This document shows positions 1-64,000 of a DNA stretch of 64,000 bases, in pieces. The translations under genes and the position numbers were made by a program. The stretch covers positions 62,001-126,000 of the forward strand of contig JAUHYC010000001.1 in assembly GCA_030426685.1 (NCBI GenBank). Direction: 5' to 3'. The DNA comes from Alphaproteobacteria bacterium. Lineage in GTDB: Bacteria; Pseudomonadota; Alphaproteobacteria; Rhodobacterales; Rhodobacteraceae. How positions within the stretch are numbered: position 1 is the stretch's first letter; every line of letters begins with the position of its first letter. Under the pieces are notes generated by a model, which saw nothing but the letters and a program-made list of their open reading frames with translations, was not told the origin of the DNA and made no database searches.

Positions 1-1
1 A

Positions 2-322
2 AAGCTCGAGATTCTGCGGGAGGCTGACGCGATCTATATCGATCAGATTCGCAAGCATGGCCTCTATGACGAGATCTGGCAGGCCTTCGTAGCCATTCTG
101 CCGGTACGCACCGTCGGCGTGATGGGGGATGGCCGAACCTACGACTATGCCTGCGCCCTGCGTGCTGTAACCTCGGTTGATGGCATGACTGCGGACTACT
201 ACCCATTCAGCCACGCATTTCTCGGCGAGACCGCAACGCGGATCATCAATGAGGTCAAGGGCATCAACAGATGTACCTACGACATCACCTCAAAACCACC
301 GGGAACCATCGAGTGGGAATAA
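2..322 (+). CDS. guaA: GMP synthase (glutamine-hydrolysing), C-terminal part
   Basis: This is the last 106 residues of a gene that begins before the window. GuaA aminates XMP to GMP in the cytoplasm as the final step of guanine nucleotide synthesis. The visible part is the C-terminal dimerisation domain. It holds the conserved [20 protein letters not shown] block, the [12 protein letters not shown] segment and the typical ending PPGTIEWE. The reading frame is open from base 2 with no start of its own, and the methionine at base 119 lies inside the conserved domain, so it is not a start. A strong intrinsic terminator follows directly. Identification is secure; only the missing N-terminus cannot be judged. 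Confidence 0.95.
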
Positions 323-326
323 GCTA

Positions 327-353
327 AAAGCCGGGTCAATGCCCGGCTTTTTT
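327..353 (+). terminator. Rho-independent terminator after guaA
   Basis: A 9-bp perfect stem (AAAGCCGGG at 327-335 with CCCGGCTTT at 342-350) and a 6-base loop run into a T tract. It starts five bases after the guaA stop codon. Confidence 0.9.
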
Positions 354-409
354 GTTTTGCATTATCCAGCAAAACGCCCTTTAGTCAGCGCGTTACACTC
401 CGGCTCGAT

Positions 410-1309
410 ATGAAGGCAATGGACGGCAGCAAAACGCAAATAGGCAAAGCCGCGCTCTGGATGACCGGTGCGATTGCTTCATTCTCGTCGATGGCGATCG
501 CCGGGCGCGAACTGAGTGTGACGCACGACACATTCGAGATCATGTTTTACCGCAGCCTCGTCGGCATCTGCGTGGTCGTTGTGATCCTTACCGTTTCGCG
601 CAAATGGCATCAGGTCACAACCCGGAGGCTGGGATTGCATGGCATCCGGAATGTGCTGCATTTCACCGGGCAGAATCTGTGGTTCTATGCGGTAACGGTT
701 ATTCCTTTGGCACAGGTCTTCGCACTGGAATTCACCAACCCGATCTGGGTAATCCTGCTGTCTCCGCTGTTGTTGCGCGAACGTCTGACAGCCTTACGCC
801 TGACCTCCGCCCTGATAGGTTTCGCAGGGATACTCATAGTCGCTCGACCGGGTGCCGCCGCCCTTAGCCCTGGCGTCATCGCCGCGGCCACGTCAGCAAT
901 TTTCTTTGCACTGACAAACATCTCAACAAAGTCACTGACCCGTACTGCCAGTATCGGCTGCATCATGTTCTGGCTGACGGTTATGCAGGCCGTGCTTGGC
1001 TTGGCCGCCTCGGGAGTCGACGGCCAAATAACCCTGCCTTCCGGAAACACGGCCCCCTTCTTGTTACTTGTCGGGCTGGCCGGTCTGCTCGCCCATTACT
1101 GTATTACCAATGCGCTGGCGATTGCACCGGCAACGGTGGTCGTCCCGTTCGATTTTGCGCGCCTCCCGACCATCGCGATTGTGGGGATGATCCTTTATCA
1201 CGAGCCATTGGATCAGTGGACGCTTTTGGGTGCGGTGGTCATCTTTGCGGGCATCTTCCTGAACGTGTGGTCCGAGAATCGTAACAATTCGGCAACACAG
1301 GCTCACTGA
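410..1309 (+). CDS. DMT-superfamily (EamA) membrane transporter
   Basis: A 299-residue polytopic inner-membrane protein with about ten hydrophobic segments arranged as two EamA repeats, the usual size for drug/metabolite transporters of the EamA/RhaT type. The first repeat holds the conserved region around FYRSLVG (residues 45-51), and the second holds the PATVVVPFDFARLPTIAI region followed by GAVVIFAGIFLNVWSE. The substrate cannot be read from sequence; relatives export amino acids, metabolites or osmolytes. It stands alone: a terminator separates it from guaA, and 132 bases separate it from the porin gene. ATG at 410 or in-frame ATG at 419 are both possible starts, with no strong ribosome-binding site for either. 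Confidence 0.85.
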   Translation: MKAMDGSKTQIGKAALWMTGAIASFSSMAIAGRELSVTHDTFEIMFYRSLVGICVVVVILTVSRKWHQVTTRRLGLHGIRNVLHFTGQNLWFYAVTVIPLAQVFALEFTNPIWVILLSPLLLRERLTALRLTSALIGFAGILIVARPGAAALSPGVIAAATSAIFFALTNISTKSLTRTASIGCIMFWLTVMQAVLGLAASGVDGQITLPSGNTAPFLLLVGLAGLLAHYCITNALAIAPATVVVPFDFARLPTIAIVGMILYHEPLDQWTLLGAVVIFAGIFLNVWSENRNNSATQAH

Positions 1310-1341
1310 GCTGACGCAGACTAACGCTCCGTCACCGGTTG

Positions 1342-1408
1342 ACCTTATTTTAAGGTTTAGGAGAGTAACAAGCGGTAACGAAGCCGGGTGTGCATGTGAG
1401 GGTGCACA
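1342..1408 (+). promoter_or_regulatory. Two palindromes in the leader of the FadL-type porin gene
   Basis: Two operator-like inverted repeats lie upstream of the porin gene: ACCTTA-TTT-TAAGGT at 1342-1356 and TGTGCA-N8-TGCACA at 1389-1408. No sigma-70 promoter is clear. Their role is inferred only from symmetry and position. Confidence 0.3.
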
Positions 1409-1441
1409 GATCAGGCAATTGGACAGTGTAGGGAGGAATAA

Positions 1442-2665
1442 ATGAAAAAAGCGCTGTTACAGGCGTGTGCGTTGTGCGTTGGGGCGACAACTGTGCAGGC
1501 AGGCGGCCTCGACCGAAGCGGTCAGGGTGTCAACATCTTGTTCGAAGAAGGGAATGTGGCGCAGTTTCGGCTGGGATATACCAAGCCGAAGGTCAGCGGC
1601 TCGATGGAAGATCAGATCCCAGGCAGCCCCACTTTTGGCGAAGAAGTAGACTCGGGCAACATCGCAAACAGCTTCTTCACGCCCCACCTTGCATACAAAG
1701 CCGCCCTGACCGAGAAGCTGGATTTTGCGCTGATCTACGATGAGCCTTTTGGCGCAGATGTTGACTATTCTTCAGCCTATCCGATTTCGCAGAACGTGTT
1801 GGGGTTTTCACCTCCGTTTCCTCCCGGCGCTAACCAGGACGTCTTGAGGGCCAAGGCTGATACCGATGCGGTTACCGCTTTGCTTCGGTACAAGTTGGAT
1901 AACGGTTTCAGCGTAATCGGTGGTGTGAGGGCGCAACGCCTGAAGGCAAGCGTTTCCGTACCGCTCGCGGGTGCTGGCACAACTCCATTCCCTTCCGGTG
2001 GTTACCGTGTAGAAACGGACGCAGAAATCGACTTTGGGTATGTTGTTGGTGTCGCGTGGGAGCGGCCAGATATCGCAGCCCGGGTTGCACTGACCTACAA
2101 CTCGAAAATTACGCACGATCTGTCGCAGACCGAGTCGAATGACTCATTGGCCTTCACTCCATTCCCGGAAATCGCAAGGACAAGTGCCGACTCAACAACC
2201 GAAGTGGTTACACCACAATCGGTAAACCTGGACTTCCAGACCGGTGTGGCGCCCAAAACGCTTCTGTTCGGATCAGTCCGCTGGGTCGACTGGCCGCAAA
2301 CAGTTTATGCCCCGCCCGTGTACACAGGTCTGACCGGCATCAATCTGGTCGACTATGAAGAGGCCACTTGGACCTACTCGCTGGGTCTCGGCTACCAGTT
2401 CACGGACGAATTCTCGGGCGCGGTAACGCTGGGTTATGAAAGCGATCAGGGCAACCCGGTGTCCAACCTCGGGCCGACAGACGGGTTCTGGAGCATCGGC
2501 TTGGGCGGCACATATTCGTTTGAAAAGGCCAAGATCTCTGGTGGCGTACGCTATACCGACATCGGTGATGCCACGGCCAATGGCACCGGCCCAGACAATC
2601 GCGCAACATTCAGTGGCAACAGCGCCTGGAGCGTCGGTTTCCAGATCACATACGCGCTGGACTAA
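1442..2665 (+). CDS. FadL/OmpP1-type outer membrane protein
   Basis: A 407-residue protein with an N-terminal signal peptide (MKKALLQACALCVGATTVQA, cleavage probable near residue 20). It continues with the glycine-rich N-terminal region GLDRSGQGVNILFEEGN typical of the OMPP1/FadL/TodX family. Repeated alternating hydrophobic/polar beta-strand patterns run to a C-terminal strand ending in an aromatic-rich segment (WSVGFQITYALD). FadL-family porins carry long-chain fatty acids or other hydrophobic compounds across the outer membrane by lateral diffusion; the substrate here is unknown. The start is well supported by a strong Shine-Dalgarno (AGGGAGGA) seven bases before ATG. The gene is monocistronic, with a terminator directly after it. 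Confidence 0.88.
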   Translation: MKKALLQACALCVGATTVQAGGLDRSGQGVNILFEEGNVAQFRLGYTKPKVSGSMEDQIPGSPTFGEEVDSGNIANSFFTPHLAYKAALTEKLDFALIYDEPFGADVDYSSAYPISQNVLGFSPPFPPGANQDVLRAKADTDAVTALLRYKLDNGFSVIGGVRAQRLKASVSVPLAGAGTTPFPSGGYRVETDAEIDFGYVVGVAWERPDIAARVALTYNSKITHDLSQTESNDSLAFTPFPEIARTSADSTTEVVTPQSVNLDFQTGVAPKTLLFGSVRWVDWPQTVYAPPVYTGLTGINLVDYEEATWTYSLGLGYQFTDEFSGAVTLGYESDQGNPVSNLGPTDGFWSIGLGGTYSFEKAKISGGVRYTDIGDATANGTGPDNRATFSGNSAWSVGFQITYALD

Positions 2666-2685
2666 AGTCAGCTGAAGACTAATCG

Positions 2686-2713
2686 AAAGCCCCGCCAATC
2701 CGGCGGGGCTTTT
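2686..2713 (+). terminator. Rho-independent terminator after the FadL-type gene
   Basis: A perfect 11-bp stem (AAAGCCCCGCC with GGCGGGGCTTT) and a 5-base loop end in TTTT. It lies 21 bases after the porin stop codon. Confidence 0.9.
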
Positions 2714-3072
2714 CGTTTATTCCGGATCGCGAAGTGCCCCAAGAAGTGCGAGAACCGATAATAGCTGGCTGATAACACATTCTTTCTGCCCGGAAGCGAT
2801 CCTCGGATTTCGGGAGGCTTCGTTCATCAACGGTCGAAATCAATTCCATGAGTTCACCCAGGATATTCTCTGCCCACTGACCATTATGACGGCATGCTTT
2901 CCGAGGCCCCCTCCGCCATCAGGCTGCGCTTGCAGGTGATGATGCCCTGCCCTATGCGCCTTTGTCGGCTTTGCCATCTCGGCACTCAGACTGCTGATCG
3001 GCGGTTGATTCCGTCGACGTGATTGACGCCACCCATCGCCCGTTTTAGCTAGGGCAAAACACGGGACTACGG
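2714..3072. other. Intergenic region without a supported gene
   Basis: About 360 bases between the porin terminator and the P-loop gene. No convincing coding frame or RNA gene is visible. A short minus-strand frame (2717-2827, 36 residues, ending LLGALRDPE) looks protein-like but has no visible ribosome-binding site and overlaps the terminator. It may be a decayed gene fragment. Confidence 0.5.
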
Positions 3073-3948
3073 ATGATGATTTACAACTCTGCGAAGGATT
3101 GGCGCAGCGCGGCGCGAAAGAAGGTACTGTTCTTCGGCATGTCCGGACTGGGAAAGTCCTATGTCTCGAACACCCTGCGCGATGGAGGGGATTGGTTCCA
3201 CTATTCTATCGATTACCGGATCGGTACCCGCTACATGGGCGAATACATTACCGACAACGCCAAGGCCGAAGCGATGAAGGTTCCGTTTCTGCGCGACCTT
3301 CTGATGTCGGATTCGATTTACATCGGGTCGAACATCACGTTCCAGAACCTGACTCCGGTCTCGGCCTATTTGGGCAAACCCGGAAACCCAGACCTGGGCG
3401 GGCTCGAGATATCAGAGTACCAGCTGCGGCAGGAGCAGTTCCGGCTCGCCGAAATTCATGCACTTCTGGACACCAAATATTTCATAGAGCGGGCAAAGCG
3501 CCTGTATCACTACCCGCATTTCATCTGCGACACCGGCGGGTCGATCTGTGAGTGGGTTGAGCCAGACGATCCGAAAGATCCGATTCTGACCGAATTGTCC
3601 AACCAAACCCTGATGATCTGGATCAAGGGCGATGAGGCGCATACCGAAGAGTTGATCCGCCGCTTTGACAAGGCCCCCAAGCCGATGTCCTATCAGGCAG
3701 AGTTTCTGGAGCGTGTCTGGGCGGAATACCTTGCACTCAACGAGTGTTCCGGGTCCGAGGTTGATCCTGACGCATTCATTCGCTGGACCTATGCGCAAGC
3801 TTTGGCGCATCGGCAACCGCGCTACGCGGCTATGGCGCGAAACTGGGGCGTCACGATCTCGGCTGACGATATGAATCAGGTTCGCGATAGCGGCGATTTC
3901 GATGAGTTGATCGAACGCACCCTTGAGACCCGCGCCAACCCCGCCTAA
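3073..3948 (+). CDS. P-loop ATPase/kinase-like protein of unknown role
   Basis: A 291-residue soluble protein with a Walker A motif GMSGLGKS at residues 22-29 right after the first beta strand (KKVLFF). This is the layout of small P-loop kinases and adenylylate-kinase-like NTPases. The later segment [12 protein letters not shown] (about 150-161) could supply the Walker B-like acidic residue. No signal peptide or membrane segment is present. It sits 38 bases upstream of metA on the same strand, so co-transcription with methionine biosynthesis is likely, but that does not show a shared function. The first two codons are both ATG (3073 or 3076). I do not recognise a named family, and the substrate is unknown. 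Confidence 0.75.
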
Positions 3949-3986
3949 GTTCCAGACTTCTTTCGCAGTTTCAACAACGTGACCCG

Positions 3987-4904
3987 ATGCCGATCAAGAT
4001 ACCTTCCGACCTACCCGCCTTTGATGTCCTGACCAATGAGGGCGTTATGGTCATGGCCGAGGATCAGGCCGCGCGTCAGGACATTCGCCCCCTGAGGATC
4101 GGCTTGTTGAACCTGATGCCCAAGAAGATTCAGACCGAAAACCAGTTCGCCCGTCTGATCGGGGCCACGCCATTGCAGATTGAACTGTCGCTGATCCGCA
4201 TGACGGAACATCAGACCAAGAATACCGCTGCCGAGCATATGGCCGAGTTCTATCACCCCTTTCGGGAGGTGAAGGATCAGAAGTTCGATGGTCTGATCAT
4301 CACCGGCGCCCCGATTGAGCATCTGGAATTTCCAGACGTCACCTATTGGGACGAAATCCGCGAAGTGTTCGATTGGACCCAGACCAACGTGCATTCCACC
4401 TTTGGCGTATGCTGGGGGGGTATGGCAATGATCAACCACTTCCATGACGTCAAGAAGCACATGCTGGATGCCAAGGCGTTTGGCTGCTTCCGCCACAGAA
4501 ATCTTGCTCCTGCCTCGCCGTTTTTGCGTGGCTTTTCGGATGATTGCGTCATTCCGGTCAGTCGCTGGACCGAAGTGCGGCAACCCGAGATTGATGCCGC
4601 GCCGGGTCTGATCACATTGCTTGGCAGTGATGATGTAGGCCCATGCCTGGTTGAGGATCCGGCGCATCGGGCGCTCTATATCTTCAACCATTTCGAATAC
4701 GACAGCGACACGCTCAAACAGGAGTATGACCGGGACGTAGAGAATGGCACGCCAATCAACGTGCCGATCAACTACTATCCTGACGATGACCCAGGCCAGG
4801 AACCGCAGAACCGCTGGCGCAGCCATGCGCATCTTCTTTACGGCAACTGGATCAACGCCATCTACCAGACAACGCCCTTTGAATTGAGCAAAATTGGCCA
4901 GTAA
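3987..4904 (+). CDS. metA: Homoserine O-acyltransferase MetA (predicted acetyltransferase)
   Basis: This 305-residue cytoplasmic enzyme activates homoserine by acylation at the first committed step of methionine synthesis. The catalytic triad of the family is intact: Cys142 in [10 protein letters not shown], His235 in IFNHFEY and Glu237. The signature [18 protein letters not shown] is at 40-57. Residue 111, in GAPIEHLEF, is glutamate. In the published MetA work glutamate here goes with acetyl-CoA use and glycine with succinyl-CoA use, so this enzyme is predicted to make O-acetylhomoserine despite the common family label 'succinyltransferase'. It lies between a P-loop protein gene and a hydrolase gene that overlaps its 3' end. 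No SAM-II riboswitch motif is visible in the 38-base gap before it. Confidence 0.93.
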
Positions 4905-5847
4905 GATACTGATATTATTATGTATCGCCATTGTTGGCATTGCGATGGTCACATCATGGCGCAGTGCGCAGCGCGAATCCCGCGCCGAGGCCTCTTTCCC
5001 GCCTGAAGGGCAAATTGTTGAAGTCGACGGGATCGCAGTACATGCCGTGGTCATGGGCGAAGGGCCGGATGTAATTCTCATTCACGGCTCCAGCGGCAAC
5101 ACCCGCGATATGACCTTTGCGCTCGCGCCCATTCTGGCCGAAAATTATCGTGTCATCGTGTTCGACCGCCCGGGTCTTGGGTACTCTGAAAGCTTTAATC
5201 CCGATGGCGAAACCATTGTGGAACAAGCTGAAATTCTTCAGCGCGCAGCAGAGCAACTCGGGGCGCGTGCACCCATTGTCGCAGGGCAGAGCTATGGCGG
5301 GTCGGTCTCATTGGCGTGGGCGGTGACGCGCCCCGAAAACATTTCAGCCCTTGTACTGATCGCGCCGGCGGCCATCCCGTGGGAGACGCCACTGGATGCG
5401 TTCAATACACTTGGTGCAACTACGGCCGGTAACGCGCTGGTCCTGCCTCTGGTTTCTGCCTATGTGCCGGATTGGTTCGTCACCAAAGCCTTGGACCAGG
5501 TTTTCGCCCCACAAACGGCACCCGAAGGATATGCGGATCATTTCGGCCCCGGTCTCACCATGCGCCGCGCATCGATGCACGCAAATGCAAAGCAGCGCGC
5601 CAACCTGCTGGAAGAAGTGACCGAGCTTCAGCCTCGATATGGCGAAATATCCGTGCCGACCGAGATCGTTCACGGCACTGCCGACACAACAGTGGGGTTG
5701 GAGTGGCACTCAGACCGGCTGATCGAGCAAATCCCCGGCGCCGAACTGATCGAACTGGAGGGCATTGGCCATATGCCGCAGGTCGTCGCTGCTCCCGAAG
5801 TTGCAGCAGCAATTGACCGCGCCGCCGAACGTGCGGGTTTGCGTTAG
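4894..5847 (+). CDS. Membrane-anchored or secreted alpha/beta hydrolase
   Basis: A 317-residue alpha/beta-hydrolase fold protein. An N-terminal hydrophobic segment (residues 4-20) suggests a signal anchor, so the enzyme probably faces the periplasm. The oxyanion motif HGSSGN is at 64-69 and the nucleophile elbow GQSYGG is at 131-136 with Ser133. The likely acid is Asp264 in HGTADTTVG and the base His293 in GIGHMPQ. The substrate is not predictable; candidates are esters, haloalkanes or lactones. The start is a TTG codon at 4894 that overlaps the metA end by 11 bases and suggests translational coupling. Downstream starts would cut into the hydrophobic segment. Confidence 0.85.
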
Positions 5848-5872
5848 AGCGATCCGTAATCCATAGTAAGAT

Positions 5873-6766
5873 ATGGATTTTATGGCGAGGCCGCACATGA
5901 CCCGATCAGATCAGGGCGCTATCAAAAGCTACTTCCTTAATGACGCCCCGAAAGAAGTTCGAACGTCCATTGAGAACGCCAGCAAGGGCGAAATCCTGAA
6001 CCCGACTTACCCGTACTCGAAAAAGATGAAGAGTAAGGACTATAACAAGCAGATGGACGCGTTGCAGATCGAACTCGTCAAGATGCAGTCATGGGTCAAA
6101 GCCACCGGCCAGAGAATCGCGCTCTTGTTCGAAGGTCGCGATGCCGCCGGAAAAGGCGGTACAATCAAACGGTTTCGGGAAAATCTTAATCCGCGCGGGG
6201 CTCGAAACGTGGCGCTGAGTAAACCCTCGGATGCTGAACGCAGCCAGTGGTATTTCCAGCGCTACATCTCACACCTCCCCTCTGCAGGTGAAATCGTGTT
6301 CTTCGACCGTAGCTGGTATAATCGTGGTGTCGTTGAGAACGTATTCGGCTTTTGTACTGAACACGAACGTGAAAGGTTTTTTCGTCAGGTCCTGCCCCTT
6401 GAGACAGGCTTCAAGAATGACGGAATTCACTTGTTCAAATTCTGGCTGAATGTTGGGCGCGCAGAGCAGTTGAACCGTTTTCTCGCACGCGAGACCGACC
6501 TTCTGAAGCAGTGGAAGCTCAGTCCGATTGATGTGGCGGGGTTGCACAAATGGGACGAATACAGTCAATCCATCTCGGAAACTCTTGCCCGCAGCCACTC
6601 TGAAAACTGCCCCTGGACCATTATTCGTTCGGACGACAAAAAACGCGCGCGACTGGCGGCGATTCAAACCGTACTCAGTGGCTTGGACTATGAAGGCAAG
6701 GATGCGAAGGCCATTGGAACACCCGATGGCAAGATCAGTGGCGGGCCGGACATCTGGGATGCCTGA
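5873..6766 (+). CDS. ppk2: Polyphosphate kinase 2 family protein
   Basis: A 297-residue single-domain PPK2 enzyme that transfers phosphate between polyphosphate and nucleotides in the cytoplasm. The Walker A-like loop [15 protein letters not shown] is at 87-100, and the Walker B/lid motif [13 protein letters not shown] is at 143-155. Both are hallmarks of the family, and length and layout fit the single-domain class. Whether it prefers NDP or NMP acceptors cannot be decided by eye. The first residues are ambiguous: in-frame ATGs exist at 5873, 5882 and 5897, and none has a strong ribosome-binding site. It lies 25 bases after the hydrolase gene and 59 bases before the TetR-type gene. Confidence 0.92.
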
Positions 6767-6825
6767 ACACGCTGGTCTTGGACGCACCCCCTACATATAT
6801 AAGAACAAATGCGCCTGAGGCCGGG

Positions 6826-7440
6826 ATGACGAAACGCGGATATCACCACGGAAACCTGAAACAAGCTCTGATCGAGGCAGCTTTGTCGCTGATTGAGCAG
6901 AAGGGTCCGACCGGTTTCACCTTGTCCGAAGCTGCCAAGACTGCCGGCGTCACTCCGGCTGCGGTCTATCGGCACTATGAGGGACGCGAAGACTTGATCG
7001 CCGAGGCTGCGCGTCAGGGTTTTGAGATGTTCGCCGATCTGATGCAATTCGCCTATGACAAAGGGCAACCTTCGGCGCTGGCCGCGTTTGAGGCGACAGG
7101 ACGTGCCTATCTGGCCTTTGCTCGCAAGCATCCCGGACACTACATCGCCATGTTTGAGAGCGGGATCTCAGTCAACCGCACGCCGGAACTGGCCCTGGCG
7201 GCCAACCGGGCAAAGAATGTTCTAGAGAAAGCCGCCAGCGATCTGTCACAGCATATTCCGCCAGAGAAACGCCCACCTGCTTCAATGTTCAGCGCCCATA
7301 TCTGGGCAATGAGCCATGGGGTAGTTGAGCTTTACGCGCGTAATACCGGGGCGAGTTCCCCTTTCCCGCCCGAGGATCTGTTGGAATCGGGGATTGGTAT
7401 CTATCTGCGCGGTCTGGGGCTTGTCTCTCAGGACGAGTGA
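6826..7440 (+). CDS. TetR/AcrR-family transcriptional regulator
   Basis: A 204-residue repressor-type protein with the TetR N-terminal helix-turn-helix at about residues 5-55. The family pattern is clear: helix 1 LKQALIEAALSLIEQKG, then FTLSEAAKTAGVTPAAVYRHYEGREDLI. The C-terminal ligand domain resembles the TetR_C/WHG type (YLAFARKHPGHYIAMFESG). The ATG at 6826 is preferred because GAGG lies 8 bases upstream and the recognised domain begins right after it; an in-frame TTG at 6778 would add 16 unlikely residues. No divergent target gene is adjacent; it follows ppk2 on the same strand. Ligand and targets are unknown. Confidence 0.9.
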   Translation: MTKRGYHHGNLKQALIEAALSLIEQKGPTGFTLSEAAKTAGVTPAAVYRHYEGREDLIAEAARQGFEMFADLMQFAYDKGQPSALAAFEATGRAYLAFARKHPGHYIAMFESGISVNRTPELALAANRAKNVLEKAASDLSQHIPPEKRPPASMFSAHIWAMSHGVVELYARNTGASSPFPPEDLLESGIGIYLRGLGLVSQDE

Positions 7441-7446
7441 TATCGG

Positions 7447-8505
7447 TTAAAACACGCGGCTGTGCTTGGGCGTATTCAGGCGTGACGTCACATTGATCAG
7501 GTCCATATGCCCCATGCCTTTGATGTCGACTGGCCCGATATCCGTGATCTGAAACTCGTCAATGAGTGCATATTTCATCTCTTCCGGTGCAACAATCCGC
7601 ATCGGGTTGGCAAAGACCTGCAGGCGTGAGGCGATATTCACCGCCGGGCCAAAGACATCATAGACATATTTCTGAATCCCGACGACCGAGCCCACAGCTG
7701 GACCCATACCCAAACCAATCCGGGCCTGCCATTTATGCGGGTGGCTCTCGTTGCGCCGTTCCAGATAACGCAGGAACCTGACCGCGCAATGAGCGACCGC
7801 CGTGGCATGATCCGGGGTTTCGTCGGGCATTCCCGACACTGCGAGATAAGCATCACCGATGGTCTTGATCCGCTCGCATCCGAATTGCTCGACAATACGG
7901 TCGAAGGCGGTGAAAATGTCATTCAACTCACTCAGCGTCACCGTAGGGTCGGTCTTGGCTGCAAAATCGGTGAACCCGACAAAATCGAGCATGACCACCG
8001 ACACCTGTTCAAACAATTGTGGTGTAACCACGCCGAAAGTCTTGAACTCTTCATATACCGCTTTTGGCATCAGGTTCAGTAGCAGCCGTTCCACCCGCTC
8101 CTTCTCGCGCTCCAATTCACGCGTGTTCCTCTCAACCATGGTTGAGTAGCTGTCGATCATGCTTTCAAGTTCACGGATTCGGGTGATGTTCTGACATTCG
8201 ACCACTAGCACCTGTTCCTCGAGCCCATTGGCAAGTGATATAGCGGTGGCAAAGATCAGCGTTCGGCGTTTGGGTTTGATCTGGAGTTCTACGGAATACC
8301 GCAGGCCGGATTGCTTCACATCCTCCAGCTCTTTCGGATCAAGATCGGGCAGAATGTCTAACAGAGTCTGCCCCTCGGCAGGAGTTCCGAACCATTCCGC
8401 GAACGGGCCGTTGTGAAACACGAATGTCAGATCCGAAGCCCGCAACACCGCCACACCAACGCCAATCGCTCGCAACAGATGTTCGTTAATGGCCAGAATG
8501 CTCAT
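7447..8505 (-). CDS. PAS-like domain adenylate cyclase (class III)
   Basis: This 352-residue protein is predicted to be a soluble signalling enzyme making cAMP. Residues 1-110 look like a PAS sensor domain, and 110-145 form a charged signalling helix. This is followed by RLLLNLMPKAVYEEF, the linker seen in guanylyl/adenylyl cyclases. The catalytic domain (about 165-340) keeps both metal aspartates, Asp174 in VVMLDFVGFT and Asp218 in KTIGDAYLA. It also keeps the base-selecting pair Lys214 and Asp283, which points to ATP rather than GTP, and the catalytic Asn290 and Arg294 in VNIASR. Its start codon overlaps the stop of the upstream globin gene (ATGA), so the two are translationally coupled and globin-linked control of the cyclase is plausible. 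No membrane segments are seen. Confidence 0.9.
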   Translation of the reverse strand: MSILAINEHLLRAIGVGVAVLRASDLTFVFHNGPFAEWFGTPAEGQTLLDILPDLDPKELEDVKQSGLRYSVELQIKPKRRTLIFATAISLANGLEEQVLVVECQNITRIRELESMIDSYSTMVERNTRELEREKERVERLLLNLMPKAVYEEFKTFGVVTPQLFEQVSVVMLDFVGFTDFAAKTDPTVTLSELNDIFTAFDRIVEQFGCERIKTIGDAYLAVSGMPDETPDHATAVAHCAVRFLRYLERRNESHPHKWQARIGLGMGPAVGSVVGIQKYVYDVFGPAVNIASRLQVFANPMRIVAPEEMKYALIDEFQITDIGPVDIKGMGHMDLINVTSRLNTPKHSRVF

Positions 8506-8870
8506 GCAGCGTTCCGGGCCACGATGATGGCGCGTTTATCTTCAATTGCGCCCAATGCCGTGTTGATATCTGATTCAGACATACCGTGGAGCGCCAGTGC
8601 TTCGCCGAACAGCGTCGCCATTTCGTCAAAGTCCGAATGCGAGATGTTCAGATGCCGGTGTACTGCTTCGATCCTGTCATCGCTGAATGAAGCCGGACCG
8701 CCGACCAGAGACGATACAAATTTGGTCTGATGGTCAATCAGACGGGGCAAGTCGATATCATCGAAATAGTCCCCGATCTGGTCGGATTCCAACGCCATTT
8801 CATAGAACGACATCACGACACGGCTGATGGTTTTGAACCCGCCATACTTCTCATAGATCGTCTGACTCAC
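8502..8870 (-). CDS. Truncated hemoglobin, group I type
   Basis: A 122-residue heme protein of the 2/2 globin family. It opens with the classic TIYEKYGGF segment. Helix B has FYEMAL, whose tyrosine is the usual distal ligand-stabilising residue. Helix E has RLIDHQTKFVSSLVGGP, and the proximal histidine is in EAVHRHLNIS. Such proteins bind O2, NO or CO and serve in sensing, NO detoxification or redox work. The GTG at 8870 (protein starting VSQTIYEKYGG) gives the usual family start; an upstream in-frame GTG at 8903 would add 11 hydrophobic residues. Neither has a strong ribosome-binding site. The gene overlaps the adenylate cyclase gene by four bases and is transcribed first. Confidence 0.9.
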   Translation of the reverse strand: MSQTIYEKYGGFKTISRVVMSFYEMALESDQIGDYFDDIDLPRLIDHQTKFVSSLVGGPASFSDDRIEAVHRHLNISHSDFDEMATLFGEALALHGMSESDINTALGAIEDKRAIIVARNAA

Positions 8871-9046
8871 AACACAAAACCGAATGATAATTGGCAATAA
8901 CACTACTAGGTTATATCAAAATGACGGTATTGTTAACTTTTTTGAGCCGTTTGCACGATGGGAAACAGAACAATGCCTCAACGGCATTCAATCGTTTTCA
9001 GTTTTATCCGGAATATTCGCGATCTCTGCCTTGACCCGGGGGCAAA

Positions 9047-9466
9047 TCAATCCGGCGAAGCGAGGCTGCTGAGCTGGTTCGAACACGGGTTGACCTCTGG
9101 AAAAAAGAGCCCGGTATATTCAAACGGCCCTCCCTTCTCAACTGCCAGAACCGCGTTCGAAGACCTCAGAAAAAGGTTCATCAAGTGACCGCGCATCTCT
9201 TCTTCCGAGCCTTTCATGAGGACTAACGAGTGCGGTTTCACTCTAAAATAGACAGATGCAAGGATGTAGTCGCGATACCGCATCTCCTTCAAAGAGGTGA
9301 CGTAATCTTCGACGAAGCCTTGTTCTGTGGCTTGATCGGCAATTTCAGTTCCAAATTCATCTGCCAATTGCGCATGGATCCAGGCCCTGATGCCACTCGA
9401 CAAGGGTATTGCTGCGATCGCGACCAGTGCGGCAGCAGAACCCAATATGGCGCGCCTCGAAACCAT
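9047..9466 (-). CDS. Small Tat-type protein, possible oxidoreductase accessory subunit
   Basis: A 139-residue protein with a twin-arginine-like N-terminus (MVSRRAILGSAAALVAIAAIPL), which suggests export of a folded partner or membrane anchoring. The C-terminal part reads FLRSSNAVLAVEKGGPFEYTG and ends near PCSN, a pattern that recalls the small subunits of membrane-bound FAD sugar/alcohol dehydrogenases. That match is from memory and weak. Its ATG overlaps the stop of the GMC oxidoreductase gene by one base (TGATG). The coupling makes a role as chaperone, Tat escort or electron-transfer subunit of that flavoenzyme likely. No cofactor-binding motif of its own is seen. Confidence 0.65.
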   Translation of the reverse strand: MVSRRAILGSAAALVAIAAIPLSSGIRAWIHAQLADEFGTEIADQATEQGFVEDYVTSLKEMRYRDYILASVYFRVKPHSLVLMKGSEEEMRGHLMNLFLRSSNAVLAVEKGGPFEYTGLFFPEVNPCSNQLSSLASPD

Positions 9467-10863
9467 CAGAGCGACCTCGCAGCGAAAACAGACATGGCCG
9501 ACAATGTCAGCGTGGGGTTTGCTGGCGAACAGGATGGGAATACACCTGAACCCAAACTCAAGACATTCGAAACTTCATGCGTTTTCAGTTCGCGATCGAC
9601 TACACCGGTGTCCTTGGTGCCTCCCATACGGGTCGTCCCAAGTATGTGCGCTTCGGTCGCGACCGGGCCTATATCTTTGATACTCTCGACCTCGACAGGA
9701 ATAGCATCGGCCAGATTGGTCAGCGCATAGTTGATACCGTCTTGCGCGTACTGGGAATACCCGTTCCAGCGTAACAATACTTCGTCATCAACCAAACTCA
9801 CCTGGTTGTCCGGACTTGGCAATTCCTCGGCAATCAGCTTGAGCGTCAGCCGCTCTGTCCAGCGATTTTTTTCAGCTCGCGTCGCTGCCGGAACATTGAA
9901 GTTTTCGATCAGCACCGCCGCACGCTGCGAGCGATCAGCATTGTGATAGAAATGATAACCCTGCCCGGTTATCGACGTTCCTCCGTAGAAATTCTGGATC
10001 GGGGCGTCAATTTCAATGAGGTGCCCGGCCTGCTCGTTCAAATAGCGACCCAGTGCAGGTGCAGTGAATCCGCTTCTCAGCAAAATCGCGGCATTGAAAA
10101 TGGCGTTTGCGCCTAAGGCCACCAAATCCGATTTGATCTCTGACACGCCATCTGATCCAAGGACCTCAACTGATTTTGCGGTTCCGGCCTCGGTGCGAAT
10201 GGCCCGGACTTCGTGGTTGAGCAGAAGATGTACGTTCTCCCGTTCGAAGTTCTGCCGCGCATTCAATATGGTGAACTTGGCGTCGACCGGGCAGGTATGG
10301 CAAATGCCGTTGGCGCAACACAAGCCCCGGCTGCCGCCATTACTTCGTGCAGACGGTGATGGCACCCAAAGATCGCCCGTATTCTGCAAGATTGCGTCGG
10401 ATCGAGAAGGCGCATGTGGCGGAAAGGGAAATGGCTGGCTGCGTGGAAGGATGTGCTCACTACCACCGCCTGCGATCTCCATCACTTGCTCGACCTCAGT
10501 GTAATAAGGCTCGAGTTCTTCGTAGGTTATCAACCAATCCTCTGCCCGATTGTACAGTGTTTTGGTTTGAAAATCCGCCGGAAGGAACCGGGGTGTCTGC
10601 CCCCACCAACAATTCGAGTTTCCACCAAATGCCGATCTGGCAATCCAGGGTTTTTCACTGTTGGACTTGAAACTTTCGTAAGGCAATGGTGTGGCGATCT
10701 GTTCCTCATGGCTGACGAACCCACCTTTTTCGACAACCAGAACGGACAGGTTTCGCGGCAATCCATAGAGAAAGAACATCGCCGCTAAACTGCTTCCGGC
10801 GATAACGATATCCCATTTCCTGTTGCGCGCGTCATCTAATGAGATTTGTTCCATCGCACCCAT
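9466..10863 (-). CDS. GMC-family FAD oxidoreductase
   Basis: A 465-residue flavoprotein of the glucose-methanol-choline oxidoreductase family. The N-terminal FAD strand-turn-helix is DIVIAGSSLAAMFFLYGL at 18-35, an unusual variant in which the canonical GxGxxG glycines are partly replaced. The segment FGGNSNCWWGQTPRFL is where these enzymes contact the flavin. A cysteine-rich stretch CCANGICHTCPVDAK follows, as in several GMC dehydrogenases. The C-terminal catalytic region keeps HILGTTRMGG and GSGVFPSCSPANPTLTLSAM. Substrate is probably an alcohol or sugar; it could be cytoplasmic or exported with the coupled Tat-type protein. It lies 68 bases after the SGNH-like gene on the same strand. In-frame ATGs at 10863 and 10854 compete as starts. 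Confidence 0.85.
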   Translation of the reverse strand: MGAMEQISLDDARNRKWDIVIAGSSLAAMFFLYGLPRNLSVLVVEKGGFVSHEEQIATPLPYESFKSNSEKPWIARSAFGGNSNCWWGQTPRFLPADFQTKTLYNRAEDWLITYEELEPYYTEVEQVMEIAGGGSEHILPRSQPFPFPPHAPSRSDAILQNTGDLWVPSPSARSNGGSRGLCCANGICHTCPVDAKFTILNARQNFERENVHLLLNHEVRAIRTEAGTAKSVEVLGSDGVSEIKSDLVALGANAIFNAAILLRSGFTAPALGRYLNEQAGHLIEIDAPIQNFYGGTSITGQGYHFYHNADRSQRAAVLIENFNVPAATRAEKNRWTERLTLKLIAEELPSPDNQVSLVDDEVLLRWNGYSQYAQDGINYALTNLADAIPVEVESIKDIGPVATEAHILGTTRMGGTKDTGVVDRELKTHEVSNVLSLGSGVFPSCSPANPTLTLSAMSVFAARSL

Positions 10864-10931
10864 TATTCATCAGTCACGGGAAGTCTTTTGCCCAATCCGG
10901 GGATGCAAACATGCAAGATTTTCCTCAAGAT

Positions 10932-11867
10932 CTAAGGAACTCCAGCCCTTTCGTAACCTTGCGCGACTTCCCAGGCCACTTTTTGAAAGTACTTTGCCTG
11001 CTCATAGGGAATCGTCACGCTTTTTTCGCCAGACGTAAAGCTATTGGGGATTTCCCTCGGATTTCGCTGATACACCACAGCCCAGACCAGACAAGTAACC
11101 GCATAAGCACCGAGCGTGTTCATGTGGATATCATCGAGGTAGATATCACCGATGTTCTCCAGCCCGGGTGCTTCTCCGGCTTCTATGTCGTCATATACCC
11201 GCATGATCAGGCGATGGCCCGGTATCATGTAAATGACTGGCATACCCTCTGGGCGCACGGCGTTGGCATGGTCTTGTAACTGTTCCCAACGACCCTCTTG
11301 AATATCCATCCACTCCCGGAACGGAATGTGCCCTTCTGGCCCAGGGTCGGTTCCATCGGTGAATTTCCACGGCACCCACGTACTATAGAGCATGAGTTCC
11401 GCACCCTTGCCCCGGTTGCCATTCTCCCAAGTGTTGTTGACCCACTTCTCGATGTGATCAAGCGGGCCTTTCTGGAACCATTCAGGATCTGGAGTCAAAG
11501 GTGACCCTGCGGTTGTGACAAGCAACTCATAGTTCGAAATGTCCTCGCGCGCGTCCGGATCGGGATCTGCCACCGCATTGTTCCAGCGCCATTCAAGTGA
11601 AGCACCTGGTATGGTCGATTTGCCGATCGACTCCCAAGGATCGGTGCCACGAATATTGGCCGTCGCCATGGTCAACATTCCGGGCCAAATCGGATAGCCC
11701 ATATAGGCATCGGTCAGGCTGTGACCGCTGTGAATCTGTCGTACTGTCACTGGGCTTGGCTTGCGCGGGGGATAGTCCGACGCCCAAACGGGCTGTAACG
11801 AGCCTATAATGACGCTCAGACAAATCGAAAGAATACCAATCTTACTCACTACGTCTCCTACCTTCAC
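10932..11867 (-). CDS. Secreted SGNH/GDSL-like hydrolase
   Basis: A 311-residue protein with a signal peptide (hydrophobic 10-29, likely cleavage after VWA). The first block IHSGHSLTD (about 46-54) matches the GDS(L) nucleophile region with His in place of Asp. Near the C-terminus, YLDDIHMNTLGAYAV matches the DxxH block holding the catalytic Asp and His. The fold is therefore probably an SGNH esterase acting in the periplasm or outside the cell, on an acyl or acetyl ester of a glycan or lipid. It heads a three-gene unit with the GMC oxidoreductase and the small Tat-type protein, suggesting stepwise deacylation and oxidation of one substrate. The exact family is not recognised. Confidence 0.7.
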   Translation of the reverse strand: MKVGDVVSKIGILSICLSVIIGSLQPVWASDYPPRKPSPVTVRQIHSGHSLTDAYMGYPIWPGMLTMATANIRGTDPWESIGKSTIPGASLEWRWNNAVADPDPDAREDISNYELLVTTAGSPLTPDPEWFQKGPLDHIEKWVNNTWENGNRGKGAELMLYSTWVPWKFTDGTDPGPEGHIPFREWMDIQEGRWEQLQDHANAVRPEGMPVIYMIPGHRLIMRVYDDIEAGEAPGLENIGDIYLDDIHMNTLGAYAVTCLVWAVVYQRNPREIPNSFTSGEKSVTIPYEQAKYFQKVAWEVAQGYERAGVP

Positions 11868-11923
11868 TATTCTGTTGCTTCATGCTTTGCCTGCACACGT
11901 TAAGCAAGAAAACCCTAGTTCAA

Positions 11924-11975
11924 CAGAAATTGTGTGTCCACTGGCCAGTTATCTCAATCAATTGCACAATTTCTG
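11924..11975. repeat. 11-bp inverted repeat with central palindrome upstream of the SGNH/GMC unit
   Basis: CAGAAATTGTG at 11924-11934 is repeated exactly inverted as CACAATTTCTG at 11965-11975. A second perfect palindrome, ACTGGCCAGT (11940-11949), lies between them. The element lies 57-108 bases before the start codon of the SGNH-like gene and could be an operator. No transposase or terminator T tract is associated. Confidence 0.5.
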
Positions 11976-12119
11976 AGCTGGTGGATGGCTTGATCCGATA
12001 TGGAATTTCGGGGCCGCTCTGGTTTTCATGCAATTGGCATTGCCAAACCAATTTGTAATTCCAAAGTCAGTCTGACTGCGGTTGAGCAACTACCAATGGG
12101 CAATTGTCACGTAGTGGAA

Positions 12120-12209
12120 TGGCGGAGAGACAGGGATTCGAACCCTGGAGACGGTTTCCCGCCTACACACTTTCCAGGCGTGCGCCTTCGACCACTCGGC
12201 CACCTCTCC
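12120..12209 (-). tRNA. tRNA-Ser (anticodon GGA)
   Basis: The minus strand reads as a complete class II tRNA with an encoded CCA end (complement at 12120-12122). The acceptor stem GGAGAGG/TCTCTCC has one G-U pair. The D-arm is GGCCGAGTGGTCGAAGGC, the anticodon loop is CTGGAAA with anticodon GGA, and a long variable arm is present. The T-arm is GGGTTCGAATCCC and the discriminator base is G as expected for serine. It reads UCC/UCU codons. Its 3' end faces the SGNH/GMC/Tat gene cassette, a position where integrative elements often insert, but no integrase or repeated 3' end was seen. Confidence 0.95.
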
Positions 12210-12266
12210 GTGCCGGCGATATTTGGACCATAGAAACCGGATTTGCAAGGCCCGATTACAGCAGAA

Positions 12267-14699
12267 TTACGGCTCATCCCCGTCATCAGGGTCCAGGTCC
12301 GTATCGGTCAACTTAACAGGGCCCGAATGACGATCTGCGGTAGCTTCCCTTTCGGGCGTTTCGGTCTTTGGTACTTGTGCATCTGTGTTCCGCAACACTT
12401 CGGCGTTGCGCAGCCAGATATCGCGCTGAGCAAAGGGAATCTCGATCCCTTCTTCCACGAAACGACGGTTGATCTCGTGGTTTATGTCGGACTTGACCGA
12501 CAGAGCCCAATTCACATCTCGCAGGATCGCTCGGATCTCGAAGTCCAGCGAATCCGCGCCAAAGCCCTGGAACACAACGCTGGGCGCCGGGTTCGCCAGC
12601 ACCATTGGGTGGGCATTGGCGATTTCACCCAGGATCCTCTCGATCATGCGTGTATCCGTGCCATAAGCCACTCCGACCGGCACGATCACCCGGCCGATCG
12701 TGTTGCCGCGCGTATAATTGGTGACAACCCCACTAATCAGGTCTGAGTTGGGAACAATGACGTCCGTCCGGTCGAACGTCTCGATCCGCGTGGACCGGAC
12801 CGAGATATCGCGGACATATCCCATCATCCCGTTCACATCGATCCAATCTCCTTTCGAGATCGGACGCTCGACCAACAAAATGATGCCTGAGACAAAGTTC
12901 GAAACGATGGTCTGCAGACCAAAACCGATACCAACCGACAAGGCTCCTGCGACGATCGCCAGAGAGGATAGATCAAAACCGGCCACAATGATGGCAGCCA
13001 ATGCCGCGAAGAAGATACCAACATAGCCGGTCCCGGCGACGATGGCGTTCTGACCGCCCGGATCAATGTTGGTTTTCGGCAGAAGCGAATTACGCAGGCC
13101 GCTTTGCAGCAGTCGTGTCAGTGTGTAGCCGATCGCAAAGATGGCGACAAAAGTCAGAAAATTGCTGGGGGAAACCGTGACGCCGCCGATGTCGAACCCT
13201 TGCGCGACGCGCGACCAAGCCTCACTCAGATCGGATTCCCGCGCGCCCCAATACAGGGCGAGTATCGGCAGTGACAGGATCGCGAGAATGAACCCGACCA
13301 GAACGGAAAACAGCGAGTCCTGCGATGCCTCGCCCTGCCCCATGATCCATCCATAGACCATCGCAATGAAACGTTGAAAAATGACCAGCGCGGTAATCAA
13401 CACCAATGTTTTGATGGTGGGAAATACAATGCCTTCAGCCGCGTTGGTGAAACCGACAGCCGCCAGAACCGGCGTAACGACCCCTAACAGAAATAACGCG
13501 CGTCGGATAAATTCAACCAGTTGGCTAAAGCCTGCTGCCCGCCCAGTCGGGGTTTCGTCGTTTTCAGTCTCACCTACGGGTTGACGAATCTGGCGAATTC
13601 TCAGCAACAGCAGCGAACTCAGAACAATAACTGGAAACCCAACGACCGCCCGCGTCGCGTCCGAGATATTTTCGACCTGCTCGAATAATTTCGCCAATTC
13701 GTGCAAAATCAGCATCACGGCAAGCAGATCGACGTAAACGCGCAACTCCTTGATTCTTGCGGCGGACAAGCGTTTGAAGTCCTGCGCCTGACCCATCAGG
13801 AAGATCTGCCGCCCGATCCAGTCAAAGTAGAAGAGGATTGCGGCCCAGTAAGGGATTTCCTGAAACAGGAAACTACCGCGCAGTCCCAATACACCTGTCA
13901 GAGAGACGGCTTGGGTCAACAAGACCACGCCGATCCAAGGCAAAAGAATTCGCAATAGAGAGACGACAAAAGTCCAAACCCCGCTACCTGAACCACCTAG
14001 CCGTCTTAAGTAATCACCGCCTTTCTCAGACCACGTCCGACCGTACAACAGCAACACGCTCGCAATCGCCAACAGGATCAGAATCTGTAGCCCACGATCA
14101 TGAAGCTGTTCCTTGAAAACGTCTGAACGCACATTCTCAAATGTTTCATTGACCAGACTGCGTGCCGCTTCAGTCACGTCAGCCCAGGCCGGTCCCCAAT
14201 GGGCCGGATTAAGCGGGGATGGACCGCGCTCCAGGAGTTCTTTCTTTTGCCGTTCACGAATTATTTGATCAATTTCGCTGATCAGCCCATTTGCACGGCT
14301 GTAAGCCTCTTCAGAGATGATCCGCGGAACTCTCAAGCTATCCAACTGACTTTCCAGATGCGCCCGAAGATTGGCAATGTCTTCGGGCTCGCTTGCCCCT
14401 TCTTCCGGTTTAGGCCCCAGTGCCTTTAGCTGGTTTTCCAGCGTCTGAATGCGTTCCGTATTGGCGCTGCGGGCCTGGTTGAAGTCATCCCTGTAAACAT
14501 TTATTTCCGAACGCAGATTTTCAAGCGATGCGTTCGATGCACGATTGGCCTCAATAACCGATTCGGCCCGGTCCGCCGTACTGACCCAACTCTTGTAATA
14601 CTCGCTCTGCTGATCCGTCAGTTGAGCAGAAGCGGGTCCACCCAGACCAATCAGGCAGATTGCAACAAGGGCCAGAAACAGGCGGACCTGCGTCAGCAT
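12267..14699 (-). CDS. MscS-family mechanosensitive channel with large N-terminal domain
   Basis: An 810-residue inner-membrane protein. A signal peptide (MLTQVRLFLALVAICLIGLGGPASAQ) leads into a periplasmic coiled-coil-rich region (about 25-190, the DUF3772-type part of MscK-like proteins). Roughly ten transmembrane segments follow, then the MscS core with the pore-lining and beta-domain sequences. The part IVAGALSVGIGFGLQTIVSNFVSGIILL and the following RPISKGDWIDVNG are diagnostic. Such channels open under membrane tension to release osmolytes. ATG at 14699 is chosen because it starts a clear signal peptide and overlaps the cysK stop (TGATG). The C-terminus is acidic (DTDLDPDDGDEP). It is the last gene of a long stress-related operon. 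Confidence 0.9.
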   Translation of the reverse strand: MLTQVRLFLALVAICLIGLGGPASAQLTDQQSEYYKSWVSTADRAESVIEANRASNASLENLRSEINVYRDDFNQARSANTERIQTLENQLKALGPKPEEGASEPEDIANLRAHLESQLDSLRVPRIISEEAYSRANGLISEIDQIIRERQKKELLERGPSPLNPAHWGPAWADVTEAARSLVNETFENVRSDVFKEQLHDRGLQILILLAIASVLLLYGRTWSEKGGDYLRRLGGSGSGVWTFVVSLLRILLPWIGVVLLTQAVSLTGVLGLRGSFLFQEIPYWAAILFYFDWIGRQIFLMGQAQDFKRLSAARIKELRVYVDLLAVMLILHELAKLFEQVENISDATRAVVGFPVIVLSSLLLLRIRQIRQPVGETENDETPTGRAAGFSQLVEFIRRALFLLGVVTPVLAAVGFTNAAEGIVFPTIKTLVLITALVIFQRFIAMVYGWIMGQGEASQDSLFSVLVGFILAILSLPILALYWGARESDLSEAWSRVAQGFDIGGVTVSPSNFLTFVAIFAIGYTLTRLLQSGLRNSLLPKTNIDPGGQNAIVAGTGYVGIFFAALAAIIVAGFDLSSLAIVAGALSVGIGFGLQTIVSNFVSGIILLVERPISKGDWIDVNGMMGYVRDISVRSTRIETFDRTDVIVPNSDLISGVVTNYTRGNTIGRVIVPVGVAYGTDTRMIERILGEIANAHPMVLANPAPSVVFQGFGADSLDFEIRAILRDVNWALSVKSDINHEINRRFVEEGIEIPFAQRDIWLRNAEVLRNTDAQVPKTETPEREATADRHSGPVKLTDTDLDPDDGDEP

Positions 14700-15733
14700 C
14701 ACACGTCCTCGAACACGCCAGGTATACTGCGCGGTGCCTCGGTCATCCAATCAGGCACTGGCAGCTCTTTCTCGCGCAGGAATTCGGGGTTGAACAGTTT
14801 GGATTGATATCGGGTGCCATAGTCGCAGAGGATCGTCACGATCGTATGCCCCGGCCCCATCTCTTTCGCCAAACGTACTGCACCTGCCATGTTGATTGCG
14901 GTCGAGCCACCCATCACCAGCCCCTCTTCGCGCAGAAGGTTGAAGATGTAGGGCAGCGCTTCGTTGTCGGTGATCTGGTAGGAGTGATCGGGTGTGAACC
15001 CCTCAAGGTTCTTTGTTACACGCACCTGGCCGATGCCTTCCGCAATCGAGCCCCCCTCCATCGCGATCTCACCTGTTGTGTAATAAGAATACAGCCCGGC
15101 CCCCATCGGATCGGCCAGACCGATCTTGACACCTTTGGGTTGCAGCGCCTCGGCGACACCCGCAAGCGTCCCGCCCGAACCGACAGCGCAGACAAAGCCA
15201 TCAACCTTACCGCCGGTCTGTTCCCAGATTTCGGGACCTGTTGTTTCAACATGCGCCTGACGGTTGGCCACATTGTCAAACTGGTTCGCCCAGATCGCAC
15301 CATTGGGTTCGCTCTGCGCCAATTCCTCAGCCAGACGGCGAGAATAATGCACAAAGTTATTAGGGTTACGATACGGAGCAGCAGGCACTTGCACCAGTTG
15401 CGCCCCGGCCAGACGGAGCATGTCTTTTTTCTCTTCCGATTGGGTCTCGGGGATCACGATCACCGTCTTGAATCCCATCGAAGCTCCAACCAATGCCAAC
15501 CCGATACCGGTATTGCCTGCGGTCCCCTCAACAATCGTACCACCCGGTTTCAGATCGCCACGCGCGATCGCATCACGGATAATATACAGCGCCGCACGAT
15601 CTTTCACCGACTGGCCCGGATTCATGAACTCGGCCTTGCCAAGAATTTCGCAACCCGTTTCATCACTGATGCGGCGCAACCGGATCAAAGGTGTGTGTCC
15701 GACCGCGTCGGCAAGGTCTCGTGCAATGCGCAT
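14699..15733 (-). CDS. cysK: Cysteine synthase-type PLP enzyme (trg-locus cysK)
   Basis: A 344-residue fold-type II PLP enzyme predicted to make cysteine from O-acetylserine and sulfide. PLP would bind Lys44 in NPGQSVKDRAA, and the phosphate-binding loop is EGTAGNTGIGLA, with alanine where classical CysK has serine (TSGNTG). That variant and the extra length (about 344 against 310-320) resemble the longer cysteine synthase/desulfhydrase subgroup, so sulfide release is an alternative activity. It lies 69 bases after the Nudix gene and is coupled to the channel gene. The trgA-trgB-cysK order matches the tellurite-resistance locus reported for Rhodobacter sphaeroides, where thiol supply supports tellurite tolerance. 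Confidence 0.88.
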   Translation of the reverse strand: MRIARDLADAVGHTPLIRLRRISDETGCEILGKAEFMNPGQSVKDRAALYIIRDAIARGDLKPGGTIVEGTAGNTGIGLALVGASMGFKTVIVIPETQSEEKKDMLRLAGAQLVQVPAAPYRNPNNFVHYSRRLAEELAQSEPNGAIWANQFDNVANRQAHVETTGPEIWEQTGGKVDGFVCAVGSGGTLAGVAEALQPKGVKIGLADPMGAGLYSYYTTGEIAMEGGSIAEGIGQVRVTKNLEGFTPDHSYQITDNEALPYIFNLLREEGLVMGGSTAINMAGAVRLAKEMGPGHTIVTILCDYGTRYQSKLFNPEFLREKELPVPDWMTEAPRSIPGVFEDV

Positions 15734-15802
15734 GGCGCCCTCTTGTCATTTGGTATCGCGGAAGATTTACAGGTGGCCTGCCGCAACCACAAGCCGCGAT
15801 AG

Positions 15803-16918
15803 CTACCCGCGCAGCCGATCGCGGTGTCGCGCCAGCCAATGCGCCAGCATCAAAAGCGGCAGGTTCTTGAAATCATGGGCTTCCACCCGGCTCATGAAGT
15901 CGTCGAATGGTAGGATTTTGCTGCGAATATCTTCGCCTTCGGTCGCCAGCCCTCCACATTCAACCGTTTCTGTCAGATCCCCCAGTCCGATGTAGAGATA
16001 GGCATATTCAGTTGACGTTCCGCTGGAAGTGTAGGCACCGCCTGCATACTCCAAGTTGGTCAACGTAATCTGCGCCTCTTCCTGAGTCTCACGGTGGGCG
16101 GTTTGCTCGGGGGTTTCGCCCGGGTCGATCATACCCGCCACCGGTTCCCACATCCAGGGTTCCGGGTCGTCGATCAGATAAACCGGCGCGCGGAACTGTT
16201 CGATCAGCAAAACAGTGTCGCGCACCGGATCATAGGGCAGAACAATGACGGCCGCTCCCTGCATGAGCCCGCTGCGATGCAATACCGGCCCCATCTCACC
16301 ATCATTTTTGCGATGCTGCAGATCAACCTCGTCCATTCCGAAATAATCGACATAGGCGCGCGTGTGACAGTGCAGGACCACGTCTTGCTGAATATCTCGT
16401 TGATCCACGCCTTTGCGATGCCGTGCTGCCAGCCGGGCCCATGCGCGGGTTCGTATGGCGGGAAAGCTACGCGCGATTTTTGCCGCGTCGACCCGTCCGT
16501 AATGGGCCATAACCTCTTCGGCCGCCAATACGCTCACCTCACCCCATTTTTCGGCCCATTCCTGTAGCGACCAGGGCCGATCCGGTGTCCAGAGATCGGG
16601 CTGAGGGTAGAACACACTAGCCTCAACTGTTGAACCGTCATCTCGCTCAACTATCCGCAGGCGCAGGTCATAGTCGAAACCGCCTTCGTAATAAGTCAGC
16701 CTCTTCAGGTCTTCGGTAGACAGACCATGCGCGACAACGCCGGTGGCGATACTGTTGGCTTCCTGCAAAATCATAGGAAAAGCCTGCTCTTTGACGCCGT
16801 AGACCGCGTGGTCGCGCAAAGAAGCCGAATATATCGTCAATTCGGACAACGGGCGCCCCAATACCAGTTCGAGCAGGGGCAAATGCCGCAGAGTGCCATA
16901 GAAAAACAGATCAGTCAT
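15803..16918 (-). CDS. trgB: TrgB-type fusion of a GGCT-like domain and a Nudix hydrolase
   Basis: A 371-residue two-domain protein. Residues 1-130 form a gamma-glutamylcyclotransferase/AIG2-like domain with the YGTL motif at 7-10. Residues 175-371 form an ADP-ribose-pyrophosphatase-like Nudix domain whose box runs from Gly262 to Ala282. The box keeps REXXEE with Arg276, Glu277, Glu280 and Glu281. The Nudix part probably cleaves ADP-ribose or a related nucleoside diphosphate. The first domain could act on gamma-glutamyl or glutathione-derived compounds, but its catalytic glutamate was not verified. The position between trgA and cysK matches trgB of the Rhodobacter tellurite-resistance locus. 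A 30-base gap separates it from trgA. Confidence 0.85.
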   Translation of the reverse strand: MTDLFFYGTLRHLPLLELVLGRPLSELTIYSASLRDHAVYGVKEQAFPMILQEANSIATGVVAHGLSTEDLKRLTYYEGGFDYDLRLRIVERDDGSTVEASVFYPQPDLWTPDRPWSLQEWAEKWGEVSVLAAEEVMAHYGRVDAAKIARSFPAIRTRAWARLAARHRKGVDQRDIQQDVVLHCHTRAYVDYFGMDEVDLQHRKNDGEMGPVLHRSGLMQGAAVIVLPYDPVRDTVLLIEQFRAPVYLIDDPEPWMWEPVAGMIDPGETPEQTAHRETQEEAQITLTNLEYAGGAYTSSGTSTEYAYLYIGLGDLTETVECGGLATEGEDIRSKILPFDDFMSRVEAHDFKNLPLLMLAHWLARHRDRLRG

Positions 16919-16948
16919 GGTCCTGCGCCTCTGCCGGGAAGAGTATGA

Positions 16949-17389
16949 TTATCGCCAGCGGCGAAACGCGATTTCGGTCAACACACCGCTGATCACTGCA
17001 CCTATGGCCAATGTCCAGAGAATCTGGGGCAGTATCAGCTGCTCTCCGTACTCCACGCCGAGCTTGAATATCGCCAGCAATGCCTCGAACGGGCCGCCAA
17101 AGCGATGACGCATGGCCTGGCTGAACATTTCATACGTGCCCTGCACGAACAGGCCCCAGAACACCAATGCGGCAACACCGGTCAAACCATTGTTCACAGC
17201 GGCGGTCCAGCCTCGCCCTGCGCGCTTGCCCATGATCACCCAGCCACAGACAACTCCCAGCGCAATGTTGACGTAGGTGAAATAGCCATAGTCCTTTCCC
17301 TCTTCCCCATTATTGATCACCATGCTCGACACGAGGAATGCCACCACTAACAAACACAGGGCAGCAACGAGACGTGAGGCTGTAGGCAT
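16949..17389 (-). CDS. trgA: TrgA-type small membrane protein (tellurite-resistance locus)
   Basis: A 146-residue inner-membrane protein with about four hydrophobic segments (residues 5-25, 38-55, 68-85, 115-140). The soluble loop contains MGKRAGRGWTAAVNNGLTG and FSQAMRHRFGGPF. I recognise it as the TrgA family of Rhodobacteraceae from sequence style and from its place directly before the Nudix gene and cysK, as in the reported trgAB-cysK locus. Its biochemical role is not known; a part in envelope stress or tellurite tolerance is inferred from the family. It starts 15 bases after the cfa stop, so it is almost surely co-transcribed with cfa. Confidence 0.8.
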   Translation of the reverse strand: MPTASRLVAALCLLVVAFLVSSMVINNGEEGKDYGYFTYVNIALGVVCGWVIMGKRAGRGWTAAVNNGLTGVAALVFWGLFVQGTYEMFSQAMRHRFGGPFEALLAIFKLGVEYGEQLILPQILWTLAIGAVISGVLTEIAFRRWR

Positions 17390-17404
17390 TCGGTTTTTCC
17401 GTCT

Positions 17405-18613
17405 TTAACTGGGTTTGGCTATTGTGATCTGTGTCACATCACAATTGCCGGTGTCAAAGGCTGCGCCACAGGCGGTCAGATAATAATTCCACATGCGGCG
17501 GAAACGCTCATCAAAGCCCAACTCCGAGATCTGATCCCATTTGGCATTGAATGTCTCATACCAGCGCCGCAGGGTCAGATCGTAACTTTTGCCAAACTCC
17601 TTCGAGTGCACGACACTCAATCCCGCCCTACCAATGTGATCTTTCAGAACGGACGGCGCCGGAAGCATTCCTCCGGGAAAGATGTATTTCTGAATGAAAT
17701 CAACGCCATTCTTGTAGATATCCCACCGATGATCTGCGACGGTAATAATTTGCAGTGTTGCCTGAGCACCGGGTTTCAAACGATCGCGCACAGTATCGAA
17801 ATAGGCAGGCCAGTATTTTTGCCCCACGGCTTCGAACATCTCGATTGAGGCAATTCCATCATATTGGCCCTGCTCGTCCCGATAATCCTGCAGCTTGAAT
17901 TCAACAAGATCGGAAAGACCAGCCTTTTCAATGCGCTCTTTCGCAAACTTCAGCTGCTCTTGACTGATGGTCAGGCCGGTGACCCGAAGGCCGCGCTCCT
18001 TGGCAGCATATTCGGCAAACCCGCCCCAACCACAACCGATCTCCAGGATGTGGTCGCCGGGTTTGGCGCCCATTTCGTCAACCAGGCTGGCATATTTCGC
18101 CGTCTGCGCTTTTTCGAGACTTTCCTGACCGGTTTCAAATATGGCACTGGAATAGGTCATCGTGTCATCCAGCCACAGTCCATAGAAATCATTTCCTAGA
18201 TCATAGTGGTACGAGATGTTCTTCTTCGCCTGCGATCGGTTGTTACGATGCAGCCAGAACCGGAGGCGTTCGTAGGCACGGACCAGGAATTTACCGGTGA
18301 AGTCATCGTAAACTGTTTCCGTACCAAGATGCACAAGGTCCATGAAACTGCGCAGATCGGGCGTGCTCCAATCGCCTTCCAGATAGGCGTCCGAAAATCC
18401 CAGCTCACCCTCACGCACCAGACGGGCAAACACCTCTGGGTCATGTATATCCACGTGGGCGACAGGGCCAGGTTTGGGCGCGTCAGCACGGAAGATACGG
18501 CCATCCGGCAAAACTATGTCGAGCCGACCGCACTCCATCCGGTTCAACATCTTGAAGACCTGAGCAAAATACCTTGGCAGGTTGTCCTGCCCTTCCGTAG
18601 ACGTCAGCAACAT
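17405..18613 (-). CDS. cfa: Cyclopropane-fatty-acyl-phospholipid synthase family methyltransferase
   Basis: A 402-residue SAM-dependent enzyme that modifies the double bond of unsaturated fatty acids in membrane phospholipids. An N-terminal lipid-binding region (1-125) leads into the family signature YHYDLGNDFYGLWLDDTMTYS (135-155), broken by no gaps. The SAM loop LEIGCGWGGF is at 190-199, and EMFEAVG follows later. Relatives next to photolyase in Rhodobacter belong to the singlet-oxygen (RpoE-ChrR) response, and some make methylated or furan fatty acids rather than cyclopropanes, so the product is uncertain. It lies 69 bases after phr and 15 bases before trgA. No promoter of its own was found in the short gap. 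Confidence 0.9.
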   Translation of the reverse strand: MLLTSTEGQDNLPRYFAQVFKMLNRMECGRLDIVLPDGRIFRADAPKPGPVAHVDIHDPEVFARLVREGELGFSDAYLEGDWSTPDLRSFMDLVHLGTETVYDDFTGKFLVRAYERLRFWLHRNNRSQAKKNISYHYDLGNDFYGLWLDDTMTYSSAIFETGQESLEKAQTAKYASLVDEMGAKPGDHILEIGCGWGGFAEYAAKERGLRVTGLTISQEQLKFAKERIEKAGLSDLVEFKLQDYRDEQGQYDGIASIEMFEAVGQKYWPAYFDTVRDRLKPGAQATLQIITVADHRWDIYKNGVDFIQKYIFPGGMLPAPSVLKDHIGRAGLSVVHSKEFGKSYDLTLRRWYETFNAKWDQISELGFDERFRRMWNYYLTACGAAFDTGNCDVTQITIAKPS

Positions 18614-18682
18614 CCGCTCTCCCCTCTGCGGTTGCGTAACAAAGCTAGGACGGGATTCGGTTTATGGCAAGTTTTCAGTTCC

Positions 18683-20107
18683 TTACTGGCTTTTTACGTG
18701 CTCATAGAGGCGCAGCGCGCGGTTACGACCTTCTTTCAGGTCAACCACAGGCTCGGGGTACTCATCATCTGACGACAGTCTCCAGCGCCGCGGTATTGCG
18801 TTGAAATACGCCAATGCAGTCTCGGGTGGGTCGGTCTGCCCTTCGGCGATCCATTTATGAACATATTTCTCTTTAGGGTCAAAGCGTTGCCGCTGCGTCT
18901 CGGGATTGAAGATTCGAAAAAAGGGGGACGCGTCGGGCCCTGAGCCCGCCACCCATTGCCACCCCATCGCATTTGCGGCTGGATCCCAGTCAACCAGGCA
19001 TTCGGCAAACCAGTTCATCCCGATTTTCCAATGCGTTGTCAGATGCTTGGTCAAATAGCTTGCAACAATCATCCGCGCACGGTTGTGCATCCGGCCCGTG
19101 ACATACATCTGCCGCAACCCCGCGTCGACCACAGGCACCCCTGTCCGCGCCTGTCTCCAGGCCTGCACCTCCGGCAAATCTTTGTCAGTGTTCCACGGAA
19201 ATCCATCCCATTCCGGTTTCCAGTTGCTGGTCAGCAGATGCGGCCAGTGAAACATCAAGTGGTAGGCAAATTCACGCCAAACCAACTGGCGTAAGAACTC
19301 CTCGGTTCCCAAGCTTCCCATCTGTGCGGCGGCCTGCACCCGATGCAATATGGTTCTTGGCCCGATTTCGCCCAGGGACAGATATTCCGAAAGGTCGGTT
19401 GTGCCGGGCTTATCCAGTCGATCTCTTCGCTCTGAATACGCGCCTAACTGGTCCAGAAAGGTATCCAATTGGTCCAGGGCCGAGTCTTCACCCGGGCGAA
19501 TAAAGGGGCGGACTATACGACCACCACGTTCCATACCCTGTCCAAGTCCCCAATCGGAGAGCTTTTCCGATACTGGCCAGCTTTGAGGTGTCATAAACCG
19601 TGTGGGCCGTGGATCGGGCGGCGGAACGTCCCGGCCTCGCACAGATCGCCACATCGGAGTGAACACGCGGAAGGGTTGACCTGCTTTGGTTGCGACCTCC
19701 CAAGGCTCGAACAACAGATGCCCGGCGAAAGATCGTGCCTCGACACCCTGTTTTGTCAGAGCGGCCTTGACGCGCGTATCTCGCTTGATCGAACCAGGAT
19801 CATATGCCCGCGTCCAATAAACACCACCTGCCCCGGTTTCCGCCACCAGCTGTTGAAGCACCTCTTGCGCATCACCGCGCCTCAGGATCAGACGACTGCC
19901 CAATTGTTCGAGCGTACGGGAAAATGCCTCCAGCCCCAGCCCCAAACGCCACTTGGGAGCAGCGCCCAGTGACAGAACCTGATTATCCAAAATGAACACA
20001 GGCAGGATAGGCCGGCCCGATTGAATGGCCGCACTAAGAGCGGGATGATCGCTCAGCCGAAGATCGCGGCGATACCACAGAATGATTGCAGACTGTCCGG
20101 TTGCCAT
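18683..20107 (-). CDS. phrB: Deoxyribodipyrimidine photolyase (class I CPD type)
   Basis: A 474-residue flavoprotein that repairs UV-induced pyrimidine dimers with blue light. The N-terminal photolyase domain begins with IILWYRRDLRLSDHPAL. The FAD-binding domain has the expected GRMHNRARMIVASYL and the active-site block WDPAANAMGWQWVAGSG with GPDASPFFRIFNP. Length and motifs fit bacterial CPD photolyases. It is the first gene of a run of six on the minus strand, and an RpoE/ECF11-like promoter lies 21-50 bases upstream. This matches the known control of phrA in Rhodobacter sphaeroides by the singlet-oxygen response. Confidence 0.93.
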   Translation of the reverse strand: MATGQSAIILWYRRDLRLSDHPALSAAIQSGRPILPVFILDNQVLSLGAAPKWRLGLGLEAFSRTLEQLGSRLILRRGDAQEVLQQLVAETGAGGVYWTRAYDPGSIKRDTRVKAALTKQGVEARSFAGHLLFEPWEVATKAGQPFRVFTPMWRSVRGRDVPPPDPRPTRFMTPQSWPVSEKLSDWGLGQGMERGGRIVRPFIRPGEDSALDQLDTFLDQLGAYSERRDRLDKPGTTDLSEYLSLGEIGPRTILHRVQAAAQMGSLGTEEFLRQLVWREFAYHLMFHWPHLLTSNWKPEWDGFPWNTDKDLPEVQAWRQARTGVPVVDAGLRQMYVTGRMHNRARMIVASYLTKHLTTHWKIGMNWFAECLVDWDPAANAMGWQWVAGSGPDASPFFRIFNPETQRQRFDPKEKYVHKWIAEGQTDPPETALAYFNAIPRRWRLSSDDEYPEPVVDLKEGRNRALRLYEHVKSQ

Positions 20108-20127
20108 GTTTTGCCCCGTGTTTTTTC

Positions 20128-20157
20128 AGTCTACGGCAAAGCGCGCGAAGTGGATCA
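20128..20157 (-). promoter_or_regulatory. Candidate RpoE/ECF11 (singlet-oxygen) promoter before phrB
   Basis: On the minus strand TGATCC (20152-20157) and TAGACT (20128-20133) are separated by exactly 18 bases. They closely resemble the RpoE-ChrR promoter pattern of Rhodobacter as I recall it (TGATCC, about 18 bases, TAAGA-like). The predicted transcript would start close to the phrB ATG at 20107. The -35 overlaps the stop codon of the upstream aminotransferase gene. Confidence 0.65.
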
Positions 20158-21381
20158 CAAAACGCGGTCAAGCGCCTCCAAAAGCTGATGAATTTCCTTT
20201 TGGTTCGTATAGTGCGTAAAGCTGAGCCGTAGCACGCCCTGTTCGGGATCGACCCCCATCGCCTGTAGCGGGCGCACCGCGTAGAAATCGCCACCACCGG
20301 CCATCACGCCAAATTTAGCCAACTCTGCGGCAACCGGTTCGGCTGCGGTATTCAGCGCCACGGCGACGGTCGGGGCGCGTTGCTTGGCATCTGCGGGGCC
20401 AATAAGACGTAGGGAGTTGCGATCAGCGAGCGCATTGAGAACGGGCTGTAGCAACGAAACTTCATGCGCGCGCATCAGGTCATGAACAAACGCGCCGCGC
20501 GCGGCCGCACCGGTTTCGGGGCCACCATGGTGGTCGCAAAGCTGCTCAATATAATCTGCCATCCCGGCACTTGCCGCAATCTGTGCGTGATCCGGCCCTG
20601 CCGGGGTAAAGCGCTTGTACAGCGTATCCCCGTTGAAAAAGTGGGCCTGATTGGGCAGCATCTCACCCAAGCTGCGCCGAATGACCATGCAGCCCTGATG
20701 CGGGCCATATGTCTTGTAAGCCGAGAACAGGTAGATATCCGGGCCCAGATCGCCCACATTCGGAAATCCATGCGGCGCGTATGAAACGCCGTCCACACAG
20801 ACGAATGCACCTGCTGCGTGCGCAATCGCGGTGATCTCGGTTACCGGATTGATCTCGCCCACGACGTTCGAGCAGTGGGGAAAGCACACCAGCCGAACAC
20901 GCTCGTCCAGTAGGTTTTCCAGATCCTGCGGGTTCAACCCGCCACTTTCGGGGTCAATCTGCCATTCGCGGATCTCGATCCCCTCATCGGCGAGACGACG
21001 CCATGGCCCGGAGTTGGCCTCGTGATCCTGATTGGTCACGACAATCGCATCGCCGGGCTGCATCCACTGCCGAAAAGCCTGTGTAAGCACATAGGTGTTT
21101 TGCGTGGTAGAAGGGCCAAAGCTCAACTCGTCGGTTTCGACGCCCAATATCGCGGCCAGACGCGTGCGCGCTTCGTCCATTTCAGCGCCGCCGAGTTGGC
21201 TGGCAGCGTATGGTGCGTAAGGTTGGACCTTGCGTTGCGTGTAGAATCGGAACAGCCGGTCAATCACGGGTTTGCAGGTGTAAGAACCACCCGCATTCTC
21301 AAAAAACGCCTGCCCTTGCAGATCTGGCTCAGAAAAGGCTGGAAACTGCGCGCGTACATATTCGATATCCAAAGTGCTCAT
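20155..21381 (-). CDS. Class-V aminotransferase / cysteine desulfurase-like PLP enzyme
   Basis: A 408-residue fold-type I PLP enzyme. The PLP lysine is Lys223 in FSAYKTYGPHQG, and the ring-contacting Asp197 is in FVCVDGVSYAPH. The segment FFENAGGSYTCKPV at 27-40 is the substrate-binding start typical of the cysteine desulfurase/selenocysteine lyase subgroup (Csd/CsdA-like and isopenicillin-epimerase-like proteins). No NifS/IscS-type mobile loop cysteine was identified, so sulfur transfer cannot be claimed. It follows pyrH by 160 bases on the same strand, and its stop codon overlaps the candidate phrB promoter. It is not obviously part of the stress operon. Confidence 0.85.
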   Translation of the reverse strand: MSTLDIEYVRAQFPAFSEPDLQGQAFFENAGGSYTCKPVIDRLFRFYTQRKVQPYAPYAASQLGGAEMDEARTRLAAILGVETDELSFGPSTTQNTYVLTQAFRQWMQPGDAIVVTNQDHEANSGPWRRLADEGIEIREWQIDPESGGLNPQDLENLLDERVRLVCFPHCSNVVGEINPVTEITAIAHAAGAFVCVDGVSYAPHGFPNVGDLGPDIYLFSAYKTYGPHQGCMVIRRSLGEMLPNQAHFFNGDTLYKRFTPAGPDHAQIAASAGMADYIEQLCDHHGGPETGAAARGAFVHDLMRAHEVSLLQPVLNALADRNSLRLIGPADAKQRAPTVAVALNTAAEPVAAELAKFGVMAGGGDFYAVRPLQAMGVDPEQGVLRLSFTHYTNQKEIHQLLEALDRVL

Positions 21382-21540
21382 GGCAGGTGCTCCCTCCCCA
21401 ATAGCCGTTCACACGGATGCGCCGCCAGTAAGCAGCGCTGTTCAACGCCCGTCAAGTGGGGTTGGAGAACACCAGCGTATCGCTCCAAGCTGCTGGAATA
21501 TAACCGCTATTACGATCAGTGACCTTCACCGCCCCAGGCG

Positions 21541-22293
21541 TTAGCCCTGCACTTTGGTATAGGTGCCTTCACCCGCCAGAATGCCCCGGAACCCGCCGGG
21601 CTCATCCAAGCCAAATACAATCAGGGGCAGGTTGTTGTCGCGCGCCAGCGCGATGGCAGAGGCATCCATGACCCGCAGCCGCTTGGCCAGCACATCGTCA
21701 TAGCTAACGCTGTCATACCGCACCGCATCCGCATGGGTTTTGGGATCTTTGTCGTAGACACCGTCAACCCCGTTCTTGCCCATGAAAATCGCCTCGCAAG
21801 CCATTTCATTCGCGCGCAACGTGGCGGCTGTGTCTGTGGTGAAATACGGGTTCCCGGTTCCCGCGGCAAAGATGCAGACCCGCTTTTTCTCAAGGTGGCG
21901 CACGGCGCGGCGGCGAATGTAGGGTTCACAGACCTCATCCATGCGAATGGCCGAGATCACACGCGTAAACACCCCAACGCCTTCCAATGCCGACTGCATT
22001 GCCAGCGCGTTCATTACCGTTGCCAGCATGCCCATATAGTCGGCCGTCGTCCGCTCCATCCCCTGCGCCGATCCGCTGAGCCCGCGGAATATGTTGCCGC
22101 CACCGATTACCATACAAATCTCGACCCCCAGATCATGGACCGATTTGACCTCTTGCGCGATGCGTTGAACGGTTGGTGGATGCAGGCCGAATCCCTGATC
22201 ACCCATCAAGGCCTCGCCCGAGATTTTCAGCATCACGCGATTGTACTTTGTGTTCGGGGTCTCAGCGGCTTCGATCGAAGGGGAAAGGGTCAT
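21541..22293 (-). CDS. pyrH: UMP kinase
   Basis: A 250-residue bacterial UMP kinase of the amino-acid-kinase fold, converting UMP to UDP with ATP. Recognisable blocks are [47 protein letters not shown] and [19 protein letters not shown]. The N-terminus carries about 18 extra residues before the core. ATG at 22293 gives the longest form, and an internal start closer to the core is possible. In many alphaproteobacteria pyrH is followed by frr, but here the next gene on the strand is an aminotransferase. The gene is divergent from miaA. Confidence 0.95.
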
Positions 22294-22390
22294 GTTGCGC
22301 TCCGGGCTGGCACGGGGTTATTTTCCGGCGCAAAATGAAGCAAAACCTCCGCAGGTTCAATGCGGATAGTCAGGAATGGGGCAACCACTG

Positions 22391-23284
22391 ATGGCCGACA
22401 ACACTGCCGACCGGCTTTGGAGCCAGTTGCCCCCGATTCCCGACAACAAACCGGTACTCATTGCCGGGCCCACAGCTTCGGGTAAATCAGCGCTGGCATT
22501 GATGATTGCCGAGCGTTGTGGAGGCGTGATCGTAAATGCCGACGCCAGCCAGGTCTATGACTGCTGGCGCGTCATTTCGGCCCGCCCCTCGCCAGAAGAT
22601 GAGGCGCGCGTGCCGCATCTGCTCTATGGCCATGTCGCCTGTGACCAGACCTACTCCACTGGGCATTGGTTGCGTGAGGTCACTCCGCTACTGTCCCATG
22701 AACCGCGCCCGATCATCGTGGGCGGGACCGGGCTCTATTTCACCGCGCTCACCGAGGGGATGGCGGATATCCCCGCGACGCCACCCGAAATCCGGGCGCA
22801 GGCCGATGCACTGTCTCTGGCGGACCTGATCGAAGGTGTCGACGCCCGGACGTTAGGCGGGCTGGATACCCGCAATCGTGCCCGCGTTCAGCGCGCATGG
22901 GAAGTGCAACATGCAACCTACCGATCGCTGACAGAATGGCAGGCGGACACACCGCCGCCGGTCCTGGACCTCAGGCAGACTGTTCCAATCGTGTTCGACG
23001 CCGAAAAAGACTGGCTGTTGAACCGCATCAATCGTCGGTTCGATCAGATGCTTGAGCATGGCGCCATGGATGAGGTCGCTGCGATGGCTGACCGCCACGA
23101 TCCCAGCCTCCCCGCCTTCAAAGCGATAGGCGTGCCAGAGTTGATGGCCTGTCTCGAAGGACGGTTGACTCTCGACGATGCGAGAGTGCGCGCTACGATT
23201 GCAACGCGTCAATTCGCGAAGCGGCAACGAACCTGGTTCCGAGCCCGAATGAAGGCGTGGCGCCGTGTAAATGCCTCAGTTTGA
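22391..23284 (+). CDS. miaA: tRNA dimethylallyltransferase
   Basis: A 297-residue cytoplasmic enzyme that adds a dimethylallyl group to adenosine 37 of tRNAs reading UNN codons. The P-loop [16 protein letters not shown] is at 22-37. It is followed by [24 protein letters not shown], and [24 protein letters not shown] and the C-terminal [14 protein letters not shown] all match MiaA. The start at 22391 is preferred because the upstream in-frame ATG at 22376 directly abuts the only AGGA sequence and would add five non-conserved residues; the evidence is not strong. The gene is divergent from pyrH and separate from the ABC importer downstream. Confidence 0.93.
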
Positions 23285-23628
23285 ACCAACTGGTAAAAAT
23301 TGACGCGATAACAGAAGCTTGCCCAAAACACCTGAAGCATCCAATAAGATTGACTCGAATGATCTGCTAGCGGCAATCCGATGAGTTTCAGATTGAAACG
23401 CATCCGGACCGACTTTTTTCATATATGTCGCTTTTGTACAAATGATGACGATTTCTTACATTGACGTTAATCTGAAACTGGTGCGGAATGTCGGTATGGG
23501 GATGCAAAGAAATCCAAATACCAAGCCCTCGGCCATGGGACCCGGCAAAATCCGGCACCTGTAGGGCCTGGCTCAATCAATCAAAGAAACCAACTGACCA
23601 AGAAATACAATGTCACAGGGAGACATCT
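23285..23628. other. Regulatory intergenic region before the ABC importer operon
   Basis: 344 bases without a supported gene, AT-richer than the flanks. It holds the inverted GTTTCAGATT motifs listed separately. A weak promoter-like pair TTGTAC-17-TACATT (23434-23462) lies between them. A good ribosome-binding site (GGGAG) is near 23620 for the binding-protein gene. Confidence 0.5.
23384..23479. promoter_or_regulatory. Inverted operator-like repeats upstream of the ABC importer
   Basis: AGTTTCAGATT (23384-23394) recurs exactly inverted as AATCTGAAACT (23469-23479). The first copy is part of a 15-base palindrome GTTTCAGATTGAAAC (23385-23399). The two copies flank the only promoter-like sequence of the region, as expected for a repressor or activator pair. 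The regulator is unknown. Confidence 0.5.
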
Positions 23629-25299
23629 ATGGAAAACCAGACAATCAACGGAAAGCCGATGCATTGGGCTGCAGAGATGCACGCCAAGGAATATCGTGAG
23701 GGCAATCTGAGCCGTCGTGAATTCCTGGCCCGCGTCACAGCTCTGGGCGTCGCGGTTCCGGCGGCCTATGGCATGATCGGCCTGCAATCACCGGCAGCAG
23801 CACAGGAGCCCCAGCGCGGCGGCACCATCCGCTATCAGATGGAAGTTCGCGCGCTCAAGGACCCGCGGACCTATGACTGGACACAGATCGCGACCTTCAC
23901 GGCGGGTTGGCTGGAGTATCTCGTCGAATACAACAACGACGGTACCTTCAAGCCGATGCTTCTGGAAAGCTGGGAGGCCAATGACGACGCCACCGAATAC
24001 ACGTTGAACGTCCGCCAAGGTGTTAAATGGAACAATGGCGACGATTTCACGGCCGAAGACGTAGCACGCAATATCGAAGGCTGGTGCGATGGGTCGCTGG
24101 AAGGCAACTCGATGGCCTCCCGTATGGCGTCGCTTATGGACGAGGGCACACAAAAAGCCGCAGATGGTGCAATCACCGTTGTCGACTCCCACACCGTGAA
24201 GCTGAAGTGTAACGCGCCGGACATCACGATTATTCCAGGCATGGCCGACTATCCGGCAGCCATCGTGCACAGCAGTTTCGACGCAAACGACATGCTCTCC
24301 AACCCAGTTGGCACCGGCTTTATGCTGCCTGAAAGCCACGAAGTTGGTGTGAAAGGCGTTCTGGTTCGCAACGAAGGCCACGATTGGTGGGGCTATGAGG
24401 CGGGCAAAGGCGGCTATGTCGACCGGATCGAGTTCATCGATTATGGCACTGACCCAGCAGCCTTCCTGGCCGCTTACGAGGCGGAAGAAATCGACATGAA
24501 CTGGGAATCGGTTGGTGAATTCGTCGATATCTTTGACGGTATCGGCCTGACCCGTTCCGAAATCCCATCGGGCTTTACCATCGTCATCCGTCCAAACCAG
24601 CTGGCTGAAGACGCCGACGGCAACAAAATCTATGGCGACAAGCGGGTGCGTCAGGCGCTTGCCATGGCCGTGGACAACGAGGTCTGCCTGGAGTTGGGCA
24701 TGTCGGGTTACGGCATTCCTGCCGATAACTGCCACGTAGGTCCGATGCACCCGGAACATGATTCCGCGGTGACCCGGATTCCCTACGACCCAGCTGGTGC
24801 CAAAGCCCTCATGGACGAAGCAGGCATGGGCGATTTCGAACATGAAGTTCAGTCCATCGACGACGATTGGCGCCGCAACACCACTGCAGCAGTGGTTGCT
24901 CAGCTGAATGACGCGGGCATCAAGGCCAAACATACGGTTCTGCCCGGCTCGACCTTCTGGAACGACTGGACCAAGTACCCCTATTCGTCGACCAACTGGA
25001 ACCACCGTCCGCTGGGCACACAGGTTTTGGCTCTGGCCTACAAATCGGGTGTAGCCTGGAACGAATCCGGTTTTGCCAATGCGGAGTTTGACGCTCTGCT
25101 GGCTGAGGCAAATTCGATTGCCGATGTGGATCAGCGCCGAGAAGTGATGGCCAAACTGCAGGCGATCATGATCGACGAAGGCGTGGTCATTCAGCCCTAT
25201 TGGCGGACCGCCATGCGCCACCACCGCGACAATCTTGTCGGTGTTGAAAAGCACATTGCGGATCTTCCGCAGCTCTATAAGTTCGGCATCGTTTCCTGA
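23629..25299 (+). CDS. Tat-exported ABC importer substrate-binding protein, family 5
   Basis: A 556-residue periplasmic binding protein of the DppA/OppA/NikA class (SBP_bac_5). The N-terminus carries a twin-arginine signal [22 protein letters not shown] (residues 24-45) with a cut near AAAQ, so it is exported folded. The mature part shows the family blocks [24 protein letters not shown] and [11 protein letters not shown], then [20 protein letters not shown]. Ligand is probably a peptide, opine or similar compound. ATG at 23629 is chosen for its GGGAG ribosome-binding site and because upstream codons are not protein-like. It is the first gene of a four-gene importer operon and is followed by an intercistronic hairpin. 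Confidence 0.9.
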
Positions 25300-25315
25300 A
25301 TCAAACAAAAAACCG

Positions 25316-25341
25316 GCCGCGCCATTCTGGCGCGGCTCTTT
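25316..25341 (+). terminator. Intercistronic hairpin (possible partial terminator)
   Basis: A perfect 9-bp stem GCCGCGCCA/TGGCGCGGC with a 3-base loop and a short T-rich tail lies 17 bases after the binding-protein stop. It probably protects or attenuates the message so that binding protein exceeds permease. Confidence 0.7.
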
Positions 25342-25421
25342 CGTCCTGAATGCGGCGACCATAAAAACAGCGACGCGTGAAACTTTATGGAATTCACGCT
25401 GGCCGACCAACAGGGGCTACT

Positions 25422-26468
25422 ATGGGACTCTTTATTCTAAAGCGCGTCGGCATCATGCTTTTGACAGCACTGTGCCTGACGTTCTTGGTATTCTTTCTGA
25501 CCAATCTCTACCCAAACCTCGAAAAGCTTGCGAAAACGCAGGGCAACTTCCGGATGTCGGATGAGCAAGTCGAAAGCTATCTGGAAAAGAACGGATATCT
25601 ACAGGCAACGCCGATAAAATATGGCGAATGGCTGGGTATTCTACCCTCGTACCGACATACAAATGAAGATGGCACCGTTCAGGGACGATGTATTCTTCCA
25701 GGCAAAACAGCCGAAGAGTCGCCGAAATTCTGTGGCATCCTTCAGGGATACTGGGGATATTCCACCGTGTTCAAAGAAGAGGTGTCGACCGTCGTTGGAA
25801 CCCGGTTGGGTTTGACCGGGCGGTTGATGTTCTGGGTGATGCTGTTGATGGTCCCTTCAGCGCTGATCCTCGGTATTCTGGCGGGCATGAGGGAAGGCTC
25901 GGCGACAGACCGGACACTTTCGACCTTCGCAATCACCACCACCGCGACCCCTGAATATGTCTCGGGCGTCATTTTCATCGCAATCTTCACCTCATCCGCC
26001 GTGGGTCTGAAATGGTTCAAGGGGACCGCAACGCAAGCGATGGAAAATCCGACATTCGAGAATTTCTTTCTGCCGGTTCTGACGATTGCACTATATGGGA
26101 TGGGCTATATCGCCCGGATGACCCGCGCCTCGATGACCGAGGTGATGACGGCGCAATACATCCGGACCGCGCGCCTCAAAGGGGTTTCGTTCCCCAACAT
26201 CGTCATGAAACACGCGCTGCGCAATGCGCTGATCGCACCGTTCACCGTGATCATGCTGCAGTTCCCGTGGCTGCTGAACGGCGTGGTGATCGTTGAGACG
26301 CTGTTCAACTACAAGGGCTTTGGTTGGGCTCTTGTTCAGGCGGCGGGCAACAACGACATCCAGCTGCTGCTGGCTATTTCGGTCGTGTCGGTCTTTGTGG
26401 TGCTGGTGACGCAGCTGATTTCGGATATCGGCTATGTCTACCTCAACCCGCGCATTCGCATTTCGTAA
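25422..26468 (+). CDS. ABC importer permease, DppB type
   Basis: A 348-residue inner-membrane permease with about six transmembrane segments. The N-terminal MGLFILKRVGIMLLTALCLTFLVFF is typical of the DppB/OppB family. The coupling (EAA-like) loop is TAQYIRTARLKGVSFPNIVMKHALRNALI. Compared with DppB, the periplasmic loop after the first segment is longer and contains two cysteines (in GRCILP and KFCGILQ). ATG at 25422 starts directly with the first membrane helix; an in-frame start 15 codons upstream is unlikely. It pairs with the next permease, 12 bases downstream. Confidence 0.88.
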   Translation: MGLFILKRVGIMLLTALCLTFLVFFLTNLYPNLEKLAKTQGNFRMSDEQVESYLEKNGYLQATPIKYGEWLGILPSYRHTNEDGTVQGRCILPGKTAEESPKFCGILQGYWGYSTVFKEEVSTVVGTRLGLTGRLMFWVMLLMVPSALILGILAGMREGSATDRTLSTFAITTTATPEYVSGVIFIAIFTSSAVGLKWFKGTATQAMENPTFENFFLPVLTIALYGMGYIARMTRASMTEVMTAQYIRTARLKGVSFPNIVMKHALRNALIAPFTVIMLQFPWLLNGVVIVETLFNYKGFGWALVQAAGNNDIQLLLAISVVSVFVVLVTQLISDIGYVYLNPRIRIS

Positions 26469-26480
26469 AGGAGATAGAAC

Positions 26481-27944
26481 ATGGAACCTTTGAGTTGGAC
26501 CGGCTCTATCGCCTTTCTGAACCCAATTCTGGCCATTGCGCTGGGGCTGATGGTCTTGTCCATCATCGTCTGGATGCTGGCCAGCATCGTACTGCCCGAA
26601 GATCAGATGATCGTGAACGCGGATGGCACCCTGACCTCAAGCTCGAGCATTCGGATCCTGATACAAACTGCGCTGCGCTATAGCTTTCTGGCGAGCGTAG
26701 GCGTCCTGGTTGCCTATGTTGTCCTAGGCATTGCGATGGGTACGAGTGCCGGCATCATCGGCGCAATATCACAGCAATTCCTGCCTGTGTGGCTTTCGCT
26801 GATCATCCTTTATGCGATGTCGATTGCGTTCAAACGCAAGCTGGGTCTCTATGGTAAGCTGTTTGACAGTCCCATCGGCATGATCGGCTTTGGCCTTGTG
26901 ATGTTCTGGGTCTTTACAGGGATATTCGGCGCGCTTGATCTGATCGTGACCCACGACCCGCTGACGCAGGTCTCGGGCATGAAGAACAAGGTCCCCGGTA
27001 CGCCGCTGCCCAATCTGGAGGACGGTCAGTACGCATGGTATCTGCTGGGTGGCGACAACCTTGCACGTGATGTTTTTAGCCGGATGGTCAAGGGTGCGTG
27101 GATCGTGGTTCAGATCGCTCCATTGGCGACGATGTTTGCCTTCATGGTTGGTATCACACTGGGTCTGCCCGCGGGTTACTACGGGGGACGACTGGATACC
27201 CTCCTTTCGTTTCTGGCAAACCTGATCCTGGCGTTCCCGGTGATCCTGCTGTTCTATCTTCTGGTTACGCCTGAAATCGTTGCAACAGGTGTGCCGAACT
27301 ATATGGCGGCGATCCTGTTCGTGTTCCCGATCATCTTCCTCGGCGTTCTGTTGAACTCACGCTACTACACGCGCCCCAACTTTCGGACGCCGCTGCTGAT
27401 CGGGGTTTTGGGTGTTGCGATCTGGTTGTACCTGTCGCTCATCTCAACCGGTGGCTACATCATCAACACCGACAGCTATCGCATCTGGGGCCTGCCAACA
27501 TATCTGGATCTGTTCGACATCCCCGGCGGCATACTGGTTGTTTTCGTCTCGGTGGTCTTCGTTAACTCGCCCACGGTGTTCCGTATCGTGCGTGGCCTGG
27601 CGCTGGACATCAAAACCCGAGACTACGTAGCGGCGGCCCAGACCCGGGGCGAAGGTCCGTGGTACATTATGTTGTGGGAAATCCTGCCCAACGCACGCGG
27701 TCCGCTGATCGTCGATTTCTGTTTGCGGATTGGCTACACCACCATCCTTCTGGGAACATTGGGCTTCTTTGGGCTCGGCCTGCCGCCGGAAAGCCCGGAT
27801 TGGGGATCTACGATCAATGAGGGGCGCAAGCTGCTGTCGATTTACCTGCACCCTGCCCTGCCCCCCGCGCTTGCACTGTTGTCATTGGTTCTTGGTTTGA
27901 ACCTGCTGGCAGATGGTCTGCGTGAGGAAAGTCTCAAGGACTGA
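26481..27944 (+). CDS. ABC importer permease, DppC type, enlarged
   Basis: A 487-residue permease, much longer than the usual 280-300 of DppC. It has extra hydrophobic segments at the N-terminus (about residues 8-35, 60-85, 95-115). An insertion with further hydrophobic stretches lies before the coupling loop (LLIGVLGVAIWLYLSLISTGG). The conserved core is clear: GGDNLARDVFSRMVKGAW, the EAA-like loop LDIKTRDYVAAAQTRGEGPWYI followed by ILPNARGP, and the C-terminal FFGLGLPPESPDWGS. The function is the second half of the translocation pore for the same substrate as its neighbours. A GGAG ribosome-binding site is present. Confidence 0.88.
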   Translation: MEPLSWTGSIAFLNPILAIALGLMVLSIIVWMLASIVLPEDQMIVNADGTLTSSSSIRILIQTALRYSFLASVGVLVAYVVLGIAMGTSAGIIGAISQQFLPVWLSLIILYAMSIAFKRKLGLYGKLFDSPIGMIGFGLVMFWVFTGIFGALDLIVTHDPLTQVSGMKNKVPGTPLPNLEDGQYAWYLLGGDNLARDVFSRMVKGAWIVVQIAPLATMFAFMVGITLGLPAGYYGGRLDTLLSFLANLILAFPVILLFYLLVTPEIVATGVPNYMAAILFVFPIIFLGVLLNSRYYTRPNFRTPLLIGVLGVAIWLYLSLISTGGYIINTDSYRIWGLPTYLDLFDIPGGILVVFVSVVFVNSPTVFRIVRGLALDIKTRDYVAAAQTRGEGPWYIMLWEILPNARGPLIVDFCLRIGYTTILLGTLGFFGLGLPPESPDWGSTINEGRKLLSIYLHPALPPALALLSLVLGLNLLADGLREESLKD

Positions 27945-27955
27945 TGTGATCAAGG

Positions 27956-28008
27956 CCGGGGGCTTTGCCCCCGGACCCCCAAGATATTTTTAGCCAGATG
28001 AAGGGGAT
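27956..28008 (+). repeat. GC-rich intergenic hairpin element between permease and ATPase genes
   Basis: A perfect stem-loop CCGGGGGC-TTT-GCCCCCGG (27956-27974) is followed by ACCCCCAAGATATTTTTAGC and a purine-rich tail ending near 28008. From memory, this combination is a repeated intergenic element in many Rhodobacteraceae genomes. It splits an operon and may tune mRNA stability or partly terminate transcription. Confidence 0.6.
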
Positions 28009-28036
28009 CCCCCGGACTCTCGCGAGGAGATGCAAG

Positions 28037-30124
28037 ATGAACAAGATGGCGGATTATGACGGGCCAATTCTGGAAATCGACAAGCTGTCGATATCATTCT
28101 TCACCCGTCTGAGGGAAATTCCTGCCGTTATGGATTTCTCGGTCAGCGTGCAACCCGGTGAAGCCGTCGGACTGGTCGGGGAATCCGGTTGTGGTAAATC
28201 CACCGTTGCGCTGGGTGTCATGCAGGATCTGGGCAAAAACGGGCGCATTGTCGGTGGTTCGATCAAGTTTAAAGGTCGCGACCTGAGCGAGATGACCACC
28301 GAAGAGCTGCGCGACATTCGCGGCAATGAAATCGCGATGATTTATCAGGAGCCGATGGCATCGCTGAACCCGGCGATGAAGATCGGCAAACAACTGATGG
28401 AAGTGCCGATGATCCACGAGGGTGTGGGGCAGGAAGAAGCTTATGCCCGCGCGTTGGAAGTGGTCACCGATGTGCGCCTGCCAGACCCCGAGCGGATGCT
28501 GAACTCGTTCCCGCATCAGCTGTCTGGTGGTCAGCAACAGCGGATCGTAATCGCGATGGCGCTTATGTCTAAACCGTCGTTGTTGATCCTTGATGAACCC
28601 ACCACGGCGCTCGACGTGACTGTCGAAGCGGCCGTTGTCGAATTGGTCAAGGACCTGGGTAAGAAATACGGCACTTCGATGCTGTTTATCTCGCACAACC
28701 TTGGTCTGGTGCTGGAAACCTGCGACCGGTTGTGTGTGATGTATTCTGGCGAAGCGGTTGAGCGCGGCTCGATCAAAGATGTATTCGACGAGATGCAGCA
28801 CCCATATACACAGGCGCTGTTCCGTTCGATCCCGTTACCGGGGGCTGACAAGAACTCGCGCCCACTGGTGGCTATTCCGGGGAACTTCCCCCTACCCCAT
28901 GAACGCCCCCCAGGTTGCAATTTCGGCCCGCGCTGTGACTATTTCGAGGAAGGCCGTTGTGACGCCAAGGACATCCTGATGGAGGCCGTGCCTGGGAATG
29001 ACCGGCACCACACACGTTGTCTGAAGTTCCAGGAGATCGACTGGAACGCTCCGATCACCGTGGGCGAGCAGAAAGAGAAGGCCGAGATTGGTCGGACCGT
29101 TCTGAAGATGGACAACCTCAAGAAGTATTATGAGGTTGCAGCAAACGCCCTGTTTGGCGGTGGTGAGAAGAAAGTTGTGAAAGCCAACGAGACGCTGAGT
29201 TTCGAGGCGCATGAATCCGAAACGCTGGCCATCGTGGGCGAATCCGGCTGCGGCAAGTCCACCTTTGCGAAAGTTCTGATGGGCCTGGAAACGGCAACCG
29301 ACGGCCAGATTCTTCTGGACAATCGCAACATCGAAGATGTCCCGATCGAAGAGCGCGACGCCAAGACTGTTGGCGAGGTTCAGATGGTGTTCCAGAACCC
29401 GTTCGACACGCTGAACCCGTCGATGACCGTTGGGCGCCAAATCATCCGCGCATTGGAGATCTTTGGTGTCGGAAACTCTGAGGCCGAGCGTAAGAAGCGG
29501 ATGCTTGAATTGCTGGATCTGGTGAAGCTGCCCCGCGCCTTCGCCGACCGGATGCCGCGTCAGCTGTCGGGTGGCCAGAAACAGCGAGTGGGTATTGCCC
29601 GGGCCTTTGCGGGCGACGCCCGTATCGTTGTCGCGGATGAACCTGTCTCGGCTCTGGATGTGTCGGTGCAGGCCGCCGTGACCGATCTTCTGATGGAAAT
29701 TCAGCGCGAACAGAAAACAACTTTGCTGTTCATCAGCCATGACCTGTCCATCGTGCGTTATCTCAGCGACCGGGTGATGGTCATGTATCTGGGCCACGTG
29801 GTTGAACTGGGCACCACAGATCAGGTCTTTAGCCCACCCTATCATCCCTATACCGAGGCCCTGCTGAGCGCGGTGCCCATCGCGGACACTTCGGTCGAGA
29901 AGCAGCATATCGTGCTTGAAGGTGACATCCCTTCGGCCATGAATCCGCCGCCGGGCTGCCCGTTTCAGACACGGTGTCGCTGGAAATCTGAAGTCCCGGA
30001 TGGGCGCTGCGAGTCGCATGTACCACCGGTTCAAACCCTTGCTGACGGGCATCAGGTCAAATGCCATCTAGCCGAAGACATTCTGGCGCGCATGGAGCCC
30101 GTCATCAAGATCGCTGCCGAATAG
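28037..30124 (+). CDS. ABC importer ATPase, fused DppD-DppF type
   Basis: A 695-residue protein with two complete oligopeptide-type ABC ATPase domains in tandem, like GsiA. Domain 1 has Walker A GESGCGKST at 48-56, signature LSGGQQQRI and Walker B LLILDEPTTALD. Domain 2 repeats these as GESGCGKST, LSGGQKQRVGIARAFAG and IVVADEPVSALDVS. Each domain ends with the oligopeptide_trans_C cysteine-rich tail (GCNFGPRCDYF and GCPFQTRCRW), which may bind a metal cluster. It powers uptake by the two permeases. ATG at 28037 is chosen for the GAGGAG ribosome-binding site; the longer frame would read through the hairpin element. Confidence 0.92.
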   Translation: MNKMADYDGPILEIDKLSISFFTRLREIPAVMDFSVSVQPGEAVGLVGESGCGKSTVALGVMQDLGKNGRIVGGSIKFKGRDLSEMTTEELRDIRGNEIAMIYQEPMASLNPAMKIGKQLMEVPMIHEGVGQEEAYARALEVVTDVRLPDPERMLNSFPHQLSGGQQQRIVIAMALMSKPSLLILDEPTTALDVTVEAAVVELVKDLGKKYGTSMLFISHNLGLVLETCDRLCVMYSGEAVERGSIKDVFDEMQHPYTQALFRSIPLPGADKNSRPLVAIPGNFPLPHERPPGCNFGPRCDYFEEGRCDAKDILMEAVPGNDRHHTRCLKFQEIDWNAPITVGEQKEKAEIGRTVLKMDNLKKYYEVAANALFGGGEKKVVKANETLSFEAHESETLAIVGESGCGKSTFAKVLMGLETATDGQILLDNRNIEDVPIEERDAKTVGEVQMVFQNPFDTLNPSMTVGRQIIRALEIFGVGNSEAERKKRMLELLDLVKLPRAFADRMPRQLSGGQKQRVGIARAFAGDARIVVADEPVSALDVSVQAAVTDLLMEIQREQKTTLLFISHDLSIVRYLSDRVMVMYLGHVVELGTTDQVFSPPYHPYTEALLSAVPIADTSVEKQHIVLEGDIPSAMNPPPGCPFQTRCRWKSEVPDGRCESHVPPVQTLADGHQVKCHLAEDILARMEPVIKIAAE

Positions 30125-30146
30125 GTGGCTTCATAACAAATCAAGC

Positions 30147-30175
30147 AAGGGCTGGTTATTCACCAGCCCTTCTAC
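30147..30175. terminator. Intrinsic terminator between the ABC operon and the transglycosylase gene
   Basis: AAGGGCTGG (30147-30155) and CCAGCCCTT (30163-30171) form a 9-bp stem with a 7-base loop followed by TCTACTTT. It ends the importer operon and may serve the convergent gene as well. Confidence 0.8.
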
Positions 30176-30201
30176 TTTGTTCGGCCTATGCTAGATCGGG
30201 T

Positions 30202-30780
30202 TCAGCCGCCCCAGATGACCTTTACGTAATTCTGCGTTTCCTTGAAAGGCGGAATGCCACCGTGCTTTTCGACCGCTTTCGGACCTGCATTATAGGCCGC
30301 AAGAGCCAGCCGCCAGGATTTGAACTTTCGGTACTGCCACGAAAGATACCGCGCACCACCTTCAAGGTTCTGGATCGGATCATGTGGGTTCACGCCAAGC
30401 AAACGGGCAGTTTGCGGCATCAGCTGTGCCAATCCCATCGCACCCTTGTGTGATTTGGCGTGCGGGTTCCAACCACTTTCCTGCTGCACGAGACGCAAAA
30501 ACAGCTCCTCGGGCACGTTATGTTGCCGCGCAGCTTTTCGGGCGTGCTCCAGATACTGGCCGCGGTAGTTTCCGGTATAGCGTTTGGCGAATGTTCTGCG
30601 TTCCGTCTTGGGCTTGAGCCGCTCTGACCCGCGGTATTGCGAGGCCGCGCGGTTATCCAACACTTTCGATTGTTTCAAAAAAATGTCTTTGCGGTTCTTT
30701 GAGGACAACGTTTGCGCTTGTGCCACCGAGGACACCAGACAAAGACATAGTACCGAAATACCGCAAACCAGAATACGCAT
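30202..30780 (-). CDS. Lytic transglycosylase (SLT domain)
   Basis: A 192-residue exported enzyme that cleaves peptidoglycan between MurNAc and GlcNAc. The signal peptide [22 protein letters not shown] precedes a basic linker. The SLT domain (about 90-185) holds the catalytic glutamate in [30 protein letters not shown] and the family end block [22 protein letters not shown]. The size matches small goose-lysozyme-like transglycosylases that often act with secretion or flagellar systems, but none is nearby. ATG at 30780 is used because it begins the signal peptide; a TTG three codons upstream is less likely. Confidence 0.9.
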
Positions 30781-30986
30781 TAATGCCAATCCTGTCCCTC
30801 AACAAGCATTAGAACTATAGCTAAAACAGCCAGAAATGAAAGCTTGGTAAAGATCGTCCTAAAATTTTCCCGATCACCGTTGCAGTATCAATCATGTTTT
30901 AACCAAGACCCAGCCCGTATAGGGTCAGCAACAGAACGAGGCGTCAGATTCGGGCGCGATCCAGTCAGAAGAGAACGAGGGAATAT

Positions 30987-31472
30987 ATGGCGGGTTCAGT
31001 CAACAAGGTCATTCTGGTCGGCAATCTGGGCCGCGACCCCGAGGTGCGGACATTTCAGAACGGCGGCAAGGTGTGCAATCTGCGCGTTGCAACATCTGAG
31101 ACCTGGAAGGACCGCAACACCGGAGAGCGGCGCGAGAGGACCGAATGGCACTCGGTTGCCATTTTCAATGAAGGACTTGTACGCGTAGCCGAGCAATATC
31201 TGCGCAAGGGCTCGAAAGTTTACCTTGAGGGTCAGTTGCAGACTCGCAAATGGCAGGATCAGTCTGGACAGGATCGCTATTCGACCGAGGTCGTATTGCA
31301 AGGGTTTGGGTCCACTCTGGTGATGCTCGACGCGCGCGGTGAGGGCGGCGGTGGCGGCGGTTATGGCGGCGGCGGCCAAGCCGGTGGTGGTTACGGCGAC
31401 CCGTATGGCGGTCAGTCCAGTTCACCCGCACCGGCCTCGGGCGGCATCGACGATGATGAGATTCCGTTCTGA
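30987..31472 (+). CDS. ssb: Single-stranded DNA-binding protein
   Basis: A 161-residue SSB with an OB-fold at residues 1-110 ([21 protein letters not shown], then [20 protein letters not shown] and [21 protein letters not shown], each a standard block). A glycine-rich flexible linker (about 115-145) follows. The acidic C-terminal tip DDDEIPF recruits partner proteins. It coats single-stranded DNA in replication and repair. No GAAC/GTTC-N7 SOS box was seen in the upstream region, unlike uvrA-ssb arrangements elsewhere. The next gene begins 18 bases downstream and may be co-transcribed. Confidence 0.96.
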
Positions 31473-31490
31473 ACAAAACGGAGATAGGTA

Positions 31491-32561
31491 ATGGCATGGT
31501 CCTTCTCACTCGGCCGTTTTCTCGGCTCGGAACTGAGGGTCCATGTCACCTTCTTCCTGCTGCTTGCTTGGGTTGGGTTTGCTGCTTATTCCAGCGGTGG
31601 ATGGCCCGCAGCAATCGACAATATCCTGTTTGTTCTCGCGCTTTTTGCCTGCGTTGTGGCTCATGAATTCGGCCACGCCCTTATGGCGCGGCGCTATGGT
31701 ATCCGAACCCCTGACATAACTTTGCTGCCCATCGGTGGCCTCGCCCGTCTGGAACGCATGCCAGAGAACCCGATTCAGGAAGTCTGGGTGGCACTTGCCG
31801 GGCCTGCGGTGAATGTCGTGATCTGGGCCATTCTCGTGGTCTTTGGCGCGGGGATACAGCTCGAATCGCTGGCTCAGCTTGACTTGGAGCGGTCGGATTT
31901 ACTCAGCCGGTTGGCCTATGTGAATTTGCTGCTGGCTCTGTTCAATTTGATCCCGGCATTTCCGATGGATGGTGGGCGCGTGTTTCGCGCGTTGTTATGC
32001 CTGACGATGGACCGGGTCAAAGCAACCCGCATTGCCGCCCTGGGTGGTCAAATCGTTGCGGTTGGGCTTGGGTTCCTTGGGCTAACCTCCGGCAATCCTA
32101 TTCTGGTTCTGATCGCCGTCTTTGTCTTCGTCGCCGCCAACGAAGAAAGCCAGGATGTCGCTCTGCGATCTGTCGCGCGACGTGTGCTGGCGCGAGATGC
32201 GATGATCACCGAGTTTCGGGCGTTGTCGCCAGAGGACACACTGGCTACGGCTGCACAAGCTGTCATTCATACGACACAACATGAGTTTCCGGTGTTGTCA
32301 CCGAGCGGTGAGCTATTGGGCTTTGTCACCCGCGACCGCCTATTCACCGCACTAGCGGGGGATCATCCGCGCTCGGAACCGGCTGTTTCTATCATGGTCA
32401 CAGATATTCCCAAAGTGGCACTAACGAGCAGTCTTAACAAAGTGTTGGAAGGCCTTCACAAAGGTGCGCCGGCGATAGCCGTTTGCACCAAGGCCGGGAA
32501 AATGGTCGGCTATATTACGCGTGAGAATATTGGTGAGCTAATGGTTATTCAGGGGCGTTGA
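31491..32561 (+). CDS. Site-2 protease family metalloprotease with CBS domains
   Basis: A 356-residue M50-type intramembrane zinc protease. Zinc ligands are the HEFGH motif at residues 58-62 and the aspartate in the second motif NLIPAFPMDGGRV (about 152-164). Membrane segments flank both. The C-terminal 130 residues hold two CBS motifs (RDAMITEFRALSPEDTLATA and VSIMVTDIPKVALTSSLNKV regions), which bind adenosine nucleotides and may regulate proteolysis. Family members cut membrane-bound regulators such as anti-sigma factors, but no target is encoded next to it. It follows ssb by 18 bases. Confidence 0.9.
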   Translation: MAWSFSLGRFLGSELRVHVTFFLLLAWVGFAAYSSGGWPAAIDNILFVLALFACVVAHEFGHALMARRYGIRTPDITLLPIGGLARLERMPENPIQEVWVALAGPAVNVVIWAILVVFGAGIQLESLAQLDLERSDLLSRLAYVNLLLALFNLIPAFPMDGGRVFRALLCLTMDRVKATRIAALGGQIVAVGLGFLGLTSGNPILVLIAVFVFVAANEESQDVALRSVARRVLARDAMITEFRALSPEDTLATAAQAVIHTTQHEFPVLSPSGELLGFVTRDRLFTALAGDHPRSEPAVSIMVTDIPKVALTSSLNKVLEGLHKGAPAIAVCTKAGKMVGYITRENIGELMVIQGR

Positions 32562-32570
32562 GCCCTTGCA

Positions 32571-33683
32571 TCACCGCGGTGACAAGGCATCCTCAAGCAC
32601 AGCAATGACCGCATCGCGTGGCACGTCCGAAGTGATAAAGGCCTGCCCGATACCGCGCGCCAGAATGAACTTTAGCTGACCGGCAACGACCTTCTTGTCC
32701 TGCGCCATCAGATCCACCAGGGCCTGCGCATCCGGCAGGTCTCCGGGGATGTCAGCCAGATCGGTTTTCATACCCATAGCGCGCAAATGCGCCCGTACAC
32801 GGCTTGGATCCTCTTGCGGGCACAGACCAAGCCGCGAAGACAGCTCAAAGGCCAGTGCGCAACCAATGGCAACGCCTTCGCCGTGCAGCAAACGATCAGA
32901 ATATCCTGTTGCGGCCTCTAGCGCGTGGCAGAAGGTGTGCCCCAAATTCAACAGCGCACGATCACCTTGCTCGGTTTCGTCCCGCGCAACGATATCGGCC
33001 TTCATCTGAACAGACCGTGTAACCGCTTGAACCCGTGCGGCCATATCGCCGGAGGATAGTAAGGGGCCATTGACCTCAAGCCATTCGAAAAAGGCCGTAT
33101 CACCCAACAACCCGTATTTGACCACTTCGCCATATCCAGCCAGAAAGTCCCGCGACGTCAGCGTACCAAGCACACCCGTGTCAGCCAGCACCAGCGACGG
33201 CTGATGAAAGGCACCGATCAGGTTCTTTCCGTGCGGTGCATTGATCCCTGTTTTTCCACCCACCGAGCTGTCTACTTGTGCCAGCAACGAGGTAGGAATC
33301 TGCACAAACCGTACCCCGCGCCGCAGCACCGCCGCGGCAAACCCGGCCAGATCGCCGATCACGCCACCTCCAAAAGCAACCACCACGTCGCGACGCTCTA
33401 CCTTCTCGGCCAACAGCCATTCAACTGAGCGCTCAAAGTGGGGCCAGCTTTTGGTAGATTCACCTGCGGGCAAAGCCAGGGCGCTCATCTCAACACCTGC
33501 GGTGGCCAGCCCATCACGCAGGGCGTCCAAATGCAGGCTGGCGACGGTCTCATCCGTCAGCACTGCAACCCGTGGGCGGGGCAACAACGGGGCGATCCGC
33601 GCACCCGCCTGCGCCAGAAGGTCAGGACCGATCTCGACGTCGTAGGAGCGCTCGGCCAAATCTACATGTACAGTCTGATGCAT
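32571..33683 (-). CDS. aroB: 3-dehydroquinate synthase
   Basis: A 370-residue NAD- and metal-dependent enzyme of the shikimate pathway that cyclises DAHP to 3-dehydroquinate. Family blocks include VVAFGGGVIGDLAGFAAAV, RFVQIPTSLLAQVDSSVGGK and NLIGAFHQPSLVLAD. The metal-ligand region reads LLHGEGVAIGCALAFELS, with NLGHTFCHALEA just before it. It overlaps aroK by one base (TAATG), so shikimate kinase and dehydroquinate synthase are made as a coupled pair, the usual bacterial arrangement. Confidence 0.96.
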   Translation of the reverse strand: MHQTVHVDLAERSYDVEIGPDLLAQAGARIAPLLPRPRVAVLTDETVASLHLDALRDGLATAGVEMSALALPAGESTKSWPHFERSVEWLLAEKVERRDVVVAFGGGVIGDLAGFAAAVLRRGVRFVQIPTSLLAQVDSSVGGKTGINAPHGKNLIGAFHQPSLVLADTGVLGTLTSRDFLAGYGEVVKYGLLGDTAFFEWLEVNGPLLSSGDMAARVQAVTRSVQMKADIVARDETEQGDRALLNLGHTFCHALEAATGYSDRLLHGEGVAIGCALAFELSSRLGLCPQEDPSRVRAHLRAMGMKTDLADIPGDLPDAQALVDLMAQDKKVVAGQLKFILARGIGQAFITSDVPRDAVIAVLEDALSPR

Positions 33684-34270
33684 TAGTTCCGTTCCAGTAC
33701 ATCCGGGCGCGTTTCAAGTGCTGTGACAACCCGGTCAACCATATCTTCGATCGCGGTTTCGCCGTCCGAATCCGCAACCAGATCGGCCTCTTCATAGATA
33801 GGTACACGTGCCTCGTACAAATCGCGCAATGTCGCATAGGGATCGGCTGTGCGCAGCAGCGGACGTGTGTCTTTATGCTTAACCCGGTTCCAGAGCACCC
33901 CCAGATCAGCGCGCAACCAGACCGAGACGCCCCGGTCCGAGATCATCTGACGATTGCCCGGCGACAGAAACGCTCCGCCACCAGTCGACAGGATACCTTT
34001 TTCTTCGTCCAGCAACCGCCCGATCACCTGGCTTTCCTTGCTGCGAAAGAACGCCTCTCCATCGCGGGCAAATATCTCGGGGATGGTCATATTGGCCGCC
34101 GATTCGATCTCGGCGTCGCTATCCAGAAACGGGACCCCCAGCCGCGCGGCCAGCCCACGACCGACCGCAGTCTTCCCTGCGCCCATCATACCGACCAAAA
34201 CAACGGTTTTGTGCAATCGAAACCGCTCCGTGGTGCCCGCGCGCGTCGTGTTATGCTTAATTTCGCTCAT
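33683..34270 (-). CDS. aroK: Shikimate kinase
   Basis: A 195-residue kinase that phosphorylates shikimate in aromatic amino-acid synthesis. Walker A GMMGAGKTAVGR is at 27-38. The shikimate-binding FLDSDAEIE follows at 50-58 and GGGAFLSPGNR near 95-105, with the lid arginine in RPLLRTADP. The N-terminus is about 20 residues longer than that of E. coli AroK, so a later start is possible. It is the first gene of the aroK-aroB pair and is divergent from the small membrane-protein gene. Confidence 0.94.
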   Translation of the reverse strand: MSEIKHNTTRAGTTERFRLHKTVVLVGMMGAGKTAVGRGLAARLGVPFLDSDAEIESAANMTIPEIFARDGEAFFRSKESQVIGRLLDEEKGILSTGGGAFLSPGNRQMISDRGVSVWLRADLGVLWNRVKHKDTRPLLRTADPYATLRDLYEARVPIYEEADLVADSDGETAIEDMVDRVVTALETRPDVLERN

Positions 34271-34349
34271 TTCATCGTGAATGACGTGATCTTAGGAAAA
34301 ATGAAAGTTATAACTTGGCCAAAAGCAAAATTTGAGGCAGCGTTCAACC

Positions 34350-34499
34350 ATGGGCCGTTTGATCAAGTTCCTGATTTACCTCATCTGCCTGAGTTTCATC
34401 GGGCTGATCGGGTACGCATATATCGGGCCATTTTTTGGTGCAGACTTTTCTGCGCCGCAAAGCGAAATCCGCGAACCGGTCATTCTGAATGCCGACTAG
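34350..34499 (+). CDS. Small membrane protein of 49 residues
   Basis: A short frame encodes MGRLIKFLIYLICLSFIGLIG and continues with YAYIGPFFGADFSAPQSE to a TAG at 34497-34499. Positions 4-27 form one clear transmembrane helix, with the basic end inside and an acidic, proline-containing tail outside. It overlaps the start of the next gene by 11 bases, the usual sign of translational coupling. GAGG lies 12 bases before the ATG, which is loose spacing. The function is not known. The location between aroK and the periplasmic protein/xerD genes and the coupling suggest that it partners with the large periplasmic protein downstream. Confidence 0.7.
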   Translation: MGRLIKFLIYLICLSFIGLIGYAYIGPFFGADFSAPQSEIREPVILNAD

Positions 34500-36015
34500 A
34501 GCCACTTTGCTGGCGCTCTTTCTGGCAGGAGCCGCTCAGGCACAAACACAGAAACCCTTGTCGGTCATCGACTGGCTGACAGACCCACCGGAAAATCTGC
34601 CCGGGACCGTGTTGCTGGAGCCTCCCGTAACGCAAACCGGGCTGCAACCGGATGTTCAGGTGACACCGCTTGAGGCACTGTCGCCACCGCTTGGGCTGGT
34701 CGCTTCTTCTGTCACAGGCCTTCCAGTCGATATGTGGCAAGGCAGTGACCCCGAAAGGCTTGCAGAGCTGATTGCGCGGGTTCCGGTCAAATCCAACCCG
34801 GCGATGCAGCGGCTGTTGTTTACCCTGCTCTTATCCGAGGCGCGCCCTCCGTCTGGGTCGTCAACTCAGGACATTTTGCTCAAGGCGCGGCTGGATCGTC
34901 TTATACAGCTGGGCGCGGCTGACCCTGTGCAATCACTGGTACAACTGGCCGGGCCAACCGACACACAAGACCGCTTTCAGCGCTGGTTTGATGCCACTTT
35001 GCTGACCGGGGATGAAGATCGCAGCTGCACAGCTTTGATCGCGCAACCGTATCTTTCGCGGGACTATGCAGCGCAGATATTCTGCAAGGCACGCCGAGGC
35101 GATTGGGCCTCTGCTGCACTGACGCTGGAGGCAGCTCATGTGCTTGGGGTCTTGCCGGATGAAGAACTCGCGCTGCTCGATCGCTTTCTCAGCCCCGAAC
35201 TGTTCGAAGATGCGGAATACCTGCCCCAGCCCGATGACCCCGACCCGCTGACTTTCCGCCTGTTTGAGGCCATCGGGGAACGCCTGCCCACCACGTCTCT
35301 GCCGCGCGCCTTTGCCAATGCCGACCTGCGCGACGTGGCTGGGTGGAAAGCTCAGATCGAAGCAGCCGAGCGCTTGACCCGCATCGGGGCCCTCACGCCA
35401 AATCAGTTGCTGGGCCTCTATACCGAGCGCTCACCCGCCGCATCCGGAGCCGTGTGGGATCGTGTAGCTGCCATACAACGGTTCGAAACCGCGTTGGACA
35501 CTGGCAACTCCGAGGCGATCACCAAAACCCTGAAAGCCGTCTGGTCACAAATGCAAACGGTTGGATTGGAGGTCGCCTTTGCAGAGTTGTTCGCCCAGCG
35601 TCTGGCCCCGCTAACCCTGCCCGATGAAGCCGCAGAAAATCTGCGCTGGCGCATCATATTGCTGTCTGAACTCTACGAGGATGCCGCGCATATTGAGCCA
35701 GACGGATCGGATGACAACGCGTTTCTGGCGGCTCTGGCGATGGGTGATCCCAGCCGTGCAGATGCCCCTACCCCGCTGGCAGATGCCATTTCCGAAGGTT
35801 TCGCGTGGTCCGCACCCATCCCATCCGACATCAATGCGCTGCTGGACAACAATCAACTGGGCGAGGCAATTCTGGAAACGATGCAATTGTTCGCCCAAGG
35901 TGCCAAGGGCAATCTTGTGGATCTGACTGCTGCTGTTGCCGCGTTTCGACGAGTTGGGCTTGAGGACACGGCGCGCCGTGCGGCGTTGCAACTCATGATC
36001 CTCAACGGGGCCTGA
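34489..36015 (+). CDS. Conserved-looking periplasmic protein of unknown function
   Basis: A 508-residue protein with a signal peptide (MPTRATLLALFLAGAAQAQ). It is mostly alpha-helical, rich in Leu, Ala and acidic residues and without catalytic motifs I can recognise. Repeating helix pairs and segments such as ERLAELIARVP, CKARRGDWASAALTLEAAHVLG and AAVAAFRRVGLEDTARRAALQLM suggest a tetratricopeptide-like or superhelical scaffold. Two cysteines (in SCTALI and IFCKA) could form a disulfide. It is coupled to the 49-residue membrane protein upstream and lies two bases before xerD, so all three are probably one transcript. The function is not assigned. Confidence 0.8.
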   Translation: MPTRATLLALFLAGAAQAQTQKPLSVIDWLTDPPENLPGTVLLEPPVTQTGLQPDVQVTPLEALSPPLGLVASSVTGLPVDMWQGSDPERLAELIARVPVKSNPAMQRLLFTLLLSEARPPSGSSTQDILLKARLDRLIQLGAADPVQSLVQLAGPTDTQDRFQRWFDATLLTGDEDRSCTALIAQPYLSRDYAAQIFCKARRGDWASAALTLEAAHVLGVLPDEELALLDRFLSPELFEDAEYLPQPDDPDPLTFRLFEAIGERLPTTSLPRAFANADLRDVAGWKAQIEAAERLTRIGALTPNQLLGLYTERSPAASGAVWDRVAAIQRFETALDTGNSEAITKTLKAVWSQMQTVGLEVAFAELFAQRLAPLTLPDEAAENLRWRIILLSELYEDAAHIEPDGSDDNAFLAALAMGDPSRADAPTPLADAISEGFAWSAPIPSDINALLDNNQLGEAILETMQLFAQGAKGNLVDLTAAVAAFRRVGLEDTARRAALQLMILNGA

Positions 36016-36017
36016 AC

Positions 36018-36974
36018 ATGGGCGCGCCCGCATCACAGAACCTGTGGATATCAACCTTTCTTGAGGCGCAGGCGGCCGAGCTTGGGGCCGCAACCAACAC
36101 GTTGCTGGCCTATGGCCGCGATCTCAAGGATTTCGCCTCGTGGCTGGAGCGGCGCAAAACGGATTTTGACGAGGTGGATCGGGACAAGATCGAAGCCTAT
36201 CTGATCGATTGCGATGCACTGGGCCTATCCAGTTCAACCCGAGCCCGCAGGTTGTCGGCAATCAAGCAACTCTATCGTTTCGCCTTCGAAGAAGGTTGGC
36301 GTGAGAGCAATCCGGCGATCCAGATCAAGGGGCCGGGTCGCCCGAAGCGCCTGCCCAAAACGTTGGACGTGCCCGAAGTTGACCGATTACTCGAAGCCGC
36401 GCGCAAGATGGGCCGGTCAACCGCAGACAAGGTGCGCAACACCTGTCTGATGGAACTTCTATACGCGACGGGAATGCGCGTGACAGAACTGGTGTCTCTG
36501 CCTGTGTCCTCGGCCAGAGGTGATCCGCGCATGTTGTTGGTTCTTGGCAAGGGCGGGAAAGAGCGGATGGTACCGCTGTCTCCGCCTGCACTCGAGGCGT
36601 TGTCGGTGTGGCTGGAGCTGCGCGATGAGGTAGAAGAACAAGTCGTTGCCAAGGGTGGTCAGGCATCACGATTTCTGTTCCCGTCCCGTGGCAAGTCCGG
36701 CCATCTGACCCGGCATCGGTTTTTTCTGCTGGTCAAGGAACTGGCGGTTGAAGGTGGCGTCTCACCCGAAAAAGTCACGCCGCACACGTTGCGCCACGCC
36801 TTTGCGACGCACCTTTTGGCCAATGGTGCGGATCTGCGCTCGATCCAGACCTTGCTGGGTCATGCGGATGTCGCGACGACCGAAATCTACACCCATGTGC
36901 TGGATGAGCGTCTGTCGGAGCTGGTGCTGGAACACCACCCGTTGGCCAAGGACGAGCCATCTGACAAAGGCTAA
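36018..36974 (+). CDS. xerD: Tyrosine recombinase XerD
   Basis: A 318-residue recombinase that resolves chromosome dimers at dif with XerC and FtsK. The N-terminal SAM-like domain (1-105) and catalytic domain are complete. Catalytic residues are Arg154 (ATGMRVTEL), Lys178 (GKGGKERMVPL), His256 and Arg259 (HTLRHAFATHLL), His282 (LGHADVATTEIY) and Tyr291. It is chromosomal rather than phage-borne: the setting is housekeeping, with no attachment repeats or excision genes. It shares a likely transcript with the upstream periplasmic-protein gene. Confidence 0.93.
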   Translation: MGAPASQNLWISTFLEAQAAELGAATNTLLAYGRDLKDFASWLERRKTDFDEVDRDKIEAYLIDCDALGLSSSTRARRLSAIKQLYRFAFEEGWRESNPAIQIKGPGRPKRLPKTLDVPEVDRLLEAARKMGRSTADKVRNTCLMELLYATGMRVTELVSLPVSSARGDPRMLLVLGKGGKERMVPLSPPALEALSVWLELRDEVEEQVVAKGGQASRFLFPSRGKSGHLTRHRFFLLVKELAVEGGVSPEKVTPHTLRHAFATHLLANGADLRSIQTLLGHADVATTEIYTHVLDERLSELVLEHHPLAKDEPSDKG

Positions 36975-37036
36975 CCCCTTGATCAGACGGGGCCGCACCC
37001 CCATAACGGATGCTGTAACAAAAATCGCAAGGACCG

Positions 37037-38344
37037 ATGGAACCCAACCCCTCTTTGCTTGATGGCGCCTTCTGGATCACATCAGGCTCTATCCTTCTCC
37101 TGCTCGTGCTCTCGGGCTTTTTCTCTGGCTCGGAAACGGCGCTCACGGCATCCTCGCGCGGCAAGCTGCGGGCGCAGGCGGACAAAGGATCACGTGGCGC
37201 GCAGAAAGCGCTGGATATCACCGACGACAATGAACGTCTGATTGGCTCGGTCTTGCTGGGCAACAACCTTGTCAACATTCTGGCGGCTTCGCTGGCCACA
37301 GCCTTGTTCACCCGTCTGTTTGGTGAAAGCGGCGTTGCGCTGGCGACGCTGGTGATGACGTTTCTGGTGCTGATCTTCGCCGAAGTGCTGCCCAAAACCT
37401 ATGCCATCACAAATGCCGAGAAAGCTGCCGCTCTGGTCGCCCCCGTCATCAGCGTTGTCGTCACAGTATTCTCACCCATCGTTGCCGCCGTCCGCTTGCT
37501 GGTGCGGGGCGTCTTGCGCCTGTTTGGCGTTCAGATCGATCCCGACAGCCACATTCTGGCGGTGCGTGAGGAAATCGCCGGCGCCTTGCAACTGGGCCAT
37601 TCCGAAGGCGTGGTTGAGAAAGAAGATCGTGACAGGATTCTGGGCGCGCTGGACCTTGGTGACCGCGCGGTGGAAGAGATCATGCTGCACCGCTCGAATA
37701 TCGAAATGATCGACGCGGATGACGAGCCCGAGGCGATCCTGCAGCAATGTCTGGAAAGCCCGCATACCCGCCTGCCCGTCTACCGCGATGAGCATGAGAA
37801 CATTGTGGGCGTCGTCCACGCCAAAGACCTGTTCCGTGCAATGTATGCCCAGGTGGGTGGTGCAGATGGGGACACGGATCGGCTCAAGAATTTCGATATC
37901 GCGAAGGTTGCAAACGACCCGTATTTCGTACCCGAAACCACCACGCTGGACGACCAGATGCGCGAGTTCCTTCGGATGCACAGCCATTTTGCACTGGTGG
38001 TTGACGAATACGGGTCGCTGCGCGGACTGATCACGCTTGAGGATATCCTGGAAGAGATCGTAGGTGAGATTGCCGATGAGTTTGACATCGACGAAGAACT
38101 GCCCGTCACCCGTACCGAGGATGGCCAGTACTTGCTCGAAGGCGCGATGACGATCCGTGACGCCAACCGCGCGCTCGACTGGTCTTTGCCCGACGAAGAG
38201 GCCAACACCCTGGCTGGTTTGGTCATTCACGAGGCACAGATGATTCCCATTGTGGGTCAGGTTTTCTCGTTCCACGGGTTCCGGTTCGAAGTCACCGCGC
38301 GCGAAGGAAACCGGGTTACCGGCCTGAAAGTCCGACCATTGTAG
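37037..38344 (+). CDS. CNNM/CorC (hemolysin-C-like) membrane protein with CBS pair
   Basis: A 435-residue protein with an N-terminal DUF21/CNNM membrane domain (about 1-195, four helices, beginning SGFFSGSETALTASSRGKL). A CBS domain pair (about 210-335) follows, including MLHRSNIEMIDADDEPEAIL and RLPVYRDEHENIVGVVHAKDL. The C-terminal CorC_HlyC transporter-associated domain (about 350-435) ends with FEVTAREGNRVTGLKV. Such proteins are linked to Mg2+/Co2+ transport or metal homeostasis, often wrongly named hemolysins. It lies 62 bases after xerD. Confidence 0.9.
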   Translation: MEPNPSLLDGAFWITSGSILLLLVLSGFFSGSETALTASSRGKLRAQADKGSRGAQKALDITDDNERLIGSVLLGNNLVNILAASLATALFTRLFGESGVALATLVMTFLVLIFAEVLPKTYAITNAEKAAALVAPVISVVVTVFSPIVAAVRLLVRGVLRLFGVQIDPDSHILAVREEIAGALQLGHSEGVVEKEDRDRILGALDLGDRAVEEIMLHRSNIEMIDADDEPEAILQQCLESPHTRLPVYRDEHENIVGVVHAKDLFRAMYAQVGGADGDTDRLKNFDIAKVANDPYFVPETTTLDDQMREFLRMHSHFALVVDEYGSLRGLITLEDILEEIVGEIADEFDIDEELPVTRTEDGQYLLEGAMTIRDANRALDWSLPDEEANTLAGLVIHEAQMIPIVGQVFSFHGFRFEVTAREGNRVTGLKVRPL

Positions 38345-38473
38345 CAGGGTTCTGGTTTTCCGAATCGGAGGCTGTTTTTGCAATGCCTGCCTAGCGACGC
38401 TGGATGTCGTGAACGGAACAGTATTGCCCACGTCACGCTTGCAGGCTCCTCCCAACGAAGAAGGAGGCTGAAC

Positions 38474-40891
38474 GTGAACACCAATACTCGGGTTGCTGTC
38501 ATTGGCGGCGGCGTTGTCGGATGCTCGGTCCTGTATCACCTGACCAAACTTGGATGGTCGGATGTCATGCTGCTGGAACGCTCGGAGCTGACCAGCGGCT
38601 CGACCTGGCACGCGGCAGGCGGGTTTCACACGCTGAACGGCGATACCAACATGGCGGCGCTGCAGGGTTATACGATTCGGTTGTACAAAGAGCTGGAAGC
38701 GATCACCGGCATGTCCTGCGGCCTGCACCATGTAGGCGGTGTGACACTGGCCGACAATCAGGACCGATTCGATATGCTGCTGGCCGAACGTGCCAAGCAT
38801 CGCTTCATGGGGTTGGAGACCGAAATCGTAGGGCCGGACGAAATTCGCAAAATCGCCCCCATCACCAACACCGATGGCATCCTCGGTGCGCTCTACGATC
38901 CGCTGGATGGGCATCTTGATCCATCTGGCACCACTCATGCTTATGCCAAGGCAGCGCGGATGGGCGGGGCCACCATTGAAACGCATTGCATGGTGCGAGA
39001 GACCAATCAGCGCCCGGATGGCACCTGGGATGTGGTCACCGACAAGGGCACTATCCACGCCGAACACATTGTCAACGCAGGTGGCTTGTGGGCGCGTGAG
39101 GTTGGCGCGATGGCGGGTATCTACTTCCCGCTGCATCCGATGGAGCATCAGTATCTGGTCACGGACACGATACCCGAAATCGAAGCCATCATCGACGCAG
39201 GTGGAGAGCATCCGCATGTGATGGATCCCGCCGGTGAAAGCTATCTGCGTCAGGAAGGCCGCGGCCTGTGCATCGGGTTTTATGAGCAGCCCTGCAAGCC
39301 ATGGGCGGTCGATGGCACCCCGTGGGAATTCGGCCATGAATTGCTGCCGGACGATTTCGACAAGATTACCGATAGTATTGAATTTGCTTATCGTCGCTTC
39401 CCGGTCTTGGCCGAAGCCGGAGTGAAATCAGTGATCCACGGACCGTTCACTTTTGCACCAGACGGAAACCCTCTGGTCGGTCCGGTGCCGGGAATGCGCA
39501 ATTACTGGTCCGCCTGTGGCGTCATGGCGGGCTTCAGTCAGGGTGGAGGCGTTGGTTTGACGCTCGCGCAGTGGATGATCGAGGGCGAGCCCGAGCGTGA
39601 CGTCTTTGCAATGGATGTGGCCCGTTTCGGCGACTGGATCAGCCCCGGCTATACCCGCCCTAAGGTGATCGAGAACTACCAAAAGCGATTTAGCGTCGCC
39701 TACCCCAACGAAGAGCTACCCGCCGCGCGCCCGAACCGCACAACCCCGATGTACGATATCTTTAGCGATTTGGGGGCCGTGTGGGGCCAGCAATTTGGGT
39801 TGGAGGTGCCGAACTATTTCGCCCAAGGTGATGAACCGGGATATGAAACGCCCTCATTCCGCCGCTCGGATGCATTTGCGGCCACGGGGCGCGAAGTTCG
39901 GGCTGTGCGAGAAGGCGTCGGCATCAACGAAGTGCACAATTTCGGTAAATTTCGTGTCACCGGACCCGCCGCGCGGAGCTGGCTGGACCGGATCATGGCG
40001 GGTCGCATACCGAAACCCGGGCGTCTGTCTTTGACACCGATGTTGTCGCCGAAGGGTAAGCTGATCGGCGATTTTACGGTCTCTTGCCTGAATGAGAATG
40101 AGTTCCAACTGACCGCCTCCTACGGCAGTCAGGCCTTTCACGTGCGTTGGTTCCAACAGAACACTCAAGACGGAGTGATGGTGGAAAACATCAGTGATAG
40201 TTTGAATGGCTTCCAGATCGCAGGCCCGAAAGCAGCCGAAGTTCTGGCCGCCTGCACGCGTGAGGACATCAGCAATCTGCGGTTTCTGGACATACGCCGC
40301 CTGACCGTCGGCATGACCGATTGCATCGTCCAGCGCGTCAGCTACACTGGCGATCTGGGCTTTGAGATCTATTGCGATCCGATGGCCCAGCGTCAGCTTT
40401 GGTGGACGCTGTGGCAGGCTGGGCAACCGCACGGCATGGTCCCCTTCGGGATGCGCGCGATGATGAGCCTGCGACTCGACAAGTTCTTTGGCTCGTGGAT
40501 GCGAGAGTTCTCGCCTGACTACACGGCCGCCGAGACCGGGCTGGACCGGTTCATCTCATTCAACAAGAACACAGATTTCATCGGACGTGCGTCTGCCGAG
40601 GCTGAACGTACTGAGGGTGCCGTCCGCAAGCTGGTGGCGTTTGAGGTGGACGCCGAAGACGCCGACGTCAACGCTTATGAACCGATCTGGCTGGATGGCA
40701 AGTTCGTAGGGTTCTGCACCTCTGGCGGATATTCCCACTATGCCCGGAAATCTATTGCCCTGGGTTTCCTGCCCACAGCACATGCAACAGATGGTCAGGA
40801 GGTCATGATCGAGATCCTTGGGCAGATGCGCAGCGCGCGCGTGATCACGACGCCGCTGTTCGATGCTGATGGGGCGCGAATGCGGGGATGA
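38474..40891 (+). CDS. Dimethylglycine/sarcosine dehydrogenase-like flavoprotein with GcvT domain
   Basis: An 805-residue two-part enzyme. The N-terminal FAD domain (1-370) starts with VAVIGGGVVGCSVLYHLTKLGW and holds GSTWHAAGGFHTLNGD, where related enzymes attach FAD to a histidine. A short FAO_M-type segment (about 375-430) is followed by a folate-binding GcvT-like domain (about 435-800, with GSWMREFSPDYTAAETGLDRF near the end). Relatives demethylate dimethylglycine or sarcosine in glycine-betaine breakdown and pass C1 units to tetrahydrofolate, so methylated-amine use is likely. The start is a GTG at 38474 with a strong AAGGAGG eight bases upstream. Confidence 0.88.
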   Translation: MNTNTRVAVIGGGVVGCSVLYHLTKLGWSDVMLLERSELTSGSTWHAAGGFHTLNGDTNMAALQGYTIRLYKELEAITGMSCGLHHVGGVTLADNQDRFDMLLAERAKHRFMGLETEIVGPDEIRKIAPITNTDGILGALYDPLDGHLDPSGTTHAYAKAARMGGATIETHCMVRETNQRPDGTWDVVTDKGTIHAEHIVNAGGLWAREVGAMAGIYFPLHPMEHQYLVTDTIPEIEAIIDAGGEHPHVMDPAGESYLRQEGRGLCIGFYEQPCKPWAVDGTPWEFGHELLPDDFDKITDSIEFAYRRFPVLAEAGVKSVIHGPFTFAPDGNPLVGPVPGMRNYWSACGVMAGFSQGGGVGLTLAQWMIEGEPERDVFAMDVARFGDWISPGYTRPKVIENYQKRFSVAYPNEELPAARPNRTTPMYDIFSDLGAVWGQQFGLEVPNYFAQGDEPGYETPSFRRSDAFAATGREVRAVREGVGINEVHNFGKFRVTGPAARSWLDRIMAGRIPKPGRLSLTPMLSPKGKLIGDFTVSCLNENEFQLTASYGSQAFHVRWFQQNTQDGVMVENISDSLNGFQIAGPKAAEVLAACTREDISNLRFLDIRRLTVGMTDCIVQRVSYTGDLGFEIYCDPMAQRQLWWTLWQAGQPHGMVPFGMRAMMSLRLDKFFGSWMREFSPDYTAAETGLDRFISFNKNTDFIGRASAEAERTEGAVRKLVAFEVDAEDADVNAYEPIWLDGKFVGFCTSGGYSHYARKSIALGFLPTAHATDGQEVMIEILGQMRSARVITTPLFDADGARMRG

Positions 40892-40922
40892 CTTGGCCCG
40901 CCACAGTAGGCATGCTGGCGGG

Positions 40923-41543
40923 ATGAACGAGGTTCCTATTATCCTTCTGGCTGCCGGGCAGTCCAACCGCATGCGTGGTGCGGACAAACTGATGCAACTG
41001 GTCGACGGGATTCCTTTGCTCCGTCGATCAGCCCAACGGGCAGTGGCTGCAGGTCCGGTGATTGTCGCCCTGCCCCCGGCGCCTCATGACCGGCACACAG
41101 CGCTCGACGGGTTGGACGTTATGAGGGCCGAGATCTCAGATGCCACCGACGGCATGAATGCAAGTCTGCGAGGCGCCATGGCCTTGGTGCCCCCAGAAGC
41201 GACTGCGGTCATGATCCTTCTGGCTGACCTTGCCGACCTGACATCCGAGGATATTTGTGCGGTGGTGCAGGCAATGAAGGACAACCCGGACAAGCTTGTC
41301 TGGCGCGGAGCAACCGAGGACGGAACACCCGGTCATCCTGTGATCTTCGACAACACGCTTTTCAGTGCGCTAGGTCAGTTGACCGGAGATACCGGAGCGC
41401 AGGACGTGGTTAGGAGCTGCAAAGGCAAGGTGTATCTTCATCCCCTGCCTGCGCAGAATGCTCTGCTTGATCTCGACACGCCTGAGGAGTGGGAGGCGTG
41501 GAGAACAAATAACACTCCGAAAAAAACACGGCCCGGTCGATGA
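40923..41543 (+). CDS. MobA-like NTP transferase (MocA/molybdenum-cofactor type)
   Basis: A 206-residue nucleotidyltransferase. The N-terminal NTP-binding loop PIILLAAGQSNRMRGADKLMQLVDG (residues 5-29) is diagnostic, and LLADLADLTSEDI (about 99-111) supplies the metal-binding acidic pattern. The C-terminus has GHPVIFDNTLFSAL and ends with the DLDTPEEW block that is standard in the MobA/MocA/GlmU-like group. Members add CMP or GMP to molybdopterin for xanthine-dehydrogenase-type enzymes; none is in view, so the acceptor is uncertain. The ATG at 40923 starts the conserved fold. Confidence 0.85.
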   Translation: MNEVPIILLAAGQSNRMRGADKLMQLVDGIPLLRRSAQRAVAAGPVIVALPPAPHDRHTALDGLDVMRAEISDATDGMNASLRGAMALVPPEATAVMILLADLADLTSEDICAVVQAMKDNPDKLVWRGATEDGTPGHPVIFDNTLFSALGQLTGDTGAQDVVRSCKGKVYLHPLPAQNALLDLDTPEEWEAWRTNNTPKKTRPGR

Positions 41544-41553
41544 CGACCGGGCC
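41523..41553 (-). terminator. Intrinsic terminator acting on the minus strand
   Basis: GGCCCGGTCG (41530-41539) and CGACCGGGCC (41544-41553) form a perfect 10-bp stem with an ATGA loop. The T tract lies only on the minus-strand side (complement of A-rich 41520-41526), and plus-strand transcripts have no U run. It overlaps the stop of the MobA-like gene and implies a minus-strand transcript from the gap beyond. Confidence 0.75.
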
Positions 41554-41730
41554 GGTTGCCCAAAAACAGGACTACCACTTTCACCAATCTCTTAAGCGCG
41601 GTCAGATCACAAACCAGTGTCCGACTATCTGCTGCCAAACCTAAACAAGACCCCCTCGTTAACATGCCGCACAGCGCTATGGAGACTGAGATATGCCTTT
41701 GACACCCCCTAGTGCCTCAGGCCCCCCTCA
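41523..41730 (-). ncRNA. Possible small non-coding RNA (minus strand)
   Basis: A candidate RNA of about 200 nt would start near 41730 and end at the strong minus-strand terminator. Upstream on the minus strand TGATCG (41762-41767) and TAAGAG (41737-41742) are separated by 19 bases, near the ECF11-type pattern but one base too wide. The body holds a hairpin with arms GTCGGACAC and GTGATCTGAC (one bulge). No protein frame is convincing. This is a hypothesis. Confidence 0.35.
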
Positions 41731-42270
41731 CTTGGGCTCTTACATCGTCGCCTATTGAATGCGATCAAACAACGTAAAATTGGAAGAAGTGGTAAATTTC
41801 AGCCATCATGGGTTGGTATTTGCGCAACAATACAATAATGGCGTTTCTTGCTTAGGTTGTTGTGACCGACTGGCCAGCAGAACGAATTCCCAAGCATTGG
41901 CATAAATTCGTTCGTTTTTCATTAATTTCTGGTGGTTTACTTTGCTTCTTAAAAACCAACAATAAAATATCAAACAACCCATGGTTGATATTCGCAGAGG
42001 GATCGAGCCGCACGGTTCCTTTGTTAACAAAAACGATTCAATTCGGCGTTTTCCCCGAACTATTGACCGGATCGGCAACAATCCACCGATTCGGCGGGGA
42101 TCAACCAAGCTGATTCTCGCTCAAGCTCGGCATTCGAACGGCGGATAATAGTCGGCGAAAAGTGTCAAAATTAAGGTTTCTTAATCTTTCTCTCAGGAAC
42201 TCCCAAGGTTAACGCGGCATCTCCTCTGTCAAAGCGCGGACTCAACCGCCAAACACAGACAGGAGTCACA
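41554..42270. other. 727-base intergenic region, AT-rich, no supported gene
   Basis: This is the longest gap of the window. Its middle (about 41770-42060) is markedly AT-rich. It holds the possible minus-strand RNA, an 8-bp inverted repeat AATATCAA/TTGATATT (41966-41992) and, near 42171, the tandem decamers before degP. A minus-strand frame of 100 codons at 41806-42108 has atypical composition and is not considered a gene. Confidence 0.6.
42171..42190 (+). promoter_or_regulatory. Tandem decamers, candidate response-regulator box upstream of degP
   Basis: TTAAGGTTTC (42171-42180) is followed without gap by TTAATCTTTC (42181-42190), two matching decamers in helical phase. OmpR-type regulators bind such tandem sites, and one is encoded just downstream. 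The TTAA-N6-TTAA spacing also resembles a CtrA half-site pair. The box lies about 80 bases before the degP start. Confidence 0.45.
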
Positions 42271-43707
42271 ATGAGCATCCGTAAATCCTCCCTGCTTATC
42301 CCACGCACATCCGGTTGGATGGGAGCAAGCGCCTTGGGCGCAGCCATGCTGGCCACCACCGCCCTGCCCGCGATGGCAGACGAGGCGCTGGCTGATCTGG
42401 TCGAACAGGTCTCGCCCTCGGTTGTCACGATCATCGCCAAGCAAGACGCCGCGCCCAACCCAGTACAAGGGCAGGAATTCGATTTCGAAGGCCACCCGTT
42501 TGGAGAGTTCTTCAAGCGGTTCGGCGGTCCGGAAGGGTTCCAGATGCCGCAACGCGGTCCCAGCCAGGGCCTTGGATCGGGCTTCGTCCTGGATGAGGCC
42601 GGGTACATCGTCACCAATCACCATGTCGTCGATAACGCCAGCGAAATCACCGTCCGCCTGAGCGATGATCGCAGTTTTGAGGCAGATGTCATCGGCACCG
42701 ACCCGCTGACCGATATTGCTGTTCTCAAAATCGACGCCGGTGAAAACCTTCAGGCCGTCCGAATGGGTGACAGCGACATGATCCGTGTGGGTGAAGATGT
42801 TGTTGCGATCGGCAACCCGTTCGGGCTCAACTCGACCGTGACCACAGGCATCGTGTCGGCGAAGGGCCGCAATATCTCTCAAGGGCCATACGCTGAATTC
42901 ATCCAGACAGATGCAGCCATCAACAAGGGCAACTCGGGTGGCCCCCTATTCAACATGGACGGCGAAGTGATCGGCGTGAACTCGGCCATCTATTCTCCCA
43001 GCGGTGGTTCGGTTGGTCTAGGATTCGCCGTCACCTCGAACATCGTTGATCACATCACCGACGACCTGCGCGATGACGGCCAGATCAGCCGTGGCTGGCT
43101 GGGCGTTTCGATCCAGACTATCAGCCCCGAACTGGCTGCGGCGATGGGGATCGACACAGCAACCGGAGCACTGGTGTCCGATATCGTAGCCGACAGTCCC
43201 GCCGACGGAGTTCTTCAGCAAGGCGACGTCATTCTTAGCTTCAATGGGGAAGCCGTTGATTCCAGTAGCGATCTGCCGATCCTGGTGGGAACCACCAAAG
43301 TAGGGACCGACAGTGTCCTGACCGTTCTGCGAAACGGCAAGCAAGAGCAAATTGAACTGACCATCGGTGAGCATCAGTCCGCTTCTGCGGCACCTGACAG
43401 CGTGGCCGAGGACAAGTTCGAAGGCACCGCGCTGGGTGTGACTGTCACACCGCTGACGGAAGCCGCGCGCGCTGAAATCGGGGTGGACGAGACCGTCGAA
43501 GGGGTTGTTGTAACCGATCTGCAACCGGAAAGCCCGGCAGCGAAAGCTGGCCTGCAACGCGGCGACGTCATCGTCAGACTCGGCAACCTGGAAACAGCCA
43601 CGCCGGATGCGCTGAAAAGTGCATTGGAAAGCGAAAAGACGGATCCTGCACTGGTTCTGATCAACCGCGGCGGCAATCAAATCTTTGTCGCGGTCGAAAT
43701 CGCCTGA
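42271..43707 (+). CDS. degP: DegP/HtrA-type periplasmic serine endoprotease
   Basis: A 478-residue Do-family protease that degrades or refolds damaged envelope proteins. A signal sequence (residues 1-36, cut near AMA-DEA) leads into the trypsin-like domain. Its catalytic triad is His118 in VTNHHVVDN, Asp148 in PLTDIAVLKI and Ser222 in NKGNSGGPLF. An LA-loop with a GPEGF-rich stretch (70-100) is present. Two PDZ domains (about 265-360 and 385-478) end the protein. It is followed by a terminator and a two-component pair; the location suggests that the pair controls this protease in response to envelope stress. Confidence 0.93.
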   Translation: MSIRKSSLLIPRTSGWMGASALGAAMLATTALPAMADEALADLVEQVSPSVVTIIAKQDAAPNPVQGQEFDFEGHPFGEFFKRFGGPEGFQMPQRGPSQGLGSGFVLDEAGYIVTNHHVVDNASEITVRLSDDRSFEADVIGTDPLTDIAVLKIDAGENLQAVRMGDSDMIRVGEDVVAIGNPFGLNSTVTTGIVSAKGRNISQGPYAEFIQTDAAINKGNSGGPLFNMDGEVIGVNSAIYSPSGGSVGLGFAVTSNIVDHITDDLRDDGQISRGWLGVSIQTISPELAAAMGIDTATGALVSDIVADSPADGVLQQGDVILSFNGEAVDSSSDLPILVGTTKVGTDSVLTVLRNGKQEQIELTIGEHQSASAAPDSVAEDKFEGTALGVTVTPLTEAARAEIGVDETVEGVVVTDLQPESPAAKAGLQRGDVIVRLGNLETATPDALKSALESEKTDPALVLINRGGNQIFVAVEIA

Positions 43708-43793
43708 GACCACATACCTAAGCGTGCCACATGATGGGGAAATCTGGTGCGCTTATTCCGGAGGGTGCGAATTGTCCACGCACCGCTGGGACA

Positions 43794-43827
43794 GCCGGGT
43801 GCGGCCTCGCACCCGGCCTGTTTTTTT
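43794..43827 (+). terminator. Rho-independent terminator after degP
   Basis: GCCGGGTGCG and CGCACCCGGC form a perfect 10-bp stem with a GCCT loop, followed by CTG and seven T. It separates degP from the two-component genes, which must then have their own promoter or depend on read-through. Confidence 0.93.
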
Positions 43828-43873
43828 CAAAGAGTATCTGTGTTTATATCCCATAGAGAAAGGAGCTCCGATC

Positions 43874-44554
43874 ATGAGCAGACGCTTATTGATTGTCGAA
43901 GACGACCAGGAGACACGCGACTTCATCGCCAAAGGGTTCGGTGAAGAAGGCTATGTGGTCGAAGTGGCATCTGATGGCCGCGAGGGCCTTTACCATGCCA
44001 CCGATGGCGGGTTCGACGCCGTTGTGCTTGACCGGATGCTACCCGGTTTGGATGGGCTATCTCTGATCAAGTCGATGCGCGCGGCGGGGCTCAAGACGCC
44101 TGTACTGATGCTCACCGCCATGAGCGCGGTGGACGAACGGGTCAAGGGCCTGCGCGCAGGGGCGGATGATTATCTGGTCAAACCGTTCTCGTTTCAGGAG
44201 TTGCACGCGCGGATCGAGGCGTTATTGCGACGCCCGCAGGAATCGGAAGAAATCCCAACGCTCGCCTGCCGCGATCTTGAGATGGACCTGATGACCCGCA
44301 AGGTGACTCGTGGTGGGCGTGAGATCGCTCTGACCCCGCGCGAATTTCAGATCCTCGAGTTCTTCCTACGCCGTAAAAACCGCGTCGTGTCACGCACGAT
44401 GCTGCTGGAAGGCGTTTGGGATTACCATTTCGATCCGAATACCAATGTCGTCGATGTCCATATCTCGAAACTGCGCCGTCAGCTTGACGAGGACGGGGCC
44501 GATCCGCTGATCGAAACGGTACGTGGTGCCGGATACATGGTTTCGGATGGATAA
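43874..44554 (+). CDS. OmpR/PhoB-family response regulator
   Basis: A 226-residue two-component regulator. The receiver domain (1-115) has the acidic pair EDD (9-11), phosphoacceptor Asp53 in VVLDRMLPGLDG and the conserved lysine in LVKPFSFQEL. The winged-helix DNA-binding domain (about 130-222) includes LTPREFQILEFFLRRKNRVVSR and VVDVHISKLRRQLD. The ATG at 43874 has AGGAG nine bases upstream and starts right at the receiver fold. It overlaps the kinase gene by eight bases. Targets probably include degP, which has tandem decamers in its upstream region. Confidence 0.93.
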   Translation: MSRRLLIVEDDQETRDFIAKGFGEEGYVVEVASDGREGLYHATDGGFDAVVLDRMLPGLDGLSLIKSMRAAGLKTPVLMLTAMSAVDERVKGLRAGADDYLVKPFSFQELHARIEALLRRPQESEEIPTLACRDLEMDLMTRKVTRGGREIALTPREFQILEFFLRRKNRVVSRTMLLEGVWDYHFDPNTNVVDVHISKLRRQLDEDGADPLIETVRGAGYMVSDG

Positions 44555-45917
44555 TCTGCGCCTGTCGCTGAAAAACGCGCGCACGCGGCTGGTACTGGCC
44601 AGTATGGTACTGAGCACATTGCTGACCGCGGCGGTGCTTGCGACAGTTTATGTGACCGCCAATCGCACGATCTCGGGTGAAACGCGTTCGGTCGTGTCCG
44701 CCGAACTCACCGGCTTGGCGGATGAATACGAACGACGCGGTATGATTGGGCTGATCACCGCGATTGAACGCCGCCTGCCCACCGCGGCCGAGCGCGATGC
44801 GCTATATCTTCTGACCGGGCGACAGGGAACAAAACTGGCCGGCAACCTGACCCATTGGCCCGAGGGGATCGCTGCAGGCAGTGGCTGGGTCGACCTGCAA
44901 TTGCGCCGTGAAGACAGCGATCAGTCCGTTCCAATCTCTGCGGCGTCCGTCCGCCTGCCCGGGGGTGAGCGGCTGCTGGTCGGACGGGACGCTCTGGCGC
45001 GGCAGCAATTCGACCGCGCGCTGTTCCGATCCGTCGCGTTGGCACTTGCGACCGCATTGGCGCTGAGTCTGCTGACAGGTTGGTTGCTGACCCGGTTGGT
45101 ATTCTCTCGCCTGAAAGATATCGCCGATACTGCCGACAATATCGTATCCGGCGATCTGGCCCTGCGGATGCCTCTGCGCGGCACAGGTGATGAGTTCGAT
45201 CAGGTCTCGGGCACGCTCAACGACATGCTGGACCGCATTGAGGAATTGATCAGCAATCTGCGCACGACCTCGAATTCGATTGCACATGATCTGCGTTCAC
45301 CCTTGTCACGGTTGCGTCAGCGGATTGAGGCGTTGGCCGAACCGGGCAAAAGTGATCAGGATCGCGATGTCGACATTGCGCGCGCGACGGGTGAGATCGA
45401 TCATCTGCTGCGCCTCCTCAGCCAGCTAACCGAAATCTCACGCGCCGAGGCTGGCCTTGGTCGTGAACAGTTTGAATCGGTAAAGCTGCTGCAACTGGTC
45501 AACGATGCGGTTGAATTATACGAGCCCGTAGCCGCAGATCAGGGCATACGGCTGGAGGTCAAGGGCAACGCAGAGCCCATTCAAGGCCATCGGCCCTTGT
45601 TGTCACAAGCCCTGTCCAATCTGTTGGAAAACGCGATGCGCTACGCGCCGCAGGGGACGGCGATCACCATCGAAATCCGCGAAGATGGCGACTTCGCTCT
45701 GCTTAGCGTCCGCGACCGGGGCCCGGGTGTTCCCGAAAGCGAATTGCCCAGATTACAGTTGCCTTTTGTGACACTTGATCCCGCACGAACCGAACGCAAT
45801 GCCGGACTTGGTCTGGCACTGGTGGCCGCAATTTCGCGCATGCATGGCGGTAAACTTTTGGCGCGGAATTGCAAACCGGGGTTGGAGACAACCCTCAAGC
45901 TCGCGCGCAGACCCTGA
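44547..45917 (+). CDS. Sensor histidine kinase, partner of the upstream regulator
   Basis: A 456-residue membrane kinase. Two transmembrane helices (about 14-36 and 163-185) flank a periplasmic sensor domain of some 125 residues. HAMP follows (LKDIADTADNIVSGDLALRMP), then the HisKA H-box (SNSIAHDLRSPLSRLRQ). The HATPase domain has N-box LLENAMRYAPQ, G1 VRDRGPGVPE and G2 NAGLGLALVAAISRMHGG. The ATG at 44547 overlaps the regulator gene, giving translational coupling. The ligand is unknown; envelope stress is inferred from the adjacent degP. Confidence 0.93.
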   Translation: MDNLRLSLKNARTRLVLASMVLSTLLTAAVLATVYVTANRTISGETRSVVSAELTGLADEYERRGMIGLITAIERRLPTAAERDALYLLTGRQGTKLAGNLTHWPEGIAAGSGWVDLQLRREDSDQSVPISAASVRLPGGERLLVGRDALARQQFDRALFRSVALALATALALSLLTGWLLTRLVFSRLKDIADTADNIVSGDLALRMPLRGTGDEFDQVSGTLNDMLDRIEELISNLRTTSNSIAHDLRSPLSRLRQRIEALAEPGKSDQDRDVDIARATGEIDHLLRLLSQLTEISRAEAGLGREQFESVKLLQLVNDAVELYEPVAADQGIRLEVKGNAEPIQGHRPLLSQALSNLLENAMRYAPQGTAITIEIREDGDFALLSVRDRGPGVPESELPRLQLPFVTLDPARTERNAGLGLALVAAISRMHGGKLLARNCKPGLETTLKLARRP

Positions 45918-46025
45918 TTGACGTTAATTAGTCTCTTTAGTACATTGATTTTTAATTTATTTATCTATCTACAAGCTTGCCTTATTCCATTTACGACTGA
46001 TGGCAAAACGTGGCTACCTGAACAC

Positions 46026-47249
46026 TTAAAGAGTCGCTGGCAAACTCGCATATCCTCTGAACCTCATGCGTCCCCCATTCACTCTTGCCTCAGTCAGTGC
46101 ATAGTTCGGATACCTCTGCAAAAACCGCCCCAACGCCACCTGGCCTTCCAGTCGAGCAAGCGTCAGGCCAACACAAACATGCGGGCCACCCGCAAAGGCC
46201 AGATGCCTGTTTGGTCTGCGCGTAATGTCAAACCGCGCAGGATCGTCGAAGACATCCGGGTCCCGGTTGGCCGCTCCGATACACAGATGCAGATTCGTTC
46301 CCTTGGCAACGTGCAGACCGTCCAGGTCCAGATCCGCCGTTGTCTCCCGGTTTCCGAACTGATTGGGTGAACGGAAACGCAAAACCTCTTCAACTGTCGA
46401 AGTGATCAGCCCGAAATCTTCCTGCAGCCGCTGGCGCTGTTCCGGATGATCGAACAGCAAAGCCAGGCCGTTGCCGATCAGATTTGTGGTGGTTTCGTGT
46501 CCGGCATTCAGAATAAAGATGCAATTCTGCAGCAGCTCGGTTTCACTCAGCTTTTCGTCAGCCCCCTCACCTCGGATCAGTCGGGTCAGAACATCCGTTT
46601 CCGGATCGCCCGGTTCGGTGCGACGGCGCGCGACGAGATCTTCGAGATACGCCTTGAACTCGGAAACCGCCTGGTGCCCTTTGGCCAATTGCGCATCGGT
46701 CAAGGCAGGTTCAAGTGCGCCCAGAATAGACAGCGACCAATCGCGCAGCGGCCCGCGCTCGGCCATCGGAACGTCCAGCAGATTGCCGATGATCTGGATC
46801 GGAATGGTCGAGGCGAAATCCTCGATCAAATCCACTTGCACTCGCCCCGCCATTGCGTCCAGCAATTGGTCGACGGTTGCGATCAAACCCGGCTCCATTC
46901 GCGCAATGGCACGCGGTGTCAGGGCCGAGGTCATGATCTTGCGCACGCGCGTGTGCAGCGGTGGATCGGAGAACACCAGCGAGGTCGTATGATGCTCAAA
47001 GAGTGGCGTACCCACCCCAAACTTGGGTCCAAACGCAGCTTTCTTGTCCGACGAATAAAGTGTGGTGTCGCGGTAGATGCGATCCAGATCGGCGTGGCGA
47101 GACAGCAGCACTGACCCATCAGGCTGCGGCAAAACCGGAGCGTGCTTCAACAAGGCGTCGTAGAAAGGAAACGGATCATCGAGGAAGCCATCAGGCGGGT
47201 TCATCAGGTCCAGATTTTGTACCGACTTTTCGTAGCTTACTTGGCTCAT
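46026..47249 (-). CDS. Cytochrome P450
   Basis: A 407-residue soluble bacterial P450. The I-helix oxygen-activation motif is AGHETT at 249-254, ExxR is Glu288 to Arg291 (EEVLRF), and the heme-thiolate loop is FAGGPHVCVG with Cys359. Length and absence of a membrane helix fit class I enzymes that need a separate ferredoxin and reductase; neither gene is nearby. The substrate is not predictable. It stands alone, convergent with the kinase gene across an AT-rich gap of about 110 bases. Confidence 0.93.
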   Translation of the reverse strand: MSQVSYEKSVQNLDLMNPPDGFLDDPFPFYDALLKHAPVLPQPDGSVLLSRHADLDRIYRDTTLYSSDKKAAFGPKFGVGTPLFEHHTTSLVFSDPPLHTRVRKIMTSALTPRAIARMEPGLIATVDQLLDAMAGRVQVDLIEDFASTIPIQIIGNLLDVPMAERGPLRDWSLSILGALEPALTDAQLAKGHQAVSEFKAYLEDLVARRRTEPGDPETDVLTRLIRGEGADEKLSETELLQNCIFILNAGHETTTNLIGNGLALLFDHPEQRQRLQEDFGLITSTVEEVLRFRSPNQFGNRETTADLDLDGLHVAKGTNLHLCIGAANRDPDVFDDPARFDITRRPNRHLAFAGGPHVCVGLTLARLEGQVALGRFLQRYPNYALTEARVNGGRMRFRGYASLPATL

Positions 47250-47346
47250 TACCGCCTCCCCGCCTCAAGTTGTGAGTATCGCAATGCGCTTGCGCAGACA
47301 ACTCTGAGCGGGTGACAGGCGGCGTCAGCCGGGTTATGACACCCGC

Positions 47347-47694
47347 ATGTCTGATCCAGTCTCGTCCATCCGCAATCTCGGCCCTGCATTTGAGCAAGCC
47401 TGCACCCGTGCGGGCATTCATTCCGCGCAGGAGTTGCGTGACCTGGGTGCTGATGCGGCATATGCCCGACTGCTGCAATTCGGGTCACGTCCACATTTCA
47501 TCGGGTATTACGTTCTGGTCATGGGGCTACAGGGGCGGCCGTGGAATGACTGCAAGGGTGAGGAAAAGAAAGCACTGCGCAAAAGGTTCGATGCGATCAA
47601 AGCCAGTGTCAGCCGAGCACCGGAAAGCCAGTTGATCTCGGATCTGGATGCCGTTGGCGTGCGCATCACACCAAGTGACCTCAAGCCTGTCTGA
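47347..47694 (+). CDS. TfoX C-terminal domain protein
   Basis: A 115-residue protein with the TfoX_C helix-hairpin-helix-like fold at residues 5-85 (ISSIRNLGP-like start, then AFEQACTRAGIHSAQELRDLGADAAYARL, then GLQGRPWNDC). Full TfoX/Sxy proteins regulate competence, but this stand-alone domain lacks the N-terminal part and may have a different role. It lies on the plus strand between the P450 and ndk genes and is convergent with ndk; the terminator beyond belongs to ndk. Confidence 0.82.
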   Translation: MSDPVSSIRNLGPAFEQACTRAGIHSAQELRDLGADAAYARLLQFGSRPHFIGYYVLVMGLQGRPWNDCKGEEKKALRKRFDAIKASVSRAPESQLISDLDAVGVRITPSDLKPV

Positions 47695-47699
47695 GCATG

Positions 47700-47728
47700 A
47701 AAAAGCCGCACCCGAACCCGGATGCGGC
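47700..47728 (-). terminator. Intrinsic terminator of ndk (minus strand)
   Basis: On the minus strand GCCGCA(T)CC and GG(G)TGCGGC form a stem of about nine pairs around GGGTTC and run into TTTTT. It lies directly after the convergent TfoX-C gene and about 25 bases beyond ndk. Confidence 0.7.
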
Positions 47729-47753
47729 CCAATCTGTTTACCGGAACGGCGGC

Positions 47754-48176
47754 TTAGCCAACCAGTTCGATACCGGAGAAGAAATAGGCGATCTCAACGG
47801 CAGCGGTTTCCGGAGCATCCGAACCGTGGACCGAGTTTTCACCAACCGACTCGGCGAACTCGGCGCGGATGGTGCCGGGTGCTGCGTCTGCGGGGTTGGT
47901 TGCGCCCATCACTTCGCGGTTCTTTGCGATGGCGCCTTCGCCTTCCAGAACCTGCACAACGACCGGAGCTGACGACATGAATTCGCACAGTTCGTCATAG
48001 AACGGGCGCTCGGCATGCACGTCATAGAATTTGCCGGCCTGGGCTTTGGTCATGTGGATGCGCTTTTGCGCGACGATGCGCAGGCCCGCTTCTTCGAACT
48101 TGGCGTTGATTTTGCCAGTCAGGTTGCGGCGGGTTGCATCGGGTTTGATGATCGAGAAAGTGCGTTCCAGTGCCAT
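47754..48176 (-). CDS. ndk: Nucleoside diphosphate kinase
   Basis: A 140-residue enzyme that equilibrates NTP and NDP pools by a phosphohistidine mechanism. The active-site His117 lies in [11 protein letters not shown], and the family N-terminus [14 protein letters not shown] and the nucleotide-binding [17 protein letters not shown] are intact. The length is canonical. Its terminator is shared with the convergent TfoX-C gene region. It is monocistronic as far as seen. Confidence 0.97.
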
Positions 48177-48272
48177 ATCGGCCTCTCCTTGCTTTGTGGC
48201 GCTGAGCCCGCGCCGAAAACTATCGCGCGCCGCCTAACACGGTCTGTTGCGCATGAAAAGTGTAATGATGGT

Positions 48273-49493
48273 CTAACCGGCGCTTTGCGGTTCAGATTGT
48301 TCGGGCAGCGGGTCGATACGATCAACGTGACGTACGTAAAGCACTGCCAGCAGGCCAATGGAACTGCAGCCACACATCATGCCCAGCACCAGGTAAGGTC
48401 CGTTTTCGGGGCTGACCAATGCGCCTGTCATTGAAGTCAGGACAGCCCCCAAGGCAACGATCATCGCGCCGGAAAGGCCCGCTGCGCTGCCCGCCAGCCT
48501 GGGTCGTACCGACATGACCCCCGCCAATGCGTTGGCGTTTGTCAGCCCGTTGCCGAAACCCACGCAGATTGCGGACCCAAAGAAAACCCAGACAGAGCCA
48601 ATATTGGCGGCAAACAGAAGCAATCCGCAGAGGGGCCCTGTTGACGCCACAATCCGGCCAATCAGGATCATCGTCGTCAGTCGGGTTCGTGCAGCGATGC
48701 GCCCGGTGATGAAATTGCCCACCATGAAACCCCCGGTGATGATGCCGATGCCCAGTCCCAGCATTGCGGGGCTCAGGTCAAACCAGGCGGCGGCCACAAG
48801 CGGCGCTCCGGTAATGAAGCTGAAAAACGCTCCGATCGAGAATGAGGCGCACAGGGCAAACCCCCAGAACCTGCGGGCGCGAAACAGATGCGGATATTCC
48901 CGCAACTGCGCCGCGAAGGTCGAGGACCGGTTGGTATTGGTCTCTCCCATATCGAACCAAAGCAGGGCCAGCAGCCCTGCCCCCAAAGCCGAATACAGGA
49001 CAAAACCAGCACGCCAGCCAAACAGCATGTCCAGCGCACCGCCCAGCATCGGCCCCAGCATCGGAGCAAGCGCCATCGCCATGGCGACATAACCCAGCTT
49101 GCTGGCGGCCTCATTCGGCGGATAGCGATCCCGGATCGAGGCGCTGGACAAAACCGATCCCGCGACCACCGCAGCTTGCAACAATCGAAAGCCCAGGAAC
49201 GGCCAGATCGATTGCGCCATTGCGCAGCCGACTGAGGCGCAGACGAAGATCGACATGCAAATCAGCAAGACCGGTCTGCGCCCGTATCGATCCGACAGAG
49301 GCCCCATGATCAGCTGTAACACAGCCGAGATCGCCAGATACCCCGCGACCGAAAGGTTCACGAGGCCGTAGTCCACTGCGAAATCCTCGCTCATATGCGC
49401 CAGCGACGGCAGGAACATATTCAGCGACAGCACGGACAGAGCCGTAGCAAAGATCAGTGTGATCAGAGCGGGGGGTGTTCGGGCTGCACGCAT
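48273..49493 (-). CDS. MFS transporter, Bcr/CflA drug-resistance type
   Basis: A 406-residue protein with 12 predicted membrane helices. The motif-A-like loop GPLSDRYGRRPVLL (about 66-79) and the segment RLLQAAVVAGSVLSSASIRDRY with later LGYVAMAMALAPMLGPMLGGAL identify the Bcr/CflA drug/H+ antiporter subgroup. Its substrate is unknown. It is monocistronic and lies 96 bases upstream (minus-strand sense) of ndk. Confidence 0.88.
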   Translation of the reverse strand: MRAARTPPALITLIFATALSVLSLNMFLPSLAHMSEDFAVDYGLVNLSVAGYLAISAVLQLIMGPLSDRYGRRPVLLICMSIFVCASVGCAMAQSIWPFLGFRLLQAAVVAGSVLSSASIRDRYPPNEAASKLGYVAMAMALAPMLGPMLGGALDMLFGWRAGFVLYSALGAGLLALLWFDMGETNTNRSSTFAAQLREYPHLFRARRFWGFALCASFSIGAFFSFITGAPLVAAAWFDLSPAMLGLGIGIITGGFMVGNFITGRIAARTRLTTMILIGRIVASTGPLCGLLLFAANIGSVWVFFGSAICVGFGNGLTNANALAGVMSVRPRLAGSAAGLSGAMIVALGAVLTSMTGALVSPENGPYLVLGMMCGCSSIGLLAVLYVRHVDRIDPLPEQSEPQSAG

Positions 49494-49600
49494 GTCAAAA
49501 CCGATTCATCAATGCAAACGAAACAGCGCTAACACATCGCTTCCAGATTGAACATGCCAAGCCGCTGGCGGCGGCATTCCGGCTCTGCTAAGAGCGCCCT

Positions 49601-51457
49601 ATGCTACGGATCGAAGACATCACATATGCCGTTGAAGGCCGCCCCTTGTTCGACGGGGCCAGCGCGACCATCCCCGATGGTCACAAGGTTGGTCTGGTTG
49701 GCCGTAACGGGACCGGCAAGACTACGCTCTTCCGTCTGATCCGGGGCGAGCTGGCATTGGAATCGGGCAATATCGTCCTGCCAAAGCGGGCACGGATCGG
49801 TGGGGTTGCGCAAGAGGTGCCCTCGTCCGATGTCTCGCTGATCAATACAGTTCTGGCTGCCGATACCGAACGCAGCGCGCTGATGGCCGAGGCCGACAAA
49901 GCCGAAGACCCGACCCGCATTGCCGAGATCCAGACACGTCTGGCGGATATCGACGCCTGGTCCGCCGAGGCCCGCGCGGCTTCGATCCTGAAAGGGCTGG
50001 GCTTTGACGATGAAGAGCAATTGCGACCCTGCTCGGATTTCTCGGGGGGCTGGCGCATGCGCGTGGCGTTGGCGGCGGTGTTGTTTTCCCAGCCCGACCT
50101 GCTGCTGCTGGACGAACCGACCAACTATCTTGACCTCGAAGGCGCGCTGTGGCTGGAGAGCTATCTGGCGAAGTATCCGCACACCGTCATCATCATCTCT
50201 CACGACCGCGGGCTTTTGAATCGTGCGGTCGGCTCGATCCTGCATCTGGAGGATCGCAAGCTGACCTATTACGCGGTGCCCTACGACAAGTTCGCCGAGC
50301 GGCGCGCCGAGCGGCTGGCGCAGGCAGAATCCGAGAATGCCAGGGCAAAGGCACGCATAGCCCATCTTCAAAGCTTTGTGGACCGTTTCCGCTACAAGGC
50401 GTCCAAGGCCGTGCAGGCCCAATCCCGCCTGAAAATGATCGAACGCATTCAGTTGGTCTCGACCCCGCAAGAGGCTGCATTGCGTGCGTTTTCCTTCCCG
50501 GAGCCCGAGGAGCTTTCGCCTCCGATCATCCAGATCGAAGGCGGTGTAACGGGTTATGGTGAGACCGAAGTACTGCGCCGTTTGAACCTGCGCATCGATC
50601 AGGACGATCGGATCGCGCTGCTGGGCAAGAACGGTCAGGGCAAATCGACTCTGTCCAAACTGCTGTCGGACCGCCTGCCCCTGATGGCTGGCAAGATGAC
50701 CCGCAGCAACAAGCTGCGGATCGGCTATTTTGCGCAGCATCAGGTGGATGAGCTGCATGTGGATGAGACACCACTGGATCACCTGCGCCGCCTGCGCCCC
50801 GATGAGGCGCCGGGCAAATGGCGCTCACGTCTGGCCGGGTTCGGGCTGAATGCCGATCAGGCGGAAACTCTGGTCGGCCGGTTGTCCGGTGGTCAGAAGG
50901 CGCGGCTGTCTTTGCTGATCGCGACGATCGACGCGCCGCATATGCTGATCCTTGATGAGCCGACCAACCACCTTGATATCGAAAGCCGCGAAGCTCTGGT
51001 CGAGGCCCTGACAGCCTATTCCGGTGCGGTGGTTCTGGTCAGTCATGACATGCACCTTCTGTCATTGGTCGCGGACCGGCTGTGGCTGGTCTCGGACGGC
51101 ACGGTCAAACCTTATGACGGTGATCTCGAAGCCTATCGCGCCACCTTGCTGGCCCGGGACAAGCCGGTGAAGGCCAACAAGCCGCAGGTCGCCAAACCCA
51201 AGCGTCCCTCGCGTGAGGTGGTTCTGGCCCTGCGGGCCGATCTGCGCAAATGCGAAGAGCGGATAGAGAAGCTTACAGATATGCACGACAAGCTTTCTGC
51301 CAAGCTGGCGGACCCGTCGCTGTACGAAGATGGCAAGATCAACGATCTTGAAACCTGGAACCGCAAATTCGCTGAGGTGGTTGAGGCGATGCAAAAGGCC
51401 GAATCCCTTTGGGTCGCCGCCGCCGAGCGTCTGGAGCAAGCAGAGAGCGTAGCATGA
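49601..51457 (+). CDS. ABC-F family ATPase (YheS-like)
   Basis: A 618-residue soluble protein with two ABC domains joined by a charged linker and no membrane segments, the layout of ribosome-associated ABC-F proteins. Domain 1 has Walker A GRNGTGKTTL, signature FSGGWRMRVALA and Walker B LLLLDEPTNYLD. Domain 2 has GKNGQGKSTL, LSGGQKARLSLL and LILDEPTNHLD. The FSGGWRMR form and the C-terminal coiled-coil (about 545-615) point to the YheS/Uup group. Such proteins rescue or tune stalled ribosomes. It overlaps the marC-type gene by four bases. Confidence 0.9.
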   Translation: MLRIEDITYAVEGRPLFDGASATIPDGHKVGLVGRNGTGKTTLFRLIRGELALESGNIVLPKRARIGGVAQEVPSSDVSLINTVLAADTERSALMAEADKAEDPTRIAEIQTRLADIDAWSAEARAASILKGLGFDDEEQLRPCSDFSGGWRMRVALAAVLFSQPDLLLLDEPTNYLDLEGALWLESYLAKYPHTVIIISHDRGLLNRAVGSILHLEDRKLTYYAVPYDKFAERRAERLAQAESENARAKARIAHLQSFVDRFRYKASKAVQAQSRLKMIERIQLVSTPQEAALRAFSFPEPEELSPPIIQIEGGVTGYGETEVLRRLNLRIDQDDRIALLGKNGQGKSTLSKLLSDRLPLMAGKMTRSNKLRIGYFAQHQVDELHVDETPLDHLRRLRPDEAPGKWRSRLAGFGLNADQAETLVGRLSGGQKARLSLLIATIDAPHMLILDEPTNHLDIESREALVEALTAYSGAVVLVSHDMHLLSLVADRLWLVSDGTVKPYDGDLEAYRATLLARDKPVKANKPQVAKPKRPSREVVLALRADLRKCEERIEKLTDMHDKLSAKLADPSLYEDGKINDLETWNRKFAEVVEAMQKAESLWVAAAERLEQAESVA

Positions 51458-52074
51458 TTGAACTGGCCTTTTTCATAACGGCGTTCACGACGATGTTCGT
51501 GGTGATCGATCCGTTTGGCACAACGCCCATCTATGTCGCGCTGACCCAGGACATGGATTCGGCAACCCGGCGCAAAACCGCGATCCGAAGCTGTCTGACG
51601 GCAGTATGCATCCTGATCGCCTTTGCGGCTTTTGGTGAGGCGGTTCTGGGGTTTGTCGGCATCTCGATGGCCGCATTCCGTGTTGCGGGTGGGGCATTGC
51701 TGTTCCTGACCGCGCTCGACATGCTGTTTGAACGGCGGACCAAACGGCGTGAGAATCGGGCCGAAGAGGAAGAGCATCCCGACCCGTCTGTCTTTCCGCT
51801 GGCGATCCCCCTGATTGCGGGCCCGGGATCAATCGCCACCATTATCCTGCTGGCGGGACAGAATCCGGGTGTTCAAGGTATTGTTGCCGCATGTGCCGTG
51901 ATGCTGGCAGTCATGGCCGTAGTTTTCGTGTTCTTTCTGGCCGGAGGTCTGATTGCGCGCATTCTGGGCAAAACCGGGCTGAACGTGCTGACCCGGTTGC
52001 TGGGTATGCTGCTGGCCGCACTGTCGGTTCAGTTCATTCTGGATGGCCTCAAGGCCTTTGGATTTGCCTCCTGA
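51454..52074 (+). CDS. MarC family integral membrane protein
   Basis: A 206-residue protein with six predicted membrane helices and the diagnostic N-terminus FFITAFTTMFVVIDPFGTTPIYVALT. The C-terminal half contains PLAIPLIAGPGSIATIILLAG, another family block. The function of MarC proteins is not established; the earlier link to multiple antibiotic resistance was withdrawn. ATG at 51454 overlaps the ABC-F stop codon (ATGA), so the two are co-translated. Confidence 0.9.
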   Translation: MIELAFFITAFTTMFVVIDPFGTTPIYVALTQDMDSATRRKTAIRSCLTAVCILIAFAAFGEAVLGFVGISMAAFRVAGGALLFLTALDMLFERRTKRRENRAEEEEHPDPSVFPLAIPLIAGPGSIATIILLAGQNPGVQGIVAACAVMLAVMAVVFVFFLAGGLIARILGKTGLNVLTRLLGMLLAALSVQFILDGLKAFGFAS

Positions 52075-52115
52075 ACCCCCATATATGTTGTCAGGCAACT
52101 GATTTGGGTGACGGA

Positions 52116-52697
52116 ATGGATGGCGAGAATATCGGGCGGTTGACCTATCTGGTTCTGCTGGGTGCAGCGCTGCTGATGTGGTTCATCACCCAGAACCGCC
52201 AATCGCTTGGCAAGACGATGCAGCAGGCCGCAGCCTGGGTATTTATCTTTATCGGCGTCATCGCAGTCGTCGGGCTCTGGGATGATATCCGCTCAACCGT
52301 CGGTACCACGCCCCAGTTGACGGTGACGGATCACCGGATTGAGGTGCCCCGATCCTTCGACGGACATTATTACCTGCCGATGCTGGTCAACGGCAAAGCT
52401 GTGACGTTTCTGGTCGACACCGGCGCCAGCGATATCGTGCTGAGCACCCAGGATGCCGAACGCGCCGGGATTGATACCGAGCAACTGAACTATCTCGGAC
52501 GCGCTGCGACTGCGAATGGCGTCGTTCGCACGGCTCCGGTGCGGCTGGACAGTCTGTCGCTTGGGCCAATCACGGACCGCAATATTCCGGCCTCGATCAA
52601 CGAAGGTGATCTGCATCAGTCGTTGCTGGGAATGGAGTATCTGCATCGCTTTTCGAACATCCAGTTCGCCGATGGCCGCCTGATTCTGTCGCGCTGA
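52116..52697 (+). CDS. Retropepsin-like membrane-anchored aspartic protease (TIGR02281 type)
   Basis: A 193-residue protein with two N-terminal hydrophobic segments (about 8-24 and 41-54) and a periplasmic single-lobe aspartic protease domain. The catalytic motif is LVDTGASDIVLS with Asp101, flanked by FDGHYYLPMLVNGKAVTFLV; the second half contains LGMEYLHRFSNIQFADGRLIL. As in retroviral proteases the domain must dimerise. It is co-directional with the marC-type gene, 41 bases upstream. The ATG at 52116 begins the first membrane helix region. Confidence 0.88.
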   Translation: MDGENIGRLTYLVLLGAALLMWFITQNRQSLGKTMQQAAAWVFIFIGVIAVVGLWDDIRSTVGTTPQLTVTDHRIEVPRSFDGHYYLPMLVNGKAVTFLVDTGASDIVLSTQDAERAGIDTEQLNYLGRAATANGVVRTAPVRLDSLSLGPITDRNIPASINEGDLHQSLLGMEYLHRFSNIQFADGRLILSR

Positions 52698-52714
52698 CCA
52701 CATTCATTGATTGA

Positions 52715-52729
52715 GAACAAAAAAGGAAC
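52715..52729 (+). promoter_or_regulatory. LexA (SOS) box, GAAC-N7-GAAC
   Basis: GAAC at 52715-52718 and GAAC at 52726-52729 are separated by seven bases. This is the perfect alphaproteobacterial LexA box (GTTC-N7-GTTC read on the other strand). It lies 17 bases before the ATG of the ImuA-like gene. Confidence 0.8.
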
Positions 52730-52746
52730 ACGCTACTCTGATCAGC

Positions 52747-53367
52747 ATGTCCACCCAGCTTCTTGGCCGAAAGTCCGCGCGCACCCCGCCCGGCGTGGCC
52801 CTGCATCCACAGATCAGTCTGCAACTGGCCCGTGTGCACGAGGCCTGCGGCCCTGCGCGCCGCAGCTTTGCCCTATGGCTGGCCGGGCAGACACAGGGGC
52901 CGGTGATATGGATCTCTCCAGAATGGGAGGTGGCGCAACTGCATCCCGAAGGCATGCTCGGCTTTGCCGATCCGTCCCGTATTTTGCTGGTCCGCCCCCA
53001 GAAGGCCGAAGACCTGTTGTGGTGCATGGAAGAGGCGCTGCGCAGCGGCGCGGCACCGCTGGTCATTGGCGACCTGCCCGGCCCGCCTGCCCTGACCCCG
53101 GTCAGACGGATGCACCTGGCCGCCGAACAGGGTGGCATGACCGGACAAGCTCCGCTGGGGTTGCTGCTGACCCCCGACGACGGAGGGGCACAAGGGATCG
53201 AGACGCGTTGGCATATGGCTCCGACCTATCAGGACACGGCCCAAAGCTGGACCCTGACCCGCCGGCGCGCCCGGGCGCAACCTCCCGCCAGTTGGATCGT
53301 CACGCAGAGCGCACCCCAAACCAGCCTGCATCTGCAGCGGATCGAAACCCAGGACACTGTTGAGTGA
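52747..53367 (+). CDS. ImuA-like SOS protein (orphan)
   Basis: A 206-residue protein that matches my recollection of alphaproteobacterial ImuA (COG4544). It is a RecA-like accessory factor of the ImuA-ImuB-DnaE2 mutagenesis complex. Recognisable blocks are [40 protein letters not shown] and [16 protein letters not shown] with [14 protein letters not shown]. It has lost a clear Walker A, as these proteins often do. The SOS box 17 bases upstream of ATG 52747 supports both start and role. Unusually, no imuB or dnaE2 follows; the next gene is an MFS transporter 64 bases on. An earlier in-frame TTG would run through the LexA box. Confidence 0.75.
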
Positions 53368-53431
53368 TCGCCGCCCATGCTCACGCAACTTGTGACTGGT
53401 CAAACCCGTGACCGCGCCCTAGCGTGCCGGA

Positions 53432-54646
53432 ATGACTCACGCAATCCACGATAGCCGCTATTCCTGGCTGCGCCTGCTGATCACTCTGGCAATTGCCACT
53501 GTGGTCAATGTGGGGATGTGGGCCGTGATCGTGGTGATGCCCGCCGTCGAAGCTCAGTTCGGTGCCGGTCGGGCTGCTGCGTCGATGCCTTATACGCTCA
53601 CCATGATCGGCTTTGCCTTTGGCAATATGTGGCTGGGCAAGCTGGTGGACGGGCTTGGCGTAACAAAAGCGCTGATCGGTGCTGCGGCCCTGAGCGCTGT
53701 CAGCTATGTCTTGGCGGCCATCGCGCCCTCGATCCTTCTGTTATCGGCCGCGCATCTATTGCTTGGGCTGGGAACATCCATCGGATTTGGCCCGCTGATC
53801 GCGGATATCTCGCATTGGTTCATGCGCCGCCGGGGCATCGCGGTCGCTCTGGTCGCGAGCGGCAACTATCTCTCTGGCGCGATCTGGCCAACACTGCTTT
53901 CAGGCATTCTGGCGCGTGATGGCTGGCAGCAGGTCTACCTGACTCTCGCCGTGATCACTCTGGCAACCGTCATTCCCCTGTCCTTTCTTCTGCGCCGCCA
54001 GGTCCCGACCGAGGCGCACAGCACCGCCGCGGCTGCCGCGCAAATCCGGGCGCAAAGCGTGGGCCTGTCCCCCCGTGCTTTGCAGTATATTCTTGGTCTC
54101 GCCGGGATTGGCTGTTGCGTGGCGATGTCGATGCCGCAGGTTCATATCGTGTCATATTGCGTCGGGCTCGGCTATGGTCCGGCGGTCGGGGCTGAGATGC
54201 TGTCCCTGATGCTGTTGGGTGGCGTAGTCAGCCGCGTGATCTCGGGTCTTGTTGCTGACCGTCTGGGCGGTCTGATCACCCTGCTGATTGGTTCGGTCTT
54301 GCAGTGCATCGCGCTGTTTCTGTTCCTGCCCTATGACGGGATGGTATCACTATACGTCGTCAGTATGCTGTTTGGGCTGGCGCAGGGCGGAATCGTGCCA
54401 AGCTACGCGCTGGTGGTACGTGAATACATGCCCCCGCAAGAGGCCGGTGCGCGGGTTGGCTTTGTCATGATGATGACGATCCTCGGCATGGCGCTCGGTG
54501 GCTGGATGTCGGGCTGGATTTATGACGCTACCGGTAGTTACCAACTGGCCTTTATCAACGGCATCCTGTGGAACGGCCTGAACATCGCCATTCTGTTGAT
54601 GCTCATGAATCGATCCAGACCCCGCAGAAACGAAGCCTTAGCATGA
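53432..54646 (+). CDS. MFS transporter, monocarboxylate/oxalate-antiporter-like
   Basis: A 404-residue protein with 12 predicted membrane helices. The loop GKLVDGLGVTKALIGAAAL between helices 2 and 3 and the ADISHWFMRRRGIAVALVASGNYLSGAIWP region resemble the MFS subgroup containing organic-anion and monocarboxylate carriers. Its substrate is unknown. Its stop overlaps the ATG of a tiny frame (ATGA at 54643) that does not look like a complete gene. Confidence 0.85.
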   Translation: MTHAIHDSRYSWLRLLITLAIATVVNVGMWAVIVVMPAVEAQFGAGRAAASMPYTLTMIGFAFGNMWLGKLVDGLGVTKALIGAAALSAVSYVLAAIAPSILLLSAAHLLLGLGTSIGFGPLIADISHWFMRRRGIAVALVASGNYLSGAIWPTLLSGILARDGWQQVYLTLAVITLATVIPLSFLLRRQVPTEAHSTAAAAAQIRAQSVGLSPRALQYILGLAGIGCCVAMSMPQVHIVSYCVGLGYGPAVGAEMLSLMLLGGVVSRVISGLVADRLGGLITLLIGSVLQCIALFLFLPYDGMVSLYVVSMLFGLAQGGIVPSYALVVREYMPPQEAGARVGFVMMMTILGMALGGWMSGWIYDATGSYQLAFINGILWNGLNIAILLMLMNRSRPRRNEALA

Positions 54647-54857
54647 CCAACCTGATCCGACGCAGCGCACATCCGATTGGTGCAGAAACACTTCCTGACA
54701 GGTGCATCTGGCCTGGCTTATCTGGTGCAGAAATCCGCGGGCCTGAACATTGACGCCGAGATCATCCGCGAAACTCACACACCATGGGCAAAAAACGACG
54801 CCTTCACGTCGAATAGTTGCGAGCAATACATGGTTTTAACGTCAGGCTGAGGCCATC
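54643..54857 (+). pseudogene. Possible remnant of a coupled gene
   Basis: An ATG overlapping the MFS stop (ATGA) opens a frame of only 36 codons (MTNLIRRSAHPIGAETLPDR, then stop at 54753). A second plus-strand frame just behind (about 54680-54848, containing FLTGASGLAYLVQKSAGLNI) also looks protein-like. Together they suggest a short gene broken by a frameshift, now decayed. The original family is not recognised. The region may instead be plain spacer. Confidence 0.3.
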
Positions 54858-56078
54858 ATGCGCACGATCATTTCCTTTGCCGCCCTGTTTCTTTCTGTCA
54901 TTCTGCTGCAACTCTCAACCGGCGGCGTTGGCCCACTGGATGCAATCTCGGGCCTGACGCTCGAGTTTTCAACCGAACAGATCGGTCTGCTAGGATCGTC
55001 GCACTTCCTCGGTTTTTTCATTGGCTGCTGGTGGGCCCCGCGCCTGATGGGCAGCGTCGGCCACTCACGGGCCTTCGCCGTTTGCACTGCCCTCGGAGCA
55101 ATGGGGCTGTTGGGGCACACGCTGACCGAAAACCCATATATATGGGCTGCACTCAGGATCGCCTCGGGCACCTGTGTCGCCGGGTGCTACACGGTGATCG
55201 AGGCCTGGCTGAACGCGAAGGTCACCAATGAAACCCGCGGGCGCGCAATGGGCACCTATCGCATCGCGGATATGGGCGCCTCGCTTTGTGCCCAGTTAAT
55301 AATCGCGGTCCTGCCGCCGGCGTCCTACGTCTCATATAATTTGCTGGCAATCCTGTGCTGCGCATCGCTGTTGCCATTGACCCTCACCCGGGCCAACCAA
55401 CCAAAAACACCAGATGCACCACGCCTACGGCCCAAACTGGCCTGGCACAGTTCACCCCTCGCGGTGGCCGGGGTGATCGTCGCTGCGCTCAGCTCTGCGT
55501 CATTTCGGATGGTCGGCCCGGTATACGGGCAAGAGGTCGGGCTGGGCGTGGATCAGATCGCGTTCTTCCTTGCGTCTTTTGTACTGGGCGGTGCGCTGGC
55601 GCAGTACCCGCTGGGATGGCTGGCGGACAAATATGATCGACGCTGGGTGCTGATCTGGCTGTCGGCAGCTGCCGTTCTAAGCTGCGGCGTCACCATGGCG
55701 GCAAGTGGAACCGGGACAGTTGGCGTCATGCTGACGGCCGGATTCTTTGGGTTGACCACGTTCCCGATTTTCTCGGTTTCTTCAGCCCACGCAAATGATT
55801 TTGCGACGACCGAGCAACGGGTCGAGCTGTCAGCGGCGCTGATGTTCTGGTATGCGCTTGGCGCGATTGCTTCGCCCTATGTTTCGTCCACCCTGATCCA
55901 GCAATTTGGCCCGGGCGCGCTGTTTGCCTTCGTCGCACTCGGTCATGCCTTCCTGATCGTCTTTGGGCTGGCCCGCATGCGCTCTCGTCCGGCTCCGGAG
56001 GAGCGCACGAATTACGTCTATGCCCCGCGCACCTCATTCACCATCGGTCGGCTACTGAAACGATCACGCGAAGAATAG
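54858..56078 (+). CDS. MFS transporter, YcaD-like
   Basis: A 406-residue protein with 12 predicted membrane helices. The segment VIEAWLNAKVTNETRGRAMGTYRIADMGASL is typical of YcaD-type MFS proteins, and GLLGSSHFLGFFIGCWWAPRLMGSVGHSR carries the motif-A region. Its substrate is unknown. It lies 211 bases after the preceding MFS gene and points towards the convergent secreted-protein gene, 56 bases away. Confidence 0.88.
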   Translation: MRTIISFAALFLSVILLQLSTGGVGPLDAISGLTLEFSTEQIGLLGSSHFLGFFIGCWWAPRLMGSVGHSRAFAVCTALGAMGLLGHTLTENPYIWAALRIASGTCVAGCYTVIEAWLNAKVTNETRGRAMGTYRIADMGASLCAQLIIAVLPPASYVSYNLLAILCCASLLPLTLTRANQPKTPDAPRLRPKLAWHSSPLAVAGVIVAALSSASFRMVGPVYGQEVGLGVDQIAFFLASFVLGGALAQYPLGWLADKYDRRWVLIWLSAAAVLSCGVTMAASGTGTVGVMLTAGFFGLTTFPIFSVSSAHANDFATTEQRVELSAALMFWYALGAIASPYVSSTLIQQFGPGALFAFVALGHAFLIVFGLARMRSRPAPEERTNYVYAPRTSFTIGRLLKRSREE

Positions 56079-56134
56079 AGTCGTAGCTACAGCTGCGTGG
56101 CTGAAAATCAGAACTTCCCCGCCGGATCGAAGTT

Positions 56135-57073
56135 TCAGTCATCGGGAGGGGATGACGGGATCATTGCATCCAGAATTGCGCCTGCTTCATACCCCAACAG
56201 GTCAACTTCCATCCGCGCCGGATCACCAAAAGCCCAGGCTCCGACATGCCGCTGCATGCGCTCATACCCGACATAGTCGGCCATTGCCTTGTTGCCATGA
56301 GCGTTCTCGGCAAACATGACCTGCCCTGCAGCAACTTTCTGCGGCATCACGCGTTCGAGATACAACTCAACGACGTTAACACCCGTCACGTTAGAGCCGC
56401 CATGATGAACGACATACATTTTGTCCCAATCCTCTTTGCTGACCGCTGCGCGGGCATCTGAAACGGCCTTGTGCAAGGCGGCAAGCTCTACGCGCGCCGC
56501 GTCGCGCATGTTCGCCGCCCAAATCGGTCGCATGTCATTGATCGCCTTCGACACATCTTTGCGCGTCAGCGTTCCGCGATGAACCGCATCGCGGGCAAAG
56601 GCGCGTGCGGCTTCAAGCATCTGCCGTTGCCGTGCGATTGCATCGTCTGAAAGGTTAAGGTTCCCGATCGAGATCAGCAGAGTATCTATTGCCTGCGCGA
56701 TGGTCCCGAATTCTTCTTTCCATCGCTCAATTTCAGCCTCGGTTTCAGGCCAGGGTGTGACCGCGCCGATGATCCCCAAAAGAACATGAGATGTGGATTT
56801 GAAGATCAGATAATCCGGCGCATCACGCGGGTAGGATCTTTCGCCATCCTCGGTCATGACGGTAACATCCCGCGCGATGACCATGACGGGCCGGGTCTGA
56901 GCCGTCAGAGCATCCTGACCCCGCCGAAAAATCGAAAGCATCGCTTTGTCAAAGGTATCAATTGCATCCAGGGCCTCGTTCTCATCCGCCAGCACGTTCA
57001 CCGGTGACAGGCTGGTGGTCATGGAAATGAAGGCGAACGCGCATAACAAGCGCTTAGAATTGGACAACGACAT
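56135..57073 (-). CDS. Secreted protein of unknown function
   Basis: A 312-residue protein with a signal peptide (MSLSNSKRLLCAFAFISMTTSLSPVNVLA). The mature part is helical and acidic, with conserved-looking segments VMVIARDVTVMTEDGERSYPR, MYVVHHGGSNVTGVNVVELYL and VMFAENAHGNKAMADYVGYE. These are rich in His, Glu and Tyr and could bind a metal or ligand. I do not recognise a family. It is encoded alone, divergent from metG with 165 bases between the two starts. Confidence 0.7.
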   Translation of the reverse strand: MSLSNSKRLLCAFAFISMTTSLSPVNVLADENEALDAIDTFDKAMLSIFRRGQDALTAQTRPVMVIARDVTVMTEDGERSYPRDAPDYLIFKSTSHVLLGIIGAVTPWPETEAEIERWKEEFGTIAQAIDTLLISIGNLNLSDDAIARQRQMLEAARAFARDAVHRGTLTRKDVSKAINDMRPIWAANMRDAARVELAALHKAVSDARAAVSKEDWDKMYVVHHGGSNVTGVNVVELYLERVMPQKVAAGQVMFAENAHGNKAMADYVGYERMQRHVGAWAFGDPARMEVDLLGYEAGAILDAMIPSSPPDD

Positions 57074-57189
57074 AAATCTTCCCCCATGAAATCACTTGCC
57101 GAAGCATAATACACGGCCAAGGCAATCCACGAAGGCGGCCTTTGTTCGTGTTTATGCGGCCTTAAGCAGGAAACCGGGCTTTTGCTGGT

Positions 57190-57208
57190 CGTCTACATAC
57201 TGTAGACG
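57190..57208. promoter_or_regulatory. Perfect palindrome before metG
   Basis: CGTCTACA-TAC-TGTAGACG is an 8-bp perfect inverted repeat with a 3-base centre, 31 bases upstream of the metG ATG. It could be an operator for metG or the divergent gene, or a hairpin in the metG leader. The T run needed for termination is absent. Confidence 0.5.
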
Positions 57209-57238
57209 GGCGCGCAGTTAGATACGTGGAAACGCAAA

Positions 57239-58957
57239 ATGGCTCGGATTCTCATTACCTCGGCGATCCCTTACATCAACGGGATCAAGCACCTCGGCAA
57301 TCTGATCGGTTCGCAATTACCGGCAGATCTGTACGCACGCTACCAACGTGGCCGGGGGAATGAGGTCATGTTCCTGTGCGCCACGGATGAACATGGCACG
57401 CCTGCCGAGCTGGCAGCAGCAAAAGCAGGCAAACCCGTCGCGGAATACTGCGCCGAAATGTATGCCGTTCAGGCCGACATAGCGCAGCGTTTTGGACTGA
57501 GTTTCGATCACTTTGGCCGTTCATCCAGCGATCAGAACAAACGCCTGACCCAACATTTTGCGGGCAAATTGGATGAGGCTGGCCTGATCAGGGAAGTCAC
57601 TGAAAAACAGGTCTATTCCAATGCAGATGGTCGTTTTCTACCCGATCGTTATATCGAGGGCACCTGCCCCAATTGCGGCTATGAGCGCGCGCGTGGCGAC
57701 CAGTGTGAAAACTGCACCAAGCAGTTGGATCCGACAGACCTGATTGAGCCGCGCTCGGCCATTTCCGGCTCGACCGATCTGGAGGTGCGGGAAACCAAGC
57801 ACCTGTATCTGCGTCAGTCCGCGATGAAGGATCAACTGGATGCATGGATCGACAGCAAGACCGATTGGCCGATCCTGACCACCTCCATTGCCAAGAAGTG
57901 GCTGCATGATGGTGACGGTCTGCAGGATCGTGGCATCACCCGCGATCTGGACTGGGGTGTGCCGGTCAAGAAAGGCGATCTGGACTGGCCGGGAATGGAA
58001 GGCAAGGTCTTTTATGTCTGGTTCGATGCCCCGATCGAATACATCGCCTGCGCCAAGGAATGGGCCGATGCCACCGGCAAGCCCGATGCGGAATGGGAGC
58101 GCTGGTGGCGCACCGACAAAGGTGCGGATGACGTGCGGTATGTCCAGTTCATGGGCAAGGATAACGTGCCCTTCCACACGCTCAGCTTCCCCGCCACCAT
58201 TCTGGGCTCGGGCGAGCCGTGGAAAATGGTCGACCACCTGAAATCCTTCAACTACCTAAATTATGACGGCGGCCAGTTCTCGACCAGCCAGGGGCGTGGT
58301 GTGTTCATGGATCAGGCACTTGAAATCCTGCCAGCTGACTATTGGCGTTGGTGGCTACTAAGCCATGCGCCCGAAAGCAGCGACAGCGAGTTCACATGGG
58401 AAAACTTCCAGCAATCGGTGAACAAGGATCTGGCTGATGTCCTGGGCAACTTCGTCAGCCGCATCACCAAGTTCTGCCGTTCCAAATTCGGTGAGGCCGT
58501 CCCCGAAGGCGGTACACTAGGTGAACGTGAAAACGCTCTGATCGACGAGATTACCAGACGCGTCCGCGCCTACGAGGGCCATATGGAGGCGATGGAAGTT
58601 CGGAAATCCGCGCAGGAACTGCGTGCGATCTGGGTTGCGGGCAATGAGTATCTGCAAGCCGCAGCACCGTGGTCTACTTTCAAGGAAAACCCCGAGCAGG
58701 CGGCGGCGCAGGTCCGAATGGGCCTGAATCTGATCCGTCTATATGCGGTGCTCAGCGCGCCATTTATCCCAGACACCTCGGCCCGGATGTTGAGCGCGAT
58801 GAACACTCTGGACACGAATTGGCCTGACGACGTTGCCGCTGCGCTGGGTGCGCTGCCCCCCGGTCACGCGTTCACTGTGCCTGATGTGCTGTTTGCAAAG
58901 ATCACAGATGAACAGCGTGAAGAGTGGCAGGAGAAATTCTCAGGAATCCGCACCTGA
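57239..58957 (+). CDS. metG: Methionyl-tRNA synthetase
   Basis: A 572-residue class I aminoacyl-tRNA synthetase. The HIGH-type sequence is [16 protein letters not shown] (about 10-25), with KHLG in place of HIGH. A zinc knuckle with [17 protein letters not shown] (about 142-158) and the KMSKS equivalent QFSTSQGRG (about 347-355) are both recognisable MetG variants. The anticodon-binding helical domain ends the protein, with no C-terminal tRNA-binding extension. The length is that of the shorter MetG forms. No partner gene is evident. Confidence 0.95.
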
Positions 58958-59084
58958 ATCATCCGCTCATGAGCTACTTCGGACCGGGGGCCGCACGGCT
59001 TCCGGTCTTGTCGTTTCTGGCACCCCGTGGGAACGAGACCTCATTTCTAAACCTGAATGCCCGGACTTAAACCTGCCGTCCGGC

Positions 59085-59140
59085 TGAGAAATTTCTGCAG
59101 CGTTCGGCAGCGTCGCAACCGTCAACGCGCTTGAGAAATT
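59085..59140 (+). repeat. Direct repeat TGAGAAATT upstream of the RND efflux genes
   Basis: TGAGAAATT occurs at 59085-59093 and again at 59132-59140. The first copy lies within the palindrome AGAAATTTCT. Both are 100-150 bases before the adaptor start. Possible regulator sites; no linked regulator gene. Confidence 0.35.
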
Positions 59141-59237
59141 GTGACAAAGCGGCCATCCTGACCTCAATCTGATCGACTCGCCGTGGCGCCCGACCTGTCG
59201 CGATGGGCAATCCCGTAATCTTAACGAGGCATTTGTC

Positions 59238-60416
59238 ATGTCCCTTGAATTTGTTTCCTCACCTTCACTTTGCCACGGATCAGCCAGAGCACTCGGCAGA
59301 AGTATTGCGCTGTTTTTCTGCTTCAGCTTCGCGCATGCTGCCGTGGCGCAGGATCAGGGTGATGCCCCGGCGCCCAAAGTCTCGATAGCTGCCGCCTATT
59401 CCGAAGAAATCACCGATGAGGCTTCGTTCATTGGTCGCGCCGAGGCCACCGAAAAGGTTGATATTGTCGCACGGGTCAACGGGTTTCTGGACAGCCAGGA
59501 CGTGGAAGACGGCGCGCTGGTCAATGAAGGTGATCTGCTTTTTACCATCGAACCAGATCTTTATCAGGCGACCCTGGAGGCGCGAAAGGCCGATCTGGAC
59601 CGGGCTGAAGCCAATCTTGAGCTCGCCAAGGTCGATCTGGCCCGGAAGGAAGAATTGTACAAGCGCGATGCCACTCCTGAATCCGAACGCGACATCGCCC
59701 GCGCCAATGAACTGGTCGCCGAGGCTGAGGTCAAAGCCGCCAAAGCCGCCATCCAGCAGGCGGAACTGGATCTGAGTTATACGGAAATCCACGCACCCTT
59801 TACCGGCCGTTTGGGCCGGGTCACCACCAGCGTCGGCGACGTGGTCGGCCCCAACAATCCGCCACTGGTCAATCTGGTCAGCGAAGCACCGATCTATGTC
59901 AATTTTTCGCTGAACGAGAAACAGTTCACCACCGTCCTCGAAACGGTAGGTGCCAACCCTGCGTCACTGGCAGAGAGCGAACAGTCACCTGTGGTCAAGG
60001 TGACTCTTCCCAATGGCACCGCTCTGCCCGAGACAGGGAAAATCGTTTTCGTAGACAACCGGATTGACCCTCTGACCGGCGCAATCACACTACGAGCCCA
60101 GTTTGACAATGCGGATCGTCTGATCGTCGATGGGGCTTTCCTGAACGTCCAGATCGAGGCGCTGGAACCCACTTTGCAGGTGCTGATCCCGCAGGCCGCA
60201 CTTCAGCGTGACCAGCGCGGCGAATTTGTTCTGGTGGTCAACGATCAGCAGATGGTCGAACAACGCTATATCACCACCGGCGACACGGTCGGATCGGCCA
60301 TCATCGTTTCGGACGGTCTGCGTGAAGGCGAAAGTGTGATTGTCGAAGGGTTGCAACGGGTCCGCCCGGGCGTGGCCGTCGACGCTATCGTCGCCTCTGA
60401 GCAGCCAGGAGAATAA
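59238..60416 (+). CDS. RND efflux periplasmic adaptor (membrane fusion protein)
   Basis: A 392-residue AcrA/MexA-type adaptor with an N-terminal signal (hydrophobic 22-38, cut near AVA-QDQ). The lipoyl/barrel-sandwich halves are ATEKVDIVARVNGFLDSQDVEDGALVNEGDLLF and ELDLSYTEIHAPFTGRLGRV, separated by the alpha-hairpin (residues 105-165). A beta-barrel and membrane-proximal domain follow. It links the RND pump to an outer-membrane channel, which is not encoded here. The pump gene starts three bases after its stop. Confidence 0.93.
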   Translation: MSLEFVSSPSLCHGSARALGRSIALFFCFSFAHAAVAQDQGDAPAPKVSIAAAYSEEITDEASFIGRAEATEKVDIVARVNGFLDSQDVEDGALVNEGDLLFTIEPDLYQATLEARKADLDRAEANLELAKVDLARKEELYKRDATPESERDIARANELVAEAEVKAAKAAIQQAELDLSYTEIHAPFTGRLGRVTTSVGDVVGPNNPPLVNLVSEAPIYVNFSLNEKQFTTVLETVGANPASLAESEQSPVVKVTLPNGTALPETGKIVFVDNRIDPLTGAITLRAQFDNADRLIVDGAFLNVQIEALEPTLQVLIPQAALQRDQRGEFVLVVNDQQMVEQRYITTGDTVGSAIIVSDGLREGESVIVEGLQRVRPGVAVDAIVASEQPGE

Positions 60417-60419
60417 CCG

Positions 60420-63400
60420 ATGTTCTCAGCCCTGTTCATCAGCCGGCCCAAGCTGGCGCTTGTCATTTCTCTGGTCCTGACCATTCTGGGCGGAATCGGT
60501 TATCTGGTTCTGCCGGTCGCACAGTTTCCCGATATCACTCCACCGGTCGTCAGCGTGACGGCCACCTACACCGGTGCGAATGCCGAAACCGTGGAAAACA
60601 CCGTTGCCGCCCCGATCGAGGCGCAGGTCAACGGCGTTGACGACATGATCTACATGACGTCGACCTCGTCGGATAACGGCTCGTACTCGCTAAATGTCAC
60701 ATTCGAGGTCGGTACTGATCCCGATATTGCCTCGGTCAACGTGCAGAACCGCGTGGCCCAGGCCATGGCCTCATTGCCGACCGAGGTGACTTCGTCAGGT
60801 GTTGTAACGCAAAAATCCTCGACCAACATGCTGTTGCTGGTCACGCTGACATCGCCCAACGGCACCTATGACAGCGTTTTCCTGTCAAACTATGCCTCGA
60901 TCAATCTGAAAGACGCTCTGGCGCGGGTTCAGGGCGTTGGTAAGGCTGACGTTCTGACAAATCTTGAATACGCGATGCGGATCTGGATGGACCCAGACCA
61001 AATGGCCGCGCTGTCGATCACGCCCGGCGACGTGATCAACGCCATCCGCGAACAGAATATCGAAGTCTCGGCGGGTTCGATCGGCTCCCCCCCGGTGCCC
61101 GAGGGGCAGACCTTTCAGTACACAATCAAAACCAAGGGTCGTCTGACTTCGGCCAGTGAGTTTGGCGATATCGTAATCCGAACAGGTGATGCAGGCGCAA
61201 TTGTACGCGTGAAGGATATCGCGCGGATCGAGCTGGGCGCCGAGTTCTATGCCGCGTCCGGCTATTTCCAAAGCGTTCCGGCAACGGTCATCGGCATCTA
61301 TCAGGCTCCAGGCGCCAACGCACTTGCAGTGTCCGAGCGCGTTCAGGCCGAGCTCGAACGCCTGTCCCGATCTTTCCCAACCGATGTCGAGTATTCTGTA
61401 CCATTCAACACGACAGATTTTGTCGAGCAATCACTGAACGACGTTGTATCGACGCTCATCCTGACGTTCACACTGGTGATTACGGTCGTATTCATCTTCC
61501 TTGGCAGTTGGCGGGCGACGATCATTCCAGCGGTGGCGATTCCGGTCTCATTGATCGGGACATTCGCGTTCCTTCTGGCTTTCGGCATGTCGCTAAATAC
61601 CATTTCGCTGTTTGCGCTGGTACTCGCGATCGGGATTGTCGTGGATGACGCCATTGTTGTGGTCGAAAACGTCGAACGCATCATCGCGGACGAAGGCTTG
61701 CCACCAGCTGAAGCGACTCGCAAAGCGATGGGCCAGATCACCGGCCCGGTGATTGCAACCACATTGGTTTTGCTGGCCGTGTTTGTACCTGTGACCTTCA
61801 TGCCCGGCATCTCCGGGCGGCTTTATTCGCAATTCGCGGTCACCATCTCGACCGCTGTGGTGATTTCATCCATCAACGCGCTGACACTGTCGCCAGCCTT
61901 GTGTGGACTTGTCTTGCAGGCGCGCTCTGGCCCACCCAAGGGCTTGCTGGCGATGTTTGAGAAGTTCATTGGTACCATGCGCAATGGTTATGTCTCAATC
62001 GTCCGCAAGCTGCTGATTCTTCCGGTCATTTCGCTTGGCATCATTGCCGCTTTTGCGACGGGTACCGGGACCATTATGGGCAACACCTCAAAAGGATTCA
62101 TCCCGCTTGAAGATAATGGCTATCTTTTCGTCGACATCCAATTGCCCGACGCCGCAACACTGGAGCGGACAGAAACCGTCGCGGCCCGTCTGGACGCGCA
62201 GCTCCAAGATATCCCCGGTGTCGCAAGCACCGTTCTGGTTAACGGCTTCTCGCTGTTGAACGGAACTACGACCAATGGGGCTGCCATCTTCGTCAACCTT
62301 ACCAACTGGGAAGAACGACAGGAGCCTGAGCTCAGCGCGAATGCCATTCTGGGTCAGGTACTGGCGATCGCAAACCAGGAATCAGCGGCCTCGATCGTGG
62401 CCTTCAATCCACCACCCATTCAGGGCTTGGGGATGTCCGCGGGCGTCGAGATGGAGGTTCAACAGACGGGTGGCGGCTCACCGCAGGATCTGGCGTCTGC
62501 CGTCGGGTCGTATGTCTATTCCGCCAACCAACGCCCCGAGATCGCGCATGCTTACACCACGTTCCGGGCAAACGTACCTCAGTTGTTCGTCGATCTGGAT
62601 CGGGAAAAGGCCAAGACCCTTCAGGTTTCTGTGGCCGAGATTTTCCAGACCATGCAGGCACAACTCGGGTCCTACTACGTGAACGATTTCAACCTGTTTG
62701 GCCGCGTCTACCGTGTGATGATCCAGGCCGAAGGGTCGTACCGGAACAAGGTCCAGGATATTTCGGACCTCTACGTGCGTTCGACCAAGGGAGAAATGGT
62801 GCCGCTGGGTACTCTGATCGATGTCGAGAATGTGCTGGGCCCTGTGCTGCTGAAACGGCACAACCTGTTCCGCTCGGCCACGGTTACGGCGGTTCCCGCA
62901 CCGGGGCTGTCAACGGGAGATGCCATCAACGTCATGACCGAGGAATCGGCAACCGCCCTGCCCCCGGGATATGCCTTTGAATGGACCGGTACGGCACAGC
63001 AACAGCTGGCCTCGGGTAACCTGGTCGTAGTGATCCTCGGATTGGCGATCCTGTTCGGGTATTTGTTCCTTGTCGGCCAATACGAAAGCTGGACGATGCC
63101 CGTTTCGATCCTGATGTCGGTGACTGTGGCCTTGTTCGGCGCGGTGGCGGCCGTGGCCATCGTCGGCAGTGATATCAACCTTTACACGCAGATCGGGATG
63201 ATCATGCTGGTCGGGTTGGCTTCGAAAAACGGGATTCTGATCGTGGAATTCGCGATGGAGCAACGTGCCAAAGGTCTCTCAATCAAAGAAGCCGCTGCAG
63301 AGGCTGCGTATCAGCGTTTCCGCGCGGTGATGATGACGGCGCTGTCCTTCCTTCTGGGTGTCGTGCCGCTTCTGGCCGCAAACGGGGCTGGTGCGGCCAG

Positions 63401-63557
63401 CCAAAAGGCCATCGGCGTGGCCGTATTTGGCGGGATGCTCGCTGCGACCCTGTTCGGCGTTATCCTGGTACCGGTGCTCTATGCCGTCATGCAGAGCCTG
63501 CGAGAGTGGATCAAAGGCAGCAAGAATGATCCGAAACCCTCGGAAGAGGCCGCCTGA
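60420..63557 (+). CDS. RND multidrug efflux pump (HAE1 family)
   Basis: A 1045-residue inner-membrane proton-driven pump of the AcrB class. It has 12 membrane helices and two large periplasmic loops. The helix-4 proton-relay pair is in [22 protein letters not shown], and the following [10 protein letters not shown]-type and helix-10 region [21 protein letters not shown] match HAE1 pumps. The N-terminus [21 protein letters not shown] is standard. It forms an operon with the adaptor. An outer-membrane factor is missing from the operon, so TolC-like protein from elsewhere would be used. Substrates are unknown. Confidence 0.95.
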
Positions 63558-63576
63558 AGCCATCAGTCAAAAAAAC

Positions 63577-63608
63577 AAACGCCCCCACAATTTGTGCGGG
63601 GCGTTTTT
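63577..63608. terminator. Intrinsic terminator, probably bidirectional, after the RND operon
   Basis: AAACGCCCC pairs with GGGGCGTTT, extended by CACA/TGTG with a one-base bulge, followed by TT. An A tract on the other side lets it also end minus-strand transcripts from the glpD-like gene, whose stop lies nine bases beyond. Confidence 0.85.
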
Positions 63609-63616
63609 CGTTTGAT

Positions 63617-64000
63617 CTATTGATTTTGGGGGTTTCTCAGTCGGTCAGACATCCACGCGTCAATGCGTGCGATCTGATCCGTGTTAAGCCGCAATCCCAG
63701 CTTGTTCCGTCGCCAGACCACATCTTCTGCGGTGCGGGCATATTCCTTGTCCATCAACCACGCGAGTTCCGCCGCTGTCAGCGTGGCTCCGAAATCTTCA
63801 CCCAGATCGGCCGTACCTTTGGCGGATCCCAGGATGATATGCGCATCTGTGCCATAAGCCCTCACCAGACGTTGCGCCCAGAACGGTGACAGGAAAGGAT
63901 ACTGCGCCAGCAATTCCTTGATCAGTTTGTCTACGCCATCGACCGGAAAATCACCGCCGGGCAATGGCACACCTGCGGTCCACGGGCCCGGCACTTCCGG
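63617..64000 (-). CDS. glpD: Glycerol-3-phosphate dehydrogenase, C-terminal part
   Basis: The last 127 residues of a gene that begins beyond the window. The C-terminal DAO_C domain of aerobic glycerol-3-phosphate dehydrogenase is recognisable from the block ELAWLMDKEYARTAEDVVWR followed by RNKLGLRLN. The segment VRAYGTDAHIILG is likewise standard. GlpD oxidises glycerol 3-phosphate and passes electrons to quinone at the inner membrane. The N-terminal FAD domain is not seen, so gene integrity cannot be judged. Confidence 0.88.
   Translation of the reverse strand, partial: PEVPGPWTAGVPLPGGDFPVDGVDKLIKELLAQYPFLSPFWAQRLVRAYGTDAHIILGSAKGTADLGEDFGATLTAAELAWLMDKEYARTAEDVVWRRNKLGLRLNTDQIARIDAWMSDRLRNPQNQ

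Follow-up and report, generated by a model that had tools for sequence, protein, structure and literature searches.

A truncated globin encoded with a soluble guanylate cyclase-like adenylate cyclase in Alphaproteobacteria: a candidate split heme sensor

Introduction

Truncated globins are widespread among bacteria, many of them with no settled role. Soluble guanylate cyclase (sGC) has an N-terminal H-NOX domain, followed by PAS, a coiled coil and a class III cyclase domain. In the globin-coupled diguanylate cyclases, a globin reportedly serves as the gas sensor for a nucleotide cyclase, and the globin and the cyclase of HemAC-Lm from Leishmania are also said to lie in the same chain. For the latter enzyme, cAMP production in response to oxygen is described (PMC4534343). 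Stand-alone H-NOX proteins are described as being usually encoded next to a diguanylate cyclase/phosphodiesterase or a kinase and as acting in trans on these adjacent partners (PMC8738867), so that the first-pass annotation of the DNA discussed here generalizes too far in placing the sensor of all known heme-controlled cyclases within the cyclase chain.

The window, that is, the whole stretch of 64,000 nucleotides that was analyzed, comes from a genome of the Rhodobacteraceae and contains a pair of genes for a group 1 truncated globin and a class III adenylate cyclase. This pair resembles the stand-alone H-NOX systems in gene adjacency, with the gene of a small, separate, putative heme protein next to that of a candidate signalling partner, and differs from these systems in that the proposed sensor is a 2/2 globin, not an H-NOX fold, and that its partner belongs to the class III adenylate cyclases instead of the GGDEF/EAL proteins. 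With sGC, the pair appears to share the arrangement of PAS, coiled coil and class III catalytic domain, as judged from a structural match along the chain, but the chain of the cyclase shows no H-NOX match, its substrate residues predict ATP, and the putative heme protein is the product of a separate gene. With globin-coupled sensors (HemAC-Lm and the globin-coupled diguanylate cyclases), it shares a globin as the proposed gas sensor for a nucleotide cyclase; those sensors are single-chain fusions of the globin and the output domain, whereas here a group 1 truncated globin occupies a chain of its own, encoded in a separate reading frame. Given the two chains and the lack of H-NOX, the pair is a member of neither the globin-coupled sensors nor the H-NOX systems, although, by analogy, it would work like the H-NOX and HemAC-Lm systems. 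Among the matches listed from the open-licence PMC literature, titles and abstract openings do not describe a globin–cyclase pair, and the word 'cyclase' is absent from the main text of a paper on the mapping of rhizobial globin genes (PMC4648194).

The globin–cyclase locus

The globin gene (8502–8870, minus strand) encodes a protein of 122 amino acids with a GTG start, and most of the relatives align from the same position; the cyclase gene (7447–8505, minus strand) encodes 352 amino acids. The stop of the globin shares four bases (ATGA, 8505–8502, minus strand) with the start of the cyclase, the two frames being separate, as is apparent from the reading frames and the alignments of loci and in agreement with the overlap reported in the first-pass annotation. 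A promoter-like block, TTAACA-N15-TATAAC (8910–8937, minus strand), emerges from an alignment of 20 upstream regions: it is conserved 5' of the globin in close Ruegeria relatives, and the TTAACA part reaches some other genera while the remainder of the block fades. The nearest same-strand upstream gene ends 176 bases ahead of the globin, and a TetR-type gene (6778–7440) lies downstream of the pair on the opposite strand. Because of this block, this gap and the opposite orientation of the downstream gene, the globin and the cyclase look like a two-gene transcription unit of their own.

The host genome is Ruegeria-like: among the best 80 of 262 genome relatives, the named organisms with the most similar cyclases belong to Ruegeria. 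The globin is the sole PF01152 match in the host genome. The same genome contains nine cNMP-binding matches. It also has 16 PF00211 cyclase matches, so that an effect of the pair on cAMP could be redundant. Further upstream in the window, the gene for a GMC-type oxidoreductase (9466–10863, minus strand) shares one base with the start of the gene for a 139-amino acid protein (9047–9466, minus strand) that has a signal-like start with an arginine pair and no Pfam match; these two genes (9047–10863) may encode a periplasmic dehydrogenase pair.

The globin and its putative heme pocket

The globin matches PF01152 with an E-value of 3.2e-15 and a score of 56.8 bits (curated cut-off, 21), and the closest relatives of known structure are the group 1 truncated hemoglobins of Tetrahymena (3aq5) and Mycobacterium tuberculosis (HbN). 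The predicted structure (pLDDT 89.5) is a 2/2 fold that superimposes on HbN (1s56) with a Z-score of 19.6 over 119 residues and an rmsd of 1.9. An ungapped alignment with 3aq5, whose residues supply the names of the helix positions, places Tyr23 at B10, Leu44 at E7, His47 at E10, Gln48 at E11 and the proximal His71 at F8. The early assignment of this protein as a group I truncated globin with a proximal histidine and a distal tyrosine is thus borne out. Tyr23, His71 and the double glycines Gly10-Gly11 and Gly57-Gly58 are invariant in 22 aligned rows, and Tyr23, His47, Gln48 and His71 are all kept in 118 of 119 loci, the one exception (L228) being a broken gene in which the B10 position is not covered.

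Comparison of 44 paired representatives with the 16 nearest unpaired globins reveals a signature in helix E, Asp46-His47-Gln48-Thr49-Lys50 (8721–8735, minus strand). Asp46 and His47 are found in 100% of the paired and none of the 16 unpaired globins, the latter having lysine (nine), methionine (five), arginine (one) or serine (one) at E10; Lys50 occurs in 95% of the paired vs 0% of the unpaired proteins, and Thr49 in 95% vs 6%. Among more distant PF01152 proteins, 2 of 22 have a histidine in the E10 column, in a region where the alignment is doubtful. An orphan globin of the paired type (L195, genome G332) keeps Asp46-His47-Gln48, with no cyclase within 1.5 kb. By eye, the frame that adjoins this orphan resembles a Rieske-type oxygenase.

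A histidine at E10 is a heme ligand in Synechocystis GlbN. The sixth ligand of the heme in Chlamydomonas THB1, THB2 and THB4 is reported to be a lysine at E10 (PMC7082302), and a globin survey flags histidine or lysine at this position as potentially heme-coordinating (PMC4720485). Judging from its residues, the paired globin probably has a resting heme that is hexacoordinate via His71 (F8) and His47 (E10). The same survey also presents a basic E10 residue as common in truncated globins and as heme-supporting (PMC4720485), and hence His47 need not be a ligand. With the group 1 truncated hemoglobins (HbN and those of Tetrahymena, Synechocystis, GlbN, and Chlamydomonas, THB1), the paired globin has in common the fold and the B10, E11 and F8 residues; it differs from them in the paired-specific Asp46–His47 (E10), the threonine and lysine of helix E, and the near-constant linkage to a cyclase.

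The cyclase

The cyclase matches PF00211 with an E-value of 2.2e-41 and contains Asp174 and Asp218, Lys214 and Asp283, and Asn290 and Arg294, which we take, following the class III cyclase literature, to be the residues for the metals, the adenine and the transition state, respectively. All six being present, the description of an intact class III cyclase in the first-pass annotation holds, and Lys214 and Asp283 predict ATP as the substrate.

The AlphaFold model of this protein (mean pLDDT 79, pTM 0.52) shows, in this order, an N-terminal helix, a PAS-like domain, a helix at residues 107–145, a short helix and the catalytic domain. The N-terminal helix and the PAS-like domain comprise residues 1–106 (8188–8505, minus strand); residues 21–110 are modelled as a PAS-like fold with pLDDT of ∼80–89 per block, and the PAS_8 profile scores 18.6 bits, under its cut-off of 21.8. 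The signalling helix or linker extends over approximately residues 107–159 (8029–8187, minus strand), and the class III catalytic domain, identified by profile and predicted structure, over approximately residues 160–341 (7483–8028, minus strand). The long helix is modelled at low confidence (pLDDT 51–66 per block), so that neither this helix nor the domain placement is certain in the model.

The top Foldseek match is one bacterial adenylate cyclase (5o5l, 5o5k), with the catalytic domain superimposing on 5o5k at a Z-score of 24.9 and an rmsd of 2.9 over 180 residues. Next come soluble guanylate cyclases, with matches that span 355–406 alignment columns (best E-value, 6e-18). Residues 5–342 of the model align with residues 207–607 of human sGC beta, and the chain-long match (8hbe_B) has a Z-score of 22.1 over 286 residues, with an rmsd of 22 Å that results from hinged domains; the best Z-scores are those of catalytic domains alone. 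The HNOBA profile scores 18.7 bits in the window cyclase (cut-off, 23.4); among 22 members, 16 match it at E ≤ 0.01. H-NOX gives no match in the 352-amino acid chain at E ≤ 0.1 and is absent from the families matched at E ≤ 0.01 across the 22 cyclase members. By prediction, then, the PAS–coiled-coil–catalytic layout of the cyclase is that of soluble guanylate cyclase minus H-NOX. Among 35 intact representatives, the linker (residues 104–165) is on average the most conserved of the four regions compared, with a mean pairwise identity of 0.755 vs 0.615 for the catalytic region, 0.547 for the N-terminal helix region and 0.346 for PAS.

Linkage of the globin and the cyclase across genomes

The first-pass annotation had named unlinked genes in most relatives as an outcome that would refute the possible switch, and in all the full-length relatives that were checked the genes are linked. 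In a family sample of 295 genomes, a cyclase match at E ≤ 1e-20 was detected in 38. Of these, 20 contain near-full-length relatives, at 21 places if a second, diverged copy in G125 is counted. Seventeen of the 38 were set aside as other cyclases because the match is almost wholly to the linker and the catalytic half, and a fragment of 134 residues near a contig end (G240) was left out of the member count. The pair is thus patchy, with 20 of the 295 family genomes containing it; PF01152 is present in 98. The globin is directly upstream of the cyclase, on the same strand, in 22 of 22 rows (the 21 family places and a Novosphingobium plasmid), and the distance from the globin stop to the cyclase start, by alignment, ranges from −11 to +10 and is exactly −4 in 10 of the 22.

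A pattern scan of a genome contig collection, of which the best 80 of 262 relatives were examined, together with one viral contig, yielded an upstream globin in 81 of 81 loci and a stop/start overlap of exactly −4 in 77 of the 81, many of which are close relatives; so exact an overlap in related loci implies that the arrangement is far more than chance, and it favours matched synthesis of the two proteins. Among 385 genomes of the class, the cyclase was found at E ≤ 1e-45 in 17, including G500 and G320 with in-frame stops in the cyclase, and the globin in 17 of the 17, although these sets of genomes overlap, with G000 and G055 recurring and some genomes entered under both a code and a name. 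A 349-genome draw from the phylum, an unspecified number of which are from outside the class, contains the cyclase in three genomes, all within the class, of which the only new one (G904) has the globin; no pair outside the class was found in this draw.

In the reverse search, a profile built from the paired globins matched 37 places in 289 class genomes at E ≤ 1e-15. Thirteen of these globins score 124–193 bits, and 12 of the 13 are followed by the cyclase, the exception being the G332 orphan; a truncated globin of G320 (73 bits) adjoins the broken cyclase of that genome. The other 23 places score at most 94 bits, and in the 16 that were examined, within ≤1.5 kb, this cyclase was not found.

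The globin–cyclase pair is an evolutionary unit. The linkage and the conserved overlap show that the two genes function together and are expressed together, not that their products touch. The mirror-tree correlation of the two proteins (r = 0.74 over 820 distances) is one that shared inheritance alone would give and is therefore not evidence for contact.

On plasmids, the full pair was found only in Novosphingobium pLA3; the search of phages gave one record with a match to the catalytic domain only, and globins of haloarchaeal plasmids are related at 28–39% identity. A viral contig (IMGVR_UViG_3300045789_000719, L166) carries the pair with a divergent histidine kinase upstream; it is either a mobile copy or a stretch of chromosome wrongly listed as viral.

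No fusion of the globin and the cyclase in one chain was found among the loci examined. A 403-amino acid globin frame in L073 was considered and, judging by eye from its composition, looks like a spurious upstream extension; the large frames in L200, L201, L203, L205 and L208 are globin–CheA chains with no cyclase. In these five loci (in genomes G384, G416, G352, G488 and G519), a group 1 truncated globin lies inside CheA-like chemotaxis kinases in the order Hpt–globin–H-kinase_dim, with HATPase and CheW where the stretch is long enough, and the L205 chain includes a second globin stretch as well as a receiver domain; the chains were checked with Pfam in L200, L205 and L208 and by eye in L201 and L203.

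Loss of catalytic residues and a kinase-linked clade

All six catalytic residues are kept in 109 of the 119 loci; two loci have only the K214R replacement, seven are degenerate and one is broken. The degenerate loci (L062, L078, L079, L082, L083, L084 and L085) are seven separate representatives among the 45 that remain at 80% cyclase identity, and all seven retain the globin. Given this loss with the globin kept, it is unlikely that all members signal through cAMP. The possible gas-to-cAMP switch envisaged in the first-pass annotation is supported in part, by the linkage, and its cAMP output probably does not extend to the whole family.

In L062, L078, L079, L082 and L083, a histidine kinase starts within ∼30 bases of the cyclase end or overlaps it. 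All five kinases look intact, with the HELNNP phospho-acceptor and G-box-like motifs (the L079 kinase, the longest frame of which begins inside the cyclase, was read by hand), and PAS, HisKA and HATPase_c were confirmed by Pfam in the three that were scanned (L062, L078 and L082). A scan with a kinase profile built from four of the five clade kinases and one more detected no directly downstream kinase at the other 114 loci, which include L084 and L085, where catalytic residues are lost as well; at 8 of the 114 (seven intact loci and L085), a kinase gene that points the opposite way is located within 3.1 kb upstream.

In a tree of 41 rows, which omits the long, short or broken rows L084, L229, L222 and L228, the five kinase-linked members group as a single clade (SH-aLRT 99.7) that lies within a set of intact members; being one clade, they amount to a single evolutionary event (n ∼1). 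Novosphingobium pentaromativorans US6-1 is a representative of this pseudo-cyclase lineage. In a 44-row tree that includes L084, L222 and L229, two changes are required to account for the degenerate group. Set against seven intact sisters hand-picked from the tree, the five degenerate members have a linker identity of 0.86 vs 0.847 and a catalytic identity of 0.559 vs 0.672, at globin identities of 0.587 vs 0.581. Near the pair in the kinase-linked clade are genes for OsmC, one or two FAD oxidoreductases and what is presumably a cysteine-synthase-like protein, assigned by a similarity cluster and a motif; some of these neighbours are also found beside the intact L073, L074 and L080. Whether the degenerate cyclase is kept within a genus was examined in four genera of one or two genomes each; the two second genomes, one of them 62% complete, gave no match. 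G125 has two pairs, and in the second one (L084), the cyclase, at ∼35% identity, has lost several catalytic residues while the globin keeps all pocket residues.

Discussion

The gene overlap and the joint travel of the two genes in many bacteria suggest that the globin switches the cyclase as a separate subunit, and the linkage in all full-length relatives checked makes a heme subunit acting in trans a well-motivated proposal. The globin would accordingly be the regulatory heme subunit of one split sensor, a reading to which we assign a probability of roughly 0.58. Heme binding, coordination by His47, physical contact, the ligand, cAMP control and the direction of the effect are what we infer in the following scheme. 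The globin, made first in the transcript as a separate subunit, would bind heme and would be held on the PAS/linker region of the sGC-like cyclase without H-NOX; the resting heme would probably be six-coordinate through His71 and His47; O2, NO, CO or a redox change of the iron would displace His47 and shift helix E; and this shift would reach the cyclase dimer by way of PAS and the signalling helix and so change cAMP synthesis. Because the cyclase has, by prediction, the sGC layout without the H-NOX domain, the globin may stand in for H-NOX; PAS could also be the actual sensor. The more elaborate version, an undescribed alphaproteobacterial split sensor in which a bis-histidyl group 1 globin replaces H-NOX and the dead cyclase of one lineage is an adaptor to a histidine kinase, is tentative and, on the whole, somewhat unlikely.

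Compatible with the split sensor, and overlapping with it, is the possibility that the cyclase fold serves chiefly as a structural relay. In this view, cAMP is the ancestral signal of the module, the PAS/linker is the conserved partner of the globin, and one clade gave up catalysis, so that its globin and pseudo-cyclase would now feed the kinase whose gene follows. The five loci of the well-supported clade, with their lost catalytic residues, the linker that was held while the catalytic domain diverged, and the description of HnoD, an inactive cyclase domain, as part of H-NOX pathways (PMC8738867) all point in this direction, but the correlation comes down to one evolutionary event, L084 and L085 lost residues with no kinase directly downstream, and catalysis, the loss of which is known from sequence alone, looks intact in most members, including the one in the window. 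A relay of this kind is, therefore, a serious contender that nevertheless falls short of an even chance.

The globin could instead be an enzyme, with NO dioxygenase, peroxide or redox activity, that is co-expressed with the cyclase in a shared stress response and makes no contact with it, PAS or metabolism controlling the cyclase. Its distal set, Tyr B10, Leu E7 and Gln E11, is the same as that of HbN, a NO dioxygenase. The OsmC and FAD oxidoreductase genes near the kinase-linked clade, and partly near the three intact loci, amount to a redox-like setting, and a truncated cyanoglobin of Legionella is reported to share an operon with a ferredoxin reductase (PMC3820574). Yet a free-standing enzyme should frequently be found apart from the cyclase, as only one of the 13 high-scoring globins is; such an enzyme would have no need for the paired-specific Asp46 and His47 or for a stop/start overlap with a regulator; no obvious globin reductase adjoins the pair in the window, where the GMC oxidoreductase is two genes upstream; and the globin is retained beside catalytically degenerate cyclases. 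An enzymatic role is, on balance, unlikely. Simple inheritance of gene order, with a translationally coupled two-gene unit hitch-hiking neutrally and without a common function, draws on the fact that the sample consists largely of close relatives (119 loci reduce to 45 representatives), but in numerous families of the class the pair has stayed together amid differing neighbours, and a neutral order would not persist in this manner; this explanation is strongly disfavoured and has a very low probability.

As for the split sensor, what is new here is the signature of the paired globins, the predicted sGC-like layout without H-NOX, and the loss of catalytic residues with the globin and the linker kept. 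A globin subfamily that is tied tightly to one signalling enzyme has a directly testable sensor function, and the family offers a natural series of an intact cyclase, a pseudo-cyclase and a pseudo-cyclase with a kinase. If the proposal is true, the pair would stand as the equivalent, in bacteria and in two proteins, of soluble guanylate cyclase, with a heme protein of another fold in the sensor role; on the more elaborate and less likely version, the output would, in one lineage, have switched within one module from a second messenger to a phosphorelay.
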